Notes under the pieces: generated by a model
What the model was told of the DNA's origin: nothing
Databases searched by the model: none
What the model saw: the letters and a program-made list of their open reading frames with translations, nothing else
Position numbers and translations under genes: made by a program
Shown: one piece after another, positions 1 to 64,000 of the stretch
Layout of the letters: every line of letters begins with the position of its first letter
How positions within the stretch are numbered: the first letter of the stretch is position 1
Source: Periplaneta americana
Taxonomy: Eukaryota > Arthropoda > Insecta > Blattodea > Blattidae
DNA length: 64,000 nt
Direction: 5' to 3'
Assembly: GCF_040183065.1 (NCBI RefSeq)
Contig: NC_091123.1
Coordinates: forward strand, 110,892,821-110,956,820

Positions 1-979
1 CTCCTTCGTTTCATTTCTTGTAGAGTTCTTTCGTCTTTCATTTGTTTCTTCACTTATTTACTTCTTTCCTTCTTTCGTTCTTCCTCTCTCTCTTTCTTCT
101 TCATTTCTTCCTTTTTTCCCCTTATTTTTTCCTGTCTTTTTCCTTTCTATCGTTTTTAATTTCTGTATTCCCTAATTTACTTCTTTCTTCCCTCTGTTTC
201 TTTCTTCCTTTCTGCTCATTTCCTTACTTTCTTCTATTTTATCCTTGTTTCTTTATTTCGTCCTTACTTTTATTTTATTTTTCTCTTCTTTCGTTTGCAT
301 TTCTTTCTTTCTTGATTTACTTTCTTCCTTCTTTTGTTATTCCTCTTTATTTCTTCTTTTATCTTTCCTTTCTCCTTTCTTTCGTTTTTCGTTCCTCTAT
401 TTCCTTATTTACTTCTTCCTTTCCTGGCGTTCGTTCTTCGTCTCCAGTTTTAGTTCTTCCCTCATATTCCTTTGTTTTTATTTATTTATTTTTTCATTTA
501 TTTCGTACTGCATTTCTTTTTACCATATTTATATTTTCGTTTCTTCTTCCCTCCCTTTTGCTGTATTTTTCTCTCTTTTTTGCCCTTCTTTCGCTTCATT
601 TTTCTTTATTTCTTATTTTATATTTTTTCTTTTCTCCCTTTCTTTCGTTGTTTACTTCTTTATTCCCTTAGTTTTATTTTTTCCTTTCTTATTTTCAGCT
701 TTATTTTTGCCGTTGTTCTTTCTGTATTCTCTATTCCCTTTTTCTTTCTTTATTTCTTTCTTTCAACCTTTCTTTCTTCCTTTCTTTCTTTCTTCCTTTT
801 TTCCTTTCTTTCTTCCTTTCTTTCTCCCTGTCTTCCTTCCCTTCTTTCTTCCTTCCTTTCTTCATTTCTTTCTTTCTTTCTTTCTTCCTTTCACTTTTTC
901 ATTTGTTTTCTTTTCGTTTTTAAGTTTTTCCTTCCATTGTTTCTCTTCCCCTTCCCTTCTCTGTTTTTCTTTCACTGAC
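1..979 (+). repeat. Polypyrimidine low-complexity tract (CTTT/TTCC-rich)
   Basis: Almost every base is C or T, in diverged runs of CTTT, TTCC and TTTC. The purest part is about 760-900. Three overlapping open frames here encode only Phe, Ser and Leu and are by-products of the composition, so I do not call genes. The tract probably continues upstream of the window. Confidence 0.9.
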
Positions 980-980
980 T

Positions 981-1015
981 GAATTGAATTGAATTGAATT
1001 GAATTGAATTGAATT
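981..1015 (+). repeat. (GAATT)7 microsatellite
   Basis: Seven perfect GAATT units lie directly between the polypyrimidine tract and a minus-strand SINE. The junction suggests it is the SINE 3' tail read in reverse (AATTC units) expanded after insertion. This last step is inference. Confidence 0.85.
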
Positions 1016-1018
1016 TAA

Positions 1019-1312
1019 CGGAGGGGGGCACCATGGCCCAGCACTGCGACCAATTAAAGTTTATTGCGCTAACCCTCTGGTGACTCATTCACAAACCCAC
1101 ACCGGCTGACCACACTAAGGTTCTCTGTGTGCCTAAATTTAGAGCAGGCAACCCCACTCGTCCCTAGGCCAGCACCTCCATGCGTCACCAGCCGGCGTTT
1201 GAGGAATGCTATGGTATGATGACGAAATGGAGAAATGGTGACGGAATGATGTAAATGTCTAATTTGGGGAAAAACGGGAGAACCCCGGGAAAAACCCAAA
1301 CTGCGGCCTTGT
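1019..1312 (-). mobile_element. 5'-truncated tRNA-derived SINE (family B)
   Basis: This stretch aligns by eye along its length with the SINE at 9139-9541. Both share the GGGGGCAC-ATGGCCCAG start, the CACACCGG-TGAC-ACACTAAGG block, the ATGATGACGAA-TGGA-AATGGTGAC block and the GGGAAAA-CGGGAGAA block. The tRNA-like head seen in the other copy is absent, so this copy is truncated at its 5' end (right side here). A 76-codon minus frame over it is an accident. Confidence 0.75.
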
Positions 1313-1765
1313 TTCTCTCACTGATAAATTTACGTGTTAGGCTCATGTTATCACTCGAAATGTTAGTTTCAAAATAACCTCAGTTTCGAAACTACAAGTA
1401 TTTGTTCGCTTATTTCCCTTCAAATACGATACGGAGGTAGGCTTTGTGAATTCAGGAAGGGAGGCGAAATATGTTTTCTGTGTTCAGATGCATGTTACAA
1501 AACATACGGAAACTTATCTTGCAAAGTTTTGGTGCCTTGTATGAATATATTTAAGACATACTGGCAAATAAACTGCATAGTGACGTCACGTGTTTACTTC
1601 TGATGTAAAATGTGTTACAAAAAAACATAATCTATATCATAAACTAGGGATGTAAATCAGTAGACGAGATAGTTCTTTGGTGTTTTGACACTATGTACAT
1701 AAACTTCGGTCTCTTGTAGTCATTCACAGTTTACGTTTGGTCTGAGCACCTCAAGGCAATACAGC

Positions 1766-1916
1766 ACGGTCAAGTTTATCAATATGTAAGAGACATAACC
1801 GATAAATAACTTGAACGATGTGTTTAAAATAGAATAGAAATTCCGCCAAACGCCATTTTACATACACTGAGCCAACGCAAATTATAATTCTTATAAACCC
1901 CTCGGGGTAAGATGGG
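1766..1916 (+). repeat. Direct repeat, copy 1 (about 150 bp)
   Basis: Nearly identical to 2640-2803: CACGGTCAA-TTTATCAATATG, then the shared AAGAGACATAACC and GATAAATAACTTGAACG blocks, ending at AAGATGGG. Same orientation, about 875 bp apart. It may be a pair of short LTRs of a non-autonomous element or a dispersed repeat that landed twice. I could not find a primer-binding site, so the type is left open. DNA between 1320 and 1765 shows nothing I recognise. Confidence 0.7.
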
Positions 1917-2289
1917 TTTTTCAGCGTAGTCTGTTAGCTAGACAACTCTCTGCTCTCTGGGAGCATGTCTCCAAGAATGAAGACAAGAGAGAGTGTTACT
2001 ATGATGATACGAATCTCGAAAACATTTACGCTATCCTGTATCAGTGCTTTAGCTTATAGCACATACACTTTCCATCGGTGATATACAGAAGACTTCAGTT
2101 TGTGTTCTTTAAACTTCCGGAAATCACCTTCTTCATTCAAGTATTAGACTCACAGTCTGTTGCGATTGCTTTTATATTTGCTTTAACCAGCTCTTTCTCA
2201 ACTCTCTAACAATTTTCCCTCCTACTTCTTGGTATTACGATTTCTTTCATAAATCATCTTTGATTTATACAGGATATTTTAAAAGAGGA

Positions 2290-2500
2290 TTAAATATTTT
2301 GAGAAGTCTTAATATTCATGAAAACAAGGCAAAGTCTGACAAACATGGGTCCTAAAATTAATATTTTCCGAAATATGATGTGACGCTCAATGGAATTTCT
2401 ATTGAAAAATAATATTCTTTATTCTGAGAGTGGTAGTATTAATTAAAACAAGAAAAGAGTCTAACAAACATTGGTCCTAAAATGAAATTTTGTACAAAAC
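2290..2500 (+). repeat. Diverged tandem duplication, unit about 115 bp
   Basis: Two successive stretches share a run ending in GTCT-ACAAACAT-GGTCCTAAAAT, at about 2325-2360 and 2440-2482, with similar AATATT-rich DNA before them. Similarity is partial. Confidence 0.5.
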
Positions 2501-2639
2501 AAGAGTTTTGAAATTGGTAATTGGTATTGTAAGCACAACATATGTTCTAGTGAGAGCTCATTGCTTTTTTTTATTCATGTCTTCCCCAACTTGTGGGGTT
2601 GCCATATGACAAAAAATAATGGAAATGTGATTAAAATAC

Positions 2640-2803
2640 ACCACGGTCAATTTTATCAATATGTAAGAGACATAACCGATAAATAACTTGAACGATGTGT
2701 TTAAAATAGAATACAAATTCTGCCAATCGCCATTTTACGTACACTAAGCCCACGCAAATTATAACTTAATTCTTATAAGCCCCTTGAGATAAGATGGGAA
2801 TAA
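2640..2803 (+). repeat. Direct repeat, copy 2
   Basis: Second copy of the 1766-1916 repeat, carrying a small insertion near its right end (ATAACTTAATTC in place of ATAATTC). The two copies differ at few positions, so the duplication is fairly young compared with the LINE remnant next door. Confidence 0.7.
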
Positions 2804-2954
2804 AGCATGATAAGAAATCAGGAATTTTATAATAGTCTATAGTGATCATTATAAAAAATGTAACTGGTAAAAAGGTAAAGAAAGTGGTACTAGAAAGGCA
2901 GCTCAAGACGTGGAATAAAGATGATGTTGTAGGATGTAAATTGATGCCTTGAAT

Positions 2955-3600
2955 GACTCAATAGCTAGGCTACTTCTTCATTGATGGTAGTTGGTATTTC
3001 AAAGCATTTGCAGAAAGAAAGGAGACGAGTGGTGATGATTTCTCTCGAACCAATAAACAGACCAAGAAGTTCCATATCGCTAAGATGGTAGACATTTCTA
3101 TAGTACGGAATGGTCGGCTCATAGATGAATTTTTTTCAGCATACACCTCATCAGTTTGGCTTCTATGATATTTGGATTTCCTATACCTATAGCCTTTGGT
3201 ATTACCAGGTTTAAAGGCGATAATGTCGATTCGACGTACTCTGCTATTTTCAGCTAATCCGTGGACTTCTTCAATAGTGTATCCACTACTCTGTAGCGCT
3301 TTAGCAAGTTTTGATCAGATGGTGTAGTGTCTGTGATTGCAAAGAGCGTCACCAGAAGGTCAGGATCCCAAGACAAGTGCAAGTGTTTCAATCTCGCTAT
3401 GGCATCGCCTGAAGCGGTTACTGTCTTGGGATCTGCCTGGTATGGCGCGTACTGGGGTCACATTAGCTGTCATCTTGATAGCATCACTCCACTCAAACGT
3501 TGAGAGGCCTTTGTGATGCCTAATCCAGCTATTGGCTGGAGTGTAATCTTCATTTAAACAGACCCCTTTGCCTTTCTGTGATAGCAATCAGCATTAATTG
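2955..3600 (-). pseudogene. LINE remnant: zinc-knuckle plus restriction-like endonuclease C-terminus
   Basis: Reading the minus strand, two frame-shifted blocks give a recognisable non-LTR retrotransposon C-terminus. The first (about 3590-3360) contains VRAIPGRSQDSNRFRRC and a following ETLALVLGSC segment, matching the CCHC-like zinc knuckle of R2-type LINEs. The first Cys (here Phe) and the His (here Leu) of the motif are changed. The second (about 3320-2980) contains EEVHGLAENSRVRRIDIIAF, matching the adjacent restriction-like endonuclease region. An in-frame stop and a shift separate them, and the downstream part decays. In intact elements this end of the polyprotein binds and nicks the target DNA for target-primed reverse transcription. 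No reverse-transcriptase domain is present nearby, so the copy is a decayed fragment. The assignment to an R2-like clade is from family knowledge, not a search. Confidence 0.7.
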
Positions 3601-4577
3601 TGTTCTTCTTGGAGTAAGATTTTCCGTATTTTCCATGGATCAATTTTTTACCATTTATTCATCATATCAATAGTGATGTTCAAGTGGGCAAGTGGCAACT
3701 GGGCTGCAGTATCTTATCGGAAATGACGTAAACAAAAGAGTTTAGAAGTTGTGATTTCCTAAGACGCAGGGAACAATGTTGTGTTATATCAATTTAAGAT
3801 CTTACAGTAAATGTTGTAGTAACACCGTATGCAACTTAAAAAATGAAGACACTAAAGTGTATCGGAATAACCCGCACATGTTGGAAGAAATGAAATACAG
3901 TATAAGAAAGGAAATGCAGCAATTTCAGAAGAATAACTAATGCGTGTTAATGAACATTTTCTTAAAAGTTGTGAGAGATATGTGGCGGCATAAGGACGTC
4001 ATTTGCAAAATTCTGTGACAAAGGTAGGTGTTTACTATAATTGTAATTTTCAAGAGCAATTTATGTCCTACCTATGATTGGAGTTCCAGCTGATGTGTAG
4101 GCCTATATATATTATCAGGCAGTACATCTCATTTGACGATATGTGTCAGAGGAAGAACAATTGTTTGCATGCATCTGAAGTCCTACGTTTGGTTACTTTG
4201 AATACAAGTTAAGTGTACATCGATCATATTAGCTTCACTTCGAACGGAGAGCAAGGTGCGAGTCAACAGTTCACGCTGCAGTCTTCTTGCAACCTCCAGT
4301 ACTGTTTATTCGTGTACGTATGTACCTGTTTGTGTAAGTCGGTGGACAACAGAAATAGTACTCATACAAAAACTCACGAGCCAACTCCTTTATTTTCAGG
4401 AGTCACCACATTTTGTCCACACATGCAATGAGAAAATCATTCGAACTAAGAAAAAGATACATTTACTGAAATATATTGAACAATATTAAATGTCTATGAA
4501 ATGTAAACATACGCTTTCAGAACGCTTTGAAGTTATGTAGCCCAATATCTTGAAGTGCGTAACAAATGTAACGTTAT
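3601..4577. other. Unassigned DNA
   Basis: No repeat, RNA or coding signal that I can support. Two overlapping 72- and 77-codon plus-strand frames at 4213-4489 show no family resemblance. Confidence 0.5.
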
Positions 4578-4831
4578 AAATTGAGGGGCTGGGTGCAAGA
4601 AGGGCATTTTAGAGGATGTGCCCTTTTTGAGTAAAACGCTTTATTGTGTTCTCTGATCTGTTATGCATATGATCACCAAGTTGTAGTTCAATACTGTGAT
4701 CACAGAGGTCAGGGGTACCCAAAATATAAAGACGTGCATAGGTAACATTATTACGGTTCGAATTTTCAACATCAATTTTCTCAAAACTTGCATTTAGAGA
4801 AGTGCCTTTCTTGCACCCAACCCCTCAATTT
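4578..4831. mobile_element. Short non-autonomous TIR element (MITE), about 254 bp
   Basis: The ends are inverted repeats: AAATTGAGGGGCTGGGTGCA at the left pairs with TGCACCCAACCCCTCAATTT at the right, continuing into AGAAGGGCA against TGCCTTTCT. The interior has no coding capacity. Flanks are TTATA and AAGAAA, so the TSD is unclear. Confidence 0.75.
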
Positions 4832-5376
4832 AAGAAACACATTCGAGTTTCTTCCTACAACCGCTTTTGGTAAATGTATCCATTGATGAATGTATCAGTT
4901 CTACTTATATAAAAGAAATTGAAGTATACAAAAATTTCAAATTCAATAAACAATTCAGGCGCCACATAAAATTTTTTAGTCGCTATGGCTACCTGGTGCA
5001 CCGAATTTGTCCACCCAGATTTTTACAATAAGTAAAACGCATCTAGATAGCTAGTTTAGATCTAATTAAAGGTTGAAATTAACAAATGAAAAATTATAAA
5101 AAGTCATCACAAACTTGAAAGAAAACAAATTATGAGTGCGTGCTTTATGAATCGTTACGCATTACAGTCAATGACTGTAAACATTTTAAGTATTTCAAAT
5201 GAAAAATTAGTCCTCCTTTCTTCTTTCCTAATGACGTGCTCGCAACCAAATTCTTCTATTGGAGCATTTATTTCCAACCGCCTAGCTTTGTTTTGTTTTC
5301 GTATGTTCATTAAACAACAGACTTGAACTAAGTAGCGTTGGATGCCGCCGAGTTATACTCCATACATACACATCTA
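4832..5376. other. Unassigned AT-rich DNA
   Basis: Nothing recognisable. A 64-codon plus frame at 5132-5326 has no family resemblance. Confidence 0.4.
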
Positions 5377-5589
5377 CAGTAGCACTGTAAAGTATTTTGT
5401 AGGACGCATATATGTCACAATTACACAAAGATAAGTATCGAATAGAAAAAATACCAGTGCCTAATTGAAAAGTACATATGTCTAATTCATTTAGGTAGTA
5501 CGGAAATATATTTAGTTTAAACAGAGTTATCTTGCGTAAAAGAAATAATTGAAAATTCTTCTGGATCAGAAATAATTAGTAAGTCCAAG

Positions 5590-6720
5590 TAATAATAATA
5601 AAACAAAAATATTGTAGATTCTGAGAAAAAAAAATAAGTATTTCGTTGTATACCCCCGAGCTTTGATCACAGTAGCACATCTGTTTGGCATTGAATCCAC
5701 AAGATTTTGCAGTCGCTCGTGTGGAAGTTGTGACCATTCTTTCAATAAGGCAGCAAAGAACTTATCCTTATTTGAGTAACTTCTACGACGAACACTTCGA
5801 TCCAATTCATCCTAGAGATGTTTAATGGAATTAAGATCCGGACTCTGGCTTCACAATCCAAAAGTTTGATCTTTTATATGCAAAGGATTTTTTTTAAATG
5901 GCAGGAAGTGTGTTTTGGATCATTGTTCTGCTGGAAAATGCAATTACGTGGCATATTCTTCCTCCCATGTGGAACCATATTATTTTCTAAAATGTCGCTT
6001 TACATGAAACGATCTATATTGCCTTCTATTTGGAGTAGAGGACCAACTTCACTTCTAGAAAAACATCCTCACACCATAATACTATCACCACCGTGCTTAA
6101 TGGTCGGTACCTGGTATTTTTTCTTGTCTCTTTGGTCTTTTGGTCGACGTACATACTGCACACCATCAGAAGAAAATAAATTAAATTTACTTTCATCACT
6201 CCATAACATCTTATACAGTCTGTAGTGTTCCATGTTTGATACAGTTTTGCAAACTCTAACCTGGCCTTCCTAATTGGGGGGGGGGGGTTATGAGTGGTTT
6301 TCGTGATGGTCGTCTACCATTTAAATCACCAGCTACTAGGCGATATTTCATAGTAGAGACATGTAGGTTCAGTCCATGGTGCCACTCTAGATCATCCCTA
6401 ATTTGTCAAGCCGATTTTCGTGGATCAGCAACCGACTGCTTGCAAGTAATTCTGTCCTAGCTCACTGTTGTTTTTCGAGGACCACCAGACCTTGGCTTAT
6501 TGTCTACTGACCCTTCTTGTTTTTACTTATATCAGTATTCTTGTTTTTTCCGACTCCACACATTTATGAGTTGTTGTGATATACCAAAATCTTTAGCAAC
6601 GCTTGACTGCGATTTTCCCTTCTTCAAAGCGTTTAAACAGCTTGTCTCACATCCACAGAATATTCCTTTTGTTTTGGCATGCTTGCAATGGTCTGTTCAA
6701 ATTAACAAGCACAGTTTAAA
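5590..6720 (-). pseudogene. Tc1-like transposase pseudogene
   Basis: The minus strand shows family landmarks in order. A helix-turn-helix stretch (KSQSSVAKDFGISQQ) lies near 6620, and a PRSGGPRKTT block with the second DNA-binding region near 6480. Central catalytic-region fragments run from 6230 to 5950. The C-terminal segment reads ELDR-VRRRSY then LQNLVDSMPNRCATVIKA at 5800-5660. These match the Tc1 family layout (paired-like DNA-binding domain followed by a DD34E nuclease). The frame is broken by multiple stops and shifts, and a G-run at 6273-6287 probably marks one lesion. In intact elements the enzyme cuts and pastes the element at TA sites. This copy cannot make it. Confidence 0.8.
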
Positions 6721-6808
6721 TACCTAGACACCATTATTTAATGTATACCATGCTACCAAATCAAACCACAAAATACTTATGAGCTAATGGAATATACATT
6801 TATATTGT

Positions 6809-7014
6809 ATGACTTGAAGATTTTCCGGCGTTTGATGTAGAATAACTCTTCTCGGGTTCTCAGCCAGGTGAGTTGGAAATTTGCTTCCAAGCTTTCGACG
6901 GCTAGCTCTGCCCTCTTCTTCATACCTTGAAGAAGATGGAAGAGCTAGCCGTCGAAAGCTTGGAAGCAAATCTCCAACTCACCTGGCTGAGAGCCCGAGA
7001 AGAGTTATTCTACA
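6809..7014. mobile_element. Foldback insertion with 74-bp arms inside the Tc1 element
   Basis: Arms 6836-6909 and 6941-7014 are reverse complements with only two mismatches, separated by a 31-bp loop. The left arm extends further, to GACTTGAAGATTTTCCGGCG, without a partner. ACATTTATATTGT occurs just outside both ends (6796-6808 and 7012-7024), consistent with a 13-bp target-site duplication. The pattern of two opposed copies of one 3' end resembles twin-primed or Penelope-like retroposition. The loop and right arm contain a degenerate hammerhead-type core (TTGAAGA 6927-6933, pairing GATGG/CCGTC, GAAA 6954-6957). Confidence 0.65.
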
Positions 7015-7180
7015 TTTATATTGTTATTCTACGAACTTGCCTGTTTCCTAGATACGTAACCACAGCAACGTGACGCTACTCATAGAATGACACAGCTGTG
7101 TGCTTTGCGGTGTTGGAATTGCATGCAAACAGTACTGGCAACATAAAACCTTAACTACAAAATACTTTTGAGCGCTACTG

Positions 7181-7637
7181 TACACTGTTGCTGGTTGCTT
7201 GGAGGCTTTAAGTAACCAATTCTAGTACTATGTTACTAGTCAGCGATGTATGTAATGGAGAGGAAAGGAACTAGTCACCCTACCCTATTAACTCCTGGCT
7301 TAATTGTATCATGACATGAGTGATGCCGTAATGGTGAGCTTGGCTTAAGGGGCTGTGAACATCCGAATCTGCCGGCAAAGAGCGTGCTTCCAGCCGCCAC
7401 GCTCGGCCGCATACTCACGGATGAACATCTATTTGACGGTTCTATATTAGTTATGGCCAGGTTTCAGTTAAACGGCTTAATAATGCCAAAAAAGTAATAT
7501 CTTTTGTCCAATGGTACTTTTTGTTTTTCACTCATATTATGCCAGTAAATTGTGTAGATATGTAAACAGACTAATTTACCGACAGAGTCGTTATTCAGAA
7601 TACGCCATAGAAGACTGATCTACGCTACAGCTGCGTT
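7181..7637. other. Unassigned DNA
   Basis: No supported feature between the Tc1 right end and the next SINE. Confidence 0.4.
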
Positions 7638-7832
7638 GAGATGAGATGATGATTGAGATTTATTGGCATTCCACAGGGGAACCGGAGCTCCCGAGAAAAC
7701 TCTTGTGTTACCTGGATCATGGGCTTGCCCAACACAACTCATAAATCAGGGATATACCGAGGATCGAACTCGGATCCACAGGATTATTAGCCCAGCGATG
7801 TAGTCACTGGACAACCGTAGCGGCTACCGAAA
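7638..7832 (-). mobile_element. tRNA-derived SINE (family E)
   Basis: On the minus strand the copy starts near 7832 with a tRNA-like head. The pol III B-box equivalent GAGTTCGATCCTC lies at about 7770-7758 and an A-box-like GTAGCCGCTACGG-TGTCCAGTGAC lies upstream. The body runs through GGGCAAGCCCATGATCCAGG to an end in GCCAATAAATCTCAATCATC at 7638. No second copy is in the window. Confidence 0.65.
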
Positions 7833-8083
7833 ATTAATACATCTAATTCCATTTATATAACTCCTATAAGATTAAGTACATTTATGAATTAATTTTTCGC
7901 AAATTCTCGTGAAACTGATGTTCGTAAAATGTAGTGTTGCACTATTTTCGTGCCATTTACTATTAAATAGCGTAAATAGCAGGAAAATCTCTCTTACTGT
8001 ATCACTTGCTTCTAAAATAACAAGATGTAGGCTACTATGAAAGTAGACCATTATTATTGAGCGTCCATAGTTACAGAATACTA

Positions 8084-8761
8084 CAGGGTTGTTTTCGATC
8101 TCTGATAACGAATTTGAATGGCGTCATGTGCGTCATGAGTCACATGACAGCTGAACTATGGCGCGAGTAGTGAGTGATATAGTCAGAGTGCACGGCGACT
8201 TACAGCAGAAATTCCCAAGAAAATCGAGCCTTTTTGGAAGGGGTACATTACGACCCTTTCCGATGCCAAGTACAGTTAAGTGAAAATAAAAGAAGCCCGT
8301 AATAAACGAGGTTTCGTTATTTCCAAGAAACGCATCTTTTGTGTACTTAATAAGATTGGTAAAGCTCGAATGGAATTAATTTGTATCTTCTCGTGGGGTG
8401 CGGCGACTTGTGACGGGGGCTGGATTTGCTTGCTTTTTCCACTCTGAAATTAATCCCATCTCAGCTTTGCCAGTCTTCTTAGGTACACACAAGATGCCTT
8501 TCTTGGAAATAACGAAACCACGTTTCTTGCAAGCTCCTATTATTCTCACGTAACTGTACTTGACATCGGAAAGAGTTGTTACGTACCCCTCTCAAAAAGG
8601 CTCGATTTTCTTGGGCATTGCTACTGTGATACACCGTGCACTCTGATTATGAAATCACTCACTACTGGTCTGTCACCTCGCGCTATAGTTCAGCTGTCGG
8701 TGTGATTCCTGACGCACATGACGTCATTCAAATTCGTTATCACAGATCGGAAACAACCCTG
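8084..8761. mobile_element. Foldback DNA element with arms of about 310-330 bp
   Basis: Left arm (8084-8395) and right arm (8430-8761) are inverted copies. Landmarks are CAGGGTTGTTTTCGATCT at the left and AGATCGGAAACAACCCTG at the right. Shared internal blocks are CAAGAAAATCGAGCCTTTTT, GATGCCAAGTACAGTTA and TTTCCAAGAAA-GCATCTT. The element is flanked by TA on both sides. There is no transposase, so it would depend on an enzyme in trans. Half of the same element recurs at 39089-39415. Confidence 0.8.
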
Positions 8762-8854
8762 TATATTACACCTGAGATATATTAGATCTACGATTTAGAG
8801 CACAGGCTAAGTAAGCTAATACAGAGTGTTTCAGAATTCAACCGAAGAATTTTT

Positions 8855-9066
8855 TTTTTAATTGCGGTTCATTAAACGACGCTCGCAACTGCCGAGGTTA
8901 TATTATCGTCGCCGGTGTGCCGGAATTTTGTCCCGCAGGAGTTTTTTACATGCCAATAAATCTACTGACATGAGCCTGTCGCATTTAAACACACTCAAAT
9001 GGCATTGAACCCGCATCCTCGAGCACAGAAGGTCAACGCTAAACCGACTGCGCTACTGAGGCCGAA
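8855..9066 (-). mobile_element. tRNA-derived SINE (family H)
   Basis: On the minus strand the copy begins at about 9066 with GGCCTCAGTAGCGCAGTCGG, a good A box followed by TTTAGCG, and a B box GGGTTCAATGCC. The body continues to CTCCTGCGGGACAAAATTCC, and the 3' end GAGCGTCGTTTAATGAACC leads into an A-rich tail (T-run at 8850-8860 on the plus strand). I recall this family as common in cockroach sequences. Confidence 0.75.
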
Positions 9067-9138
9067 GAAATTTATCTGATTGCAGAGGGGTTAGATACAA
9101 GAAATTTTCTGGGTAGCGTAGTCAGTTGTTGGAATGGA

Positions 9139-9541
9139 ATCCAATTTACGGGAGGGGGCACTATGGCCCAGTACTGCGACCTGTTACGCTCTATTGCGCT
9201 AACTCTCAAGCTAGGCGCAACTCCAAATCCACACCGGTTGACTACACTAAGGCTCGCTGCGTACCCAGGTTTCGAGCAGCCCAGCCCCTTCCTTGAGTCT
9301 CCAGTCGTCGATCGGAGAATACCATGAAATGATGACGAAGTGGAAGAATGGTGACAGAATGATGTAGATGCCTAAGATGGGGAAAACGGGAGAAAAACCC
9401 CAACTGCGACTTTGTCCGCCAAAAGTGCCACTATGGATTTTTCAATGAAAAAATCCCAGACTTGACCAGGACTCGAAGCCGGGCCGCCTGCGTCACAGGC
9501 CGGAGGTCTGACCACTCAGCCACCGCTGTTCCACGAGTGTT
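9139..9541 (-). mobile_element. Full-length tRNA-derived SINE (family B)
   Basis: The minus strand starts near 9536 with CGGTGGCTGAGTGGTCAGAC, which has the TGGCnnAGTGG A-box form of a Leu/Ser-type tRNA. The B-box form GCTTCGAGTCC follows about 40 bases later. The tRNA-unrelated body has the GGGGCTTTTCTCC-type block and ends at GGCCATAGTGCCCCCTCCCG. The copy at 1019-1312 is a 5'-truncated relative. Confidence 0.8.
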
Positions 9542-9660
9542 AGGAAGGTGACACATACTTTCTCATTATATTTTACTTCTTTCATAACAATTCAGTTCCT
9601 TTTTAAGCTGTATTCCGAAGGGCTCTTCTATAGTTCATTGATTTCTCATTCAAATGACTC

Positions 9661-10330
9661 TTACTTACTTACTTACTCACTTACTTACTTACTTACTTAC
9701 TTACAGCTTCATTGCCGCCTTCGCATAAGCCCGCCATCGGTCCATTGGTTCATTGCCACCCTCACATAAGCCCGCCATCGGTCCCTATCCTGAACAAGAT
9801 TAATCCATCTCTACCATCATATCCAACCTCCCTCAAATCCATTTTAATATTATCGTCCCATCTACGTCTCGGCCTCCCTAAAGGTATTTTTCCTTCCGGC
9901 CATCCAACTAACTCTCTACAGTATATGCATTTCTGGATTCGCTCATACGTTCTACATGCCCTGCCCATGTCAAACGTCTGGATTTGATCTTAAAATTATA
10001 TCAGGTGAAGAATACAATGCGTTCACCACTGCGTTGTGTAACTTTCTCCATTCTCCTGTAACTTCATCCCTCTTAGCCCCCAAAATTTTTCTCGAACGAC
10101 ATTAACCTCTGTTCCTCTCTCAAAGAGAGAGTCCAAGTTTCACAACCATACAAAACCACTGGTAATATAACTGTTTTATAAATTCTACCTTTAAAAGCTG
10201 GATGACAAAAGCTCTCAACCGAATAATAGCAGGCATTTCCCATATTTATTCTGCTTTCAATTTCCTCCCGAGTGGCATTAATATTTGTTACTATTGTTCC
10301 AAGATATTTGAATTTTTTCACCTCTTCAAT
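9661..10330 (-). pseudogene. LINE 3' end: reverse-transcriptase C-terminal region and repeat tail
   Basis: Minus-strand frames at 10321-10073 and 9968-9762 encode pieces of a non-LTR retrotransposon C-terminus. Landmarks are KKFKYLGTIVTNINATREEI and YKTVILPVVLYGCETWTL, then after a gap GRPRRRWDDNIKMDLREVG. The last 45 bases on the plus strand are (CTTA)n, meaning the element ends in a (TAAG)n microsatellite tail, as in RTE-like LINEs. A 36-bp piece around CATAAGCCCGCCATCGGTCC is duplicated near the tail. The upstream reverse transcriptase and endonuclease are missing, so this is a 5'-truncated dead copy. Related fragments are at 18026-18690 and 21424-21588. Clade placement is a guess. Confidence 0.8.
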
Positions 10331-10853
10331 TCAGAAGACACACCTGAGTGAAATAATTTAATATACGAGCAAAAGGAGATGAATATTCGTTTTCTGTATC
10401 ACACATAAAACGCAATCTCAATAATTAAAAAATATGACGTTTTACTTCACGTATAAGTTTTAATTAAGGTTTAAGTAAATATGTATTAAAATTGTTGTAC
10501 AGGATGGAAGGTGTTCCATGACAGCAACTTCACAGAGTAAATCTTTAAGACTAAAGGAACAGACTTTTTCTTTTTCATTTTGCGTTAATTATTTCTATTT
10601 AGAGGATATCCCCAGACTGTACACTTTTTTCTTTTTTGACTCTGTTCTCTGCTCAGTGATACTTATTGTTCAGACAGAAGAAATAGTGTAGTTCAGGGTG
10701 ACAGTGAGCTAATTTACTTGGATCGACAGCTCTGATGAGAACTCCAAAATCGAAACATTCAAATGCATTTCTCTGCCTAATTTTTTTCCACAAATATAAT
10801 GCTACAGAAATGTTCAAGAATCTTTCATGATATAAATACCGTAAATTAATATT
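10331..10853. other. Unassigned DNA
   Basis: No supported feature. The minus frame over 10653-11003 runs into SINE sequence and is not a gene. Confidence 0.4.
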
Positions 10854-11062
10854 ATTGTGATGTACCAAAGTACGTATGATATTTCTGTGCAGGAATTCTG
10901 AATTACCACATGATGAATGATGGGTCCAGCGGAAAAAATTCTCTCCGGCACCGGGACTCGGAACCCGGGTTTTCAGTTCTCCGCTCCACCCATCCTTCAT
11001 CATGTGGTAATGCAGAATTCCTGCACGGAAATATCATATGTACTTCGGTATATCACAATAAT
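10854..11062. repeat. Head-to-head inverted SINE pieces (family D)
   Basis: An arm at about 10854-10922 (GTGCAGGAATTCTGAATTACC, then ACATGATGAATGATGGG) is the inverse of 10988-11062 (CCCATCCTTCATCATGTGG, GCAGAATTCCTGCACGG). Between them is a minus-strand B-box-like AACCCGGG region of the same SINE. The whole could fold into a hairpin with arms of about 70 bp. Confidence 0.7.
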
Positions 11063-11395
11063 ATGATATGCGTAAGTAATCACTTAGTGATTTAAGACGG
11101 CGCTCATTCCGTCGGATCCCTGCCACTTCGTCACTCGTAACGAGTGCACCTCTGCACATAGTGTGTTGGACATTGTGCCACTGTTACACATCTGTGACAC
11201 AGTGCATGAGAGTTGGCTACTAAAGGGAAACTAAGAGGTGGAACTTAAACTGAGAGGATTCAATCCGGAATTGGAACAGGAATCCGGTGTGGCTTAGTGG
11301 ATAAAGCGTCAGCACGTAGAGCTGAAAATCCAGGTTCGAGTCCTGGTGCCGAAAAGAATTTTTCTCCGGTCCGCCCATCCTTCATCATACCGTAA
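11063..11395 (+). mobile_element. SINE family D body followed by a second tRNA-like head
   Basis: The body runs from ATGATATGCGTAAGTAATC through TCGTAACGAGTGCACC to GGAATTGGAACAGG. A fresh tRNA-like head follows: GTGTGGCTTAGTGGATAAAG (A box) at about 11282-11301 and GGTTCGAGTCC (B box) at about 11334-11344. The usual post-head block AGAATTTTTCTCCGG then CCATCCTTCATCATACCG ends the copy. So the locus is a composite of at least two SINE units. Confidence 0.75.
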
Positions 11396-11857
11396 ATTAA
11401 GTTCAGCATGGAAGACCTAAGTCCAATAACTCTACACTTATTGCGGCCTAAGACGTCTAAGGCTAACGGAATATTGTGGAAAACATTTCTGATCTCATAT
11501 GTCCAAGAGAGGGTTAAGCTAGACCTAAGGTTCAATGATACTATTGTGCCTACTCCATCATCGAGTTCAACAGTAAAACCTGCTTCTATTCCTCCGCATG
11601 AATTTTTCCAGAAGTTTCCAGATCCTTCGAAATGATACCAGGAAATAAATATTCTTTTATTCGAGCATCAATTTCACAGAGATTGCAAAGACATCTATAC
11701 ATAAAAAGGAATGTAGGAGAGGAAGTGGCGGGTAATTTTGTCTGGAACTGGGAAGCCTTTTATTCTACAACAGGATTATTTTGCGTTCTTAATTGTGCGG
11801 CATGAGATACTTCAAAAATTAATTAGTATATTATCACACATAAAAATGAATTTTTCA
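11396..11857. other. Unassigned DNA
   Basis: No repeat or coding family recognised. Confidence 0.4.
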
Positions 11858-11928
11858 GGGCCAGGTTTGAATTCACGACCGACTGATCCATAGACAGGCA
11901 TTCTAACCAATAGATCACCATAACGAGA
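11858..11928 (-). mobile_element. tRNA-like SINE head fragment
   Basis: The minus strand reads TGGTGATCTATTGGTTAGAA (A-box-like) and GAATTCAAACCTGG (B-box-like) at tRNA spacing. It does not fold into a clean tRNA and has no obvious SINE body, so I call it a fragment rather than a tRNA gene. Confidence 0.45.
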
Positions 11929-12654
11929 ATTTAATACAGCTGTAGGATCTTGGTTTTCTTTTTTGAATTCTTGGCGTGAGCTTGTGGAAATGTCCGTATT
12001 TATTGGTCAGGGGTCCGGATGTCTCTCGCTGAGCGTTTCGCCATTTGTGTGGGTCTATCACAGCAGGAATAAGGCGAAATGGTCCACGCATGATTACAAA
12101 TATGTCAGAAACTTGCTGAGAATAACAATGTTGCAGCACACGCTATGAACCAGCTTACGCTATTGCGTCATACTTCCTACGAAGGAAACAGGATTAGCTT
12201 TCAATATTCTCGTAGCAAGTTAAAGTGATCATGAAACGAATTCGTTGACAATATTATTAGAGCATTGTTATGAACCATACCATATTATATTCTCCTCAGG
12301 GTCTCATGAGCTAGAATAATCTGCTACAAATCCTGTGTATTCAGATTTGATTCCCGACAGGACAGTTAGGATTTAGCTATCCTCCATCTATCTATTATCT
12401 ACGGAATGATGTGCATGCCCTGAGGTCCCTCGCGCTACAGATTCCCCTGCCGATTGCCTTCGATTTCCTCTACTGTCTGCAGAATCCCTTTCACCTTTCC
12501 GCGAAAACATCACGCGGTCCCTCAACCCCAGGTTCCACGAGATACCATGAGCCTCATGATAAATTTCACTACCACCAACAACTAATGACCACATACCAGT
12601 ACGATTCTACATCGAAGCTGGAGAGAAATATGGCAAAGAAACTGAGATTATAAA
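11929..12654. other. Unassigned DNA
   Basis: The part 12390-12560 is more GC-rich than its surroundings and holds overlapping short frames on both strands, none recognisable. Confidence 0.4.
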
Positions 12655-12850
12655 AGAGGAGAAGTGTAATTATGATGGCGAAATGAATCCGAAGTCCAAT
12701 ACAAGAAGTTACCCAGCAATTCTACTTCAGATGGTTGAGGAAAAACCTCAGAAAAACATCAACGAGGGAACTTGTCCCAGCCAGAATTGAACCCGGACCC
12801 GCTTGTTTCAAGGTCAGACATGTTAACCGTTACTCCACAGCGGTGGACAG
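12655..12850 (-). mobile_element. tRNA-derived SINE (family A), decayed
   Basis: Reverse-complemented, it follows the better copy at 24398-24651: GTGGAGTAACGGTTAAC (A box), GGGTCCGGGTTCAATTCTGG (B box), then GGGACAAGTT, GGTTTTTCCTCAACC and GCTGGGTAACTT. The 3' end is truncated or too diverged to place. Confidence 0.7.
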
Positions 12851-13046
12851 CTCTTTTCAATAGAGGTTTCATTTATTTTCTTTCTTCTTGTGCTTTGAAT
12901 GTATTTTTTAAAGTAACAATATGTCGCCATGTTGTTCAAATGATCGGGAAGTCTATACTCCTTTTAATACGAGTTAGTTTATGGAAGGCGAGACTTTTTA
13001 GCCGTCCAGAATAACACCGGCCGTTCGCGCTTAAGCAACGTTACTG

Positions 13047-13678
13047 TTTTCGCTGTAAGAAAATCCTAATGTAAACACAAACATGTTGCTGTCATACCCG
13101 TGATTGGCTGCCAGCCGAAATACTCACACGACGCAGGAAAGTATAGTTCCGTATTTGGAAACTATAATCTTGTGTTATTTGAAAAGAAAAAAATTAATTC
13201 TAGTTGTTAAATACAATGAAACATAACTTCACTTATATGTAAAACGCTATGTAAAAGAAAAGCTACTTTTATATTTTGTTATTTACTATGAACGCGGATG
13301 AATACCAAGAGTAATACCGAGGTAGTCTGCTCTTGTAACAAGCTGGCGTCACTTGAGCTCGTAGTTGTTCACATAAGCACATGGCACTGTAGTATGGCTT
13401 CTGCATTCTGGAAGGAATAACTCCTTTGTCCGGCAGCGATTGACCTTACACGTAAGTTTAAACTAATTTAATTACAGTAATTATAAAGTAAAAGTTTCCT
13501 AAGCAAAGTAATACATAGTAGTGAGGTTAGGTCTACTTGACGAATAACAGGAAATGTTTAACATGAAACAGAATGTACAACAATGGGCGGGAGAATCTAT
13601 GGCGCCAAGCTGCGGCCAATGAAACCTCACTTCAGTCACGTGCTATTGTTTACATTAGGATTTTTCTTACAGCGAAAA
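13047..13678. mobile_element. Non-autonomous TIR element, 632 bp (copy 1)
   Basis: Ends are inverted: TTTTCGCTGTAAGAAAATCC-TAATGTAAAC at the left and the complement of TTTTCGCTGTAAGAAAAATC-CTAATGTAAAC at the right. The full length aligns with a second copy at 40040-40690, sharing CATACCCGTGATTGGCT, GTAATACCGAGGTAGTCTG, TTTAACATGAAACAGAATG and CACTTCAGTCACGTGCTATT. A central stretch of about 100 bp differs between copies. No transposase reading frame is present. Confidence 0.8.
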
Positions 13679-14050
13679 GATTATAGTTGTATTGGTAAGA
13701 CTCAGTCGCTCTTAGTGGTGGCAATTTAAAGTATTACATACGCCCAGTCAAAATACCGTAAGCGCGAAGATGATGACAGGTATGAACTAAGTTGCGTGAA
13801 AAGCAGTCTAGTGTTAGGGATTAATGTTGACAAATAATCGGAGCTAGTGTACTCAGGAGTGACAAACTGAAGGAGAGGGGGGAGAAGAAGAAGGTAGAAG
13901 GAGAAAAGATGAGGAGAAAGCATGAGGATGAATATGAATAATAAATAGAGAAGATAAAAATATAGGGAATAAAGACAAGTGTCATCCGTGAATTAAAAAG
14001 AGGAAAACTATAGCCTATATAAAAATAACAGACACTTCAAGATGGCCGTA

Positions 14051-14058
14051 ACAATAAC

Positions 14059-14145
<87 letters not shown>
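14051..14145. repeat. (AAT)n microsatellite
   Basis: Almost uninterrupted AAT units. Short frames of poly-Leu or poly-Asn type across it are artefacts. Confidence 0.95.
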
Positions 14146-14148
<3 letters not shown>

Positions 14149-14365
14149 AGTCTACAAATTTTAACTTTGAAAATTGTGCCGAAATGAAACATTGTTACTA
14201 TCCACATATTTGCCATGCTGAATCCAAAAATGGAACCCATTTTTCAGCAGCACCCTCAGATTTTCAGTTATTACCCTTATTACACTTCTGAAAAGTTCGA
14301 TACTAACTAAGCAGTTCCACATTTTTAATATCTAATGCAGAATGCACAAACATAGTCTTCCACTA

Positions 14366-15870
14366 TTATAGTGGTGTTAGCACTAAAAATAAAGTATCCT
14401 TCATGTTATAATGATGTAAATGGCTATTTACATTTATGTAGTGGAAGGCAGGCATCGCTTTAAAACAATTTTTTGTGTATGTTGTAGTATTCTCTCTTCG
14501 TATGAACCAGCAGTAATCACTCATCATAGATTGATCCCATCTCCCTTTATAATGCTGTTCCATCTGTAAAATGTCTTGATGAAAGCGTTCCCTTTGTTTG
14601 TCACGCACTGCACCCAAGTTTTTAGAAAAGAAATCTAAATGAGAATGTAGGAAGTGAATTTGACAGACATCCTGTATCCAAAATTCTTATAATTTTGAAA
14701 AAGATTATGAACTAGTTCGTCATGATTTTCTTCCTTCCTGTTGCCGAGGGACCCATTCACAACACTTTTAAATGAGTCCCATGCTGCACTTTCGTTTGGA
14801 GTTAATTTTTTTCTAAAAAAATTGGTCACCCATCACTTTTTTAATCTGAAGTCCAATGAATATTCATTCTTTTCATTTTGTATCATTCAAATTAGGGAAT
14901 ATTCTTCTTAGATATTTCAGACCTTCGCCTGTTGTGTCCATACCTTTCATAAAGTTCTTCATGAGCCCTAATTTAATGTGTAAAGGATGGAGATATATTT
15001 TTTGTGGGTCCACTAAAGGTTTAAATTTTACATTATGTTTTCCAAGAGTGAAATCTTCTCTTCTTGGCCATTCCTTGACTGTATAGTGATGTTGAGTATC
15101 TCGGCTGTCTCAAAGGTACAGGAAAAAGGATATTTAGTGAATCCACTCTGCATTCCATGTAGAAGACTTTAAGATCCCGCAAATATGCCAACAATGGTTT
15201 TCATATTTTAATGGCTTCAAGAATACGACACATGTTTTTGTACTGTATGTTTCTTTCATTGCTGCGCTGTATGCTACAGATATGGAGGGAAGTTTATTGC
15301 AATTGTGTAACAAAATGGCTTTCAGACTAATTTTAGAAGCATCTATAAATAAGCGCCGCGATTCAGCATTATGTGTAATACCTAGTTTTAATCAGTCCAT
15401 TTACATCGCTGCATGCACAAACTCCAGAACCTGTAACTATGAAAAATGGTAGATCCTTATTTATCTTTCTAAATACTGAAACATTAGCATATTTATCCAG
15501 CACCTTCCATTCCTGAAGACGAGATCCCAGAAGCTCAGTCAGCTGTTTAGTTAAGTACAAATCACGTACACCAATCATTGAGTTCTACCTATGTTATTAA
15601 ATATGGCTTTTCTTCTCTCTCTTCATCTGGGATGTAGACGTCATCCCTTGGTGTAGAGGGCTGCACATCATCAGATGACGTTATGTCAGATTCCGATTCT
15701 TCTTGGTATGTAGAAGGTGGAATGGGAACAGGTAAATTTTCTCCGTGAGGTATTGGTCTTATAGCTGACGGGAGATTAGGATACTGAATGAGTCTCTTAT
15801 TTTTTTTAAGAAAATCCAGTAACATTGAGTAAGCAGAAATAACAATCATCTTAGTGGTTTTTTTGCTCAC
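14366..15870 (-). pseudogene. Broken gene of an abundant arthropod family of unknown function
   Basis: The minus strand from about 15870 to 14366 gives successive blocks of one protein. An acidic stretch lies near residues 40-90 (EESESDITSSDDVQPSTP). LTELLGSRLQEWKVLDKYAN and a Cys-containing stretch ending CACSDVNGLI follow. Next come a middle region with ILLHN-NKLPS, then PLVDPQKIYLHPLHIKLGLM, AAWDSFKSVVNGSLGNRKEE and finally RERFHQDILQMEQHYKGRWD with MSDYCWFIRRE. I recall these motifs in order from a large, uncharacterised, repeat-like protein family with many copies in arthropods (the GERFHQD...YQG-W...DYCW signature). It may be transposon-borne, but I know of no established function. At least three frameshifts or stops break it (near 15580, 15120 and 14630). 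The C-terminal stop at 14366 looks natural. Confidence 0.7.
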
Positions 15871-16225
15871 ACCATACCAGAAAGTTTTTAAAACTACGCC
15901 TTTGCTTCTTCATTTCATTTCACACAGAACAGCTCACACTACTAACAAAACCTCTACACTCGAACTAAACAAAGTGCAGACTGTCTCTGTTTTCATTACC
16001 AGCTACCCTATAAGTATATCTTATCTTTCAAGTATCAACAAACCATGATTCAGATGTGTCAAGTGAAGAGGGACTTGGCATAATGGATAGAAACCAAAGA
16101 AGCGCTGCTACATATATACTAGGTATTGAAAAATGTGTATAAATTCTATATTTACAACATTAAATTATTGAAATTTATTTCATGTGTACCTTGTTAAATG
16201 GGAATACGTATGCATATATCAAAAT
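15871..16225. other. Unassigned DNA upstream of the pseudogene
   Basis: This would hold the promoter or an upstream exon of the 15870-14366 gene relic. I see no clear TATA box or splice signal that I would defend. Confidence 0.35.
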
Positions 16226-16229
16226 TAAA

Positions 16230-16470
16230 CGTAGGCACCTGTGGCTTCCACCAATTTCCTCAAGCGGCCGGTAATGGAATCCACAGTCTTCTGGAGGAAG
16301 TTGCGTGGGGCATTGGTGATAATGCCCCGAATCCGTGATTCCAATTCTTTATCGTCTCTGGACGGATTGCGGCATTCCTTCCTTTCTCCATATGGCACCA
16401 TCTCGAACGAAAACAACGGAAATCCACACTTCATAGCGAGCAGCAATCTGCGCACTCTCGCGAACACATA
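16230..16470 (-). pseudogene. Possible transposase C-terminal fragment
   Basis: An 80-codon minus frame ends in ELESRIRGIITNAPRNFLQK then a VDSITGRLRKLVEATGAYV-type tail. The pattern (RIR...I..AP..FL......RL...VEA.G) resembles the last helix region of mariner-superfamily transposases, but the resemblance is weak and nothing upstream supports it. Confidence 0.35.
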
Positions 16471-16820
16471 GGTGATCGACCATCTTTGCTATTGTTGCGC
16501 GAACTGCCCCTCACGGCCATCATCTATACTACGGACGAACAAAAGTTCAAATTCTATTTAATGATTTATATATACACACAATTTTCATTATGGTTCCATC
16601 GATATTAAAAATTCTACAGCCAATTAATAATACCTAGTTACATCCCGCCCGCACTGTATTTATGGCTATTCATAAAATATAACATTGTTGCAGTGCTCAG
16701 AAACCTGACGTGATGGGCAAAATCTGATTACATATTCGTAATCAGCGCATCAGACTTGGTAATAATCAGCATTCTGTTTGTCGGCACAAAAAATGTTGTA
16801 GACTAGTGTAATAATGATTT

Positions 16821-16872
16821 ATTCTAGCTGGCAGAGTTAAGGCCGCAAGGCCTTCTCTTCCACTCAACCAGC
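16821..16872 (-). repeat. Retroelement 3'-end hairpin motif, copy 1
   Basis: CTGGCAGAGTTAAGGCCGCA-AGGCCTTCTC-CCACTCAACCAGC is shared with 28949-29008. In reverse it ends in GGCCTTAACTCTGCCAG followed by an A/T-rich tail, like the 3' end of a LINE or SINE. AAGGCC and GGCCTT form a small stem. The parent element is unknown to me. Confidence 0.55.
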
Positions 16873-16890
16873 AAAAAGTATACATACATA

Positions 16891-17228
16891 TGTATCAACT
16901 TACAAAGAATTCAACAATTTGATTTAGATAAGAGCTACATGTATACAAGAATTATTTACGAATTAAACATACATGTGTATCAACTTACAAAGAATTCAAC
17001 AATTTGATTTAGATAAGAGCTACATGTATACAAGAGTTATTTACGAATTAAACATACATGTGTATCAACTTACAAAGAATTCAACAATTTGATTTAGATA
17101 AGAGCTACATGTATACTAGAATTATTTACGGATTAAACATACATGTGTATCAACTTACAAAGAATTCAACAATTTGATTTAGATAAGAGCTACATGTATA
17201 CAAGAGTTATTTACGAAATAAACAACAA
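16891..17228. repeat. Tandem array of four 85-bp units
   Basis: The 20-mer TGTATCAACTTACAAAGAAT recurs at 16891, 16976, 17061 and 17146, exactly 85 bp apart. The rest of each unit (CAACAATTTGATTTAGATAA, GAGCTACATGTATAC, TTATTTACG-ATTAAACATAC) differs by only one or two bases between units. The array directly follows the retroelement 3'-end motif at 16821-16872. Near-identity shows recent expansion. Confidence 0.95.
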
Positions 17229-17418
17229 AATACTATGAACTATTAATTAAACAATGAAATACAAACTATGTAGCAGAATTAAGCTAAAATACATAGAATG
17301 TTAATATATTTCAAATAATGTTCGATAATAAAAAGAGATAACAATGACAGGGAGTAAAGAATAGCAGAATAAAAACAAAACAGAAAACCCTAAGAACACT
17401 AAGAAGAAAAGGACTATA

Positions 17419-18751
17419 CTGTATTCAGCCTTCTCGAAAATAAGATCCAGTTCTTTAGCACATTTTCATCTTTAAATTTGGGAGGGTCTTATATTCGCAT
17501 CGGATCTTAAAATCGGGTATATAGAAACATGAAAATGCAATTAAAGGACTTAGATTGTAACTAAGTAAAGATTATTGTATTGTACTAACATTGACTAAAT
17601 CTAAAGATATTTAGATGTTTAAACTTGCATAACTACTCGTAGATGTGTAACACACAAGGCAATTGAAAGCACTATGCCACTTAAGCACAAGACTACCGTA
17701 GTTATACTGATTTTATGAACTGTAATATTGAAAGGCATGATGAGGTAGAAAGGATAAACGGAACGGCCAACTTCAACACTCGCGCGACCTCATTGTTTTC
17801 GCTAAAAGTTACTGAAATAGGGTGAAATCTGTCTTTGGGCAGAACGTAACGGTATTCCATGTACTGTTTTCTATTGACTTAGGTGGTTATTGTGTTCTAT
17901 TGACAACAATTTTCTGAAAAACTTAAGGTTTCCGTCTCACTTAGAATACAGCCTAGAATTTTATTACCGGTATTTTCTTATGGGTCTAATATTCGCATAC
18001 AGAATATTTTTATAAAACAATACTTACAAATGGCTTTTAAGGAACCCGGAGGTTCATTGCCGCCTTCACATAAGCCCGCCATCGGTCCCTATCCTGAGCA
18101 AGATTAATCGAGTCCCTACAATCTTTTCCCACCTCCCTCAAATCCATTTTAATATTATCCTCTCATTTACGTCTCGGCCCCCCCAAAGACCTTTTTCCCT
18201 CAGATCTCACAACTAACACTCTATACCCATTTCTGTACTCATTCATACGTGCTACATGCCCTGCTCATATCACACGTTTGGATTTAATGTGCCTAATCAT
18301 GTCAGGTAAAGAATACAATGCATGCAGTTTTGCGTTGTGAAACTTTCTCCATTCTACTGTAACTTCATCCCTCTTAGCCCCAAATATTTTCCTAAGCACC
18401 TAATTCTCAAACAATCTTAACTTCAGTTCCTCTCTCAAAGTGCGAGTCCAAGTTTCACAACCATACAGAAGAACCGGTAATATAACTGTTTTACAAATTC
18501 TAACTTTCAACTTTTTTGAGAGCAGACTGGATGAGAAAAGCTTCTCAACCGAATAATAGCAGGCATTTCCCATATTTATTCTGTGTTTAATTTCCTTCCG
18601 AGTGTTATTTATATTTGTTACTGTTGCTCCAAGATATTTGAATTTTTACACATATTCAAGCGATACATTTCCAATTTTTATGCAGTAATACTAAAAAAAA
18701 ACATTAGGAGGGTCTTATAATCGATGGAGTCTTATTTTCGAGTAAATACGG
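17419..18751. mobile_element. TIR DNA element, TA-flanked, split by a LINE fragment
   Basis: Left end CTGTATT-CAGCCTT-CTCGAAAATAAGA pairs with right end TCTTATTTTCGAGTAAATACGG, and both abut TA. The motif GGGTCTTATATTCGCATC near the left end is echoed by GGGTCTTATAATCGATGG near the right. TACCGTATTTACTCG-type ends are seen in Tc1/mariner-superfamily (pogo/Tigger-like) non-autonomous elements, from memory. The LINE remnant at 18026-18690 sits inside it. Confidence 0.6.
18026..18690 (-). pseudogene. LINE 3' fragment (same family as 9661-10330)
   Basis: Aligns with 9720-10325: AAGCCCGCCATCGGTCCCTA, CCTCCCTCAAATCCATTTTA, GTTTCACAACCATACA and AATAGCAGGCATTTCCCATA occur in the same order. The minus strand would read the KYLG...NINxTxxEI and RRRW...DLREVG regions with many stops. 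Its 3' end (left) shows AAGGAACCCGGAGGTTCATT as in 21424-21588. It is inserted in the TIR element 17419-18751, so it is younger than that element. Confidence 0.8.
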
Positions 18752-18849
18752 TAATATAAAAACCGAGCAAAAGGAGTACTAAAAGAATAATGTGGTAGAA
18801 TAGAGAAAATAATATAAAAACCATGAAATAGGTAGGGCAAAGCGGAAAG

Positions 18850-18906
18850 AGTGGTGGTGGTGGTGGTGGTGGTGGTGGCGGTGGCGGTGGCGGTGGTGGT
18901 GGTGGA
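18850..18906. repeat. (GGT)n/(GGC) trinucleotide repeat
   Basis: About 19 GGT or GGC triplets. His/Thr-rich minus frames across it are artefacts. Confidence 0.9.
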
Positions 18907-18909
18907 TAA

Positions 18910-21405
18910 TATAAACCCGTGCAATATGGAGGGTAAGGAGAAAGAGTAGTAGCATAGACTCAAATCTTTGCAAAAGAAGAAGAAAAAGGAGAAGAGGAAT
19001 AAGAAAAACAATCGTGAACTTTGTAATAAAGTGAATTTACGAAAGATGTTCGAGAATAAGAAGAAGAAATCTAAATTTTAACATACCTAGCGTACAAAGA
19101 AACGAGAAACGGAAAAAGAATCTCGAGAACTACTAATGTATAAAAATGTTAAAAGTATCCAGAAATGTATCGGCCTCAGAAACCAATGCAGGCACCTAGC
19201 ACTGGGAGGAAAGCATTGGCCTCCTTAAGATAGCTTAATATAGACTACATATTTACGCTGGAATGGTCTTGCTTCAGCGTAAACCGTATGTCCTGTATCT
19301 GGGTTAGCCGTAGGAAGCAGCTAGACTCCAAGGCTTCCAGAAAGAGGAAGAGGTGCGTGAATGTCCGCGTGTTATACAACATGTGTGGGGGGAAAGTGAT
19401 ATGCATGCCAGAAAATTCCTGTAAACTAATGGCAGACAACTGGAATCCAATATAAAAATATCTTGAAGTTTCCATAGGCCTACAGGACGTATCAAGCGAT
19501 GATTATCACCCTAAGTAATATCAAGTGCTGTTTTAAAGTGGAAAAAGAACATAAAATGAAGAATAGCAGGAGAATTTATAGACATGGATAAATACGTTGC
19601 TTCCTCCCAGACCCAGTTTTACTCTTCCAAGAAGACGCTCATCGTGAATTGAAATATGGGAGTTGTTATTGAAGAATAAACAAGTTTTGTCAAACATACT
19701 TGTAGAGTGTCGCAGAGGACAACAATTCTGGCATATTAGAAAGTGTTACTATTGTTAGATTTGATAGCTCTAGCGTCGGATTTTTTCGTACTCTCCGGAC
19801 AAGAAAGATTGTACTTTAATAAAAATGCTATAGCAATATATTTTAATGTATTTTGTTGTATGAAGTGAATTGGTATATCTGAAAGTTATAGTAACAAAAG
19901 GAGTACAAACAATTCTTCAGCCACGTTTCAAATGATGTAAGCAGACAGCGAATCTTCGGTACCTACACAGTGAAAAAATATAACGTCCCTTGGCGTACGG
20001 AGGGAGCGTAGCATTGAGTTCTATGACTTCCCTGTAACTGAGGTACATAGTATAGGGACCGAGAATTCGCTGTCTGGATGTAAGTGTCTGTGAAACCAAA
20101 AGATTAATTAACTTTTCTATTGTTCGCTGGTTATACTGAACAATTGTTTTCTTGTTTATAGTCAACTGTCCGAAGACAAGTTTGAACCTCGTAAATGACA
20201 CTAAGAAGGCTTCATTCATAAAGCAACTAAGCCAGGAGATAATGGGGTAGGTTGGTTAATTCCTTTGCTCCTTCGTTGCATACATAGCTGATAAATAACA
20301 AATTACACTTATCATCAGAGACCGAAACTTTGACAGAATGCCTTTTTAAATGTGTTAAATCTATCTTAATTTTGAAAGTAAATCTGTACGAATTATACCT
20401 CTTGTGATTGAAACGTCACAGTTTTATGTTGCCATTTTCTGCCTTTCTTAATATAAATGCCTAATTTACAAAATAATGCTTTTTTTGCCTTTATTTGATT
20501 ATGTATCTATTATTTTTTATGAAAAATTGCCTACAGGCATACTTTAATTTATTTCTATAACCGCTATAGTGACTTCACCGAATGTATATTATTGTCTTTC
20601 AGTCAGTTCATATTCTCTTTGCAACAATGAGTGCTACCATGCAAAAATGTATAATAGTAAGCGTTTTAATTATCGCTTGTGTTTGTTTGACAAGGCAACA
20701 ATGAGAGCGAGTCGCGTTATTTTTCTTTCAGTTTTCATTGCGGCGTTGTTGTAGCATGACCCCATAGAACTTAAAAAGCATTTGGTTGTCGTGTGCAACG
20801 AATAAGGCATTGCAATACAGAGGCCCTTTAAAAACATTTTCATTTTTGTGTCAAGTACAACACTAGCATTTTGTTTAAAACTTTAAAGTTCTTTAAAATA
20901 TGACGATCGAGTTATTGAATAGTGTAATCTAGTAAATAAATGGATCTAGTGCAAGTTTTTATAATTGCCTTTTATTGCGTATTTTAGCTATTTATAATGC
21001 CTTTTTCCTGCCTATTTTAGCTATTTATGATGTATTTTTGCCTGCCTATTTTAATGATTCATAATGCCTAAACTTCCGGTCTCTTTTATCATATTTCAGA
21101 TGTAAACAAACAATTCTTCTTCCTCTGACACACATTAAGTGAGATGTAGCCTGGTAATAGATGTACATATTAGCCAGAATCTCAATCAGAGGTTAGTGAA
21201 CAATTGTGGCAGTTTATTTCGGCCCAGCAGCATAATATCGTATTATATGCTGTGACAGTGCTATAGATTCCTCCTGCATGTTGTTGCATATAACTAGGTC
21301 TACGTCTTTCTTCTAAGTATGGAGGATAACATGGTAATTAGCTATCATAGGGCTTGGAATTTTATGCCCTAAAAACTACTAAATATGCATGCAAATACGC
21401 CCTTA
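18910..21405. other. Unassigned AT-rich DNA
   Basis: No clear element. A 100-codon minus frame at 19917-20219 is the longest here. It has no stop-free extension, no recognisable domain and ordinary composition, so I leave it as probable chance. At 20965-21070 a short unit (GCCTATTTTAGCTATTTAT-ATG) repeats two to three times. Confidence 0.4.
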
Positions 21406-21423
21406 ATAAGTAAAAAAATATGC

Positions 21424-21588
21424 CATCTTGCTTACTTACTTACTTACTTACTTACTCACTCACTTACTTACGGCTTTCAAGGAACCCGGAGGTTCATTGC
21501 CGCCCTCATATAATCCCGTCATCGATCCCTATCCCGAGCAATATTAATCCAGTTTCTACAATCATATCCCACCTCCTTCAAATCCATT
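21424..21588 (-). mobile_element. Severely 5'-truncated LINE insertion with 15-bp TSD
   Basis: The element has the (CTTA)n tail (21430-21470) and the same AAGGAACCCGGAGGTTCATT 3' end as the copy at 18026. It is cut after AAATCCATT. AGTAAAAAAATATGC is present at 21409-21423 and again at 21589-21603, a clean target-site duplication. This confirms that the (TAAG)n tract is the true 3' tail of this LINE family. Confidence 0.85.
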
Positions 21589-21639
21589 AGTAAAAAAATA
21601 TGCTAATAATAATATAAATGAAGAGAAATTACGTTTGCT

Positions 21640-22225
21640 GTAGCAGTATGAATGCTAATGAGTATGGACATACATTATTTTTAGAGACTGAGGTAGAGGT
21701 GGTTCCATTGTCTAAAATCAGCGAAGTTCACGATCTACAAATGGCTAAGGTTTTCAATTGAGAAACTACGTCTGTTGTCTCTGAAGATGTTTTGTATCGT
21801 GAAAACTTCTTTCCACGTCACTCGAGGTTGTTAGGGCGTATATTATGTTAATTGCTTCGCAGACAGACATAAATATTTTGGTGCAGTGGAGGATTTTCTT
21901 TCGAGTTGACCTATGTCTCGAATATTGCATAACTGTTGGTATTCAGTATTTTTTAATGTTGATAGTCCGTTTCTCCTTTAGCTTTTGCCCTACACTGCCA
22001 GAAAAATAACTAGGATTAGGTTTCGTTTCTTAAAAGGCGGCCAGTGACACATGTAAGGGAGTGCCAACAGTGACGTGATTGCTTTTGGTAAACTGAAAAA
22101 ATGAGCAGATTAAAATGTAAGATTCCCTTTCAATTCATTATTTGCCAATATAATATTCTGAGCTATCTCAATAGACGCAGCATTACTAGAGTCCTAAGAG
22201 TTGACCACATCTTTAACTTCTTGTA
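21640..22225. other. Unassigned, possible hAT transposase C-terminal relic
   Basis: The minus strand of about 21860-21720 can be read as a short RxFxxYKxxxxDxxxSFSxENL-like stretch reminiscent of hAT C-terminal dimerisation regions. Too decayed to assert. Confidence 0.25.
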
Positions 22226-22230
22226 AAGTC

Positions 22231-22381
22231 CCAGAAACAAAATTTGGGCCACCTGAATTTTCCAAGTCCAAGTTACAACATACTGCGCATGCTCAGTGCC
22301 TACTGATTCTACTGAGCATATGCAGTACCTATGTTATAAATGGAACTTGGAAAATTCAGGTGGCCCATATTTTATTTCTGG
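22231..22381. mobile_element. Hairpin MITE, about 151 bp
   Basis: Arms CCAGAAACAAAATTTGGGCC-ACCTGAATTTTCCAAGT at the left and the complement CCAGAAATAAAATATGGGCC-ACCTGAATTTTCCAAGT at the right meet around an ACTG...CAGT centre. Almost the whole length is palindromic. No coding. Confidence 0.8.
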
Positions 22382-22689
22382 TCTGTACATGCTGAGCTTT
22401 ATACAAGACTGCATTGGGTTAGCATTTATGCAGGTGCAAATGGAATATTAGGAGATTTTGATCTAAATCAGTGATCATCAACTTACGTATGAGAGGGAGA
22501 GGGCAGTGCTCGACCGATTCGTGCTTAGTGTAGCGGACAGAGGACCGGTGTGTGACGTTGCGGTGTAGTGAACAGAGGCGGTTCTGGCTATCCATTCAAA
22601 CAAGAGGCGTGAGGCACAGAAAACACTTCAAATCGTAGGCCACACTGAAGAACTATAACTTACAGATACATTATACAACTCACAGTAAC

Positions 22690-24200
22690 GAATATGGCAG
22701 ATACGAAGGTGAAGTGCGTGCAGCATTAATTCAACACTTGAAGGAAAATGAGCTAGAAGTTGTTTAAGATAACAAAGTTAGTGAATCGGCTGTGCGACTT
22801 ATTTAAAAAATTTCACTTTTAATAGTAAGACATTTGAGACCTTTCCAAGATTGAGAATTTTTCAAAGAATGTTTAATCGCAACCGCTGATGAACCTTTCT
22901 CACAAGTGTTGGAGTTTGAATATATCAGCTTGACTTCTTCCACCGTGATGCGCGTCCTATCCGAGGACGTTCAGGTGCAACTAGTAATTATTTGTCAGTC
23001 TATCATTTGTTATTCTTTTGCAGTAGATGACAATATTGATGTTAGTGATACTCCCCAACTGGTGATTTTTGTAAGAGGCGTTATTGAAAACCTTAAGATT
23101 AAGGAAGATCTTTAGATATTGTTCTCATAAACGGTACTACTATTGGTTTCGATATTTTCATGTAGAGATTGTAGAAATTATTTTGGACTTCCTTGAATAA
23201 ACATATCCTTGGCAACCTTCCTTGGTTGGAAGTAAAACGGGTGTAATATGGATTCTAAGGGACGAAGTGAAAAGCGTTAATGTATCCCATGAAGTCATTC
23301 CTATTCACTGCATTATACACTAACAGAATTCATGTGCGAAACAAATTAAAAGTAGTACGTGTTATGGAAGTAGTTGCAAACACTAGCGCAATTAGATCGA
23401 AAGGTCTCACTCATCATCAATTTAAAGTCTTTCTTGACAAATGCAATAGTGAATATGGCGATATCATATTATAGTGCAGTGCAGTGGCCAATTATTGGGT
23501 AGGTTCTTCGAACTGGGGGAGGGAATGTCGTTCACGGAGGAAAAAAGAGAAGCCTGTATCATAAATGAAAAATGAAAAAATGGATTTGTGAATTTGCCTT
23601 CATAATGGAATTATCTGAATGCTTTAAATTGTTTTCTTCAAGATAAGAACAAGATTATTACGCTGTTACATGACAGAGTGAAGGTGTTCAATATGAAACT
23701 ACCTCTAATTATGAAACGTTAACCTAACAACAATAACACAGCACAGTTTTCAAAATTAAAAACGACGTAGGCCTACTAGTCTCTTAAGGCTTTGGATTTC
23801 GAAGAATATGTTCACATATTACCGTGTGCGTTCTGCGCCAGGAACGTGATTCGAGATTTAAAGACTAGGAACAATTTTAATTTGATTTTCGATTATTACC
23901 TGCAATTGGAACTTATTGATTTACTTTTCGATAGTGAATTGAAGGACAAATATCAAAACGAGAGTAGTTTATCTAACTTTTATATGGACTTTTCATGTAT
24001 TAGATTTTTCCTATTGCACTGACATGCATGTTCAGATCCACATATCTGTGCGAGCAGTTCTTTTCTATGATGAAGATAAACAAGCCATGCCATGGAAGCC
24101 AATGTATCGGATCACAACTTAAAATGTGCTCTCAAATTATGTACTACACAAACAATAGTTTCAAACATTGAGAAATTGCTGAGGGAAGAAAAATAAACAA
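22690..24200 (+). pseudogene. hAT transposase pseudogene (GTF2IRD2/DUF4371-like)
   Basis: Ordered fragments on the plus strand match this transposase family. At 22906-23113, ISLTSSTVMRVLSEDVQVQL then a SFAVDDNIDVSDTPQLVIFV stretch (the conserved DES-TDVSDTAQL catalytic-region motif, with the second residue altered) and RGVIENLKIKEDL. At 23280-23474, VRVMEVVANTSAIRSKGLTH then HQFKVFLDKCNSEYGDI, the segment just before the usual RWLSRG motif. At about 23540-23700, a WICEFAF-type block. At 23880-24190, LQLELIDLLFDSELKDKYQN and the C-terminal dimerisation region. Stops and frameshifts lie between all blocks. In intact elements the enzyme excises and inserts hAT elements. Related genes have been domesticated in vertebrates, but nothing suggests that here. 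Confidence 0.8.
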
Positions 24201-24397
24201 ATCCCGAAAAATCAGCGATAATGTGATGAGTGAATTGGAGTTAATTTCTACATTATTATTCCTAGGCTTTTAATGTGTTTTGTTCAATATTATCCATAAC
24301 AGAATCAGTTTATACTTTTACATTAATTGTCATGCATTGCTCGAAATAATTAGCGTATCATATTTCTGAAAATATTTATTAATAATTTCTTAATTTG

Positions 24398-24651
24398 GTC
24401 CATACCTGTGGAGTAACGGTCACCGCGTCTGGCCGCGAAAACAGGTGGCCCGGGTTCGAATCCCGGTCGGGGCAAGTTACCTGGTTGAGGTTTTTTCCGG
24501 GGTTTTCCCTCAACCCAATACGACCAAATGCTGGGTAACTTTCGGTGCTGGACCCCGGGTTCGTTTCACCGGCATTACCACCTTCATTTCACTCAGACGC
24601 TAAATAACCTGAGATGTTGATACAGCGTCGTAAAATAACCCAATAAAAAAA
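24398..24651 (+). mobile_element. Full-length tRNA-derived SINE (family A)
   Basis: The tRNA-like head has GTGGAGTAACGGTCACCGCG (A box) and GGTTCGAATCC (B box). The body follows with GTTACCTGGTTGAGG, GGGGTTTTCCCTCAACCC, GCTGGGTAACTTTCGG and the tail GACGCTAAATAACCTGAGAT...GTAAAATAACCCAATAAAAA. TTCTTAATTTG flanks it at 24387-24397 and 24652-24662, an 11-bp TSD. This is the best reference copy in the window. Others are at 12655, 34140, 37157, 53805 and 62163. Confidence 0.92.
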
Positions 24652-24888
24652 TTCTTAATTTGTTGCAAATAATACAATGTTTTTCAAATTATTTAAAATA
24701 GTTTATTTAGTCATTTCTATTTATCCCGTTTCTTTCTGCATCAGAAAGCAATAAAAACATAATGCAGTAAATTCATATTGTGGCCCCGTCGCTGAACGTC
24801 TTACCTGCCTTGTTACGACTTTTCCTTGCCTAGAGGGCGGCTGGGCAAGGCTTGATGACGACACAGTGCTCTGAGTTGGGGTCCACTG

Positions 24889-25185
24889 ATCTAAATAGTA
24901 GAACTCTTTCATGGGCATTTAACAAAACATTTCTTTATTGAAGCATGCACGTCACCAATCTAACACGTGATGTTTGAATGTTCGTAGTTCATCAGGTGAT
25001 TAACATATTCTGTTTCCCATGCAGCTAATGTGCTATTGATCTAAATAACTGAATTCTTCCATAGGCATTTAACAAACATTTTATTTATGAAAGCTTGCAA
25101 GTCAGAGACCTACCACGTGATGATTGAATGTTCGTAGTTCATCACGTGATTCACACATTCTGTTTCCAATGCAGCTCCCTGCTTT
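24889..25185. repeat. Tandem duplication, two units of about 148 bp
   Basis: Both units open with GATCTAAATA, pass through GGCATTTAACAAA-CATTT and TGAATGTTCGTAGTTCATCA, and end with ATTCTGTTTCC-ATGCAGCT. The hAT element at 22469 inserted at the start of the first unit (its TSD is the ATCTAAAT). Confidence 0.85.
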
Positions 25186-25189
25186 CTGC

Positions 25190-25768
25190 GTTCATGAAGG
25201 AAAAAATCCTTGTAAACCTTAAAAATATGCCCTATACGTCTTAATATATTGAAAATATTAAGATTTATATAAATGGAGAAGATATATACTTATAGGCAAC
25301 ATAAAACCATACTACTAAACTAAAAAATTGATAAATAGTATAAGTTAGATAATGTATTAGCGTACAGTTATACCACAGTTTAGTACATACAGTCACGAAG
25401 CTTGAGTTGTGAGGGTGCTAGGAACAATAGACTGTGCCGGTAGGCCTACTATTTCGCATTGTCTGTAATGAGGCGATATTAGCGATCCTACTGGTTAGCA
25501 ACTATCTATGGATGAATATTTACTACGCATTGAGCGTCGTGACTGTATATACTAGATTGTGGTTATGCCCTTCAGGAAAAAGTATGCAACTGCATGAACT
25601 TTCGGGTCCTAACCGTCACGTAAAAATGCAGCCTCCTCTCGTAGCTACTGCTCGCAAGGGAGAAAGCAAGGGAAACATAAGGGAACAAAATTGCATTATT
25701 CTTCTTGTGTTTCCCTTATTTTCCTCATCTTCCCCTTGTTTTCCGTGTCGTTTCTTTACATTCCCCAA
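25190..25768. other. Unassigned DNA
   Basis: No supported element. A 165-codon plus frame (25434-25931) crosses from here into a SINE and has no recognisable domain, so it is not called. Confidence 0.4.
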
Positions 25769-25769
25769 A

Positions 25770-25925
25770 CCGAGCGAGTTGTCTCATGCGTATCACATGG
25801 GAGATCTGTGGTTCGATTCCCGGACCGACCAACCTCGCTGTAGTTTCTCCGTGGTTTTCCACAGTTACATAGGCAAATGCCGGGTTGGAATTTTCATTGC
25901 CAGGGTCCATTTTCCTTCCCCTCCC
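25770..25925 (+). mobile_element. tRNA-derived SINE (family F)
   Basis: CCGAGCGAGTTGTCTCATGCG is A-box-like and GTGGTTCGATTCCC is a good B box. The body TCTCCGTGGTTTTCCACAGT, AGGCAAATGCCGGG follows to about 25925. Single copy in the window. Confidence 0.65.
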
Positions 25926-26343
25926 GTGTAGAAAAAGAATTCATATTTCAGATTTATCTCATTCCATAGACATATTCAGATCAAGACGCATGTCCTCATC
26001 CTCTTATGGGAGGGGGCGTCCTTTCTACAACCGTTTCTGAGTTCCTAACCTTCCGCAATATCTCTACCAGGATTTATTCCTTAAGAGCATTTACAAGGGC
26101 GCTCCGACACCTTGGAAGGACCGTTGGAATATATTCCTGTGCTGCTTGATCACTTTGGCGGTATGAACTTAGGGCGGAGGAGGATAGGAGGCCCCCCATT
26201 GGGTGATCGAGTGAGGGGTCACATGCGACCGGTGGGCTGGCACACTCCCATCCTCATTCATCCCATAAACTTCGAGGTGTACAATACACCTCAGTATGGA
26301 CGACGTGCAAATGGTAGTCCTAACTCGCTCAGAGCCACCGTGA

Positions 26344-26362
26344 CCTAACCTAACCTAACCTA
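26344..26362. repeat. Short (CCTAA)n tract, arthropod telomere motif
   Basis: Nearly four units of CCTAA, the complement of the TTAGG repeat of most insect telomeres. It sits at the end of a GC-richer block (26090-26343) that contains no gene I can name. Confidence 0.6.
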
Positions 26363-26364
26363 CA

Positions 26365-27470
26365 TTCCCCATATTCTCATTATCTTCTCCTTATTATCTT
26401 TGTTTTTCCTTTGTTCTACTTGTCTTCTTCCTGTTCTCTTTGTCTTCCCCTTGTTCTTCTTGTCTTACTCTGTCGCTCAATAAATTATTAGATACACAAC
26501 CTCGTTTCAGTTCTCGGACCATCCACACATACTGTAGTTCTATGTAAAGATATGCAGAACAGTAAAGCTACAGTATGCACCTGTCAATTTTTTCATGGTA
26601 ACGTTATTTACTTTTCTTCAGTACTACATCTACGGAAACACCATTAACTTTGATAAGAAGGTGACATGAGAGGCTGCAGGATGTAACAAATTAAATGAGA
26701 TTAACTATTCATCAAACTTTTTCCTCATTGTCGCGTTGTGTAAAATTTCATTGGTTTGAGAATTTTAGTGAAACTGATAGAAATAAGCTAAGGTAATAAA
26801 TAAAGCGAGATGTACTATTCATAAGTTTCTGATTAGATTTTTTTTATAATTCTATAAAATAATAGTGAAATATGTAAGAAAGTTACAACTCTTTAAATCC
26901 TTCGAAGAATGTGTATAAAATTACTTTAGATAAGTTAGTTTCATGAAACATCGTTTGTGCGAGTAACGTATTCTCGTATCTTAAAACCCTAAGACTCCAC
27001 CATCGCATGTGACAAAGCAATGAAATTACAAAAATAACCCGTCAGGGGGAAAAAGTCATAATAAAATGTGGGCAACGCTGTGAATGGAGCGAGCGACAGA
27101 ATAGAAATAGATTGCTGCAAGAATTATTGTCAGGTGTGGGCAATGCGCCATGCGACACGGATCTGCGCCGCCTGAGCCCCATCCCCAACTCAGAGCTCAG
27201 CGCTGTCACGGTCTTCCTGACCGAACCCCCGCATCCAGCTGCGAGCTCTCTGCCACTGTCCAATTGGCCTTCTAGTTCGTTCCAAAACGCTCCACCGGAT
27301 ATATAAAAAAATTCTTGATCCACGTTATAGATAGGCTAACTTGTACTGAAATTAAAGCCAAATTTCGCACAACACAAATATACTTTCCTTGCAATATTCG
27401 GACTGATAAAAATGTAGAAAGGCTGAGATTTTTCTTTGTCATAAATTTTAATTTTTTTTAAGTAAGTACA
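26365..27470. other. Unassigned DNA
   Basis: Includes a CTTGTTCT-rich stretch (26380-26465) and a GC-rich island at 27120-27300 with overlapping frames on both strands. No family resemblance. Confidence 0.4.
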
Positions 27471-27473
27471 GGG

Positions 27474-27800
27474 TGATCCATTTGAGTATGGATAAAATAA
27501 AAACACAGTAAAACATTTACTACTGAACTTTATTTGTTGAAACTTTGTGCATACAACACTGAAAGATGGGAGATTCCTCAGAGCTCAACATGACCCCCAT
27601 TGCGCACCCTGCACAACTCATAACGGTGATGCAATTCAGCTCATGTCCGTTGTGACATAAGAAGGGTGATTTGTTAAAAAGCTTGAGTAATTTCTCAGAT
27701 CATCAATGTTCCTGGGTTTCTGCGAATAGACAATGTCTTTAACAAATCCCACACGGAGAAGTCAGGAAGGGCTAGATCTGGGGAGTTATGGGGCCAAGCC
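27474..27800 (-). pseudogene. Mariner-superfamily transposase C-terminal remnant
   Basis: The minus strand gives WPHNSPDLALPDFSVWDLLK, which holds the third catalytic Asp region (WP-rSPDLxpxDFFLWG) of mariner/IS630-like transposases, then SIRRNPGTL, and later LCRVRNGGHVEL, the usual C-terminal NGGHxEH tail. Stops lie between. The likely element end is ACAGGGTGATCCATTTGAGT at 27472. The other end and the N-terminal half are not found, so this is a truncated copy. Confidence 0.65.
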
Positions 27801-28229
27801 AAGAGATAGGTGCTTCTCGTATTGGGTTTCGCCTGCAATCTCCTGCAGGTTTTTTTGTTTGTTTTTTTTTTAACACAGAAACTGTTTCTACAAATTTTCG
27901 ATGTACCACATTATGGAATCGTATTTAGGTATATTACGCACACCATACTCACGTCGAAATTCCCTTTGATCTCTTTTAACACACTCAAATTTAGCATACC
28001 AAAGAAAACATTGTGCCCGCTGTTTATATGTAGTAGCCATTTTAATCATTTATGATTTTCATTTGTCCTTTCAGATTATGCCTTGTTGATTGTCATATAT
28101 GGAAACTCAGCAAGAAATTTTTTCTACTATCATACTAGATTTATAATAATAAATTAATATTATTCATACCCAAACGGATGAGACTGTACTATATCTATCA
28201 ATTATGCCATAGTGACTAGTTGCGGAAAT

Positions 28230-28569
28230 GGGACCTAAAGTCGGATTTTTCCTTCTTTTTTTGTGTGTGGTTTCAAAAAGAGGATGAAATACTGAACATT
28301 AAAAAAAAATTCATGGTTCTAGGTGCTATTGTTTTTAATATAATATACTTATTGAATATTGATATCACATTATGTACTTTTCGAGAAAAATGCAAATCAG
28401 AGTTTTCATTTGTTTTCCTAGCAACTATAAAAAAGATTTATGTATTTAAGAAGCACTGTGTAAAACTATGTCCTAGTTTAGTATGTAGAAAAGCCTACAG
28501 GTACAGTTTTTACAACGCAAATTCGTTGTTTTGCTCTCCTGTAAAATTTCCTTTCAGACTTTAGGTCCC
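28230..28569. mobile_element. Non-autonomous TIR element, about 340 bp
   Basis: GGGACCTAAAGTC at the left end and GACTTTAGGTCCC at the right form perfect 13-bp inverted ends. The 114-codon frame spanning it (28220-28564) simply runs through the element and shows no domain. Confidence 0.6.
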
Positions 28570-28945
28570 TTTTCTGTTTTAAATTTTGTTATAAATTTAC
28601 GTATTTTCAGTGTTATTATTGTTGTTAACATCCATTTTTAATTACTGTGTCACCTGACATGATATTTTGAATTTCTGATGTTCTAGATGCTGTATTCTGG
28701 CCCAAGACGTACAGAGATAAGGTTAGTTGTTCATAGACTATATTCACGTGACGTCATGTTCGTCGCGTGCCACAGGCACTATCAGGGAACACTTTCATCT
28801 TGTTTATGCTTCAGTTGACGTTCTATTCATGATTCAAAACTAGACCACGCAGACTATTCACACTGCATTCTAGTGATAAAGGCTGATACTGCGATGACCC
28901 TTCCTACAATTTAAATTATTTATTCATTCATTTATTTAATTGATT
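28570..28945. other. Unassigned DNA
   Basis: Nothing supported. Confidence 0.35.
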
Positions 28946-28948
28946 TAT

Positions 28949-29008
28949 TTTTACTGGCAGAGTTAAGACCATAAGGCCTTCTCTCCCACCCAACCAGTAT
29001 AAAAATGC
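28949..29008 (-). repeat. Retroelement 3'-end hairpin motif, copy 2
   Basis: CTGGCAGAGTTAAGACCATA-AGGCCTTCTC-CCACCCAACCAG matches 16821-16872. Like that copy it is followed within about 40 bases by a simple repeat, here (AAT)n. Confidence 0.55.
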
Positions 29009-29045
29009 ATAGCAAATATAAATAACAGCAATACGGAAAATAATG

Positions 29046-29046
<1 letters not shown>

Positions 29047-29119
<73 letters not shown>
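29047..29119. repeat. (AAT)n microsatellite
   Basis: About 24 uninterrupted AAT units. Confidence 0.95.
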
Positions 29120-29362
29120 GCAATTACAATAGGAAGAGCAAAATGTAGATATGTTTAATTACATGTAATTCTAAGAGCTAAATAATTATAATTTAGTGTT
29201 AAATAAGATAATTTGGATCAAAGGAATGATTAACATAATGAAGGAAAATTGATACATTAAAAATAAAGTCATATTCTACAAAAGTAATATTTGAATAAAA
29301 ACCTTATTCTAGAGATGGAAAGCAGTCTTTTTGACAATCGGCCTTTGAAAATTGTCAGCCCC

Positions 29363-29843
29363 TTTACACTATTTACACTAGAATACGCCTTTTTTACTTT
29401 TTACACTGTCATAAAAAACAGGCTTACATTGATCAAACATACGAGGAAAAGTAAAAAAATAACCTCAATAATTGTTTTATTAACTGAATATGTACAATAA
29501 GACTACAAACACTTCATCACTTTTCAACATAGTATAACAGGAACACTTACATTGAACGTAGTGGGGACTATGTTGAAAAGTGATTAAATGTTTGTAGTCT
29601 TTTCGTATATATTAAGTTAATGAAACAATGATTAAGGTTACTTTTTGACTCTCTCTCGTATTTACACTATTATACACCATTTACAAAATAAGTAGTCTAT
29701 AATATTATTAAATGAAATATCTTGCATTACAATACACAGCATTGTACATAATAATGTCAATAATGTTTAATCAATGTAGGCCTGCATTTTTAATGATAAT
29801 GTACATAGTAAAAATAGTGTATTCTAGTATACATAGTGTAAAT
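29363..29843. repeat. Large imperfect palindrome (foldback), about 480 bp
   Basis: Outer arms 29363-29440 and 29763-29843 (ACACTAGAATACG against its complement; CTTACATTGATCAAACAT against ATGTTTAATCAATGTAGGC) and inner arms 29438-29533 and 29567-29660 (GACTACAAACACTTCATCAC, TTTTCAACATAGT) are collinear inverted repeats. Centre is about 29550. A stretch of about 102 bp (29661-29762) interrupts only the right side. No coding. It could be one DNA element or an inverted duplication. Confidence 0.75.
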
Positions 29844-30805
29844 AATTTAAATTGTACTTCGCTTGCTTGATGAACGAGCGGCGCCCACTTACAAACTCCA
29901 GTAATGCTTAATCTTGTAGCCTCATATAGTTGAAACATGAAAGTCAAAATATATTTTACATATTCCAATATTAACTCATTTGCAATTGTGAATATTAACA
30001 TTTCAATCCTTTCAAAAACTTATATTATTTACTTATAAGCGCATTTTCACTTTGATAAAATATATTTATAGGCCTATATATATTTTTATTTATTTTAAAA
30101 AGTGCAATTTAAATAGTCAAAACTCTGTAGATAGGAGAAAAATAAACATTGGTTTTTATTTCTTGGATGAAAAATATATTGCGAAACAAAAAAAGAGAAT
30201 TTAGATGTATTTTACGTATTGTGAGAATAATCTCAAAATGTGATTTTAAAAAATATTTAGAGTGTTATTAAATCCACGTGACAGTAACTTATATTTTGTA
30301 CGTGAATTGTATTCACATTGTTCAGTGCCTGTAGAAATAAGCAGATATGAATAAATGAAACCGACAGGGGAGACGAATCAGAGCTCTCCGTTGCAAGTGA
30401 AGCTAGTAGGCCTATGAACCTTATACACGAAACTTGTACTCAAAGTAACCAAACGCAGAACTCTACTTAAGTATTACCGCCACTACTAAAATTACTAATA
30501 TTATTACCATATCAGTACTTCTCCAAATATTTGTGCTACTACTGCTACTACCACCGTAACTACCACATATACTCTGTTTTATTTCTTCATATTTGCTTAA
30601 TAATTTAGAACGTTCTAATTTCAATTTGTATTAAACACTTCAAAAGAATTTCCATGGTGTTATGAATAATGTAGAATAAGACCATTGTTTGAAACAATTC
30701 AGAGCAAGCATAAGAATAAAGACAAGTTCAATCCTGCAAAAGGGGAGTAAATCATCGATTCCAACAATTAAATTTCTAATTTATACACAACGTAATTATT
30801 CTTGT
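29844..30805. other. Unassigned AT-rich DNA
   Basis: Nothing recognisable. A TACTAC-rich patch at 30475-30570 is low complexity. Confidence 0.4.
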
Positions 30806-30809
30806 TTAA

Positions 30810-31530
30810 GGAGTTAGGTACAGCTTACAGCAGTAAAATTTTTTAAATATTCAACATTTTTTCCTCCATTGCTGTATCCTGTACAATAATGAAAATTGAT
30901 ATCTGTAAAACACTGTCCTTCTGCTATATGAAAAAAATAGATATATTTTTACGATTTAAATAATAATTATTATCTTTTCTTTTTTTTCAAAATTCATAGT
31001 GATGGTAGTTCACTGTGCAGTGATGAAGCGTTTCCCTCATAACTCATAAACTTGTTAACTTTTTATGTTCTCTCTCTTTTATTTTATTGCTGCAACTCAT
31101 GTTTACAATTACATTCCTTAATAAATAATTTTTTTTTTTAATTTTGTGTCAGAAGAAAATACTGATATTTGACCATTTTTTAAATGAATTTATTTTTTAT
31201 CAGACAATCTATCAAAGGTCGAGAAGTGATCTTGCATCATATTGTAGATATTATGACATCCATAAATACATACAAAAAATTTCATCACAGAATGTTGGAT
31301 AGTTTTTTAGTTATGTGGGAGAAGCTTCTTCACTGCACAGTGAACTGCCACCATTTTGAATTTTGAAAAAAAAAATATATTTTTTTTAAATCGTAAAATT
31401 ATTTTTTACATATACCAGAAGGACAATGTTTTACATATACTAATTTTCATTATTGTACAAGATACAGTAATAGAGGAAACAAATGTTAAATATTTCCAAA
31501 ATTTTACTGCTGTAAGCTGTACCTAACCCC
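30810..31530. mobile_element. TTAA-flanked foldback element, 721 bp
   Basis: TTAA flanks both ends (30806-30809 and 31531-31534). The ends read GGAGTTAGGTACAGCTTACA and, in reverse, GGGGTTAGGTACAGCTTACA. Inverted arms of about 245 bp run inward through CAGTGAACTGCCACCATTTT and its partner, leaving an unpaired middle of about 230 bp. TTAA duplications are the mark of piggyBac and Kolobok transposases, and the G-rich ends favour Kolobok. That choice is inference. No transposase inside. Confidence 0.8.
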
Positions 31531-31554
31531 TTAATAAAATCACTGTATCAATTA

Positions 31555-31905
31555 GTATGGTCTAGAGGAAAATCTTTAATTTGGGACTCCACTTGCGTTG
31601 ACACTCTAGCTCCATCTCACTTACCGAATATCTCCAGACGCACAGCATCTGCTGCTGAATTAGCCGCGAAGAAGAAAGTCAATAAATATGCTCATTTTTT
31701 AGACAATTATATCTATGTCCCATTTGCTGTGGAGACCTTCGGCTAAAGTTTTGGTATCTCAAATCGGCCAAATTTTTATCTCCATTACTGATGATCGCCG
31801 TTGCACTACTTATTTGCGTCAACGCTTAAGTATTGCTATTCAACGCGGAAATGCAATGAGCCTTTTCAGGATTTCTGTCGTCAGCTATGGAGCAAGATCA
31901 GCCAT
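31555..31905 (+). pseudogene. Retrotransposon-like endonuclease-region fragment
   Basis: The plus strand reads GKSLIWDSTCVDTLAPSHLP, then a variable stretch with SAAELAAKKKVNKYAHFLDN and YIYVPFAVETFG. After a frameshift it continues towards an IQRGNA-like end (AIQRGNAMS at about 31835). This order (GRSLLWDATVVDT...KY..L...Y.F.P.AFET.G...IQRGNA) is one I recall from invertebrate retroelement polyproteins downstream of the reverse transcriptase, where the WD...D residues look like part of a PD-(D/E)XK nuclease. Upstream parts are missing. Confidence 0.5.
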
Positions 31906-32077
31906 GGACAAGCGAATGTATAGGCTATGCCCTCACAAAACAAATTATATCCTTCTCATCAATTCCTGTATTTAAACACTAATACCAGTGGTAGACTACA
32001 GTCTCTACTCGAGATTATCGACCTAATCGCGATTGCGGTTGTTATGTGTACACATCCGTAAACTCTTTCTTCTATGG

Positions 32078-32155
32078 CAGTGTTTCTCAAACTGTTTCCT
32101 CCACGAAACCCCTTTTAATCTAAAGTGCAACTGCGGAATCCTTATAATATTTTAT
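32078..32155 (+). mobile_element. Possible hAT-like terminus
   Basis: CAGTGTTTCTCAAACTGTTT followed by ACGAAACCCC resembles hAT ends (CAGNGNTTCTCAA). I could not find the partner end or TSD, so this may be a solo remnant. Confidence 0.35.
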
Positions 32156-32443
32156 ACGTATTTAATATAATTAACAGACAAGTGAAAGTTAGTATCTCAA
32201 TAATTCTGTTCAGTGGGACGAATGCATTTGCTTTTTAAGCTGGTTTTATGGCAGAAAGTTGTAGTCTCATTTCTACTGTACTTCAGCATTTTATTTTTTC
32301 GGTATTTTATTTTAGTGAACACATACGCAGAGAATCCAGTGAAGAAAGTGATAAGTATTATTTTCCGTTTTAGATGTTCATTAAACATATTATTATTACG
32401 CATATTCTTGGAATATTGTTATTACGCATATTCAGTAATAATA

Positions 32444-32446
32444 TTA

Positions 32447-32500
<54 letters not shown>
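32444..32500. repeat. (ATT)n microsatellite
   Basis: About 19 ATT units. Confidence 0.95.
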
Positions 32501-32501
<1 letters not shown>

Positions 32502-32504
32502 TCG

Positions 32505-33415
32505 GAAATCGCCATCAGAGATAATAGCGTTAGGGGTAACCACGATTAGAGTATTATAAACAGTAAAGATCCCTGCAGTGGCATAGGATAATGTTTTCAG
32601 CACATGTAATATGCTACCGTGCCGCACGCTTAACTGCCGTGACGATCCGAGCAGACCTAAGAGGCGTGGTTATAAGCACTAGGGAGCTCTCGGCTCAGGA
32701 CGTGAGACACGGGTAGTAATTCTATTTCCTCTTCTGCTTTCAAATTAAAAGCCAAGAATTTGAAGAATGTGATATTTTTTTCCGCTGATGGTGATACCAA
32801 TAAACACTTCTTTAGTGCGTTTTAAGGAATTTTAAATTCTTTTGAGGCTCTGTAAGTTGTTCAACCTTTCTGCAGCACTTTCCCTACAGCGGAAAGCATG
32901 TCATTTTCTTCTTTTTTTTTTGCCCCTGGAATGTTGGCAACCTGCATAACACGTAAAAGTAATATATAATATCGACTAGAGAAAAACCATATCCAAATAG
33001 TTCATTCAGATCACTATATATGACAGAATTTATCAAGAAACGTCATTCAAATTCCGCTCTTATTTTACAAGGTCAGCAAAATTACTAAGAAAACAACTTC
33101 CGAACCTAAGCTCATAAGAGACAATAGAAGTAAATTTGTGTTACAAAATATAATGTAGATCGATTCTCTTATCTATTTCCTGTAGAGATATATTATGAAA
33201 GTAATATGAAAGGAACAATTTACAGTATATGCAATAATGCTCACCTTCTTTACAACTGTGTAGCAAAACACGAAAAACAGCCAATTTCCGATGTTTCACT
33301 GTATTGCCGACAGAGGTGTCGACCAATATCTTTGATTTTTTTTCTATAACACTGCAGAGACATGTCCTCTGTCACCAGTCTCTCAAAACTTACGTCCACG
33401 GTATCATAAAGCCGC
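32505..33415. other. Unassigned DNA
   Basis: No supported feature. Confidence 0.4.
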
Positions 33416-33419
33416 AGTA

Positions 33420-33925
33420 AAATCATATATGCACTACTGTGAAATTACCTGTACTACGGAAATAGCTGAGTTTCTCCTGTCATAAATAGTATAAGATCTA
33501 GCACCGACCGTTGAGGAACTCCAGACTTCGTGATGCGTCATTCAGAAGAGAAATCACCAACTAATGTACAATGCTGGTTTTCGCGAAAGTAGGATTGAAA
33601 CTAAACGACAGCATTATCTGATAAATTTAAGTTTTTCAATTTACACAAAAGGAGGTCAATATCAATAGTATCAAAGGTATTGCTGAAGTCAAGTAAAGTC
33701 AATAAAGTCCATGGCTTCACGTATATCCTCATTGACTCTTAGTAACGCAATTGTGGTGCTGTGGCCAGTCCTAAATCCTGATTGGTAATCATCGAGTAAG
33801 TCGTTATGGTACAAGTATGTTGTCAGTCGCTTGTGTACAATACGTTCCAGTACTTTTGATAATGCCGTTAGGATGCTAATAGGTCTATAGTCGTCCGGAG
33901 AAGTTGAGTTTTATTTTTGGGGAGA
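33420..33925 (-). pseudogene. Jockey/CR1-like reverse transcriptase fragment
   Basis: On the minus strand from about 33905 a clear RT core appears: SPDDYRPISILTALSKVLER (RT block 1) and DYQSGFRTGHSTTIALLR (block 2). DFSNTFDTIDIDLL, block A with the first catalytic Asp, is reached after a small frameshift. SGVPQRSVLDLILF, block B, has the canonical G after Q changed to R. The YADD block is not present, and the reading frame ends near 33470. This is a LINE in which the enzyme once primed reverse transcription at the nicked target. Now truncated at both ends. Confidence 0.85.
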
Positions 33926-34139
33926 GGACGGATAAGGGCTTTTTTTTTTTCAGAGGCTTGGAAAATTATCAGTAATAATTGAAGCGTTAAATATGTGTGT
34001 CAGTGTAAGTAGTATCTACATTTTGAGACAATTTCTCTTTTTTTCATTCTGAACCATTAAGTCCTTACTTTAAGGTTCACGCACTCTTAACAGCACGGGA
34101 AAACTGTCTTTTACTTTCATGGCCACAGTCTAAAGACTC

Positions 34140-34372
34140 GGGGCTTTAAAGGTATTTGTGTAGGCCATATCAACAAATAAGTTATCGATGGACCTAGTGA
34201 GAAAAGGCCAAGCATTCACCATGTGACTACTTGAGATTCGCCTTACAGTTGAGGAAAACCGCGGAAAAAACCCCTAGGGGGAATTGACCCACGCACGAGC
34301 GAAGCTTTCGGACAACACGCGTACAGCCTGAGCTTATATCTGGCGCTTGTGCGCTACTCCATCTCAAGGGTT
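34140..34372 (-). mobile_element. tRNA-derived SINE (family A group), minus strand
   Basis: In reverse: GAGTAGCGCACAAGCGCC..., GGGTCAATTCCCCC (weak B box), GGTTTTTTCCGCGGTTTTCC, CAACTGTAAGGCGAATCTCA. The same order of blocks occurs at 62163-62405 and 53805-54015. Confidence 0.65.
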
Positions 34373-34639
34373 ACATGACCCAAGATCTCTTGTTTGTGCT
34401 AGCCAGGTTTAATATTATAACGTTAAAACGGAGCTGGGTCATTCTTTAAGAACGACGTCTCAGGTAGGTTTCTTTTTCATCCATATCGAATGGTTGCATA
34501 CCAATTCTGCTCACCCTGAAAGCTGATTCCGCCATCAGCTACATCAAGTGTTCCTCTTCAGTCTGCTGTTCACGTCATATCTTTCTTAGTAATAGGCTTC
34601 CATCTCAATCTCTTGATCTGTCGACATCTATCAGGGACG

Positions 34640-34978
34640 GGCTTCAGTGCCTCCGATCTCCGAGTCCCGTAGAACTGCCAACAGTGCTACCTACCACTCT
34701 ATGGACATATATCACGAGAGTACGCGTAACATTGCTGGGGGGACTAGCCGGCAGCAAATAACGCACAAAGAAAGATGACGTATTTTCTGACACCACATGA
34801 TAACGAGAAAGAGGGTTGTGGAGATTGTTGGTACAGTCAAGGAAAGCTGGAAGAACACCGAGAAAATCCATATAATCTTCTTTCGTCCATAACCAGCATC
34901 ATGTTTACTGAAGTCGGGGATTGAACCCGGACTCTCTTCCTTAAGACCCACTCTCTGCCTGTGAGTCACCATGGCGGC
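34640..34978 (-). mobile_element. tRNA-derived SINE (family G)
   Basis: The minus strand begins at 34975 with GCCATGGTGACTCACAGGCA (A-box-like) and GTCCGGGTTCAATCCCCGAC (B box). It then runs through a body of about 250 bp to GGGACTCGGAGATCGGAGGC near 34645. Overlapping minus frames here are not genes. Confidence 0.55.
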
Positions 34979-34979
34979 T

Positions 34980-36170
34980 TAGGCACGCATAACCGAACCA
35001 ATAGAGTAGGCAACTCATCAGCAGACTGCTGCGCGGGGTACCGAAACATTAAGTTCTGAACGCATTGACCACTGTGTTGTGGAGAATGGGGGAGTGAGAG
35101 TGCAGTTAGGCCTACTCTTTGCCTCAACATTAAACATTCAGTCACAGAAGGACACAAAATAAATGTTCACGTTTACAAATATAATATATACAGTGCATTT
35201 CTAGTATAATAAAATAATTGTCTAACATTACATGTTTTAATTTGCATTATACTGTACACGTTTTAACAATATAAATCAATCATTTGTGTATGAGCAGAAA
35301 AGAAAAAAATATACAGTACTTATATAAAATACATTGCTTCACAATTTAATGCACAGAATTACAAGGTACATTCGCAACTTATCAAAAGAAAACTTTTTTC
35401 AAGAAGCGCTTTGAAATATTGTTGAAAGAGATGTTGGCAACTACCAACATTATACACAAATCTCGAAGAAATTCTTTTTTCATGTTTTATGTTTGATTTT
35501 AATGTTGAAGACCAGTTTTGACTGTAGGCCTATAATTAAATATTTCCCGTCTACCTTCTACTATTACATTGCTTTTGAAAGAATAGTTCTGTCTATCCTT
35601 ATACTTTTTTAACAATTTGCAAAATTCAGTGTTTTTTACCTTTAATGACAAAATATTCCTTTCCGAACTTCTCTATAAATTCGTTCTGAAAGGAACGCTT
35701 GTTCTTAATTTTCGACATGTTCCTCAGTAGTGTGAATTATGAAACAGCGAAATTAACACTAACACAAATATGCATGTATAAATAATAAAATAAATAAATG
35801 AAAAGAAATAAAATATACTTGTTTACTCATAAGATCTCAAGTAGGCTACGTGTGGTGATTGCAAGGACTCACGCCAAGCAGAATTAAAAAGGCGGTAATG
35901 TAATTTCTTACGAAACCAACTGTACTCTCACAGTGCCATCCTACCCCATGGGTGAAGACGTCATGCATACTCCGTGCGTTCATAACTTCAGTCTCACGAA
36001 TCGGTGACCCTAGGCCGCAGTCTCCTTATCAGGTATTGACTGATATGATCTGATGACTGAACCTATAAACATTTCCAAAACGTCTGAAATATTACGTCTC
36101 TATTTCAATTGAAAATTCTCAAAATCTTATTCAATTGTACACCATTCTTGCGTACTACATATTTCACTCG
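34980..36170. other. Unassigned DNA
   Basis: No element recognised. Composition is AT-rich from 35160 to 35820. Confidence 0.4.
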
Positions 36171-36171
36171 A

Positions 36172-36242
36172 ACTTGCCGAGATTTCAACCCGAGTCTTTA
36201 ACGTAAAAGCCGGCGCTCTAGCCGTCCCAAACTGAGCATCCT
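36172..36242 (-). mobile_element. tRNA-like SINE head fragment
   Basis: The minus strand has GGATGCTCAGTTTGGGACGG (A-box-like) then AGAGCGCCGGC, and GACTCGGGTTGAAATCTCGG (B-box-like). It is tRNA-spaced but degenerate. Confidence 0.45.
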
Positions 36243-36829
36243 ACAAAACCACTTACAAAAATACATTTCCGGAAGGAGTTATTTTCAGTAGTCAAAGTTA
36301 AATTCCGTTGCGGAAGAATATCTTATGACAAATCATTACTCAATGTTAAGTTCAACTGTGCTAGAGTCGCCCCATCAAAGCCGTTGGTACGGCTGTCACG
36401 TTACACTAGAGACTGAGATGGTAAGGATTTAAAAATACGTCGTTTAGAATGACATCTAATGGCACAACCTTTCTACTGGCTGACAGTGATAGCTGCATCC
36501 TGTACAAGAGTTTCTGGATGATACAACTCTTGAGAGACGCCAGCACTCTGAAAGGACTTGGAACAGCACATTACAGGCCATCTCAATCATTTGGCTCTTC
36601 GGCAGGTGGATCAGGCAACACAGCAGGTGTGCCTTGGCGCTAAACGAACCCGTGCTGGGCAGTTCACTTTTAATGAATTAAAATTGTTCTATCCTTCATT
36701 GTAATGATTATATTCAGTGCGATTATTTATCATTATCATGAAATGCTTGAGCACCATCAGTACTACTGCAATTCAACAAGATAGAATATAGTCATAGTCT
36801 ATATTCTAGCTCGCTGCTGCAAACTACTG

Positions 36830-36897
36830 CCACAAACATCTTCTTCACTGCTGCCACTACCAACATCATCGCTACCACCAACACCACTACTACCCTA
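36830..36897. repeat. ACC/ACT-rich low-complexity tract (left part)
   Basis: Compound CTGCCACTACCAACATC-type repeat. It resembles the tract at 37430-37950 and was probably continuous with it before two insertions. Confidence 0.6.
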
Positions 36898-37143
36898 GAT
36901 CATATATGTAACAGATAGGTCATCGCTATGTTAAAATCGTTTGCACTTTGAAGAGAACAACCGCCAGGATCGCCACCCCTCCGCCGTAAACGAACACGAG
37001 TTGGCAGTACAGTCCCTAATGCAATTCAAATGGGAATTATGACGTGACTCCTTATGTAACAACTAGATGGCAGCGTAGTAAACCTGACAAAAGTTGTTAA
37101 CGTCAAAGCCTATAAGGCCGACCTATCTGGGGTATATATGATC
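36898..37143. mobile_element. TA-flanked MITE, 246 bp
   Basis: Ends GATCATATATGTAACAGATA-GGTC and, in reverse, GATCATATATACCCCAGATA-GGTC; TA on both sides. No coding. The TIR form GATCATATATACCCC is one I recall from cockroach sequences. Confidence 0.8.
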
Positions 37144-37156
37144 TAGTACTACCACG

Positions 37157-37410
37157 GCACCACCTGTGAAGTAACGGTTAATGCGTCTGACCGCGAAACC
37201 AGGTGGCCCGGGTTCGATCCCGGTCGGGGCAAGTTACCTGGTCGAGTATTCTTCCGGGGTTTTCCCTCAACCCAATATGAGCAAATGCTGGGTAACTTTC
37301 GGTGCTGAACCCCGGACTCATTTCACCGGCATTATCACCTTCATTTCATTCAGACGCTAAATAACCTGAGATGTTGATACAGCGTGTAAAATAACCCAAT
37401 TAAAAAAACA
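37157..37410 (+). mobile_element. Full-length tRNA-derived SINE (family A)
   Basis: Closely follows the 24398 copy: GTGAAGTAACGGTTAATGCG (A box), GGTTCGATCCCGG (B box), GGGGTTTTCCCTCAACCC, GCTGGGTAACTTTCGG, GACGCTAAATAACCTGAGAT. Confidence 0.9.
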
Positions 37411-37429
37411 TTATTACTGCTTTCACAGG

Positions 37430-37869
37430 ACCATTGGTACTACATCACTACTACTATCACCAATGCTACCGCCAATAGGCTTACTATTGCTGCTATTGCT
37501 ATCATGGCCACCATTACAACTAATGTTACCACCACCAGCATTAGTATTACCATCACTACTAGGCCTACTATTATTACACCCACCACTACTGCTACTACTA
37601 CCACTATTACTACCACAACCGCTACTACTACTACTACTACTACTACTATTACTATTACTACTACTACTACTACTACTACTACTATTACTATTACTACTAC
37701 TACTACTATTACAACTACCATTATTATTATCATCATCACTGGTACTACTACTGCTACTACTACATACATATTACCACAACAACTACTATTACTGTATTAC
37801 TGCCACCACACAATTACTATTATTTGTACTAGCACCACAATTGTACTACTTCCACCAACAAAACTACAT

Positions 37870-37948
<79 letters not shown>

Positions 37949-37950
37949 AT
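37430..37950. repeat. (ACT)n compound microsatellite
   Basis: ACT, ATT and ACC triplets, purest at 37620-37735 and 37868-37948. Frames of 109-175 codons across it are poly-Leu, poly-Thr, poly-Tyr or poly-Val artefacts. Confidence 0.95.
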
Positions 37951-37954
37951 TGCA

Positions 37955-38848
37955 TGGATAGTTCATAAACTAGGCTTAGAGAAGGATTAGATTCATCCTA
38001 AATGCTTCAATGGGCTTACCTCTTCAGCATCGGATAGGCCTTTCCAAGACTAGGAACACACGAACATTGAACATTACCGTGTACAAGGAAGAAGATTTGA
38101 CGTCAGTGTTCTCGGACACAATCTTAAAATCTGAAATTTTGTACATAAGACTTCCAAAAAATGTGTATATATACTGCTCCGTCGATATAGGAGAAAGTCA
38201 ATGTTAATCTACTTAGATATAACACGCGGAGCAAGTCGCGTGCAATCGGCAAGCGGTAGAGCATATTATGCAATGCCCTAATGCAAAAAATGTAGACATG
38301 AGCAGGACCCACTGAAACTTACGTTTATTGTTGTTTATGATTACGAAGGTGTATTAATCACTCATTCTGTTTTCATAATTGGAATGCTCGTTGATGCTGC
38401 ATATTATAGTCACTTTGTGGAACATCATATACGACTAGCAATATGACAGAAGCGCCGAACTCTCTTGAATACCCATCCCATTATCCTTCGCAATGGCGCT
38501 CATTGTCACGTGGCTGCTCAAGTGATTAATTTACCATCATGTGAAATTGGATAATTCTGGAGCATCCTCCGTATTCTCTGGTCATCAGTCCCTGCGCCTA
38601 CGACGAAAGAACCACTGACAGGGGTAAGCTTTAGAAATAGACAGGTTTATTATAACAGCTGTAGAGCAGTCAATTAGAAGCTTAGAGGAAAATGACGCTT
38701 TGGATGGTATTCGTCACCTTTCATAGGTATGACGGGGGGTACGTGATACTGGAGCAGATTACGTCTTTCAAGATCTATAAGTATGCTAATCGTTCTTAAT
38801 TGTTCTTAATTATTAAAGTGTTGTCACTAATTTTCGAATGACCCATGT
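37955..38848. other. Unassigned DNA
   Basis: Nothing supported. Confidence 0.4.
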
Positions 38849-38849
38849 A

Positions 38850-38878
38850 TTTAATTAATTAATTAATTAATTAATTAA
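38850..38878. repeat. (TTAA)n microsatellite
   Basis: Seven TTAA units. Confidence 0.9.
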
Positions 38879-39088
38879 GTATTCAATAACATTTACGTAA
38901 AAATTATAAGTGGTTAATAGGAGAAGTAAAAGCGAAATACAAGAAACAAACCGCACGTGATAGGTAAATGGATAAGTACATAATTATAAGGACGAAGATA
39001 AATACTTTACCTTGCAAAGAAAAATAACTTAAAAGAAAATAAATAAGGTTAGCAAAAAACGAAAACTGTGAACGAATACAGAATTGTG

Positions 39089-39415
39089 TCCGGTCTCTGA
39101 TAACGAATTTGAATGACGTCATGTGCGTCAGGAATCACACCGACAGCTGAATTGTGGCGAGAGGTGACAGACAAGTAGTGAGTGATTTCATAATCAGAGT
39201 GCATGGTGTATCACAATAGCAACGCCCAAGAAAATCGAGCCTTTTTGGGAGGGGTACATAACAACCTTTTCCGATGCCAAGTACAGTTACGTGAAAATCA
39301 TAGGAGCCTGCAAAAAACGTGGTTTCGCTATTTCCAAGAAAGGCATCTTGTGTGTACCTAATAAGACTGGCAAAGCTCGGATGGGATTAATTCCAGAGTG
39401 GAAAAAGGCCTAGGG
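39089..39415. mobile_element. Half copy of the 8084-8761 foldback element
   Basis: One arm only: GTCTCTGATAACGAATTTGA, CAAGAAAATCGAGCCTTTTT, GATGCCAAGTACAGTTACGT, TTTCCAAGAAAGGCATCTTG and CAGAGTGGAAAAAGGCC align with both arms at 8084-8761. It is closer in detail to the right arm (shared CTGGCAAAGCT form and GTGATTCCTGACG-type variant). The second arm is missing. Confidence 0.8.
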
Positions 39416-39544
39416 CGGCTCGTGACGTAAAAGGTATGTGAAGCAGTGTTAGTCGACATTTAATTTTATAACAAAAATCATGTATAAGTTTATGCATATT
39501 AAATACCGGTATATTTAAAATACGTGACAATGATAATGATGATG

Positions 39545-39547
39545 ACG

Positions 39548-39583
<36 letters not shown>
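39545..39583. repeat. (AAT)n microsatellite
   Basis: About 12 AAT units, bordered by GAT units. Confidence 0.9.
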
Positions 39584-39584
<1 letters not shown>

Positions 39585-39639
39585 TAAAATCATAAATTAA
39601 CTGTAATAAATAATCATGCCAATTGTTTGAAGACAAGTT

Positions 39640-39900
39640 GAATCCTTTTGTTCATGGCAGCGAATTTATCAGTAACATCGTTGTGGAAAGGCTGATTTTT
39701 TTCATAATTTTGTGCACAATTTGCTTCTGCATTGAAATATTTGCGATTGACGAGCGTCTTTGTTGTGACATGCAGCTACGCAAATAGTTTTAATGTGATT
39801 CATGTAAGAAAAACTTCTTTCCGCGGACAAATTTGTTAATATACAGCTCAAATCCCTAAAGCACACTGTTTTTAGGAACAAATATTACTCGTAATTATTT
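39640..39900 (-). pseudogene. Possible hAT C-terminal dimerisation-region fragment
   Basis: The minus strand near 39835 reads SAERSFSYMNHIKTICVAAC, like the ERxFSxLxxIKT start of the hAT dimerisation region, then decays through stops. No other part of a hAT is adjacent. Confidence 0.4.
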
Positions 39901-40039
39901 AAATAGTTCTAATATAATTAATGTAATAAGAACAGTAGAGAAAATAATTACAATGCACACAACGCGATCTTTATGCACACTCGCTCACGAAACCGCGGAA
40001 AAATTTAAGTTTGTATAGGCTACAGCAGTACCTATACTG

Positions 40040-40690
40040 TTTTCGCTGTAAGAAAAATCCTAATGTACACATAAGCACGTTGCTGTCATACCCGTGATTG
40101 GCTCCCAGCCAAAACACTCACATGACGCAGGAAAATATAGTTCGTATTTGGAAACCATAATCTTGTATTATTTGAAAATAAAAAAATTGAAGTCTAGTTG
40201 TTAAATACGATGAAACATATAACTTCATTCATATGTAAAACACTATGTAAAAGAAAAGCTACTTTTATATTTTGTTATGTACTATGAACGCGGTTGAATA
40301 CCAACAGTAATACCGAGGTAGTCTGTTCTTGTAACAAGCTGGCGGCACTTGAGCTCGTATAGCTTTTGCATCCTCAGTGTGTATGTTTGTTAAACATAGG
40401 AGTGGAAACCCTCTCAAAAGCGAAGAAAAACAAATAGTCTTAAATGTATATAATAAGTTAAGTGAGTTTTAATTACAGAAATTATAAATTAAATGTTTCC
40501 TAAGCAAACCAATGCATACTAGTGAGGTTGGGCCTACTTGACGAGTAGCGGGAAATGTTTAACATGAAACAGAATGTACAACAGTAGGTGGGAACACGTA
40601 CTGAGAATCTATGGCGCCAAACAGCGGCCAATGAAGCCTCACTTCAGTCACGTGCTATTGTTTATATTAGGATTTTTCTTACAGCGAAAA
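40040..40690. mobile_element. Non-autonomous TIR element, 651 bp (copy 2)
   Basis: Second copy of the 13047-13678 element, with the same TTTTCGCTGTAAGAAAAATC ends. It differs mainly by a replaced segment at about 40360-40460. A 101-codon plus frame starting at 40588 runs out of its right end and is not a gene. Confidence 0.8.
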
Positions 40691-40694
40691 GATT

Positions 40695-41525
40695 ATACAA
40701 CCGTGATGGGAATTTATATTCTCACCACGCCTACAACGCTAATACCATAGCAATTTTTTTCAATTCCTCTTACATTATATTTCCACTTTTCTCAAGACTC
40801 ATGCTTGCTTCTTTAGCAAAACGGTTAAAAAAATTACAAATATATTCATTTAGTATAACTTTTCTATGGGCGAAATTAATTTTACGCTTTTAAATTTCTG
40901 TAATTTTCATTGTTACAGTTGGTTACCTGATTAGTCTCTTTGTCTTGTGACTCCTAACGCACATGATATCATTCAAGACGGGAGACCTTGGGACTATCTC
41001 TCACAAATCTCGGCCTGTCAGTTAACCCCTCTTCAAATCCTGTCTAACTTTGTCACAACCTCGGCATACCGTTAAGAAGAGTGTTACCTTTACTTTTGTA
41101 GGTTATTGAAGTGATATCATGGCATTTCTCGTGTGCTGTGGTGTAGTGACATTCAGTACTATTCTATTATAGAAGATTTTCAAGTTTTCGAATAGACACA
41201 TTCTATGAGATTATAGTCTACCACTTTTAATCAAGAGTTACTGCAAAATTTTGGGCCTGAAAATTCACGAAAAGAAGCCTGAAGTTTTTAATTTAAAAAA
41301 TGGGCAACGCTCGAAGGAAGAACTGAAAATGGTTCGTGAATAAGATTCCGATTGATTACGTTATCAGATTCACTTATTTAAGAGTTAGTAATGTACAATA
41401 GGGAAAATTTGTCTTTGCAAAATGAAATAGCATGTAATAAAGTAAGAAATGCATTACAATCAGTAGATAATAAATGCTTAAATAAAAGCTGAATATCGGG
41501 GTGAAGAATTTCTCAATATCGATAA
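40695..41525. other. Unassigned DNA
   Basis: No recognised feature. Confidence 0.4.
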
Positions 41526-41529
41526 TGCA

Positions 41530-42065
41530 CTAATCGATTAAAGAATCCTGTATAGTGTGGAGATCTGGGTAGTATGTTGTTTAGCAGAATCATCGACAAA
41601 TTGAGAAATAGAATTTGCAAAAAAAATTGTTTGGGTATACCGGAGAATGTTTCAGACCTAGCAGTTATTCTAGAATTGGTGATCAATATTAGTTTGTAAA
41701 TTAATTTAGAGAGAAAATCAACTATTTATGTAATATTAAGTTGAAAGATGACTCATCGATTGTTAAAAAAAATTGTATTTCGTGTATGAAAACTGAAAGT
41801 AGAATTGGTTGAAAGAGCTAGAATTGTAAATAAACAGATTATGTCTTTCATTGACTATGGAAAGAACTAGGGACATTAACAACTAGTACCATCGAAAAAG
41901 ATAAAAAAAGGGGTAAACGAAATAGGATTTATTTCGAAAGATGAAGGATCTAGGATCACTAAATTTTATAGGTCAAAACGGTTTGGGAGCAGAAAGAGTA
42001 TATTAGGATAAATTAAAGAGAGAGGGAACGGGAATGGCATGGTGGAGATTAGGTATTCGGAGGCC
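41530..42065 (+). pseudogene. Possible LINE ORF2 C-terminal fragment
   Basis: Around 41555-41690 the plus strand can be read, with shifts, as a YGxEIWG-like start, then FSRIIDKLRNRICKK and GIPENVSDLAVILELV. This is the pattern seen after the RT domain in several insect LINEs (CKxxLGxxxxxxNxAVxxELG). Downstream there are only short stretches between stops. Confidence 0.4.
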
Positions 42066-42075
42066 CAAGAGTTAA

Positions 42076-42264
42076 GGCTGGTTCACAATAAACCGGGAAC
42101 AAAAACGACAACGAGAACGGAAATATTGTTAAAATAAATGCATTTAAATGTGAGTATTCACAATTAACTATTGTGAATGCTCACATTTAAATACATTCAT
42201 TTTAGCATTATTTCCGTTCTCGTTTTTGTTGTCGTTTCCGTTTCCGGTTTATTGTTAACCAGCC
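42076..42264. mobile_element. TTAA-flanked hairpin MITE, 189 bp
   Basis: TTAA flanks both ends (42072-42075, 42265-42268). Ends GGCTGGTTCACAATAAACCG and, in reverse, GGCTGGTTAACAATAAACCG continue as a near-perfect palindrome through AACGAGAACGGAAAT to a central AATTAACTATTGTGAAT. A plus frame starting at 42177 reads out of it and is not a gene. Confidence 0.9.
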
Positions 42265-42369
42265 TTAAGAGAGGGAACGTAGAGGAAAGTACATTTAAAT
42301 GTTCCTTATATGGACAGGCTAAAGACACAATCCCTATAGCTCTAAATTGTTCGCAACTAATAATTGAAC

Positions 42370-42587
42370 GGTTCAGAGCCATAGTGGGCCAAGCGTCATT
42401 TATTAAAAACGGAGAAAGTAAGGTGAATACCATAGTTTAATGAAGATTGACATATCAGTTAGATTTACTGTGCATACTTTATATTACTTGCTATGTGTTT
42501 CCATTAAATTATGGTAATAGCTTCATTTTAACCCTTGTTTTCTACGTTTTTAATATATAGCGCTTGGCCCACTATGGTTCAGAACCC
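42370..42587. mobile_element. Hairpin-ended MITE, 218 bp (copy 1)
   Basis: GGTTCAGAGCCATAGTGGGC-CAAGCG at the left and, in reverse, GGTTCTGAACCATAGTGGGC-CAAGCG at the right. The interior matches 63793-64000 (TACCATAGTTTAATGAAGAT, TTTATATTACTTGCTAT). Confidence 0.8.
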
Positions 42588-42747
42588 TTCAATTTGAGAC
42601 AATTTTGGATAGATAGGGAATTTTTAACATCAATGCTAAAGTAGCATATAACAAAATGAACGGTCCCCTAAATGCTAGCAATCAAAATAAATTGGAAAAA
42701 TTTCTCTTTAGATGAAAATCAGCTTGGAAGAGAGGATGTAAACTTTG

Positions 42748-42794
42748 TAAGTGGGTGGGTGGGTGGGTGGGTGGGTGGGTGGATGGATGGATGG

Positions 42795-42830
<36 letters not shown>

Positions 42831-42840
42831 ACGGATGGAC

Positions 42841-42874
<34 letters not shown>

Positions 42875-42902
42875 ATGGATGGATGGATGGATGGATGGAT
42901 GG
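42748..42902. repeat. (GGGT)n then (GGAT)n minisatellite
   Basis: Eight GGGT units pass into about 30 GGAT/GGAC units. His-Pro-Ser-Ile or Met-Asp-Gly-Trp frames across it on both strands are artefacts. Confidence 0.95.
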
Positions 42903-43039
42903 GCAGGCAGACAGACTTCCCAATAAAATAACCTAGTATATTTGACGACAAATGAAAGAGCTACATATTCCCCTTTGGCGATGAACCCACTGCTACTTAA
43001 AACCATGCTGTAGGCTATCACCCTTATTGCTGTACCTAT

Positions 43040-43438
43040 GGGACACACTTTTCAGCGCAAACCGATTTTACACCTACAAACCTTGTTGATTTCTCCGTAT
43101 CCATTAGAACACTTCATTACACAAGCAGTAAGACGCGACGACGCGACGGTTGGATGCGGCTTTATTGTGAACAGATCCACTTACTTTCCAGGAAAGCTAA
43201 AGCGCGCATTACCAACTGCAGCACGCTCTCAACAAACGATCTAGCCGAGTGTCACTGTCGGCACCTCATTACTAGGCCTATATACGCGCTTTGTCTTTCA
43301 TGACATCTACGATGCGAAATGCCACGACACTGAAACTAAATTTAACGACTCGCGCTTATCACGTATTACATCAATGCACGTGTGACCCAAGTATAACACT
43401 GTTAACTCAGCTACGTTACTTTCCACTATTTTTATCAC
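43040..43438. repeat. Dispersed repeat, copy 1, left half
   Basis: Aligns with 51300-51639 (TTGTGAACAGATC-ACTTACTTTCCAGGAAA, GTCTTTCATGAC, GCACGTGTGAC). The right half resumes at 44730-44870 after the hAT insertion. The parent element is unknown; no coding seen. Confidence 0.75.
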
Positions 43439-44729
43439 TGAAGCCCGGATTTCTAAGCAAAATTCATATTCTTTTCCATGCTTTTAAAGGTCAGCAGAAA
43501 GGTTATACTTCGTAAGACACACCTGGATAAGCAGTTTTAATTATGTTTGTTAGTGCTTAGAAATGCTTATTTCGCATGAAAACGTTTTTGCTTACTTATT
43601 TTAGAATTTTTAATTAAAAGAGCATATTTTACCCAAAACTGTAATTTTAAAAGTACATATTTCACTCATTTATCACTGGTTCCCTGTTTTTTATTGGATA
43701 ATAAAAAATTAACTTCAGTCGAATGCGTAAAAGAACAATGCTAGGGTATGACCCAGGATGTTGTGAAATAATACTGCGTAGTTCTAATTAGGAAAGAACA
43801 TTGGGATTTCCCGCCAGCTTCTGCAACTAGGCAGATCAATTGGTTATCGCACTTATTGCGTTATCGGAATAATGTCATGTGCATAGCTGATGAATCCCCG
43901 AGTTCCAAGCTGCAGCGTGCAAGTTGTGCAACACGCGTTGGTTCAATAATGTGTGTGTGATTGCTCGCTGTTGTAGTTAAGGAATGTCACCCACAAAATC
44001 CTCTCGATCAGCATCCTTACGCAAATGAGTAAATGAGTTTGGAAGTAATATTTTCAGTAAGGACGGCAGTGTCTTATTTTGTTTGGTGTGTGAAAAGAAT
44101 GTTTCTGCGAAGAAAAGATATGGCATTATGCAGCATATTAATACAAGGCATAAGGAGAGGTTTAAGAATAAATTTAAGTTAAACCAGCAACTGATTAAAA
44201 GCAATGTGGGTGAACAATCGAGTTCTAGTGATACATGTTTCAAAGACTTGTGTTTAGGATTAGCAGATTCCGACATTCCATTGTGGAAATTGAACAATGT
44301 GCAGCTTCGGGTATCTTTAGAAAAAGACACAAACAAGAGGGTGCCGGACGAATCTACATTGCGCAAAAACTATATGCCACAGTGTTTTCAAGAACTAATT
44401 TTTAATATTCGGGATAAACTGAAGCACAAAAGCATATGGTTTTCTATTGATGAAACCACAGATGCATCAGGACAGTGCGTATGTAGTGCTGTAGTTGGTG
44501 CTATGAAAGCAGGCAGCAGATCATTTCTTCTTAATATACAAATACTTGACCGAGTAAATCATTCCAATGTTGCAAAATTTGTCAACGACTCGTTACTTTT
44601 CTTGTGGCCAGAAGGGGTTCGGTTTCCATGTATTCGAGTTTGCTTATTTTGGTGCTTATTTTCGCCATTTTTCGTGCTTATTTGCTTGCTTATTTTACTG
44701 TTTGATTGTGCTTAGAAACCCGGGCTTTA
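43439..44729 (+). mobile_element. hAT-superfamily element with internal deletion, 1,291 bp
   Basis: TTTATCAC stands on both sides (43431-43438 and 44730-44737), an 8-bp TSD. The ends are TIRs of about 21 bp: TGAAGCCCGGATTTCTAAGC-A and, in reverse, TAAAGCCCGGGTTTCTAAGC-A. The target is a dispersed repeat whose other copy (51300-53530) lacks this element, confirming the boundaries. The interior carries only the N-terminal part of a transposase, so most of the catalytic domain has been deleted. Confidence 0.92.
43984..44715 (+). pseudogene. CGGBP1-like hAT transposase, N-terminal fragment with premature stop
   Basis: From ATG at 43984 the frame reads MSPTKSSRSASLRK, then TGA at 44026, then continues in frame as VNEFGSNIFSKDGSVLFCLV. 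This is a BED-like zinc-finger region with the C-x-x-C pair at FCLVC and the IMQHINTRH His pair. Residues 85-190 match the family core: FKDLCLGLADSDIPLWKLNN, PDESTLRKNYMPQCFQELIF, IWFSIDETTDASGQ with the catalytic-region DETTD, and NDSLLFLWPEGV. After that point (about 44620) the family sequence stops and the frame runs through the element's right end in hydrophobic, non-homologous residues to 44715. Intact relatives are about 500 residues. The stop and the deletion both rule out an active enzyme, although the fragment from 44083 (210 codons) is fully open. CGGBP1, a vertebrate chromatin protein, is thought to derive from such a transposase. Confidence 0.85.
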
Positions 44730-44870
44730 TTTATCACCTTCATAAAAATGAAACATTGCTGTCTCGTTGATTTTCCGATGATCTCTGTACTCGAAGCAGA
44801 GGACTTGACCAAGAAAATTAGTATTTTTTTCTGAAGTCTTCTTATTGAGGAAAGAGTTTATGATAGGAAT
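44730..44870. repeat. Dispersed repeat, copy 1, right half
   Basis: Aligns with 53385-53525 (GCTGTCT-GTTGATTTT, GCAGAGGACTT, GAAGTCTTCT). Confidence 0.7.
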
Positions 44871-44874
44871 ATGA

Positions 44875-45640
44875 GCGAGATATGGCGTAAATCTTTAAGA
44901 CATTAAACGAAAAATGAGAGAAGAGGAAATTGATGGAGTAACAATTGAACGGTACATGATCACGCGTCCTTGCGAGAAAATTTGTACTGGGGGGAAGAAT
45001 TTATATGAGCTCCAATTCTGTTGGCCAATTGACTAACTCACTGATTTTCACCGTTCCTTTGGAAGGAATGTAACCCATAAAGCTGAAAATGGACGTAAAG
45101 TAATGAATGAAAAATGTAAAGGAAATTCGTTACGAAAGACATGCGTATTAGATCACGCAGTTAACATCTACGATGGAGAGAAGAAATGCTGGGTTCAGCG
45201 AATGCGTTACCTACAGTTCCGAAGATTGTGAAGACATTAACAAACTACAGAGTCTTCGGTTCGGATTTGGGTCGATAAAATGCATGTTGCGTGGCATAAC
45301 GAAATAATTTAACACACGCACCCTGAAATAACATTTAAAAGAACCAACACTAAAAGAAACGACACGTCTTGATCTTTAAAAGACATATCACACTGCACGA
45401 CGCGCGACGTCTTCATCTTTAAATCCTATCATTCTGCACACTGCATGTACGAGCATTACGTGGTTTTCAGGTAGCATGGATTCAGCAGACTGCGATTAGG
45501 CTCGGACCCGAGACGACCGCTCTGTAGTCAAAGAAAAAAGAATAGACGCGCTTCAAGCTAGGATCGAACTACACATTTTAGTAAAACGTCACATCGACGA
45601 GTTGAATGTTGTCGATATTTCTTACAATTTTTACGATTGT
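44875..45640. other. Unassigned DNA
   Basis: No supported element. Confidence 0.4.
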
Positions 45641-45646
45641 CATGAA

Positions 45647-45780
45647 TCCTCCTCTGCTTCCTTCTTCCTTTTTCGATAGTTTCCTTGCTTTTGTGTGGCA
45701 GTTTCGGCATCATGAAACTGTAAGATAAAATTTTGAAAATCAGTTTTTTATATCTTAACAAATTTTATTTTTGCAAGTTT
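45647..45780. repeat. Dispersed repeat pair, copy 1
   Basis: Shares with 49031-49180 the blocks CCTC-TCT-C-TCCTTC, TAGTTT-CTTG, GTG-GGCAGTT and TGTAAGATAAAATTT. The mariner and pogo elements lie between the two copies. Confidence 0.6.
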
Positions 45781-45808
45781 TGTTGTTGTTCTTAGTGTTA
45801 TCTATATG

Positions 45809-46844
45809 TTAGGTTGGTGCATAATTCCGTAGCGAGTTTTCATAAGTTTATTAAACACATCAGATACACATAAGGGAGAAGTTAATCAACAATATATTCT
45901 CTTTCACTATTTACAACAGTCTGCCAACGCTGAGTAGTTATTCGATTCCACGCCTGTAGAAATCGCGTGGTTTTGAAGTTGAAGAAGTCGTCAAGCCATG
46001 TTCGGAGCGCATTTTTATCTGGAAAGGAAGTTCCTTGAAGGTTGTTCGAAAGAGAGCGGAAAAGGTGAAAATCTGAGGGCGCAAGATCAGGCGAATAAGA
46101 TGGGTGCAGAATGACTTCCTAACACAATTCCTGGATAGTGTTTTGTGTCAGGTTAGCAGAGTGCTGACGGGCGTTATTGTGGGGTAGCATCACGTCACGC
46201 AATCTTGTTGGTCGTTTTTCTTGGATTGCGTGTGCAAGATGTCTCAGTTGGTGGCAATGGTCACAGTTCATCACATTTGCCAGTTCTCGGGTACACTTAC
46301 GTGGATCATTGTGAATTAATGTGTTTAAACGGTCTTCATCAAAATCCGAAGGTCTTCCTGAACGTGCAGTGTCACTAATGTCAAAGCGACTCTCCTTAAA
46401 ATGAGAAAACCATTTCATTTTCTTGCCTTGCTCTCTCCGATAGCATTGTCCCCATACACGGGGCAAATGTTTCTGGCCGCCTCCGCTGCTTTTGCTCCTC
46501 TATTGAACTCAAAAAGAAGAATATGTCGAAAATATTTCACTTCCTCCACTTGATACTCCATTTTCTAGCGTCCATGGCTCCACTCACTGTCTGCAAAAAT
46601 TAAAACTTCAGTATGTAATCTCAAGCACAACAATTCAAAATCTGTGCTTCAGTGGCTGACCATGATAAAATCTTTGAAAAGTATTGGAGTGCAAGAGGTC
46701 AAATGACTTTATTGTCAAACGCCTGGCATTAGAAAACAACAACAATTTAATTTCAAATAAAAAAGGCAATCAATAAATAAACCCATAGCAACCGGAGTAC
46801 CAACACGCGAAACAAAAACGCTACGAACTTATGCACCAACTCAA
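45809..46844 (-). mobile_element. Mariner element, internally deleted, 1,036 bp
   Basis: Ends TTAGGTTGGTGCATAATTCC-GTAGCG at the left and, in reverse, TTGAGTTGGTGCATAAGTTC-GTAGCG at the right are mariner TIRs. The right end abuts TA (46845-46846), the left a degenerate TG. Typical mariners are about 1.3 kb. The missing 250-300 bp lies within the transposase. Confidence 0.9.
45860..46565 (-). pseudogene. Mariner transposase with central deletion
   Basis: The minus strand starts near 46562 with MEYQVEEVKYFRHILLFEFN. After a shift it gives KWFSHFKESRFDISDTARSG with RPSDFDEDRLN, the linker between the two helix-turn-helix domains. At about 46255 it jumps from the end of the DNA-binding domain directly to IQEKRP. 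The 5'-to-3' order then includes MLPHNNARQHSANLTQNT (second catalytic Asp region, where HDNARPH is usual and the Asp is Asn here) and YSPDLAPSDFHLF (third Asp). The first catalytic region (the TGDEKW motif) is deleted. The longest open piece is 115 codons (46466-46119). It cannot encode an active transposase but keeps both TIRs, so it could have been moved in trans. Confidence 0.85.
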
Positions 46845-46882
46845 TAGTATCTGTCAGCACATCTTCAGAGGTTCAAGATATA

Positions 46883-48750
46883 GGGGAAGGTTGCCTATAT
46901 TGGACCATTTTTTTGTTTTTTAATCCAATGTCTTTAATAATGATTAAATTAAACCAAAATATGTTTTAGTACATTCTACATTCTATGTACTTTCATCCTA
47001 TAATGTTATATTTTAAATTACACAATTCCTAAAAAATAAAAAAAGATAAAACCAAAGTCATGGAAATTATCCAAATTGGGAAACCGGTTGCCTAATTTGG
47101 ACTCATAGTGTCCCAATTTGGACCTCGTAAAAATACATTAATAATAGTAAACAAATAAGTAGAAGAAGGGTATTTATTATAAATATCTTTAATTCACCAA
47201 CTTTTACATTAAAATATAGGCTATCAGATATTAACATTTGGTGAAAGAAGTTACACAATTCTCTGAACTTTGATGAACAATTAAAGAAAAACAATATAAA
47301 TTAATTACAGAAACACTATTGCATTCAAGCTAATTGTTACAATCAGAATATTTCTCTTTGCACTGAATTAGTTTTATATTAGTTGCTTGTCTCGGTTACT
47401 TAGCCTATTTCAGAATTACAGGAAAACTCACAGAAAAATTAAAAAAAATGCAAAAATATTACAAAAACTGGAAAGTTTCCTACTTGGCTACGAAACTCCT
47501 GTGAATAAAAAAACGTAGATATAAAAAAATAAAAAGCTGACATGATTTCCTCTTGCGTTTGAAAGTTACCAGTGGCAGTATAAAGAACCTCACCGCATTG
47601 ACAACACAGACTACTGTGATGTTTACACCTCTTTCACCACTTAGATGGCTCCGACTTGGTGCTTCTCTTTCTCAGCTATAACTTTCTGTTGCCTCTTTTG
47701 CACCGTTGTAAATACAGATCCGTCAACCTTTAACATAGTATTTGCTGTGATACCATTCTCATCGACAGTTTTTTCCAGGAGGTCGGAAAACTGGTTAACA
47801 CTGTCCCTAATGAATCCCTTAGCTCGGGCCATTGATGTTCCTTCTGGGTGACGGAGAGAAAATTTTGAGTTTCGCTTCATAAAAGCACAGAACTACTTCT
47901 TTCCTGCCATTTTTTTCTCCTTATTAAAGGTGTAGGGAGCAACATATTTTTCTGCGACATAAAAGCAAGCTTATGCACATCTTTGATTATCAACCCATAA
48001 AACCTTTCTTCAAACAAGAGAATGTGGTCGGCAATAATTTTTTCCATATCTCAATTGAAGATTGCTTAGCTTCCGAAGGACTTCATTGGAAAGTAATTTT
48101 ACAATGAGCATGCATCTTTGCTGTAGCCTATAGCACTCCATACACGCGACACACTCGTTGAGTACACAGTCACCATTCCTTTATGCTGCTACCGCCATCT
48201 TCAAAGTATCATTTCATTTCGTGTAGGTTCCCCTTTTTGACATCTTGGAAACATAAAGACACAGAATCCCTCAATACATTACTTTTTCTTAACGTTGACC
48301 ATAATATAATGCTTTATATTCATGTAAAAAAAATACTAACAGTTTCCTAAATTGGACCAGTCCAATCCAGGCAACTCGCAGAGGTCCAACCTAGGCAACT
48401 TGCTCACATATGCAGACAGATGACACTAAACAAACACGTGAAATTAAAAAATAGTTTTGAAACACGCAAATAGTAGCTAATGAAAAATACTTGGAATGTA
48501 TAGTATAGAAATTGTTATTAATTACACCCACTATATACAGAAGCTTAAGATCCGTAGCGTAAAAATTGTAAGAGAAAACACCAAAACACATTAACGGCAA
48601 TCCTATTCGCTAAGATGGCTGCAGCTCACTGAACTTCTTAGGCAGCGTTAGCAAGCAGTGGTGCCAACTGAAATGTTTGAAATACTTCTATATATGGAAA
48701 TACAACTGCGGTCCAATTTAGGCAACGGTCCAATTTCGGCAACTCTCCCC
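46883..48750 (-). mobile_element. Pogo-like DNA transposon, 1,868 bp
   Basis: TA flanks both ends (46881-46882, 48751-48752). The TIRs read GGGGAAGGTTGCCTATATTG-GACC at the left and, in reverse, GGGGAGAGTTGCCGAAATTG-GACC at the right. Sub-terminal repeats of the TTGGACC/TTGCC motif occur near both ends (47080-47125; 48350-48400; 48712-48745), as expected for transposase binding sites. A decayed minus-strand transposase lies in the middle. Confidence 0.85.
47540..47880 (-). pseudogene. Pogo/Jerky-like (DDE_1) transposase fragment
   Basis: A 79-codon minus frame from 47880 contains KFSLRHPEGTSMARAKGFIR, DLLEKTVDENGITANTML and VQKRQQKVIAEKEKHQVGAI. These are three consecutive blocks of the pogo/Tigger family around the first catalytic Asp (usually YNVDET; here the block reads MLKVDGS). 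After a frameshift, 47620-47550 continues with GVNITVVCVVNA and FFILPLVTFKRK. The N-terminal HTH/CENP-B-type domain and the remaining catalytic part are not recognisable. Confidence 0.8.
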
Positions 48751-49030
48751 TATTAAAATGTTGTATAGGCCTGTGTTTTAAATGATGAGTGTGTGAAAAT
48801 CATAGGTGCTTTTGACGTGGCCGCTATTTTGGTAGTTTTGAAGATTTTTCGACGATTCTCCTTTTTTTTAGCGTGATTCCTTACCATTGAAATGATGTAT
48901 CATTCATTGCTCTAGTCAAAGTAGGTGCAGAGAAGCTTTGACTGCAGAGCACTGTGAAGAAACGCAGTTAACAAGAAATTCCAACACCGGTGGCCTCCTA
49001 TGTGCATGGAAATGTAAGAGGTTTTACGAC

Positions 49031-49180
49031 ATCCTCATCTACCTCCTTCGTCTGTTTGCGGTAGTTTTCTTGATTTGTGCGGCAGTTAGCCTCGGCATCG
49101 TGGAGCTGTAAGATAAAATTTAATGAAATATGTTTGAAATTAGGTCTTTTATTTCTTGTTAAATTTAATTTTTGCAACTA
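49031..49180. repeat. Dispersed repeat pair, copy 2
   Basis: Partner of 45647-45780. The stretch between 48753 and 49030 shows nothing else. Confidence 0.6.
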
Positions 49181-49189
49181 CACTTACTA

Positions 49190-50100
49190 ATATTATTGTA
49201 ATATCATCATTATCATCGTCAGTATTGCTACAAATATTAGAATTACTGCTACCAACACAGTACCGCAACTATTACCACTACCATTGATAGTACAATGATA
49301 CAGGATAAGATATAGAGTCATAGATGAATATGGACATTGTAATAGAAACAAATTATATAATCGTCCTTTTTTAAATGTACTTACATTCCTGTCCTTCAGT
49401 ACTCTATCAAAAGATCTTTATAATGATAAAATATGAACATGTTACTGGGGTTATATTATATAGCATCCAGTCCCCCAGCTTCAAGCTATCTCACTCTCTG
49501 TGGACCGCATATTATTATTTTATCATTAGATACAGGCCTATTAGTTTAGTTATAATTTAGACCTAATTTCGTGTAAAATATTATGTGACGTCTTTTATGT
49601 TAAAATATGTTATTTTATAAGAAGATGGTTTGATGCCTACACCACTTTAACTCAAGAATAAGTGGAAAATTTTCGTACTCCATATCTCTGAAAGTCTTCG
49701 ATTTATTTAAAAAGAAATGTGCATTACATTTTGAGACTACATCATGTTTACCTGTAGAAGACACTTTTATTTCATTAAGAACGATTTCTTTTGTATTAAA
49801 TTTGTAAATCGAAACGTTTATTAGATCATATGCACGTTACAATATTTCTGCAAACTAGATTTATTTATGGTGTAGAAGTTCGTTTCGCATAAGACGTTGT
49901 AATTTGAGTAATCAAAAGTATTCCATAAAATATTTTCCAGTATTTTGACTTCCTGTTCACAAATTTTATTCGAATAATATTTTAACCACTAATCCTCTCC
50001 AAATTAATAATAAAATTTAAAAATTGTATTGGATTTATGGTTTTGGTTTAAAGAAATTTCAACACTTTTTAATCTGTAATTTATTCACTCTCAATTTTAT
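49190..50100. other. Unassigned AT-rich DNA
   Basis: Begins with an ATC/ACT-rich low-complexity patch (49200-49290), then nothing recognisable. Confidence 0.4.
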
Positions 50101-50109
50101 TTTGTTTGT

Positions 50110-50226
50110 ATTGGATTCCCCTCCTGAGCACGAGTCTTACTCATTCAGGAGTGGGATAGTTCATATTATATTATATTAACTTGTATCCATGTGTAATTTA
50201 CTAACATTAAATAAATAAATAAATAA
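50110..50226 (+). mobile_element. Probable LINE 3' end with (AAAT)n tail
   Basis: CCCCTCCTGAGCACGAGTCT-TACTCATTCAGGAGTGGG forms a hairpin (CTCCTGA / TCAGGAG). About 50 bases later a run of AAATAAATAAATAAAT ends the copy. A 3' hairpin plus a short repeated tail is typical of jockey/CR1-type LINEs. No ORF upstream could be tied to it. Confidence 0.5.
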
Positions 50227-50491
50227 TTAAACTATTACTCAGTTGTGTCCAATAATATCAAAGCCAACTTAAAGTAATACAGTAATATAGAAATAGTATT
50301 GATGTATATGTGTAGTATTCAGATTTAATTAAGTGAAATACTGTTATTTGAATTTCCACGTAAGAAGAAATAGAACAATAGTAGGCATACTCATATTTAT
50401 AAAATGGAATTTAATTTATGATTTCAAACTGTATCTGTTCGAAGTACTCTTATCCACAAGCCAACTCAAATTTACATAATAGAAGCCTTGT

Positions 50492-50505
50492 TATTATTAT
50501 TAGGC

Positions 50506-50554
<49 letters not shown>
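50492..50554. repeat. (ATT)n microsatellite
   Basis: About 20 ATT units, interrupted once by GGCT. Confidence 0.95.
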
Positions 50555-50559
50555 GCTGT

Positions 50560-51070
50560 TGTTGTAAGCAATAACTAATAAATCTTAACGAAAATTAAAT
50601 AAATGCCCCTATTGCTGACAACGAGAGAATATAGCGAGAAGCTGCATTAAGTCAATAGCAGTTTACGTATGAAGTGAGCTGTCATGGAACGGGTGTCATC
50701 AGCTGCCGCTGATTCTTTGTGGCCGATTAATACAGCCCAATTAACTAAAAATTCTGAAACAAAGTTGAAAAAAGAATAGCAGAAAATATTAATTTTAAAA
50801 ACGATGAAGTCACTCCTCTGGAAAGCATAGGTAGGGCCTTGATGAAAGCCGGCACCATTATGACACAAGTCAATGTTTAGGAAACGAGCGAAGCAGCTTC
50901 TCTAATATTGACGAGTGTAATAGCTGTTTAACATTATAAATGTGTTTCATACGTTATTTTTTATACGACAGTATTATAAAACAAAAAGAAATAACATCAT
51001 ATTTGTATTGATGGGTAGTTTGATATAGTCTATGAAGAAAAATGTTGCTATAATGACAATTATGTGTTAA
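50560..51070. other. Unassigned DNA
   Basis: Nothing supported. Confidence 0.35.
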
Positions 51071-51072
<2 letters not shown>

Positions 51073-51135
<63 letters not shown>

Positions 51136-51136
51136 C
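51073..51136. repeat. (ATT)n microsatellite
   Basis: About 21 ATT units. Confidence 0.95.
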
Positions 51137-51299
51137 ATCATCAAAAACATTAGTCATGGCACAAAGAATGCCGTTGTAATATAAGTCATGACGTTTTAGT
51201 TGGCATGGTAGCTAATATTTTACGGCACTGGAACAATAATGTGGCGTGAACGATTTTCACTAACGATGATAACTGTTTATAATGCTGGTGTACAAAAAA

Positions 51300-51639
51300 A
51301 AATACTTTTAAGTGCAAACCGACTTTACATTTCACTTGTTAATTTCTCCGTATCCATAGTAACCATCTTGTTACACATGCTGTAGGCGTACGATGTTTCG
51401 AATACAGCGTTCTTGTGAACAGATCTACTTACTTTCCAGGAAAACTAAAGTGCGCATTCAAGAAGCGGTCTAGCGTGTCGGTGACGGCCGCCGTTACGAC
51501 ACACTTAGTCTTTCATGACCACTACGATGCGAATTACCACGTGTAATTTCTCATGGAACTAAAAGTAAAGTTAAACGACACGCGCTTAACACGCCTTTAT
51601 CGCGCGTTACACTTTATCAGCGCACGTGTGACTCTAGAA
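51300..51639. repeat. Dispersed repeat, copy 2, left half
   Basis: Aligns with 43050-43410. The alignment stops at about 51639 and resumes at 53346, so something of about 1.7 kb has been inserted. Confidence 0.7.
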
Positions 51640-52794
51640 CAGCGTTTTGAACCTTGTTGAACATGTGGCACTCTAAAGGTGTAATTTAAAATCCCCCGAC
51701 ACACTCACAATGTATAAGCCAGTAGTTCCCTAACAGGAAGGAATTTTGAGGTTCTTAGGAGGGAATGAGGACTATAAAATATAAATCAATTAGTGGAAGT
51801 ATAGGCCTAGCTATTAGAGATGAATAAAACTAACTGCCGTTGTCACTCGCTGTGTTCGTTGCATGTGTCTTTCGAGTTTCGCTCATCACTCTCGAAATAG
51901 CATTTGGTCAGCGTGGAAAGATTTCATAACTTTAAATAACATACATCATTGAAATAAATAACATTAGGCTATAAATGTTTAATTGAGACAAAAAGACAAA
52001 ACAGAACAGTATCTTAGTTACCAAAATGTTCTGGTTCTATTATATGATATTACCTATGGTTATATAAATAGAAAAAAAAAACAATTCTCAAATAAATTCA
52101 CATTTCTGAGAAACATAAAACATAACGTTAACATATTTTTACTTGAGATTGCACACTTGATCTCAAACATATGAAAGGAAAATTCCTAGCCTTTTAATAA
52201 GGGCCTAGTAATTAAATAAAGACTGGGGAACGGATTATTATACATTGAAAGGTAGAGATGATGTTTCAGTTAGGCTACTTGATTGTTTATACATACAGTA
52301 GGCCTATATGACAGTTGCCAAAGTAGATAAAAGTTCAGTTAGTTATAAACAACTGTGGCGTTTCAAGGCTGCCTGACGTCTGGAACTTTGGGAGTGATCA
52401 ATCTCGACGTCTCGAAACACTCACAAGCAGTCTTTACGTCAACGACGGACGCGACGTAGGCCTATACAACATTGTCGTGCGGATTCTCGGGTTTGCCGGC
52501 GCTGTTAATCTTGCTTTCTCGATCGTTGTTCATCTCTACAAGCTATGCATCAACATATAAAATAAATATTTTTCAATTGCATATGCAATATTTTTAACCA
52601 ACATAGGGGGGAGTGACAGTGTGATGAATGGTGAAAGGGCGCATGAGGAAAAAAAAGTTTGAGGAGTATCGAAACAAAACACACATTTTTCACAAATAGA
52701 AGGGTAACACACTTTTTCGTATTTTTATTTGAAGTTCATGATAGAGATGTAATATTTAATGTCCTACTTTGTTCTTTAGGAAATATGGCAAATG

Positions 52795-52795
<1 letters not shown>

Positions 52796-52866
<71 letters not shown>
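52796..52866. repeat. (ATT)n microsatellite
   Basis: About 23 ATT units. Confidence 0.95.
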
Positions 52867-53029
52867 CGTTTTGATAGCTACCACATCTTGTCGCAGAATA
52901 TTATTTTTTTTAATTTCAGTATGTATTTTTTAACATTAATTTACATTTTCTTTTTTGTTCATTTGAATTGATTACGATGCCGATAGTTTAAATCCAAGAT
53001 TTGGACGGCTATTATTTCGATATATTAAG

Positions 53030-53030
53030 C

Positions 53031-53062
<32 letters not shown>
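53030..53062. repeat. (ATT)n microsatellite
   Basis: About 11 ATT units. Confidence 0.9.
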
Positions 53063-53065
<3 letters not shown>

Positions 53066-53345
53066 CTTTTTTCCTTCTCCAACCATAAAGACAAGTGAAA
53101 TAAAATTTTTCTTAAGGTTGGTACGATATTCTAACTTTACTTAGGCCTATCTGCAACACCGGCTGTGCGTCAATCATTCTCTTCGCCCTACACTGTGTTT
53201 ACTGAATGTTGACTTGTGGACTCACGTTTTTTTACTAATCTTATAACTTCTAATTTTTCAAATTTTTCTACGGCAACCTTTACTATTTCAATTTCCTCCC
53301 AGCACACCAACGGATCATTTGCTGCTCATCGGTTGTAAATGACTG

Positions 53346-53530
53346 CTATAGTCTAACATTGTTAACTACGTTACTTTCAACTATTATTTTAACCATCTTC
53401 ACAATAAGAGAACGCTGCTGTCTTGTTGGTTTTGTGATATCTGTACGCGCAGCAGAGAACTTCAAGAAAATGGCGAGCAATTTTTATTCTGAAATCTTCT
53501 GATTCAGAAAGAGGTTTTTAAATGTCTTAG
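53346..53530. repeat. Dispersed repeat, copy 2, right half
   Basis: Aligns with 43395-43430 plus 44730-44870 without the hAT element, so it is an empty-site paralogue for the insertion at 43439. Confidence 0.7.
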
Positions 53531-53639
53531 AATTTAAAAAACATTTCTTCTGATAATAGATTCGCAGTAAATTAGAATAGCTTCATCAGATTTGTTTGCT
53601 TTCAGTTGATTAGACCTATTTTATTTGATTGAGCAGTAA

Positions 53640-53778
53640 GACCTCCTTTAAACTACGTCTATGGTTCAACACTGGCGCTTTGGTCTTCCATCCAGACGAC
53701 CCGGTTCGATCCCCGGGCAGATCGTGGTGAAATTTATTATGGACAAAGGAGACATTACAGAGGGTTTTTTCTCAGGAT
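53640..53778 (+). mobile_element. tRNA-derived SINE, 3'-truncated
   Basis: GGCGCTTTGGTCTTCCATCC is the A-box region and CCCGGTTCGATCCCCGGGC the B-box region, followed by GGACAAAGGAGACATTACAG and GGGTTTTTTCTCAGG. It runs into an (ATTT)n stretch at 53778-53803. Confidence 0.65.
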
Positions 53779-53804
53779 TTATTTATTTATTTATTTGGTT
53801 ATTT

Positions 53805-54015
53805 AATAACGCTGTATAACCACGAGATTATTTAGCGTCGATGAAATTGGTGAAAGTAAGATCATATTTGACGAGATGCGGCCAAAGATTCGCCATTGAT
53901 TACCTGACATTTGCCTTATGATTGGGGAAAACCTCGGAAAACCCATCCAGGGAATCGAACCCGTGCCCAAGCGCAACTGCGGATCGACGGGCAAGCGCCT
54001 TTCTCGGGATACTCC
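53805..54015 (-). mobile_element. tRNA-derived SINE (family A group), minus strand
   Basis: In reverse: GAGAAAGGCGCTTGCCCGTC..., GCACGGGTTCGATTCCCTGG (B box), GGGTTTTCCGAGGTTTTCCC, CATAAGGCAAATGTCAGGTA, CGACGCTAAATAATCTCGTG and a GCGTTATTAAAT end. Same block order as 62163-62405. It meets the preceding SINE tail to tail. Confidence 0.85.
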
Positions 54016-54134
54016 CGTTTCCTTTTACCATTCCACCACCACTCCACTTTTTCCTCAATGCATCATCTGTAATAGTAAAAATAGGCTAAAATAAAGTCTT
54101 AGAGATAGTACGGGTTTTCGATGCTCTTATAGGA

Positions 54135-54375
54135 AGGGTTTGGAGCTTCGGACCCTGGGCCTTACCAGGATACTCGTGTGCTAATGGGATATAGTTCTAT
54201 CAGGGGCTGAGTAGGCTGGCCCACCTGTAAGCGTCGGATTCACAATGGTGATACAAGAAGAGCTTGAGACTCCAAGCCCTTGGAACTTATCAGACAGTCG
54301 TATGCGGATGGGACCTGGCTCTTTCAGAGGCTGAGGTAGGATGACCCACCTGTCAGCATCGATTCACGAATCCCA
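54135..54375. repeat. Diverged tandem duplication, unit about 120 bp
   Basis: Two units share GGAGCTTCGGACCC/GAGACTCCAAGCCC, CTTACCAGGATACTCGTGTG/CTTATCAGACAGTCGTATGC, GGGGCTGAGTAGGCTGGCCC/GAGGCTGAGGTAGGATGACC and ACCTGTAAGCGTCGGATTCA/ACCTGTCAGCATCGATTCAC. GC-richer than the surroundings. The parent element is unknown. Confidence 0.7.
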
Positions 54376-54379
54376 CCTA

Positions 54380-55190
54380 TGCTAAAGCATATCTAATTGT
54401 AAGAACCCGTCCCGAGTTCAGCCCTCGAAAAATCAAGCCAAGCAAGCCAAGACCTTTAAATAGTGTCAAAATTTTGAAATGTGTTGTGAGTTTCCTTCTT
54501 TTTGATTGAAATTCTGACTTGTGTTGAATATTTTCTTCCATACACTCATAGACTTTGTATCACCAGTCTTTAATTCTCAACCGGTGTCATAGAGTAGGTT
54601 TATGCGTGAGTTCATCCACTTCTTAATCCCACGATTGCACATACGTTTGAGCTCCCGCGTCCTACATTTAATTCAGTGTCTGACAATGTAGAGTACTGTA
54701 CTCTATGAAACTTCAGTATCGGTACTTCATGTGATATATTTTCGCGATTATAAAGGACGAAAGTTTGCTGAAGAAGAATATAAACTTATGATCGAAACTA
54801 TGATATTGTTCACGAAAGAATTTTAAGTGGAATCTTTAGAGATTTTTTGCCCATAATTTTCCATGTATATAGGCTATTTTGTCGTCACCAGTAACTGAAT
54901 ATTTATGAAACAATAGGCTACCTAACTTATATCTTTAATATCTCGTCAGAGATTATGGCATCATCATCAGAATGCAGGGAAGCCATGATGTTCAGTTTTG
55001 TAGCTAGCTTTATTTATAGTCATGAAGGGAAATACTGAAGACTATCAAGCAAGAAATTGTTACAAAAGGAAGTTCATTTTCAGTATGTGATAATGACAGA
55101 ATTAAAGCTTAAGAGGTGAAACAGAGTGGCTTTACTGAGTGGTGAAGATAATGATGATGATGATGATGATCACGATGATAATAATAATAG
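54380..55190. other. Unassigned DNA
   Basis: Ends with a GAT/GATGAT repeat patch (55150-55190). Nothing else supported. Confidence 0.4.
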
Positions 55191-55194
55191 ATTC

Positions 55195-56770
55195 CCGTTT
55201 TTTCAGACTCGTCACTATTCGTGTGTTTTTCTTTTTTAAAATTCGCTCTTATTCGCGAGTTTTTTCTTCATTTTTCCAGACTCGAGTCTATTTGTGCGTT
55301 TCTTTATTTTTATCACATCCCGAGGGCTTAGTGTGAAACTAACGTAACTACAAAAATTTAAGTTTTTAGATTCTTACACAAATCGATAACAAATTCGTCC
55401 TTCAATTGGTTACAAAAAATCGTAACTCACTTCCGATCAGTCTTGTAGGCTATATAATAGACTACAATTCGTAACTACAAAATAGGCTATGATGGTATAG
55501 GCCCTACATAGTTCATGGAAATTTGTTGTGAATAAAGAACTGAATTCAGTTATGTTAATTTCATATTAAGCCCTCGACTCGCGTTTTTTTTTTCAGACCT
55601 GTGTTTAGATTTGCGTTTTTTTTTTCTTTTTTTCTGACTGGCGTTTAGCCTATTAATGTATTTTCTCTCTTTTTCCAGAGTCGCGTTTATTCCTGCGTTT
55701 TCTTCCCACACTCACGTTTATCGTGCACTTTTTTCTTCTTTTTTTCCAGACTCGCATTTATTCCTGAATTATTTTCAGACTCGCGTTTATTCGTTCGTTT
55801 TATTCAGACTCGAGTTTATTCATGCGTTTTCTTTTCAGACTTGCGTTCATCCATCCACTTCTCTTTATCTATGCCAGACTCGCGTTTATTTGTGCGCTTT
55901 TTTCAGATTCGCATTTATTAGTGCGATTTTCTTTTTTTTTCTAGGCTCCGTTTATTCGTGCGGTTTTTTTTTTTTTACAAAATTGCGTTTTTCGTGCAAT
56001 TTTCTTTTTTTTAAGGCTTGTGTTTATTCGTACGGTTTTCATTTTTTTCAGAATTCCATTTATTCTTGTGGTTTTCGGTTTTTTCAGGCTTGCGTTTATT
56101 CGTGCAGTTTTCCTTTTTTCATCAGGTCACATTAATTCGCGCGGTTTCCTTTTCTTTTTCCAGACTCGCGTTTATTCGTGCGGTTTTCTTTTTTTTCAGA
56201 GTCGCGTTTATTCGTGCGTTTTTTTTCAGACTTGCGTTTACTCGTGTGCGTTTTCTTTTTTCGAGACTCGTGTTTGTTCGTGCGTTTTTTCTTTTTTTTT
56301 TTAAGACTCGTGTTTGCTCGTACGGTTTTCACTTTCTCAGAGTCCCATTTATTCTTGCGGTTTTCGGTTTTTTCAGACTTGCGTTTATTCGTGCAGTTTT
56401 CTTTTTTTTTTCAGACTCATGTTTATTCGTGCTGTTTTCTTTTTTTTTTTCAGACGCGTGATTGTGCAATTTTTTTTTTCAGAGTCGCGTTTATTTGTAC
56501 GTTTTTTTTCAGACTTGCGTTTATTCGTGCGGTTTTCTTTTTTTTCAGACTCGTGATTGGTTGTGCAGTTTTCTTTTTTTTTTTTCAGACTCGCGTTTAT
56601 TCGTGCGTTTTTTTTTCTTTTCTTTTAGGCTCAGGTTTATTCGTGCGTTTCTTAAGTCTCATTTTTTTCGTGCGTAGGCTATTTATTTTCTCAGACCCGT
56701 GTTTATTCGTGCATTTTTTTTATAATTAATTTTTTCCGTGCGTATTTATTTGTTTCAGACCCTCATTTAT
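55195..56770. repeat. Diverged minisatellite, unit about 35-45 bp
   Basis: The unit is a T-run of variable length followed by CAGACTCGCGTTTATTCGTG and CGGTTTTC. About 35 units are seen, with interruption by unrelated DNA at 55330-55560. Variation is mainly in T-run length, with scattered substitutions. Six long plus-strand frames rich in Phe/Ser (up to 183 codons) arise from it and are not genes. Confidence 0.95.
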
Positions 56771-56889
56771 TAGTGGGTCTACGTTTTGTTTAGACTCGCA
56801 TTCATTGATGGGTATTTTTGTAGCTTACCGTTGATTCATGCATTTGTATTATTCTCTTACGGGTTTAACTTATCCGTGTAGGTTCAAGC

Positions 56890-56985
56890 TTAGTCTATTT
56901 ATTTATTTAATTATTTATTTATTTATTTACTTATTTATTTATTCTTTCATTCGTCTATTTATTTATTTATTTACTCATTCATTTA
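56890..56985. repeat. (ATTT)n microsatellite
   Basis: Imperfect ATTT units. Confidence 0.9.
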
Positions 56986-57086
56986 TTGGCATAATGAAGT
57001 GTTGCCTGTATTCATTTCACGACAGATTCTTATTATGATTTACTTGCGATTTAAGTTAATCACCATTTTCATTGTTATTGATAACT

Positions 57087-57112
57087 AAAAAAAAAAAAAA
57101 AAAAAAAAAAAA
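57087..57112 (+). repeat. Poly(A) run, 26 bp
   Basis: Homopolymer. It could be a retroposon tail, but no element could be attached to it. Confidence 0.8.
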
Positions 57113-57647
57113 TGGCACTCGAAATCTGCAGCTGTGGAAAATTTTAATTTGTCTCTTTTGAAAGTAATTTTCTTTATGACAGCTCTATAAAAGATTTTAC
57201 GTCTCTTGTATGAGTCATGACTGAAAAACGGGGGAAAATTGTTCGAACAATAAAACAGAATTTAGAAGTGACTGACAAATTCGGAAAGGAAGGACGAGAT
57301 ATTAAGCGGACGGTAGATTATGGATTATGGATGAATTTATAACTAACTTAGATTGGATTATCTGCTGTGTTTTTCGTCTTCCCGGGATAACTGCGAATTT
57401 TCAGTATGTTCACAGAGAAGATGACGTAATAATTACGAGTCCAAAAGTTGCGTACTTCCTCATGCAGCAGTGATGATAAAATAATAATGACAGTAATAGA
57501 GAATTTAATTCACAGGGTAGGCTACAGTGGCGTACGCAGGATTTTGTCAAGTGAGGTTATTATTAAAATTGTTTACAATTTACAATACCAGTATTTTAAA
57601 TTTTATTCTACAATTTGGATTCCTCGTTAGAGGTCTTTCCTTCTCCA

Positions 57648-57727
57648 CTCTGCCCTAGAGTAGTGATCGACAGATTTTTGTCATCACACTTCTCTAGCTG
57701 AAGAGGCGAATTGAAGCCGAAACAGAG
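57648..57727 (+). ncRNA. Hammerhead ribozyme-like fold (type III topology), cleavage U mutated
   Basis: Every stem can be drawn by hand. Stem III is CTCTG (57648-57652) with CAGAG (57723-57727), five perfect pairs. Stem I is CTAGAG (57655-57660) with CTCTAG (57692-57697), six perfect pairs, capped by the hairpin GTGAT-c-GACA/TGTC-ATCAC (57663-57687). The core strand CTGAAGA (57698-57704) fits CUGANGA. Stem II is GGC (57705-57707) with GCC (57716-57718), and the second core strand GAAA is at 57719-57722. Cleavage would fall after 57654. The base at position 16.1 (57653), normally U and paired to the last A of GAAA, is C. That change should abolish or strongly reduce activity, so this is a slightly decayed ribozyme rather than a proven active one. 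Confidence 0.6.
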
Positions 57728-57920
57728 AAAAACGCAAAACAACAATTAGAGTTTACACTCTTAAAATCACAAGTTTGTGTTTTCACGAGTCTTTTCCAAA
57801 GGTTTGATCCTTTGACCGCTTTTGGTATTATCCTTTTGCAGTTTTTGGATCTTCCAAAGGTTTTGACTGGTGACAACACAAAATGGGACGATATTCTTTA
57901 CCCCAGTTTCCGAATCACCG

Positions 57921-57946
57921 GTTTCGAACTATTCGGTTCTCATCAG
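57921..57946 (-). ncRNA. Hammerhead-type core on the opposite arm
   Basis: The minus strand reads CTGATGA (57946-57940), GAAC/GTTC stem II (57939-57936 with 57929-57926) around CGAATA, then GAAAC (57925-57921). Both conserved strands are exact. I could not find a matching stem I partner or a UH cleavage site at the right place, although CCG...CGG just after GAAA could be a short stem III. Confidence 0.45.
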
Positions 57947-58077
57947 CACGACTAAGACAGAACAGAGTGGAGAAAGAAAAAGACCTCTAATGAGGGATCC
58001 AAACTGTAGAATTTGATACACCTCCACAAATGCTATTGCTTTGTCTTTTGACTTATGTCTTTAAATTTTATGTACCG

Positions 58078-58078
<1 letters not shown>

Positions 58079-58116
<38 letters not shown>

Positions 58117-58119
58117 GAC

Positions 58120-58182
<63 letters not shown>
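58079..58182. repeat. (ATT)n microsatellite, interrupted
   Basis: ATT units with a single AGAC break at about 58116. It directly precedes the SINE at 58185. Confidence 0.95.
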
Positions 58183-58184
58183 CT

Positions 58185-58516
58185 TACGTCCCGCTCCGTG
58201 GCGTCGTGGTCTAAGGCATCCTGCCTAAGACTCGCGTTACGGAATGCGCGCTGGTTCGAGTCCCCATGGGGAAGAAATTGTCTCATGAAATTTCGGCCAG
58301 TGTATGCCCCCACCCAGCATCGTGATGCACTTGGGGAGCTACGATAGGTAGTGAAATCCGGTTACGAAAGCCAGATACAACGCCTGGGGGGAACATCGTG
58401 CTAACCACACGATACCTCCATTCTGGTTGGATGATTATCCACCTCTGCTTCGGCATATGGACGTGAGGCCAGCAGCCCGCTGGTCAATCTGGGCCCTTCA
58501 TGGGCTGTAGAGCCAA
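58185..58516 (+). mobile_element. Full-length tRNA-derived SINE (family C) with ATT tail
   Basis: CGTGGCGTCGTGGTCTAAGG is a strong A box and GGTTCGAGTCCCCATGGGG a B box. The body runs through GTGTATGCCCCCACCCAGCA, GTGCTAACCACACGATACCT, CCATTCTGGTTGGATGAT and GGGCCCTTCATGGGCTGTAG. The (ATT)n tail (58518-58557) follows directly. 63485-63667 is a 5'-truncated copy with the same tail. Confidence 0.92.
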
Positions 58517-58517
58517 G

Positions 58518-58518
58518 G

Positions 58519-58556
<38 letters not shown>

Positions 58557-58557
58557 C
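58518..58557 (+). repeat. (ATT)n tail of SINE C
   Basis: About 13 ATT units beginning immediately after GCCAAGG. Confidence 0.95.
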
Positions 58558-59089
58558 TTAGGGTAGGCCTATATTCTTTAATATTAGATATATTCATGAA
58601 TTGGCCTATCCTTATAAAACCTTTGAAACGTAATATTTTCACAGACATCCGATTTTTAACACATTTTAGCTTCTGTTTAATTTTGTATAATAAAAAATGT
58701 TTGTGTCATTATTACACTTACACAATTATCATTTAAATTATATTTAGTCAACAGTTATTTGTGTTTGATAGATAATACACTTTACTTTACATAACAGAAA
58801 AATATATGGATACAATCGAATATATTGAAATGAATGTAATTATTAAACACAATAATGGAACTTGAACTCGGCCAAGGATAAAGAATAAAACTGGCATGAT
58901 GAATCCTATTGGAGGGGTAGGAGGACTATGCCTTATGTCGCTGTAGATTTTGTTACTCTGATAGTGAAAAATTAGAGAAGGGAAAACGATTATGGATAAA
59001 AAAAACTCAAATCTAAACATGCCATTTTTCAAGTTCAAGGGAAGGTTCTACTTCTAACCCTATAACATCCCCCCTTGCGTACGCCCCTG

Positions 59090-60880
59090 ACAGGGTACGA
59101 TTTGTAAGTGGAACGAGTGTACCCCGAAAAGGCCTTCTCCAAACCGTCTTCAAATTTCCATATGGGTTTTTCACGACTTGAACTCTGCTTTCCAAAATGG
59201 AAAATTTGATTTCTGTTACTTAAGTCTTTTACTAATGCAACTGTGAAAATGGATTTGCTGTTAATTCTGTAAAGCGCATAAATAAAATGGCCGGTCTCCT
59301 TTATAACAACGGATTCCGTCCAGCAGGTTCACTAACTCCGTAGGAGTGTTTAGTTCATCGCAGATCTCTAATAAACCACATAGCTTCCTGACAGATAATA
59401 AATCAAAACTCGAAGCACTTATTTTTCCTTTTTTTAGCTCGCTGTCACTACATCGAACCAGTTAGTAGTGTCTCCAGTGTACATCCCTCCCCTTCCCCTG
59501 ATCTCGTCCCCACGCCGTCGCCAGGTGTGAAGGTAAGTAGGGAGTTAGCGAATTGCATTCATTTAGAATCACATGTAATTGTTTTCGCACCCAATCTCGT
59601 ACACGCCCATCACAACGGTAGCCAACCAATAGCATCTTGGAGCGGTAGGTAGTTATCGCAACTGCCACCAGAGGGTTCCTAACACTTCTGTTGCGGTAAC
59701 TCGGAATGATGTCACAGTCGGTTCGCAGCCGAGCGGAGGTTTGGTTGGTGAGATATTTCAACTCGCAGTGTTTTTGAATGAAGCAGTGAAATCCACTGAA
59801 AAAAACAGTTTCATATTTCGAACTAATAAACCTACTTTAATTTTAAGTCTATTGGATTTTATATGTTTAAATCAACGTAGCAAGAAATTTAGACTATCAT
59901 ATTTTGACATTTGCGTCGATGTTTCTGAAATATCGTCTGCTTTTTCAGGACGTCAAAATCATGTGTACTGGTTTTAATGGGCGTGTGTGTGCTTGTGAAG
60001 TTATTTAGTGGAAGGATAATACATTATCTGAAGTCCTGACTGTGGAAAGATATTTTAATTGAAACTGTAGCTCTTCTCCGACAGTTTAAAACTCTGTGTT
60101 GTGTGTACGTGGTGTGATAAACTGTGTGTTTACTCGATCGAACATTGACTGTTCTGGGACTCCAAATAAAAAAAACAGTGTTTGATTTATATGAGACATT
60201 TTAAACAGTCAAGTGGCTGGCTGCTAAATAAGTATAGTGACTCAAAAAGACTCGCGTGTTCCTAGAAGAGTTTTGCTTGGTAAGTACTTGTCAAGTAAGC
60301 GACCATGCTCTATATTTAAACACCCATCTCTGCGCTCCCAAGTAAGGAAGAGCGTAAAAACGGAGGGAGTCAATTCGTGAGTTGGAGAATATTGGCGCCT
60401 TCCGTTTACAGAAACTTTTTAGATTATTTATTTTGGTTTTGGCTCAAACCACGAGAATAAATTCTTGTTATAATGTGAAATTCTACGAGGTTTCTGTAAG
60501 CCATAACCGTAAGCGAGATATCAGCTGTTATCTAAATGAGATTGTGATTTCTTGTTAAACGGTTTGGCATTCGATCCCCAACTTATACTATAGCTAATGG
60601 AGTGAGGGAGGTTTTCTATCACTAATTTTATTTCTCCATGACCGTTATATTTAGTCTACCACTATAAGGATTGACTTATTTGTATGAGAACAGAGTTCGA
60701 ACCTATTCTCTTGTTCAAATGTAAGATTACCCAAAGTTCTTTAAATCAAAACAATCGAAGTCCGATGCGTTGAAAAACACATTATCTTACGTGATATTCC
60801 AGAAAGTTTCTTAAATAGCCATAAATAGAAAGTTGTCAGGTGCGTCCCAAGGAATATTATGGATTCTCGTAAATCTTGCC
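59090..60880. other. Unassigned DNA with a GC-richer block
   Basis: 59460-59760 is GC-richer, carries an 99-codon minus frame without a recognisable domain and a good-looking plus-strand splice-donor-like GAAGGTAAGTAG at 59528. It could be a 5' exon or promoter of a gene outside the window, but I cannot show that. The rest, to 60880, is featureless. Confidence 0.3.
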
Positions 60881-61179
60881 AACATTCGATCCCAGGCTGA
60901 TGTTACAGGCTATAATACAAGTCTAGTTGAGGGCCTTGCTCAGGGGGGTTTTGTGAACCTTGTTTATTGTGAACCTTCAGTTGTTTATTAGTTAGAATAG
61001 CTATACTGTCGATATTATAGCCAATCTATATCACACAGATATATTTAACTATTTCACTTTCTAGCTCACGACTTCTTCCCAAATGTGGGGCTAAACACCC
61101 AAACTCACCCCTTATGCTCGGTCGTGTCTAGTTGGTGATGGAAAATTGTTTTAATGTAGACTTTCTCAGAATAATTTTA

Positions 61180-61720
61180 TTTTCCCCAACTCGTTATTTA
61201 ATCAATGTTACATACTGCAATGTAAGACATCATCCTTTCTGTGAGAATTGGAATTCGAATTTCGAAAACTGCTATTTCTCTTTTCCTGCGACTTCTTAGC
61301 TGCAGCCCAATTAAAATATGGTGTTTCGCGGTAGTAAATAATCTGTGTTATGCGATGAACGAAGACGGATGTCAGATTGGTTTCCTATTAAGTAATTTTG
61401 TTTCACCCGCCATAATTATAATTTGGTTTTCCTTGAATCGTCATTTAACCGTTGTCAAATATTGTATTTAAAACAGTATTGTTTCTATGAGAACTGGGAT
61501 TCTACCCTCGAAAATAGTTATTTCTATTACCATAATGAGAAATGCCGCAGAATTTCAAGCCAAAACCGTCTGAGGTACCACATTTGCAGCCCAATTCAGA
61601 TCATGGTATTTCGCTGTAGTAAATAAACTGTGTTATGCGATGAACGAAGATGGATGTCAGAGTGGTTTCTTCTAAGTAATTATTTTGTTTCGACCATCTA
61701 TTGAGATAATATTAGTCTAC
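61180..61720. repeat. Tandem duplication, period about 285 bp
   Basis: GTAGTAAATAA-CTGTGTTATGCGATGAACG at about 61331 recurs at 61616. The matches extend from GCAGCCCAATT through GGATGTCAGA-TGGTTTC to TAAGTAATT-TTTTGTTTC. Weaker echoes (AGAACTGGGATTC / GAGAATTGGAATTC; CATTCGATCCC) reach back to about 60570, so more decayed units may exist. Confidence 0.75.
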
Positions 61721-61724
61721 AGTA

Positions 61725-61945
61725 TATTAAGTAGTCTACGTCTATGTTGGCCTCGCAAAACCTTGTTTCGATGAAAAATATAATTCAAACAGCAATTACG
61801 CTAGTTAAAAATGTGATATTCCAGAAATTTAGCAATACTTCATCTGAAACTTCAATCAGATGATGTTTCTCACTACTGATGGACAGTGCTTATGATTTGA
61901 GGTACAGGTATTTTCTCTATCGCCTATCACTGTTTTAATGGATTC

Positions 61946-61996
<51 letters not shown>

Positions 61997-62160
61997 TAGT
62001 TTCATTTAATTTCATACTTAATCCAAAAACTCACTCGAGACTAAACGTGTTATTAGTTAGTGATGTTTCAACTTCGAAAACAATGCACAGGTCCCTTAAG
62101 CCAAAAGCATGAAATAGACTAAGTATCATTCGCAATTTAAAGTTTTCTCTCAGTAATTCT
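61725..62160. other. Unassigned DNA
   Basis: Contains only the AAT microsatellite at 61946-61996. Confidence 0.4.
61946..61996. repeat. (AAT)n microsatellite
   Basis: About 17 AAT units. Confidence 0.95.
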
Positions 62161-62162
62161 TC

Positions 62163-62405
62163 GGTCTGGCCACCGGCGTAGCTAAGTCCGCTCGCCTGCC
62201 TATCCGAAGTTACTCTCGGGCGCAGGTTCGATTCCCTCTTGTGTTGATTACCTGCATGGGTTTTTCCTATGTTTTACCCAACCGTAAGGCGAATGTCAGG
62301 TAATATATGGCGAATCCTCGGTCTCATCTCGCTTTCATTAATACCTTCGACACTAAATAACCTAGTAAGCCTAGTTGATACAGTGTCGTTAGATAACAAG
62401 CTAAA
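62163..62405 (+). mobile_element. Full-length tRNA-derived SINE (family A group)
   Basis: GGCGTAGCTAAGTCCGCTCG (A-box-like), GCGCAGGTTCGATTCCC (B box), GGGTTTTTCCTATGTTTTAC, CCGTAAGGCGAATGTCAGGT, CGACACTAAATAACCTAGTA, GATACAGTGTCGTTAGATAA. AATTCTTCGGT before (62155-62165) and AATTCTTCAGT after (62406-62416) form an 11-bp TSD with one mismatch. Confidence 0.9.
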
Positions 62406-62419
62406 AATTCTTCAGTTTA

Positions 62420-63480
62420 CCCTACAACTATCAATTCGTTCTCGGCGGTGGTCTAATGACTACCATGCTAGCTGTTGAAATCGAGATTCCTGGCTTCATA
62501 CTGGAGAAGGGCGATGCATTTTAGAGGACGATAAAATTCTTAGCATAGTGTCGTCTGTGAGGGATGTAAAACTGTGTGCCCTGTATCGTAAATTTCAGGT
62601 TCGTAAAGAATTCTATAGCTGATGGAGATCTACAGGCAAAATTTGTCGGTAGTTTCTTGCCGATGCTCAATTTGGATGCAGAATAACGGTCTGTAGTTGA
62701 AAACAACTATCATTAAAGTAATGTTGTGAACTTACAACTTTAAATGTCCAGTTTGCTGAAACTGTACGAAGACTCCTCCAAATGGTAGAACTGTAGCCTA
62801 CTGTCTCACTTTTTACATGTAACACAATTTATTATGTTTCAGAATTCATTTCCACAATTCTTATTCAAATAACTTGAGGTTATTTAATATTAAATTGTAT
62901 TATGATTACTATGTCAGAGTTTATTCAGTGTTGATAGAATGGTATAAGTTGTCGAGTAAAAAATAATTTGTAGTAAGTCGACCGTAGTCTATTTCAAATT
63001 ATATTCTCGGTATTTGCAAACGTGGACTGAGTAAACAGACGAAAAACTCGTTGATGTAGTGACCTCGAGGATCATTGCGCGCGAACTTTCCAGAAGTACG
63101 AAAACAACACGCAACACCACGACCAGTTAATTTACTTGTCAACACGATAGGCCTACTATAGAACTGTGTATTTTTATTTCGTATGTATTTTTTTCTAAAC
63201 TTACAATAGCTATGTATAGTCTTACGATGGATTAAAAAAAAAAAAAAAAACTAAACAAATTAAGGATAGATAACGATCAAAATTATCAGTCCCAATTTAA
63301 TCATTTCCATCTCTCTTTCTATCTCTCAACATCTCTTTTTCTCCTTTGCAATCCTTAGGTTACTCTTGTTTGGAAAGTCTCTTTGGGTTTATTCTCTATA
63401 AGTAGGCCTATATCGTGTTAACTTATTCTTCTATTTGCACAAGAATGAAAATATGTGCAATTTTCTTAGGTATCTTAACC
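62420..63480. other. Unassigned DNA
   Basis: No element found. A 15-bp A run is at 63237-63251. Confidence 0.4.
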
Positions 63481-63484
63481 TGTT

Positions 63485-63667
63485 GTTCGTACAATAGGTA
63501 GCGAAATCCGATTGCGAATGCCAGCTATAACGGCTGAGGGAATCATCGTGCTAACCACACGATACCTCCATTCTGGTTGGATGATCGTCCACCTGTGCTT
63601 CGGTATGTGGACGTGAGACCAGCAGCCGGCTGGTCGGTCTAGGCCCTTCACGGGCTGTAGCGCCATG
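63485..63667 (+). mobile_element. 5'-truncated SINE (family C)
   Basis: Aligns with 58345-58516: TAGGTAGCGAAATCCG, GTGCTAACCACACGATACCT, CCATTCTGGTTGGATGAT and GGCCCTTCACGGGCTGTAG. The tRNA head is missing. It ends in the (ATT)n run 63668-63728. Confidence 0.9.
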
Positions 63668-63668
63668 G

Positions 63669-63728
<60 letters not shown>
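63668..63728 (+). repeat. (ATT)n tail of SINE C
   Basis: About 20 ATT units immediately after the SINE 3' end. Confidence 0.95.
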
Positions 63729-63792
63729 TACCTGTTGTTCGAGTTTTTATTTCATAGATAGAAGAAATCTTATTTTAGAGGCCTTGATTAAA

Positions 63793-64000
63793 GGGTTCAG
63801 AGCCATAGTGAGCCAGGCGCCATTTATTAAAAACGGAGAAAGCAAGGGTTAAGGTTAAGTGAATGCCATAGTTTAATGAAGATTGACATCATTTAGTTTT
63901 AATGTGTTTACTTTATATTACTTGCTATATGTTTCTATTGAATTATGGTAATAACTTTATTTTAACTCTTGTTTTCTATGGTTTTAGTAAATGGCACTTG
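63793..64000. mobile_element. Hairpin-ended MITE (copy 2), cut by window end
   Basis: GGTTCAGAGCCATAGTGAGC-CAGGCG matches the left end at 42370, and the interior (TGCCATAGTTTAATGAAGAT, ACTTTATATTACTTGCTATA) and start of the right end (GGCACTTG) follow. It has an extra AAGGTTAAG relative to copy 1. Confidence 0.8.

Follow-up and report, generated by a model that had tools for sequence, protein, structure and literature searches.

A retrozyme-like, probably Penelope-mobilised element family of Periplaneta americana carrying a type III hammerhead domain on each strand

Introduction

The window analysed here, a stretch of 64,000 nucleotides of Periplaneta americana DNA (contig NC_091123.1, positions 110,892,821 to 110,956,820 of the forward strand), contains at 57648-57727 a sequence that resembles a hammerhead ribozyme (HHR). 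A first-pass annotation, made from the letters alone, described all of its parts as present and in the correct order, the sole departure being C at 57653, where U is expected at position 16.1. This locus raises the question of whether the site is the remnant of a ribozyme or a chance resemblance, and of what kind of element carries it.

Results

HHR+, the hammerhead of the window copy

All parts named in the first-pass annotation were found where it had placed them. The segment, referred to as HHR+, is an extended type III hammerhead on the plus strand that has everything except U at 16.1, and is composed as follows.

57648-57727, plus strand: HHR+, extended type III hammerhead with C at position 16.1
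57648-57652 (CTCTG) and 57723-57727 (CAGAG), plus strand: stem III
57653, plus strand: position 16.1, C here and U in 72 of 75 family instances
57654, plus strand: position H17, a C
57655-57660 (CTAGAG) and 57692-57697 (CTCTAG), plus strand: stem I, 6 bp
57655-57697, plus strand: stem I region with internal loop TA/ACTT and a 9-bp capped hairpin
57698-57704, plus strand: core strand C3-A9, CTGAAGA, exact in 64 of 75 instances
57705-57722, plus strand: stem II GGC/GCC with an 8-nt loop, followed by G12-A15.1, GAAA, the latter exact in 61 of 75 instances

At minimum free energy, the window copy folds into the hammerhead without the 15.1-16.1 pair (z -2.76), and L005, a natural copy bearing U, folds into the hammerhead with this pair included (z -3.15). 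Stems I and II are closed in the fold and stem III is open, which assigns the domain to type III. Judged by the C at 16.1, HHR+ of the window copy is presumed inactive.

A type III descriptor matches the window site only when no particular letter is demanded at 16.1. Applied to 200 Mb of Markov sequence generated with the dinucleotides of the window, this relaxed form gave 4 matches and the strict form 1, and the number of chance matches expected for the relaxed form on both window strands is about 0.003. These rates agree with the initial assessment that a chance origin is very unlikely. At the gathering threshold, Rfam reported a single tRNA in the window and called no hammerhead. Relaxed cmscan of the window disclosed Hammerhead_1 with 13.7 bits on the plus strand and 17.2 bits on the minus strand (57952-57914), the gathering score being 34, and cmscan of six family copies, taken up to E 1, found no hammerhead. 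A likely reason why Rfam misses HHR+ is its long stem I.

Family copies and the letter at position 16.1

The genome containing the window comprises 3.23 Gb in 91 contigs. Two DNA searches yielded 443 and 465 first-look candidates, the best 40 of each being scored; 70 loci were collected and 11 repeats removed, leaving 59 distinct loci which, as the best-scoring ones, represent the best-preserved copies. Mean identity among aligned pieces of at least 250 bases of the sampled copies is 90.4%. A match to HHR+ with up to 8 edits is present in all 59 loci, giving 75 instances altogether. Position 16.1 is U in 72 of them (65 GTC, 3 GTA, 3 ATC and 1 GTT) and differs in the other three (2 GCC and 1 TCC), with a slight bias toward U introduced by reading 16.1 at a fixed offset in the fuzzy match.

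As a check set, exact matches to the second HHR+ strand were used, which occur at 60 places in the genome (0 for the reversed-pattern control). Forty of these lie outside the sampled loci, and 39 were fetched (C2:115594472 was left out). U was observed at 16.1 in 36 of the 39 places (33 GTC, 2 ATC and 1 CTC), while the position is not readable in the other three, one lacking the first strand and two having indels at the site. The full HHR+ descriptor is passed by 30 of the 59 loci and by 24 of the 39 further places. All copy counts rest on best-scoring loci, except those of the 39-place set, whose members were selected by an exact match to one ribozyme strand. In both sets, U at the position of 57653, suggested at the outset as the letter to look for in other copies, is the prevailing one.

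Constraint on HHR+

Thirty copies, of which 29 are distinct, were aligned. Among 695 pair cells in the HHR+ stems, 96.5% are standard and the rest are broken. Two-sided changes were found in none of the 29 distinct copies, leaving the structure without covariation support. Mean minor frequency is 0.030 in HHR+ vs 0.056 outside both HHR domains (one-sided p 0.010), and a variant reaches at least 10% in 1 of 81 HHR+ sites. Broken HHR+ pairs are the pattern given by neutral decay of separate dead copies; selection on source elements combined with neutral decay of inserted copies would give such an HHR+ pattern. Stem-breaking substitutions without compensation, which the first-pass annotation named as evidence against a ribozyme, are thus present but few.

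The element in the window

The annotation had assigned the span 57595-58016 to the element. Homology to family copies, together with target-site duplications (TSDs), corrects it to 57607-58059. In the list below, ends are classified on the family unit as A (unit positions 460-510) or B (within 8 of the unit start).

57595-57606: left TSD, TTTAAATTTTAT, identical to 58060-58071
57607-58059, minus strand: whole inserted element, a fold-back copy, 3' end B at 57607
57607-57955, plus strand: long arm, which starts at fixed end B (TCTACAATTTGG) and covers unit positions about 4-351
57918-57952, minus strand: HHR- core remnant, second type III hammerhead
57956-57958: fold-back junction
57959-58059, minus strand: inverted short arm, which runs back from unit position about 54, passes end B and enters the A-side tail
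58060-58071: right TSD, TTTAAATTTTAT, followed by a (TTA)n run

The TSD around this element is 12 bp long. We infer that its transposed RNA reads on the minus strand. The copy in the window is decayed, a dead member of a probable retroelement family.

Other repeats were noticed in the window. Just past the (TTA)n run, a tRNA-like stretch at 58190-58300 looks by eye like a SINE head and scores below the Rfam gathering threshold. A tRNA-like repeat head at 11283-11354 scores 51.7 bits to RF00005, and the presence of a very similar head three times in L009 makes a tRNA-derived SINE more probable here than a tRNA gene. Tandem repeats comprise a degenerate 36-bp array of about 20 copies (55898-56622) and four copies of an 85-bp unit with 96% matches (16882-17224).

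HHR-, a second hammerhead domain on the opposite strand

A second hammerhead-like domain, HHR-, which is absent from the first-pass annotation, was detected on the minus strand of the window, with its core at 57946-57918. Its layout in the family is that of a classical type III hammerhead, with a 6-bp stem I closed by a 6-nt loop, CUGAUGA, a 4-bp stem II, GAAA, U16.1 and C17. The window keeps only 57918-57952, that is, the 3' strand of stem I, CTGATGA, stem II GAAC/GTTC, GAAA and CCGG, the 5' part being missing at the fold-back junction. HHR- is found in 50 of the 59 loci (51 instances), with the 5' part lacking in L001, L004, L035 and one instance of L038, and with deletions in a few others. 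Most of the 51 instances retain the core together with stems I and II, and the 29-nt core is exact at 41 places in the genome (0 for the control).

The flaw of HHR- is a conserved C.U mismatch between 15.2 and 16.2 in stem III, adjacent to the A15.1-U16.1 pair, so that stem III is not continuous. At 15.2, C is found in the majority of the 51 instances; at 16.2, the 85 genome matches show U 80 times, C 3 times, A twice and G never. A lenient descriptor that allows one mismatch in stem III gives 1 match per 600 Mb of random sequence and is passed by only 6 of 30 loci. HHR- does not take a hammerhead shape in its minimum-free-energy fold, and the reduction in its variability does not reach significance (p 0.19). 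HHR- is regarded as a real hammerhead domain and a putative ribozyme.

Two further readings of HHR- were set aside. A type I arrangement was rejected by eye, as no stem III closes, and the few two-sided changes in stem I are explicable by CpG decay and were not counted as covariation.

Unit, ends and target sites

The family unit is non-coding and about 536 nt long (536 nt in L008). The longest ORF in two natural units read as circles is 41 aa, and the G+C content of two copies is 0.35-0.37. An inverted arm is absent in 29 of the 59 copies, referred to as direct copies. They have one fixed end (A, or B, which is 68 nt shorter) and one variable end; 22 start from B, 5 from A, and 2 are other. 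Among the 30 fold-backs, 26 combine one A and one B end in head-to-head arrangement and 4 are of another kind, while like-with-like combinations number 0.

Eight of the 29 direct copies are longer than 600 bp, the longest being 854 bp (up to 1.6 units), and an array of two full units was found in none of the 59 loci. Some copies start at A or B and then read again through the unit start, and 23 of the 29 direct copies run past the HHR- site. Passage through both the unit start and the HHR- site indicates a template that was circular, multimeric or uncut at HHR-, and a circle or multimer is likely. Read as a circle, the plus strand folds better than 30 shuffles in two natural copies (z -3.3 and -5.2), and the minus strand of the same copies folds less strongly (z -2.3 and -2.1, again with 30 shuffles). 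Pairing involves 58-62% of the circle, and no clear rod is formed.

Two details of individual copies can be added. One direct copy, L033, carries two HHR+ domains 537 bp apart (positions 835 and 1372), a layout that would release unit-length RNA; both domains differ from the common form. L008 and L024 are separate insertions that end at nearly the same place, unit position about 113-114, inside the stem II loop of HHR+.

TSDs of at least 10 bp flank 24 of the 59 copies vs 36 of 3422 mismatched flank pairs (1.05%), and at the threshold of at least 8 bp the numbers are 28 of 59 vs 291 of 3422 (8.5%). No TSD of at least 8 bp was found in 31 of the 59 copies, and where found, TSD length varies from 8 to 14 bp. 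In target-primed reverse transcription, the end common to copies corresponds to the 3' end of the RNA. From this we infer that the copied RNA is the minus strand. A carries a 68-nt tail beyond B. Neither fixed end coincides with the predicted cleavage site of HHR+ or HHR-.

Penelope elements in the genome

Among the best 150 of 7667 candidates scored, at least 108 GIY-YIG matches at E 0.001 or better were obtained. The locus L077 (10-1824) contains a 604-aa open frame with RVT_1 and GIY-YIG domains and no internal stop, and represents a Penelope element. Inverted repeats of at least 500 bp were observed in 6 of 20 GIY-YIG loci, at 4 separate places. No sequence common to the unit and these 20 loci with their 1.5-kb flanks was found in this small sample of the 7667 candidates, and the core CTGANGA...GAAAC occurs in none of the 20. 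The best GIY-YIG match among those scored, L071 (C85:1043112-1043339), lies in a 631-aa open frame on a contig far down the list, and might be something other than Penelope, from a bacterial contig in the assembly.

Comparison with known systems

In the accessible parts of PMC7229834, metazoan retrozymes have type I hammerheads and units of about 170-400 nt, and type I is also the type reported for Penelope-like elements. The family shares with metazoan non-LTR retrozymes, as described there, a small non-coding unit, low G+C content, a TSD longer than 4 bp, a hammerhead and copies that extend beyond one unit. It differs from them in the type III hammerhead, the length of about 536 nt, the lack of a two-unit array, the ribozyme domain on the opposite strand and the fold-backs.

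Penelope is characterized, as far as PMC3846280 is accessible, by pLTRs in inverted orientation, one of which can carry a 31-bp tail, and by TSDs 8-10 bp long. Corresponding features of the family are head-to-head inverted copies, an extra tail at one end, TSDs of about 10 bp, and truncated and partly tandem copies. Compared with these Penelope descriptions, it has no RT/GIY-YIG ORF, its tail is 68 nt instead of 31, and its ribozymes are of type III; the family can thus be a non-autonomous partner at most. The insertion anatomy agrees with the initial guess of a retrozyme-like or Penelope-like family, but the hammerheads are type III and not the reported type I.

According to the accessible text of PMC7936874, HDV-like RNAs from a termite and from a toad have extended type III hammerheads in either strand; relatives are present in the genomes of termites and flies, and none was found in the one cockroach searched. 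HHR+ resembles the hammerheads of these epsilon viruses in its type and in a long stem I built of a short stem, an internal loop and an extra hairpin, and the family resembles them in having hammerhead domains in both polarities (PMC7936874, PMC11721086, as far as accessible). Differences from these accounts are the absence of a delta antigen ORF, a unit about a third as long, a stem II of 3 bp, and the absence in HHR+ of the 4-bp pseudoknot between the stem I internal loop and the stem II loop, the longest pairing being 2 nt, or 3 with flanks. For zeta viruses, the accessible portion of PMC11721086 gives a size range of 324-789 nt and hammerheads in both orientations, as in the family, and two open frames with a length that is usually a multiple of 3. 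Unlike these agents, the family has a unit of 536 nt, which is not a multiple of 3, a longest ORF of 41 aa and the form of a chromosomal retroelement.

Plant LTR retrozymes have LTRs and a 4-bp TSD, unlike the TSDs of 8-14 bp and the single variable end observed here. The carnation retroviroid-like element is a small RNA circle of a plant with a DNA counterpart and ribozymes; the present family differs from it in the 59 distinct chromosomal copies examined and the hundreds of first-look candidates. This plant element is mentioned in PMC7761336. Exact scans of IMG/VR for the HHR+ and HHR- cores gave 0 matches. A full-text literature search, with subscription papers mostly outside its range, revealed no element with hammerhead domains on both strands.

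Discussion

The family is probably a retrozyme-like element that is non-autonomous, is mobilised by Penelope and bears a type III ribozyme domain on each strand. According to this model, transcripts of copies longer than one unit, or rolling-circle transcripts, would be cut by HHR+ into RNA of about 536 nt, which would be able to close into circles. A Penelope-type RT/endonuclease would copy the RNA of opposite sense by target-primed reverse transcription from A or B, and fold-backs would arise when priming occurs at both target sides at once. RNA of the other polarity would be processed by HHR-, provided that cleavage is still possible with its weakened stem III. This model is weakened by the lack of compensatory changes in HHR+, the flaws of HHR-, the absence of sequence common to the unit and the 20 GIY-YIG loci, the 31 of 59 copies in which no TSD of at least 8 bp was found, the sampling of the best-preserved loci, and the location of A and B away from both predicted cleavage sites.

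A narrower form of this explanation, which is a serious possibility but falls somewhat short of being probable, retains mobilisation by Penelope and considers only HHR+ functional, HHR- being a relic of an older sense-strand ribozyme. Consistent with a relic are the stem III mismatch throughout the sampled family, with G never observed at 16.2, the lack of significant constraint and the direct copies that cross the HHR- site. The exactness of the 29-nt core at 41 places, and the preservation of other parts in most of the 51 instances, argue against it.

It appears rather unlikely that the element is retroviroid-like, in the sense that its paired ribozymes took part, or still take part, in rolling-circle replication from RNA to RNA in both polarities, with genomic copies as reverse-transcribed records of this replicon. 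The location of HHR+ and HHR- on opposite strands of one unit of about 536 nt with no ORF above 41 aa, the copying of this unit for more than one turn and the folding of the plus circle would suit such replication. It is opposed by the imperfect HHR- in the copies seen, the chromosomal location of copies with TSDs, and the moderately paired circle without a clear rod.

The inverted arms of the window copy are also reminiscent of a MITE-type DNA transposon with terminal inverted repeats and an accidental hammerhead, but this is highly improbable given that 29 of 59 copies lack an inverted arm, one end is variable, copies exceed one unit, TSD length varies and the outer ends of fold-backs are of different kinds; a DNA transposon with two like ends and a fixed TSD length is contradicted by this end structure. 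Chance resemblance to a hammerhead, with which the lack of covariation would agree, is hardly credible, being contradicted by the descriptor null rates (1 and 4 per 200 Mb) and by U16.1 across the family.

Under the favoured explanation of a Penelope-mobilised, retrozyme-like element, an extended type III hammerhead is placed in a mobile element of an animal genome. What is new is the second type III hammerhead domain on the opposite strand of such an element; described retrozymes carry one ribozyme only, as stated in the accessible part of a 2024 review (PMC11721086). As a tentative suggestion, the family may be a chromosomal animal retroelement whose hammerheads on both strands allow plus as well as minus circles to be made. 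It would then be a genome-resident, retrotransposing equivalent of viroid-like and epsilon/zeta agents, and the paired type III ribozymes of these agents might stem from such a cellular source. The accessible text of PMC7936874 considers a cellular source of this kind as one that HDV-like RNAs may have drawn their ribozymes from. Hammerhead domains on both strands of a genomic family would weaken a rule of thumb in screens for infectious circles.
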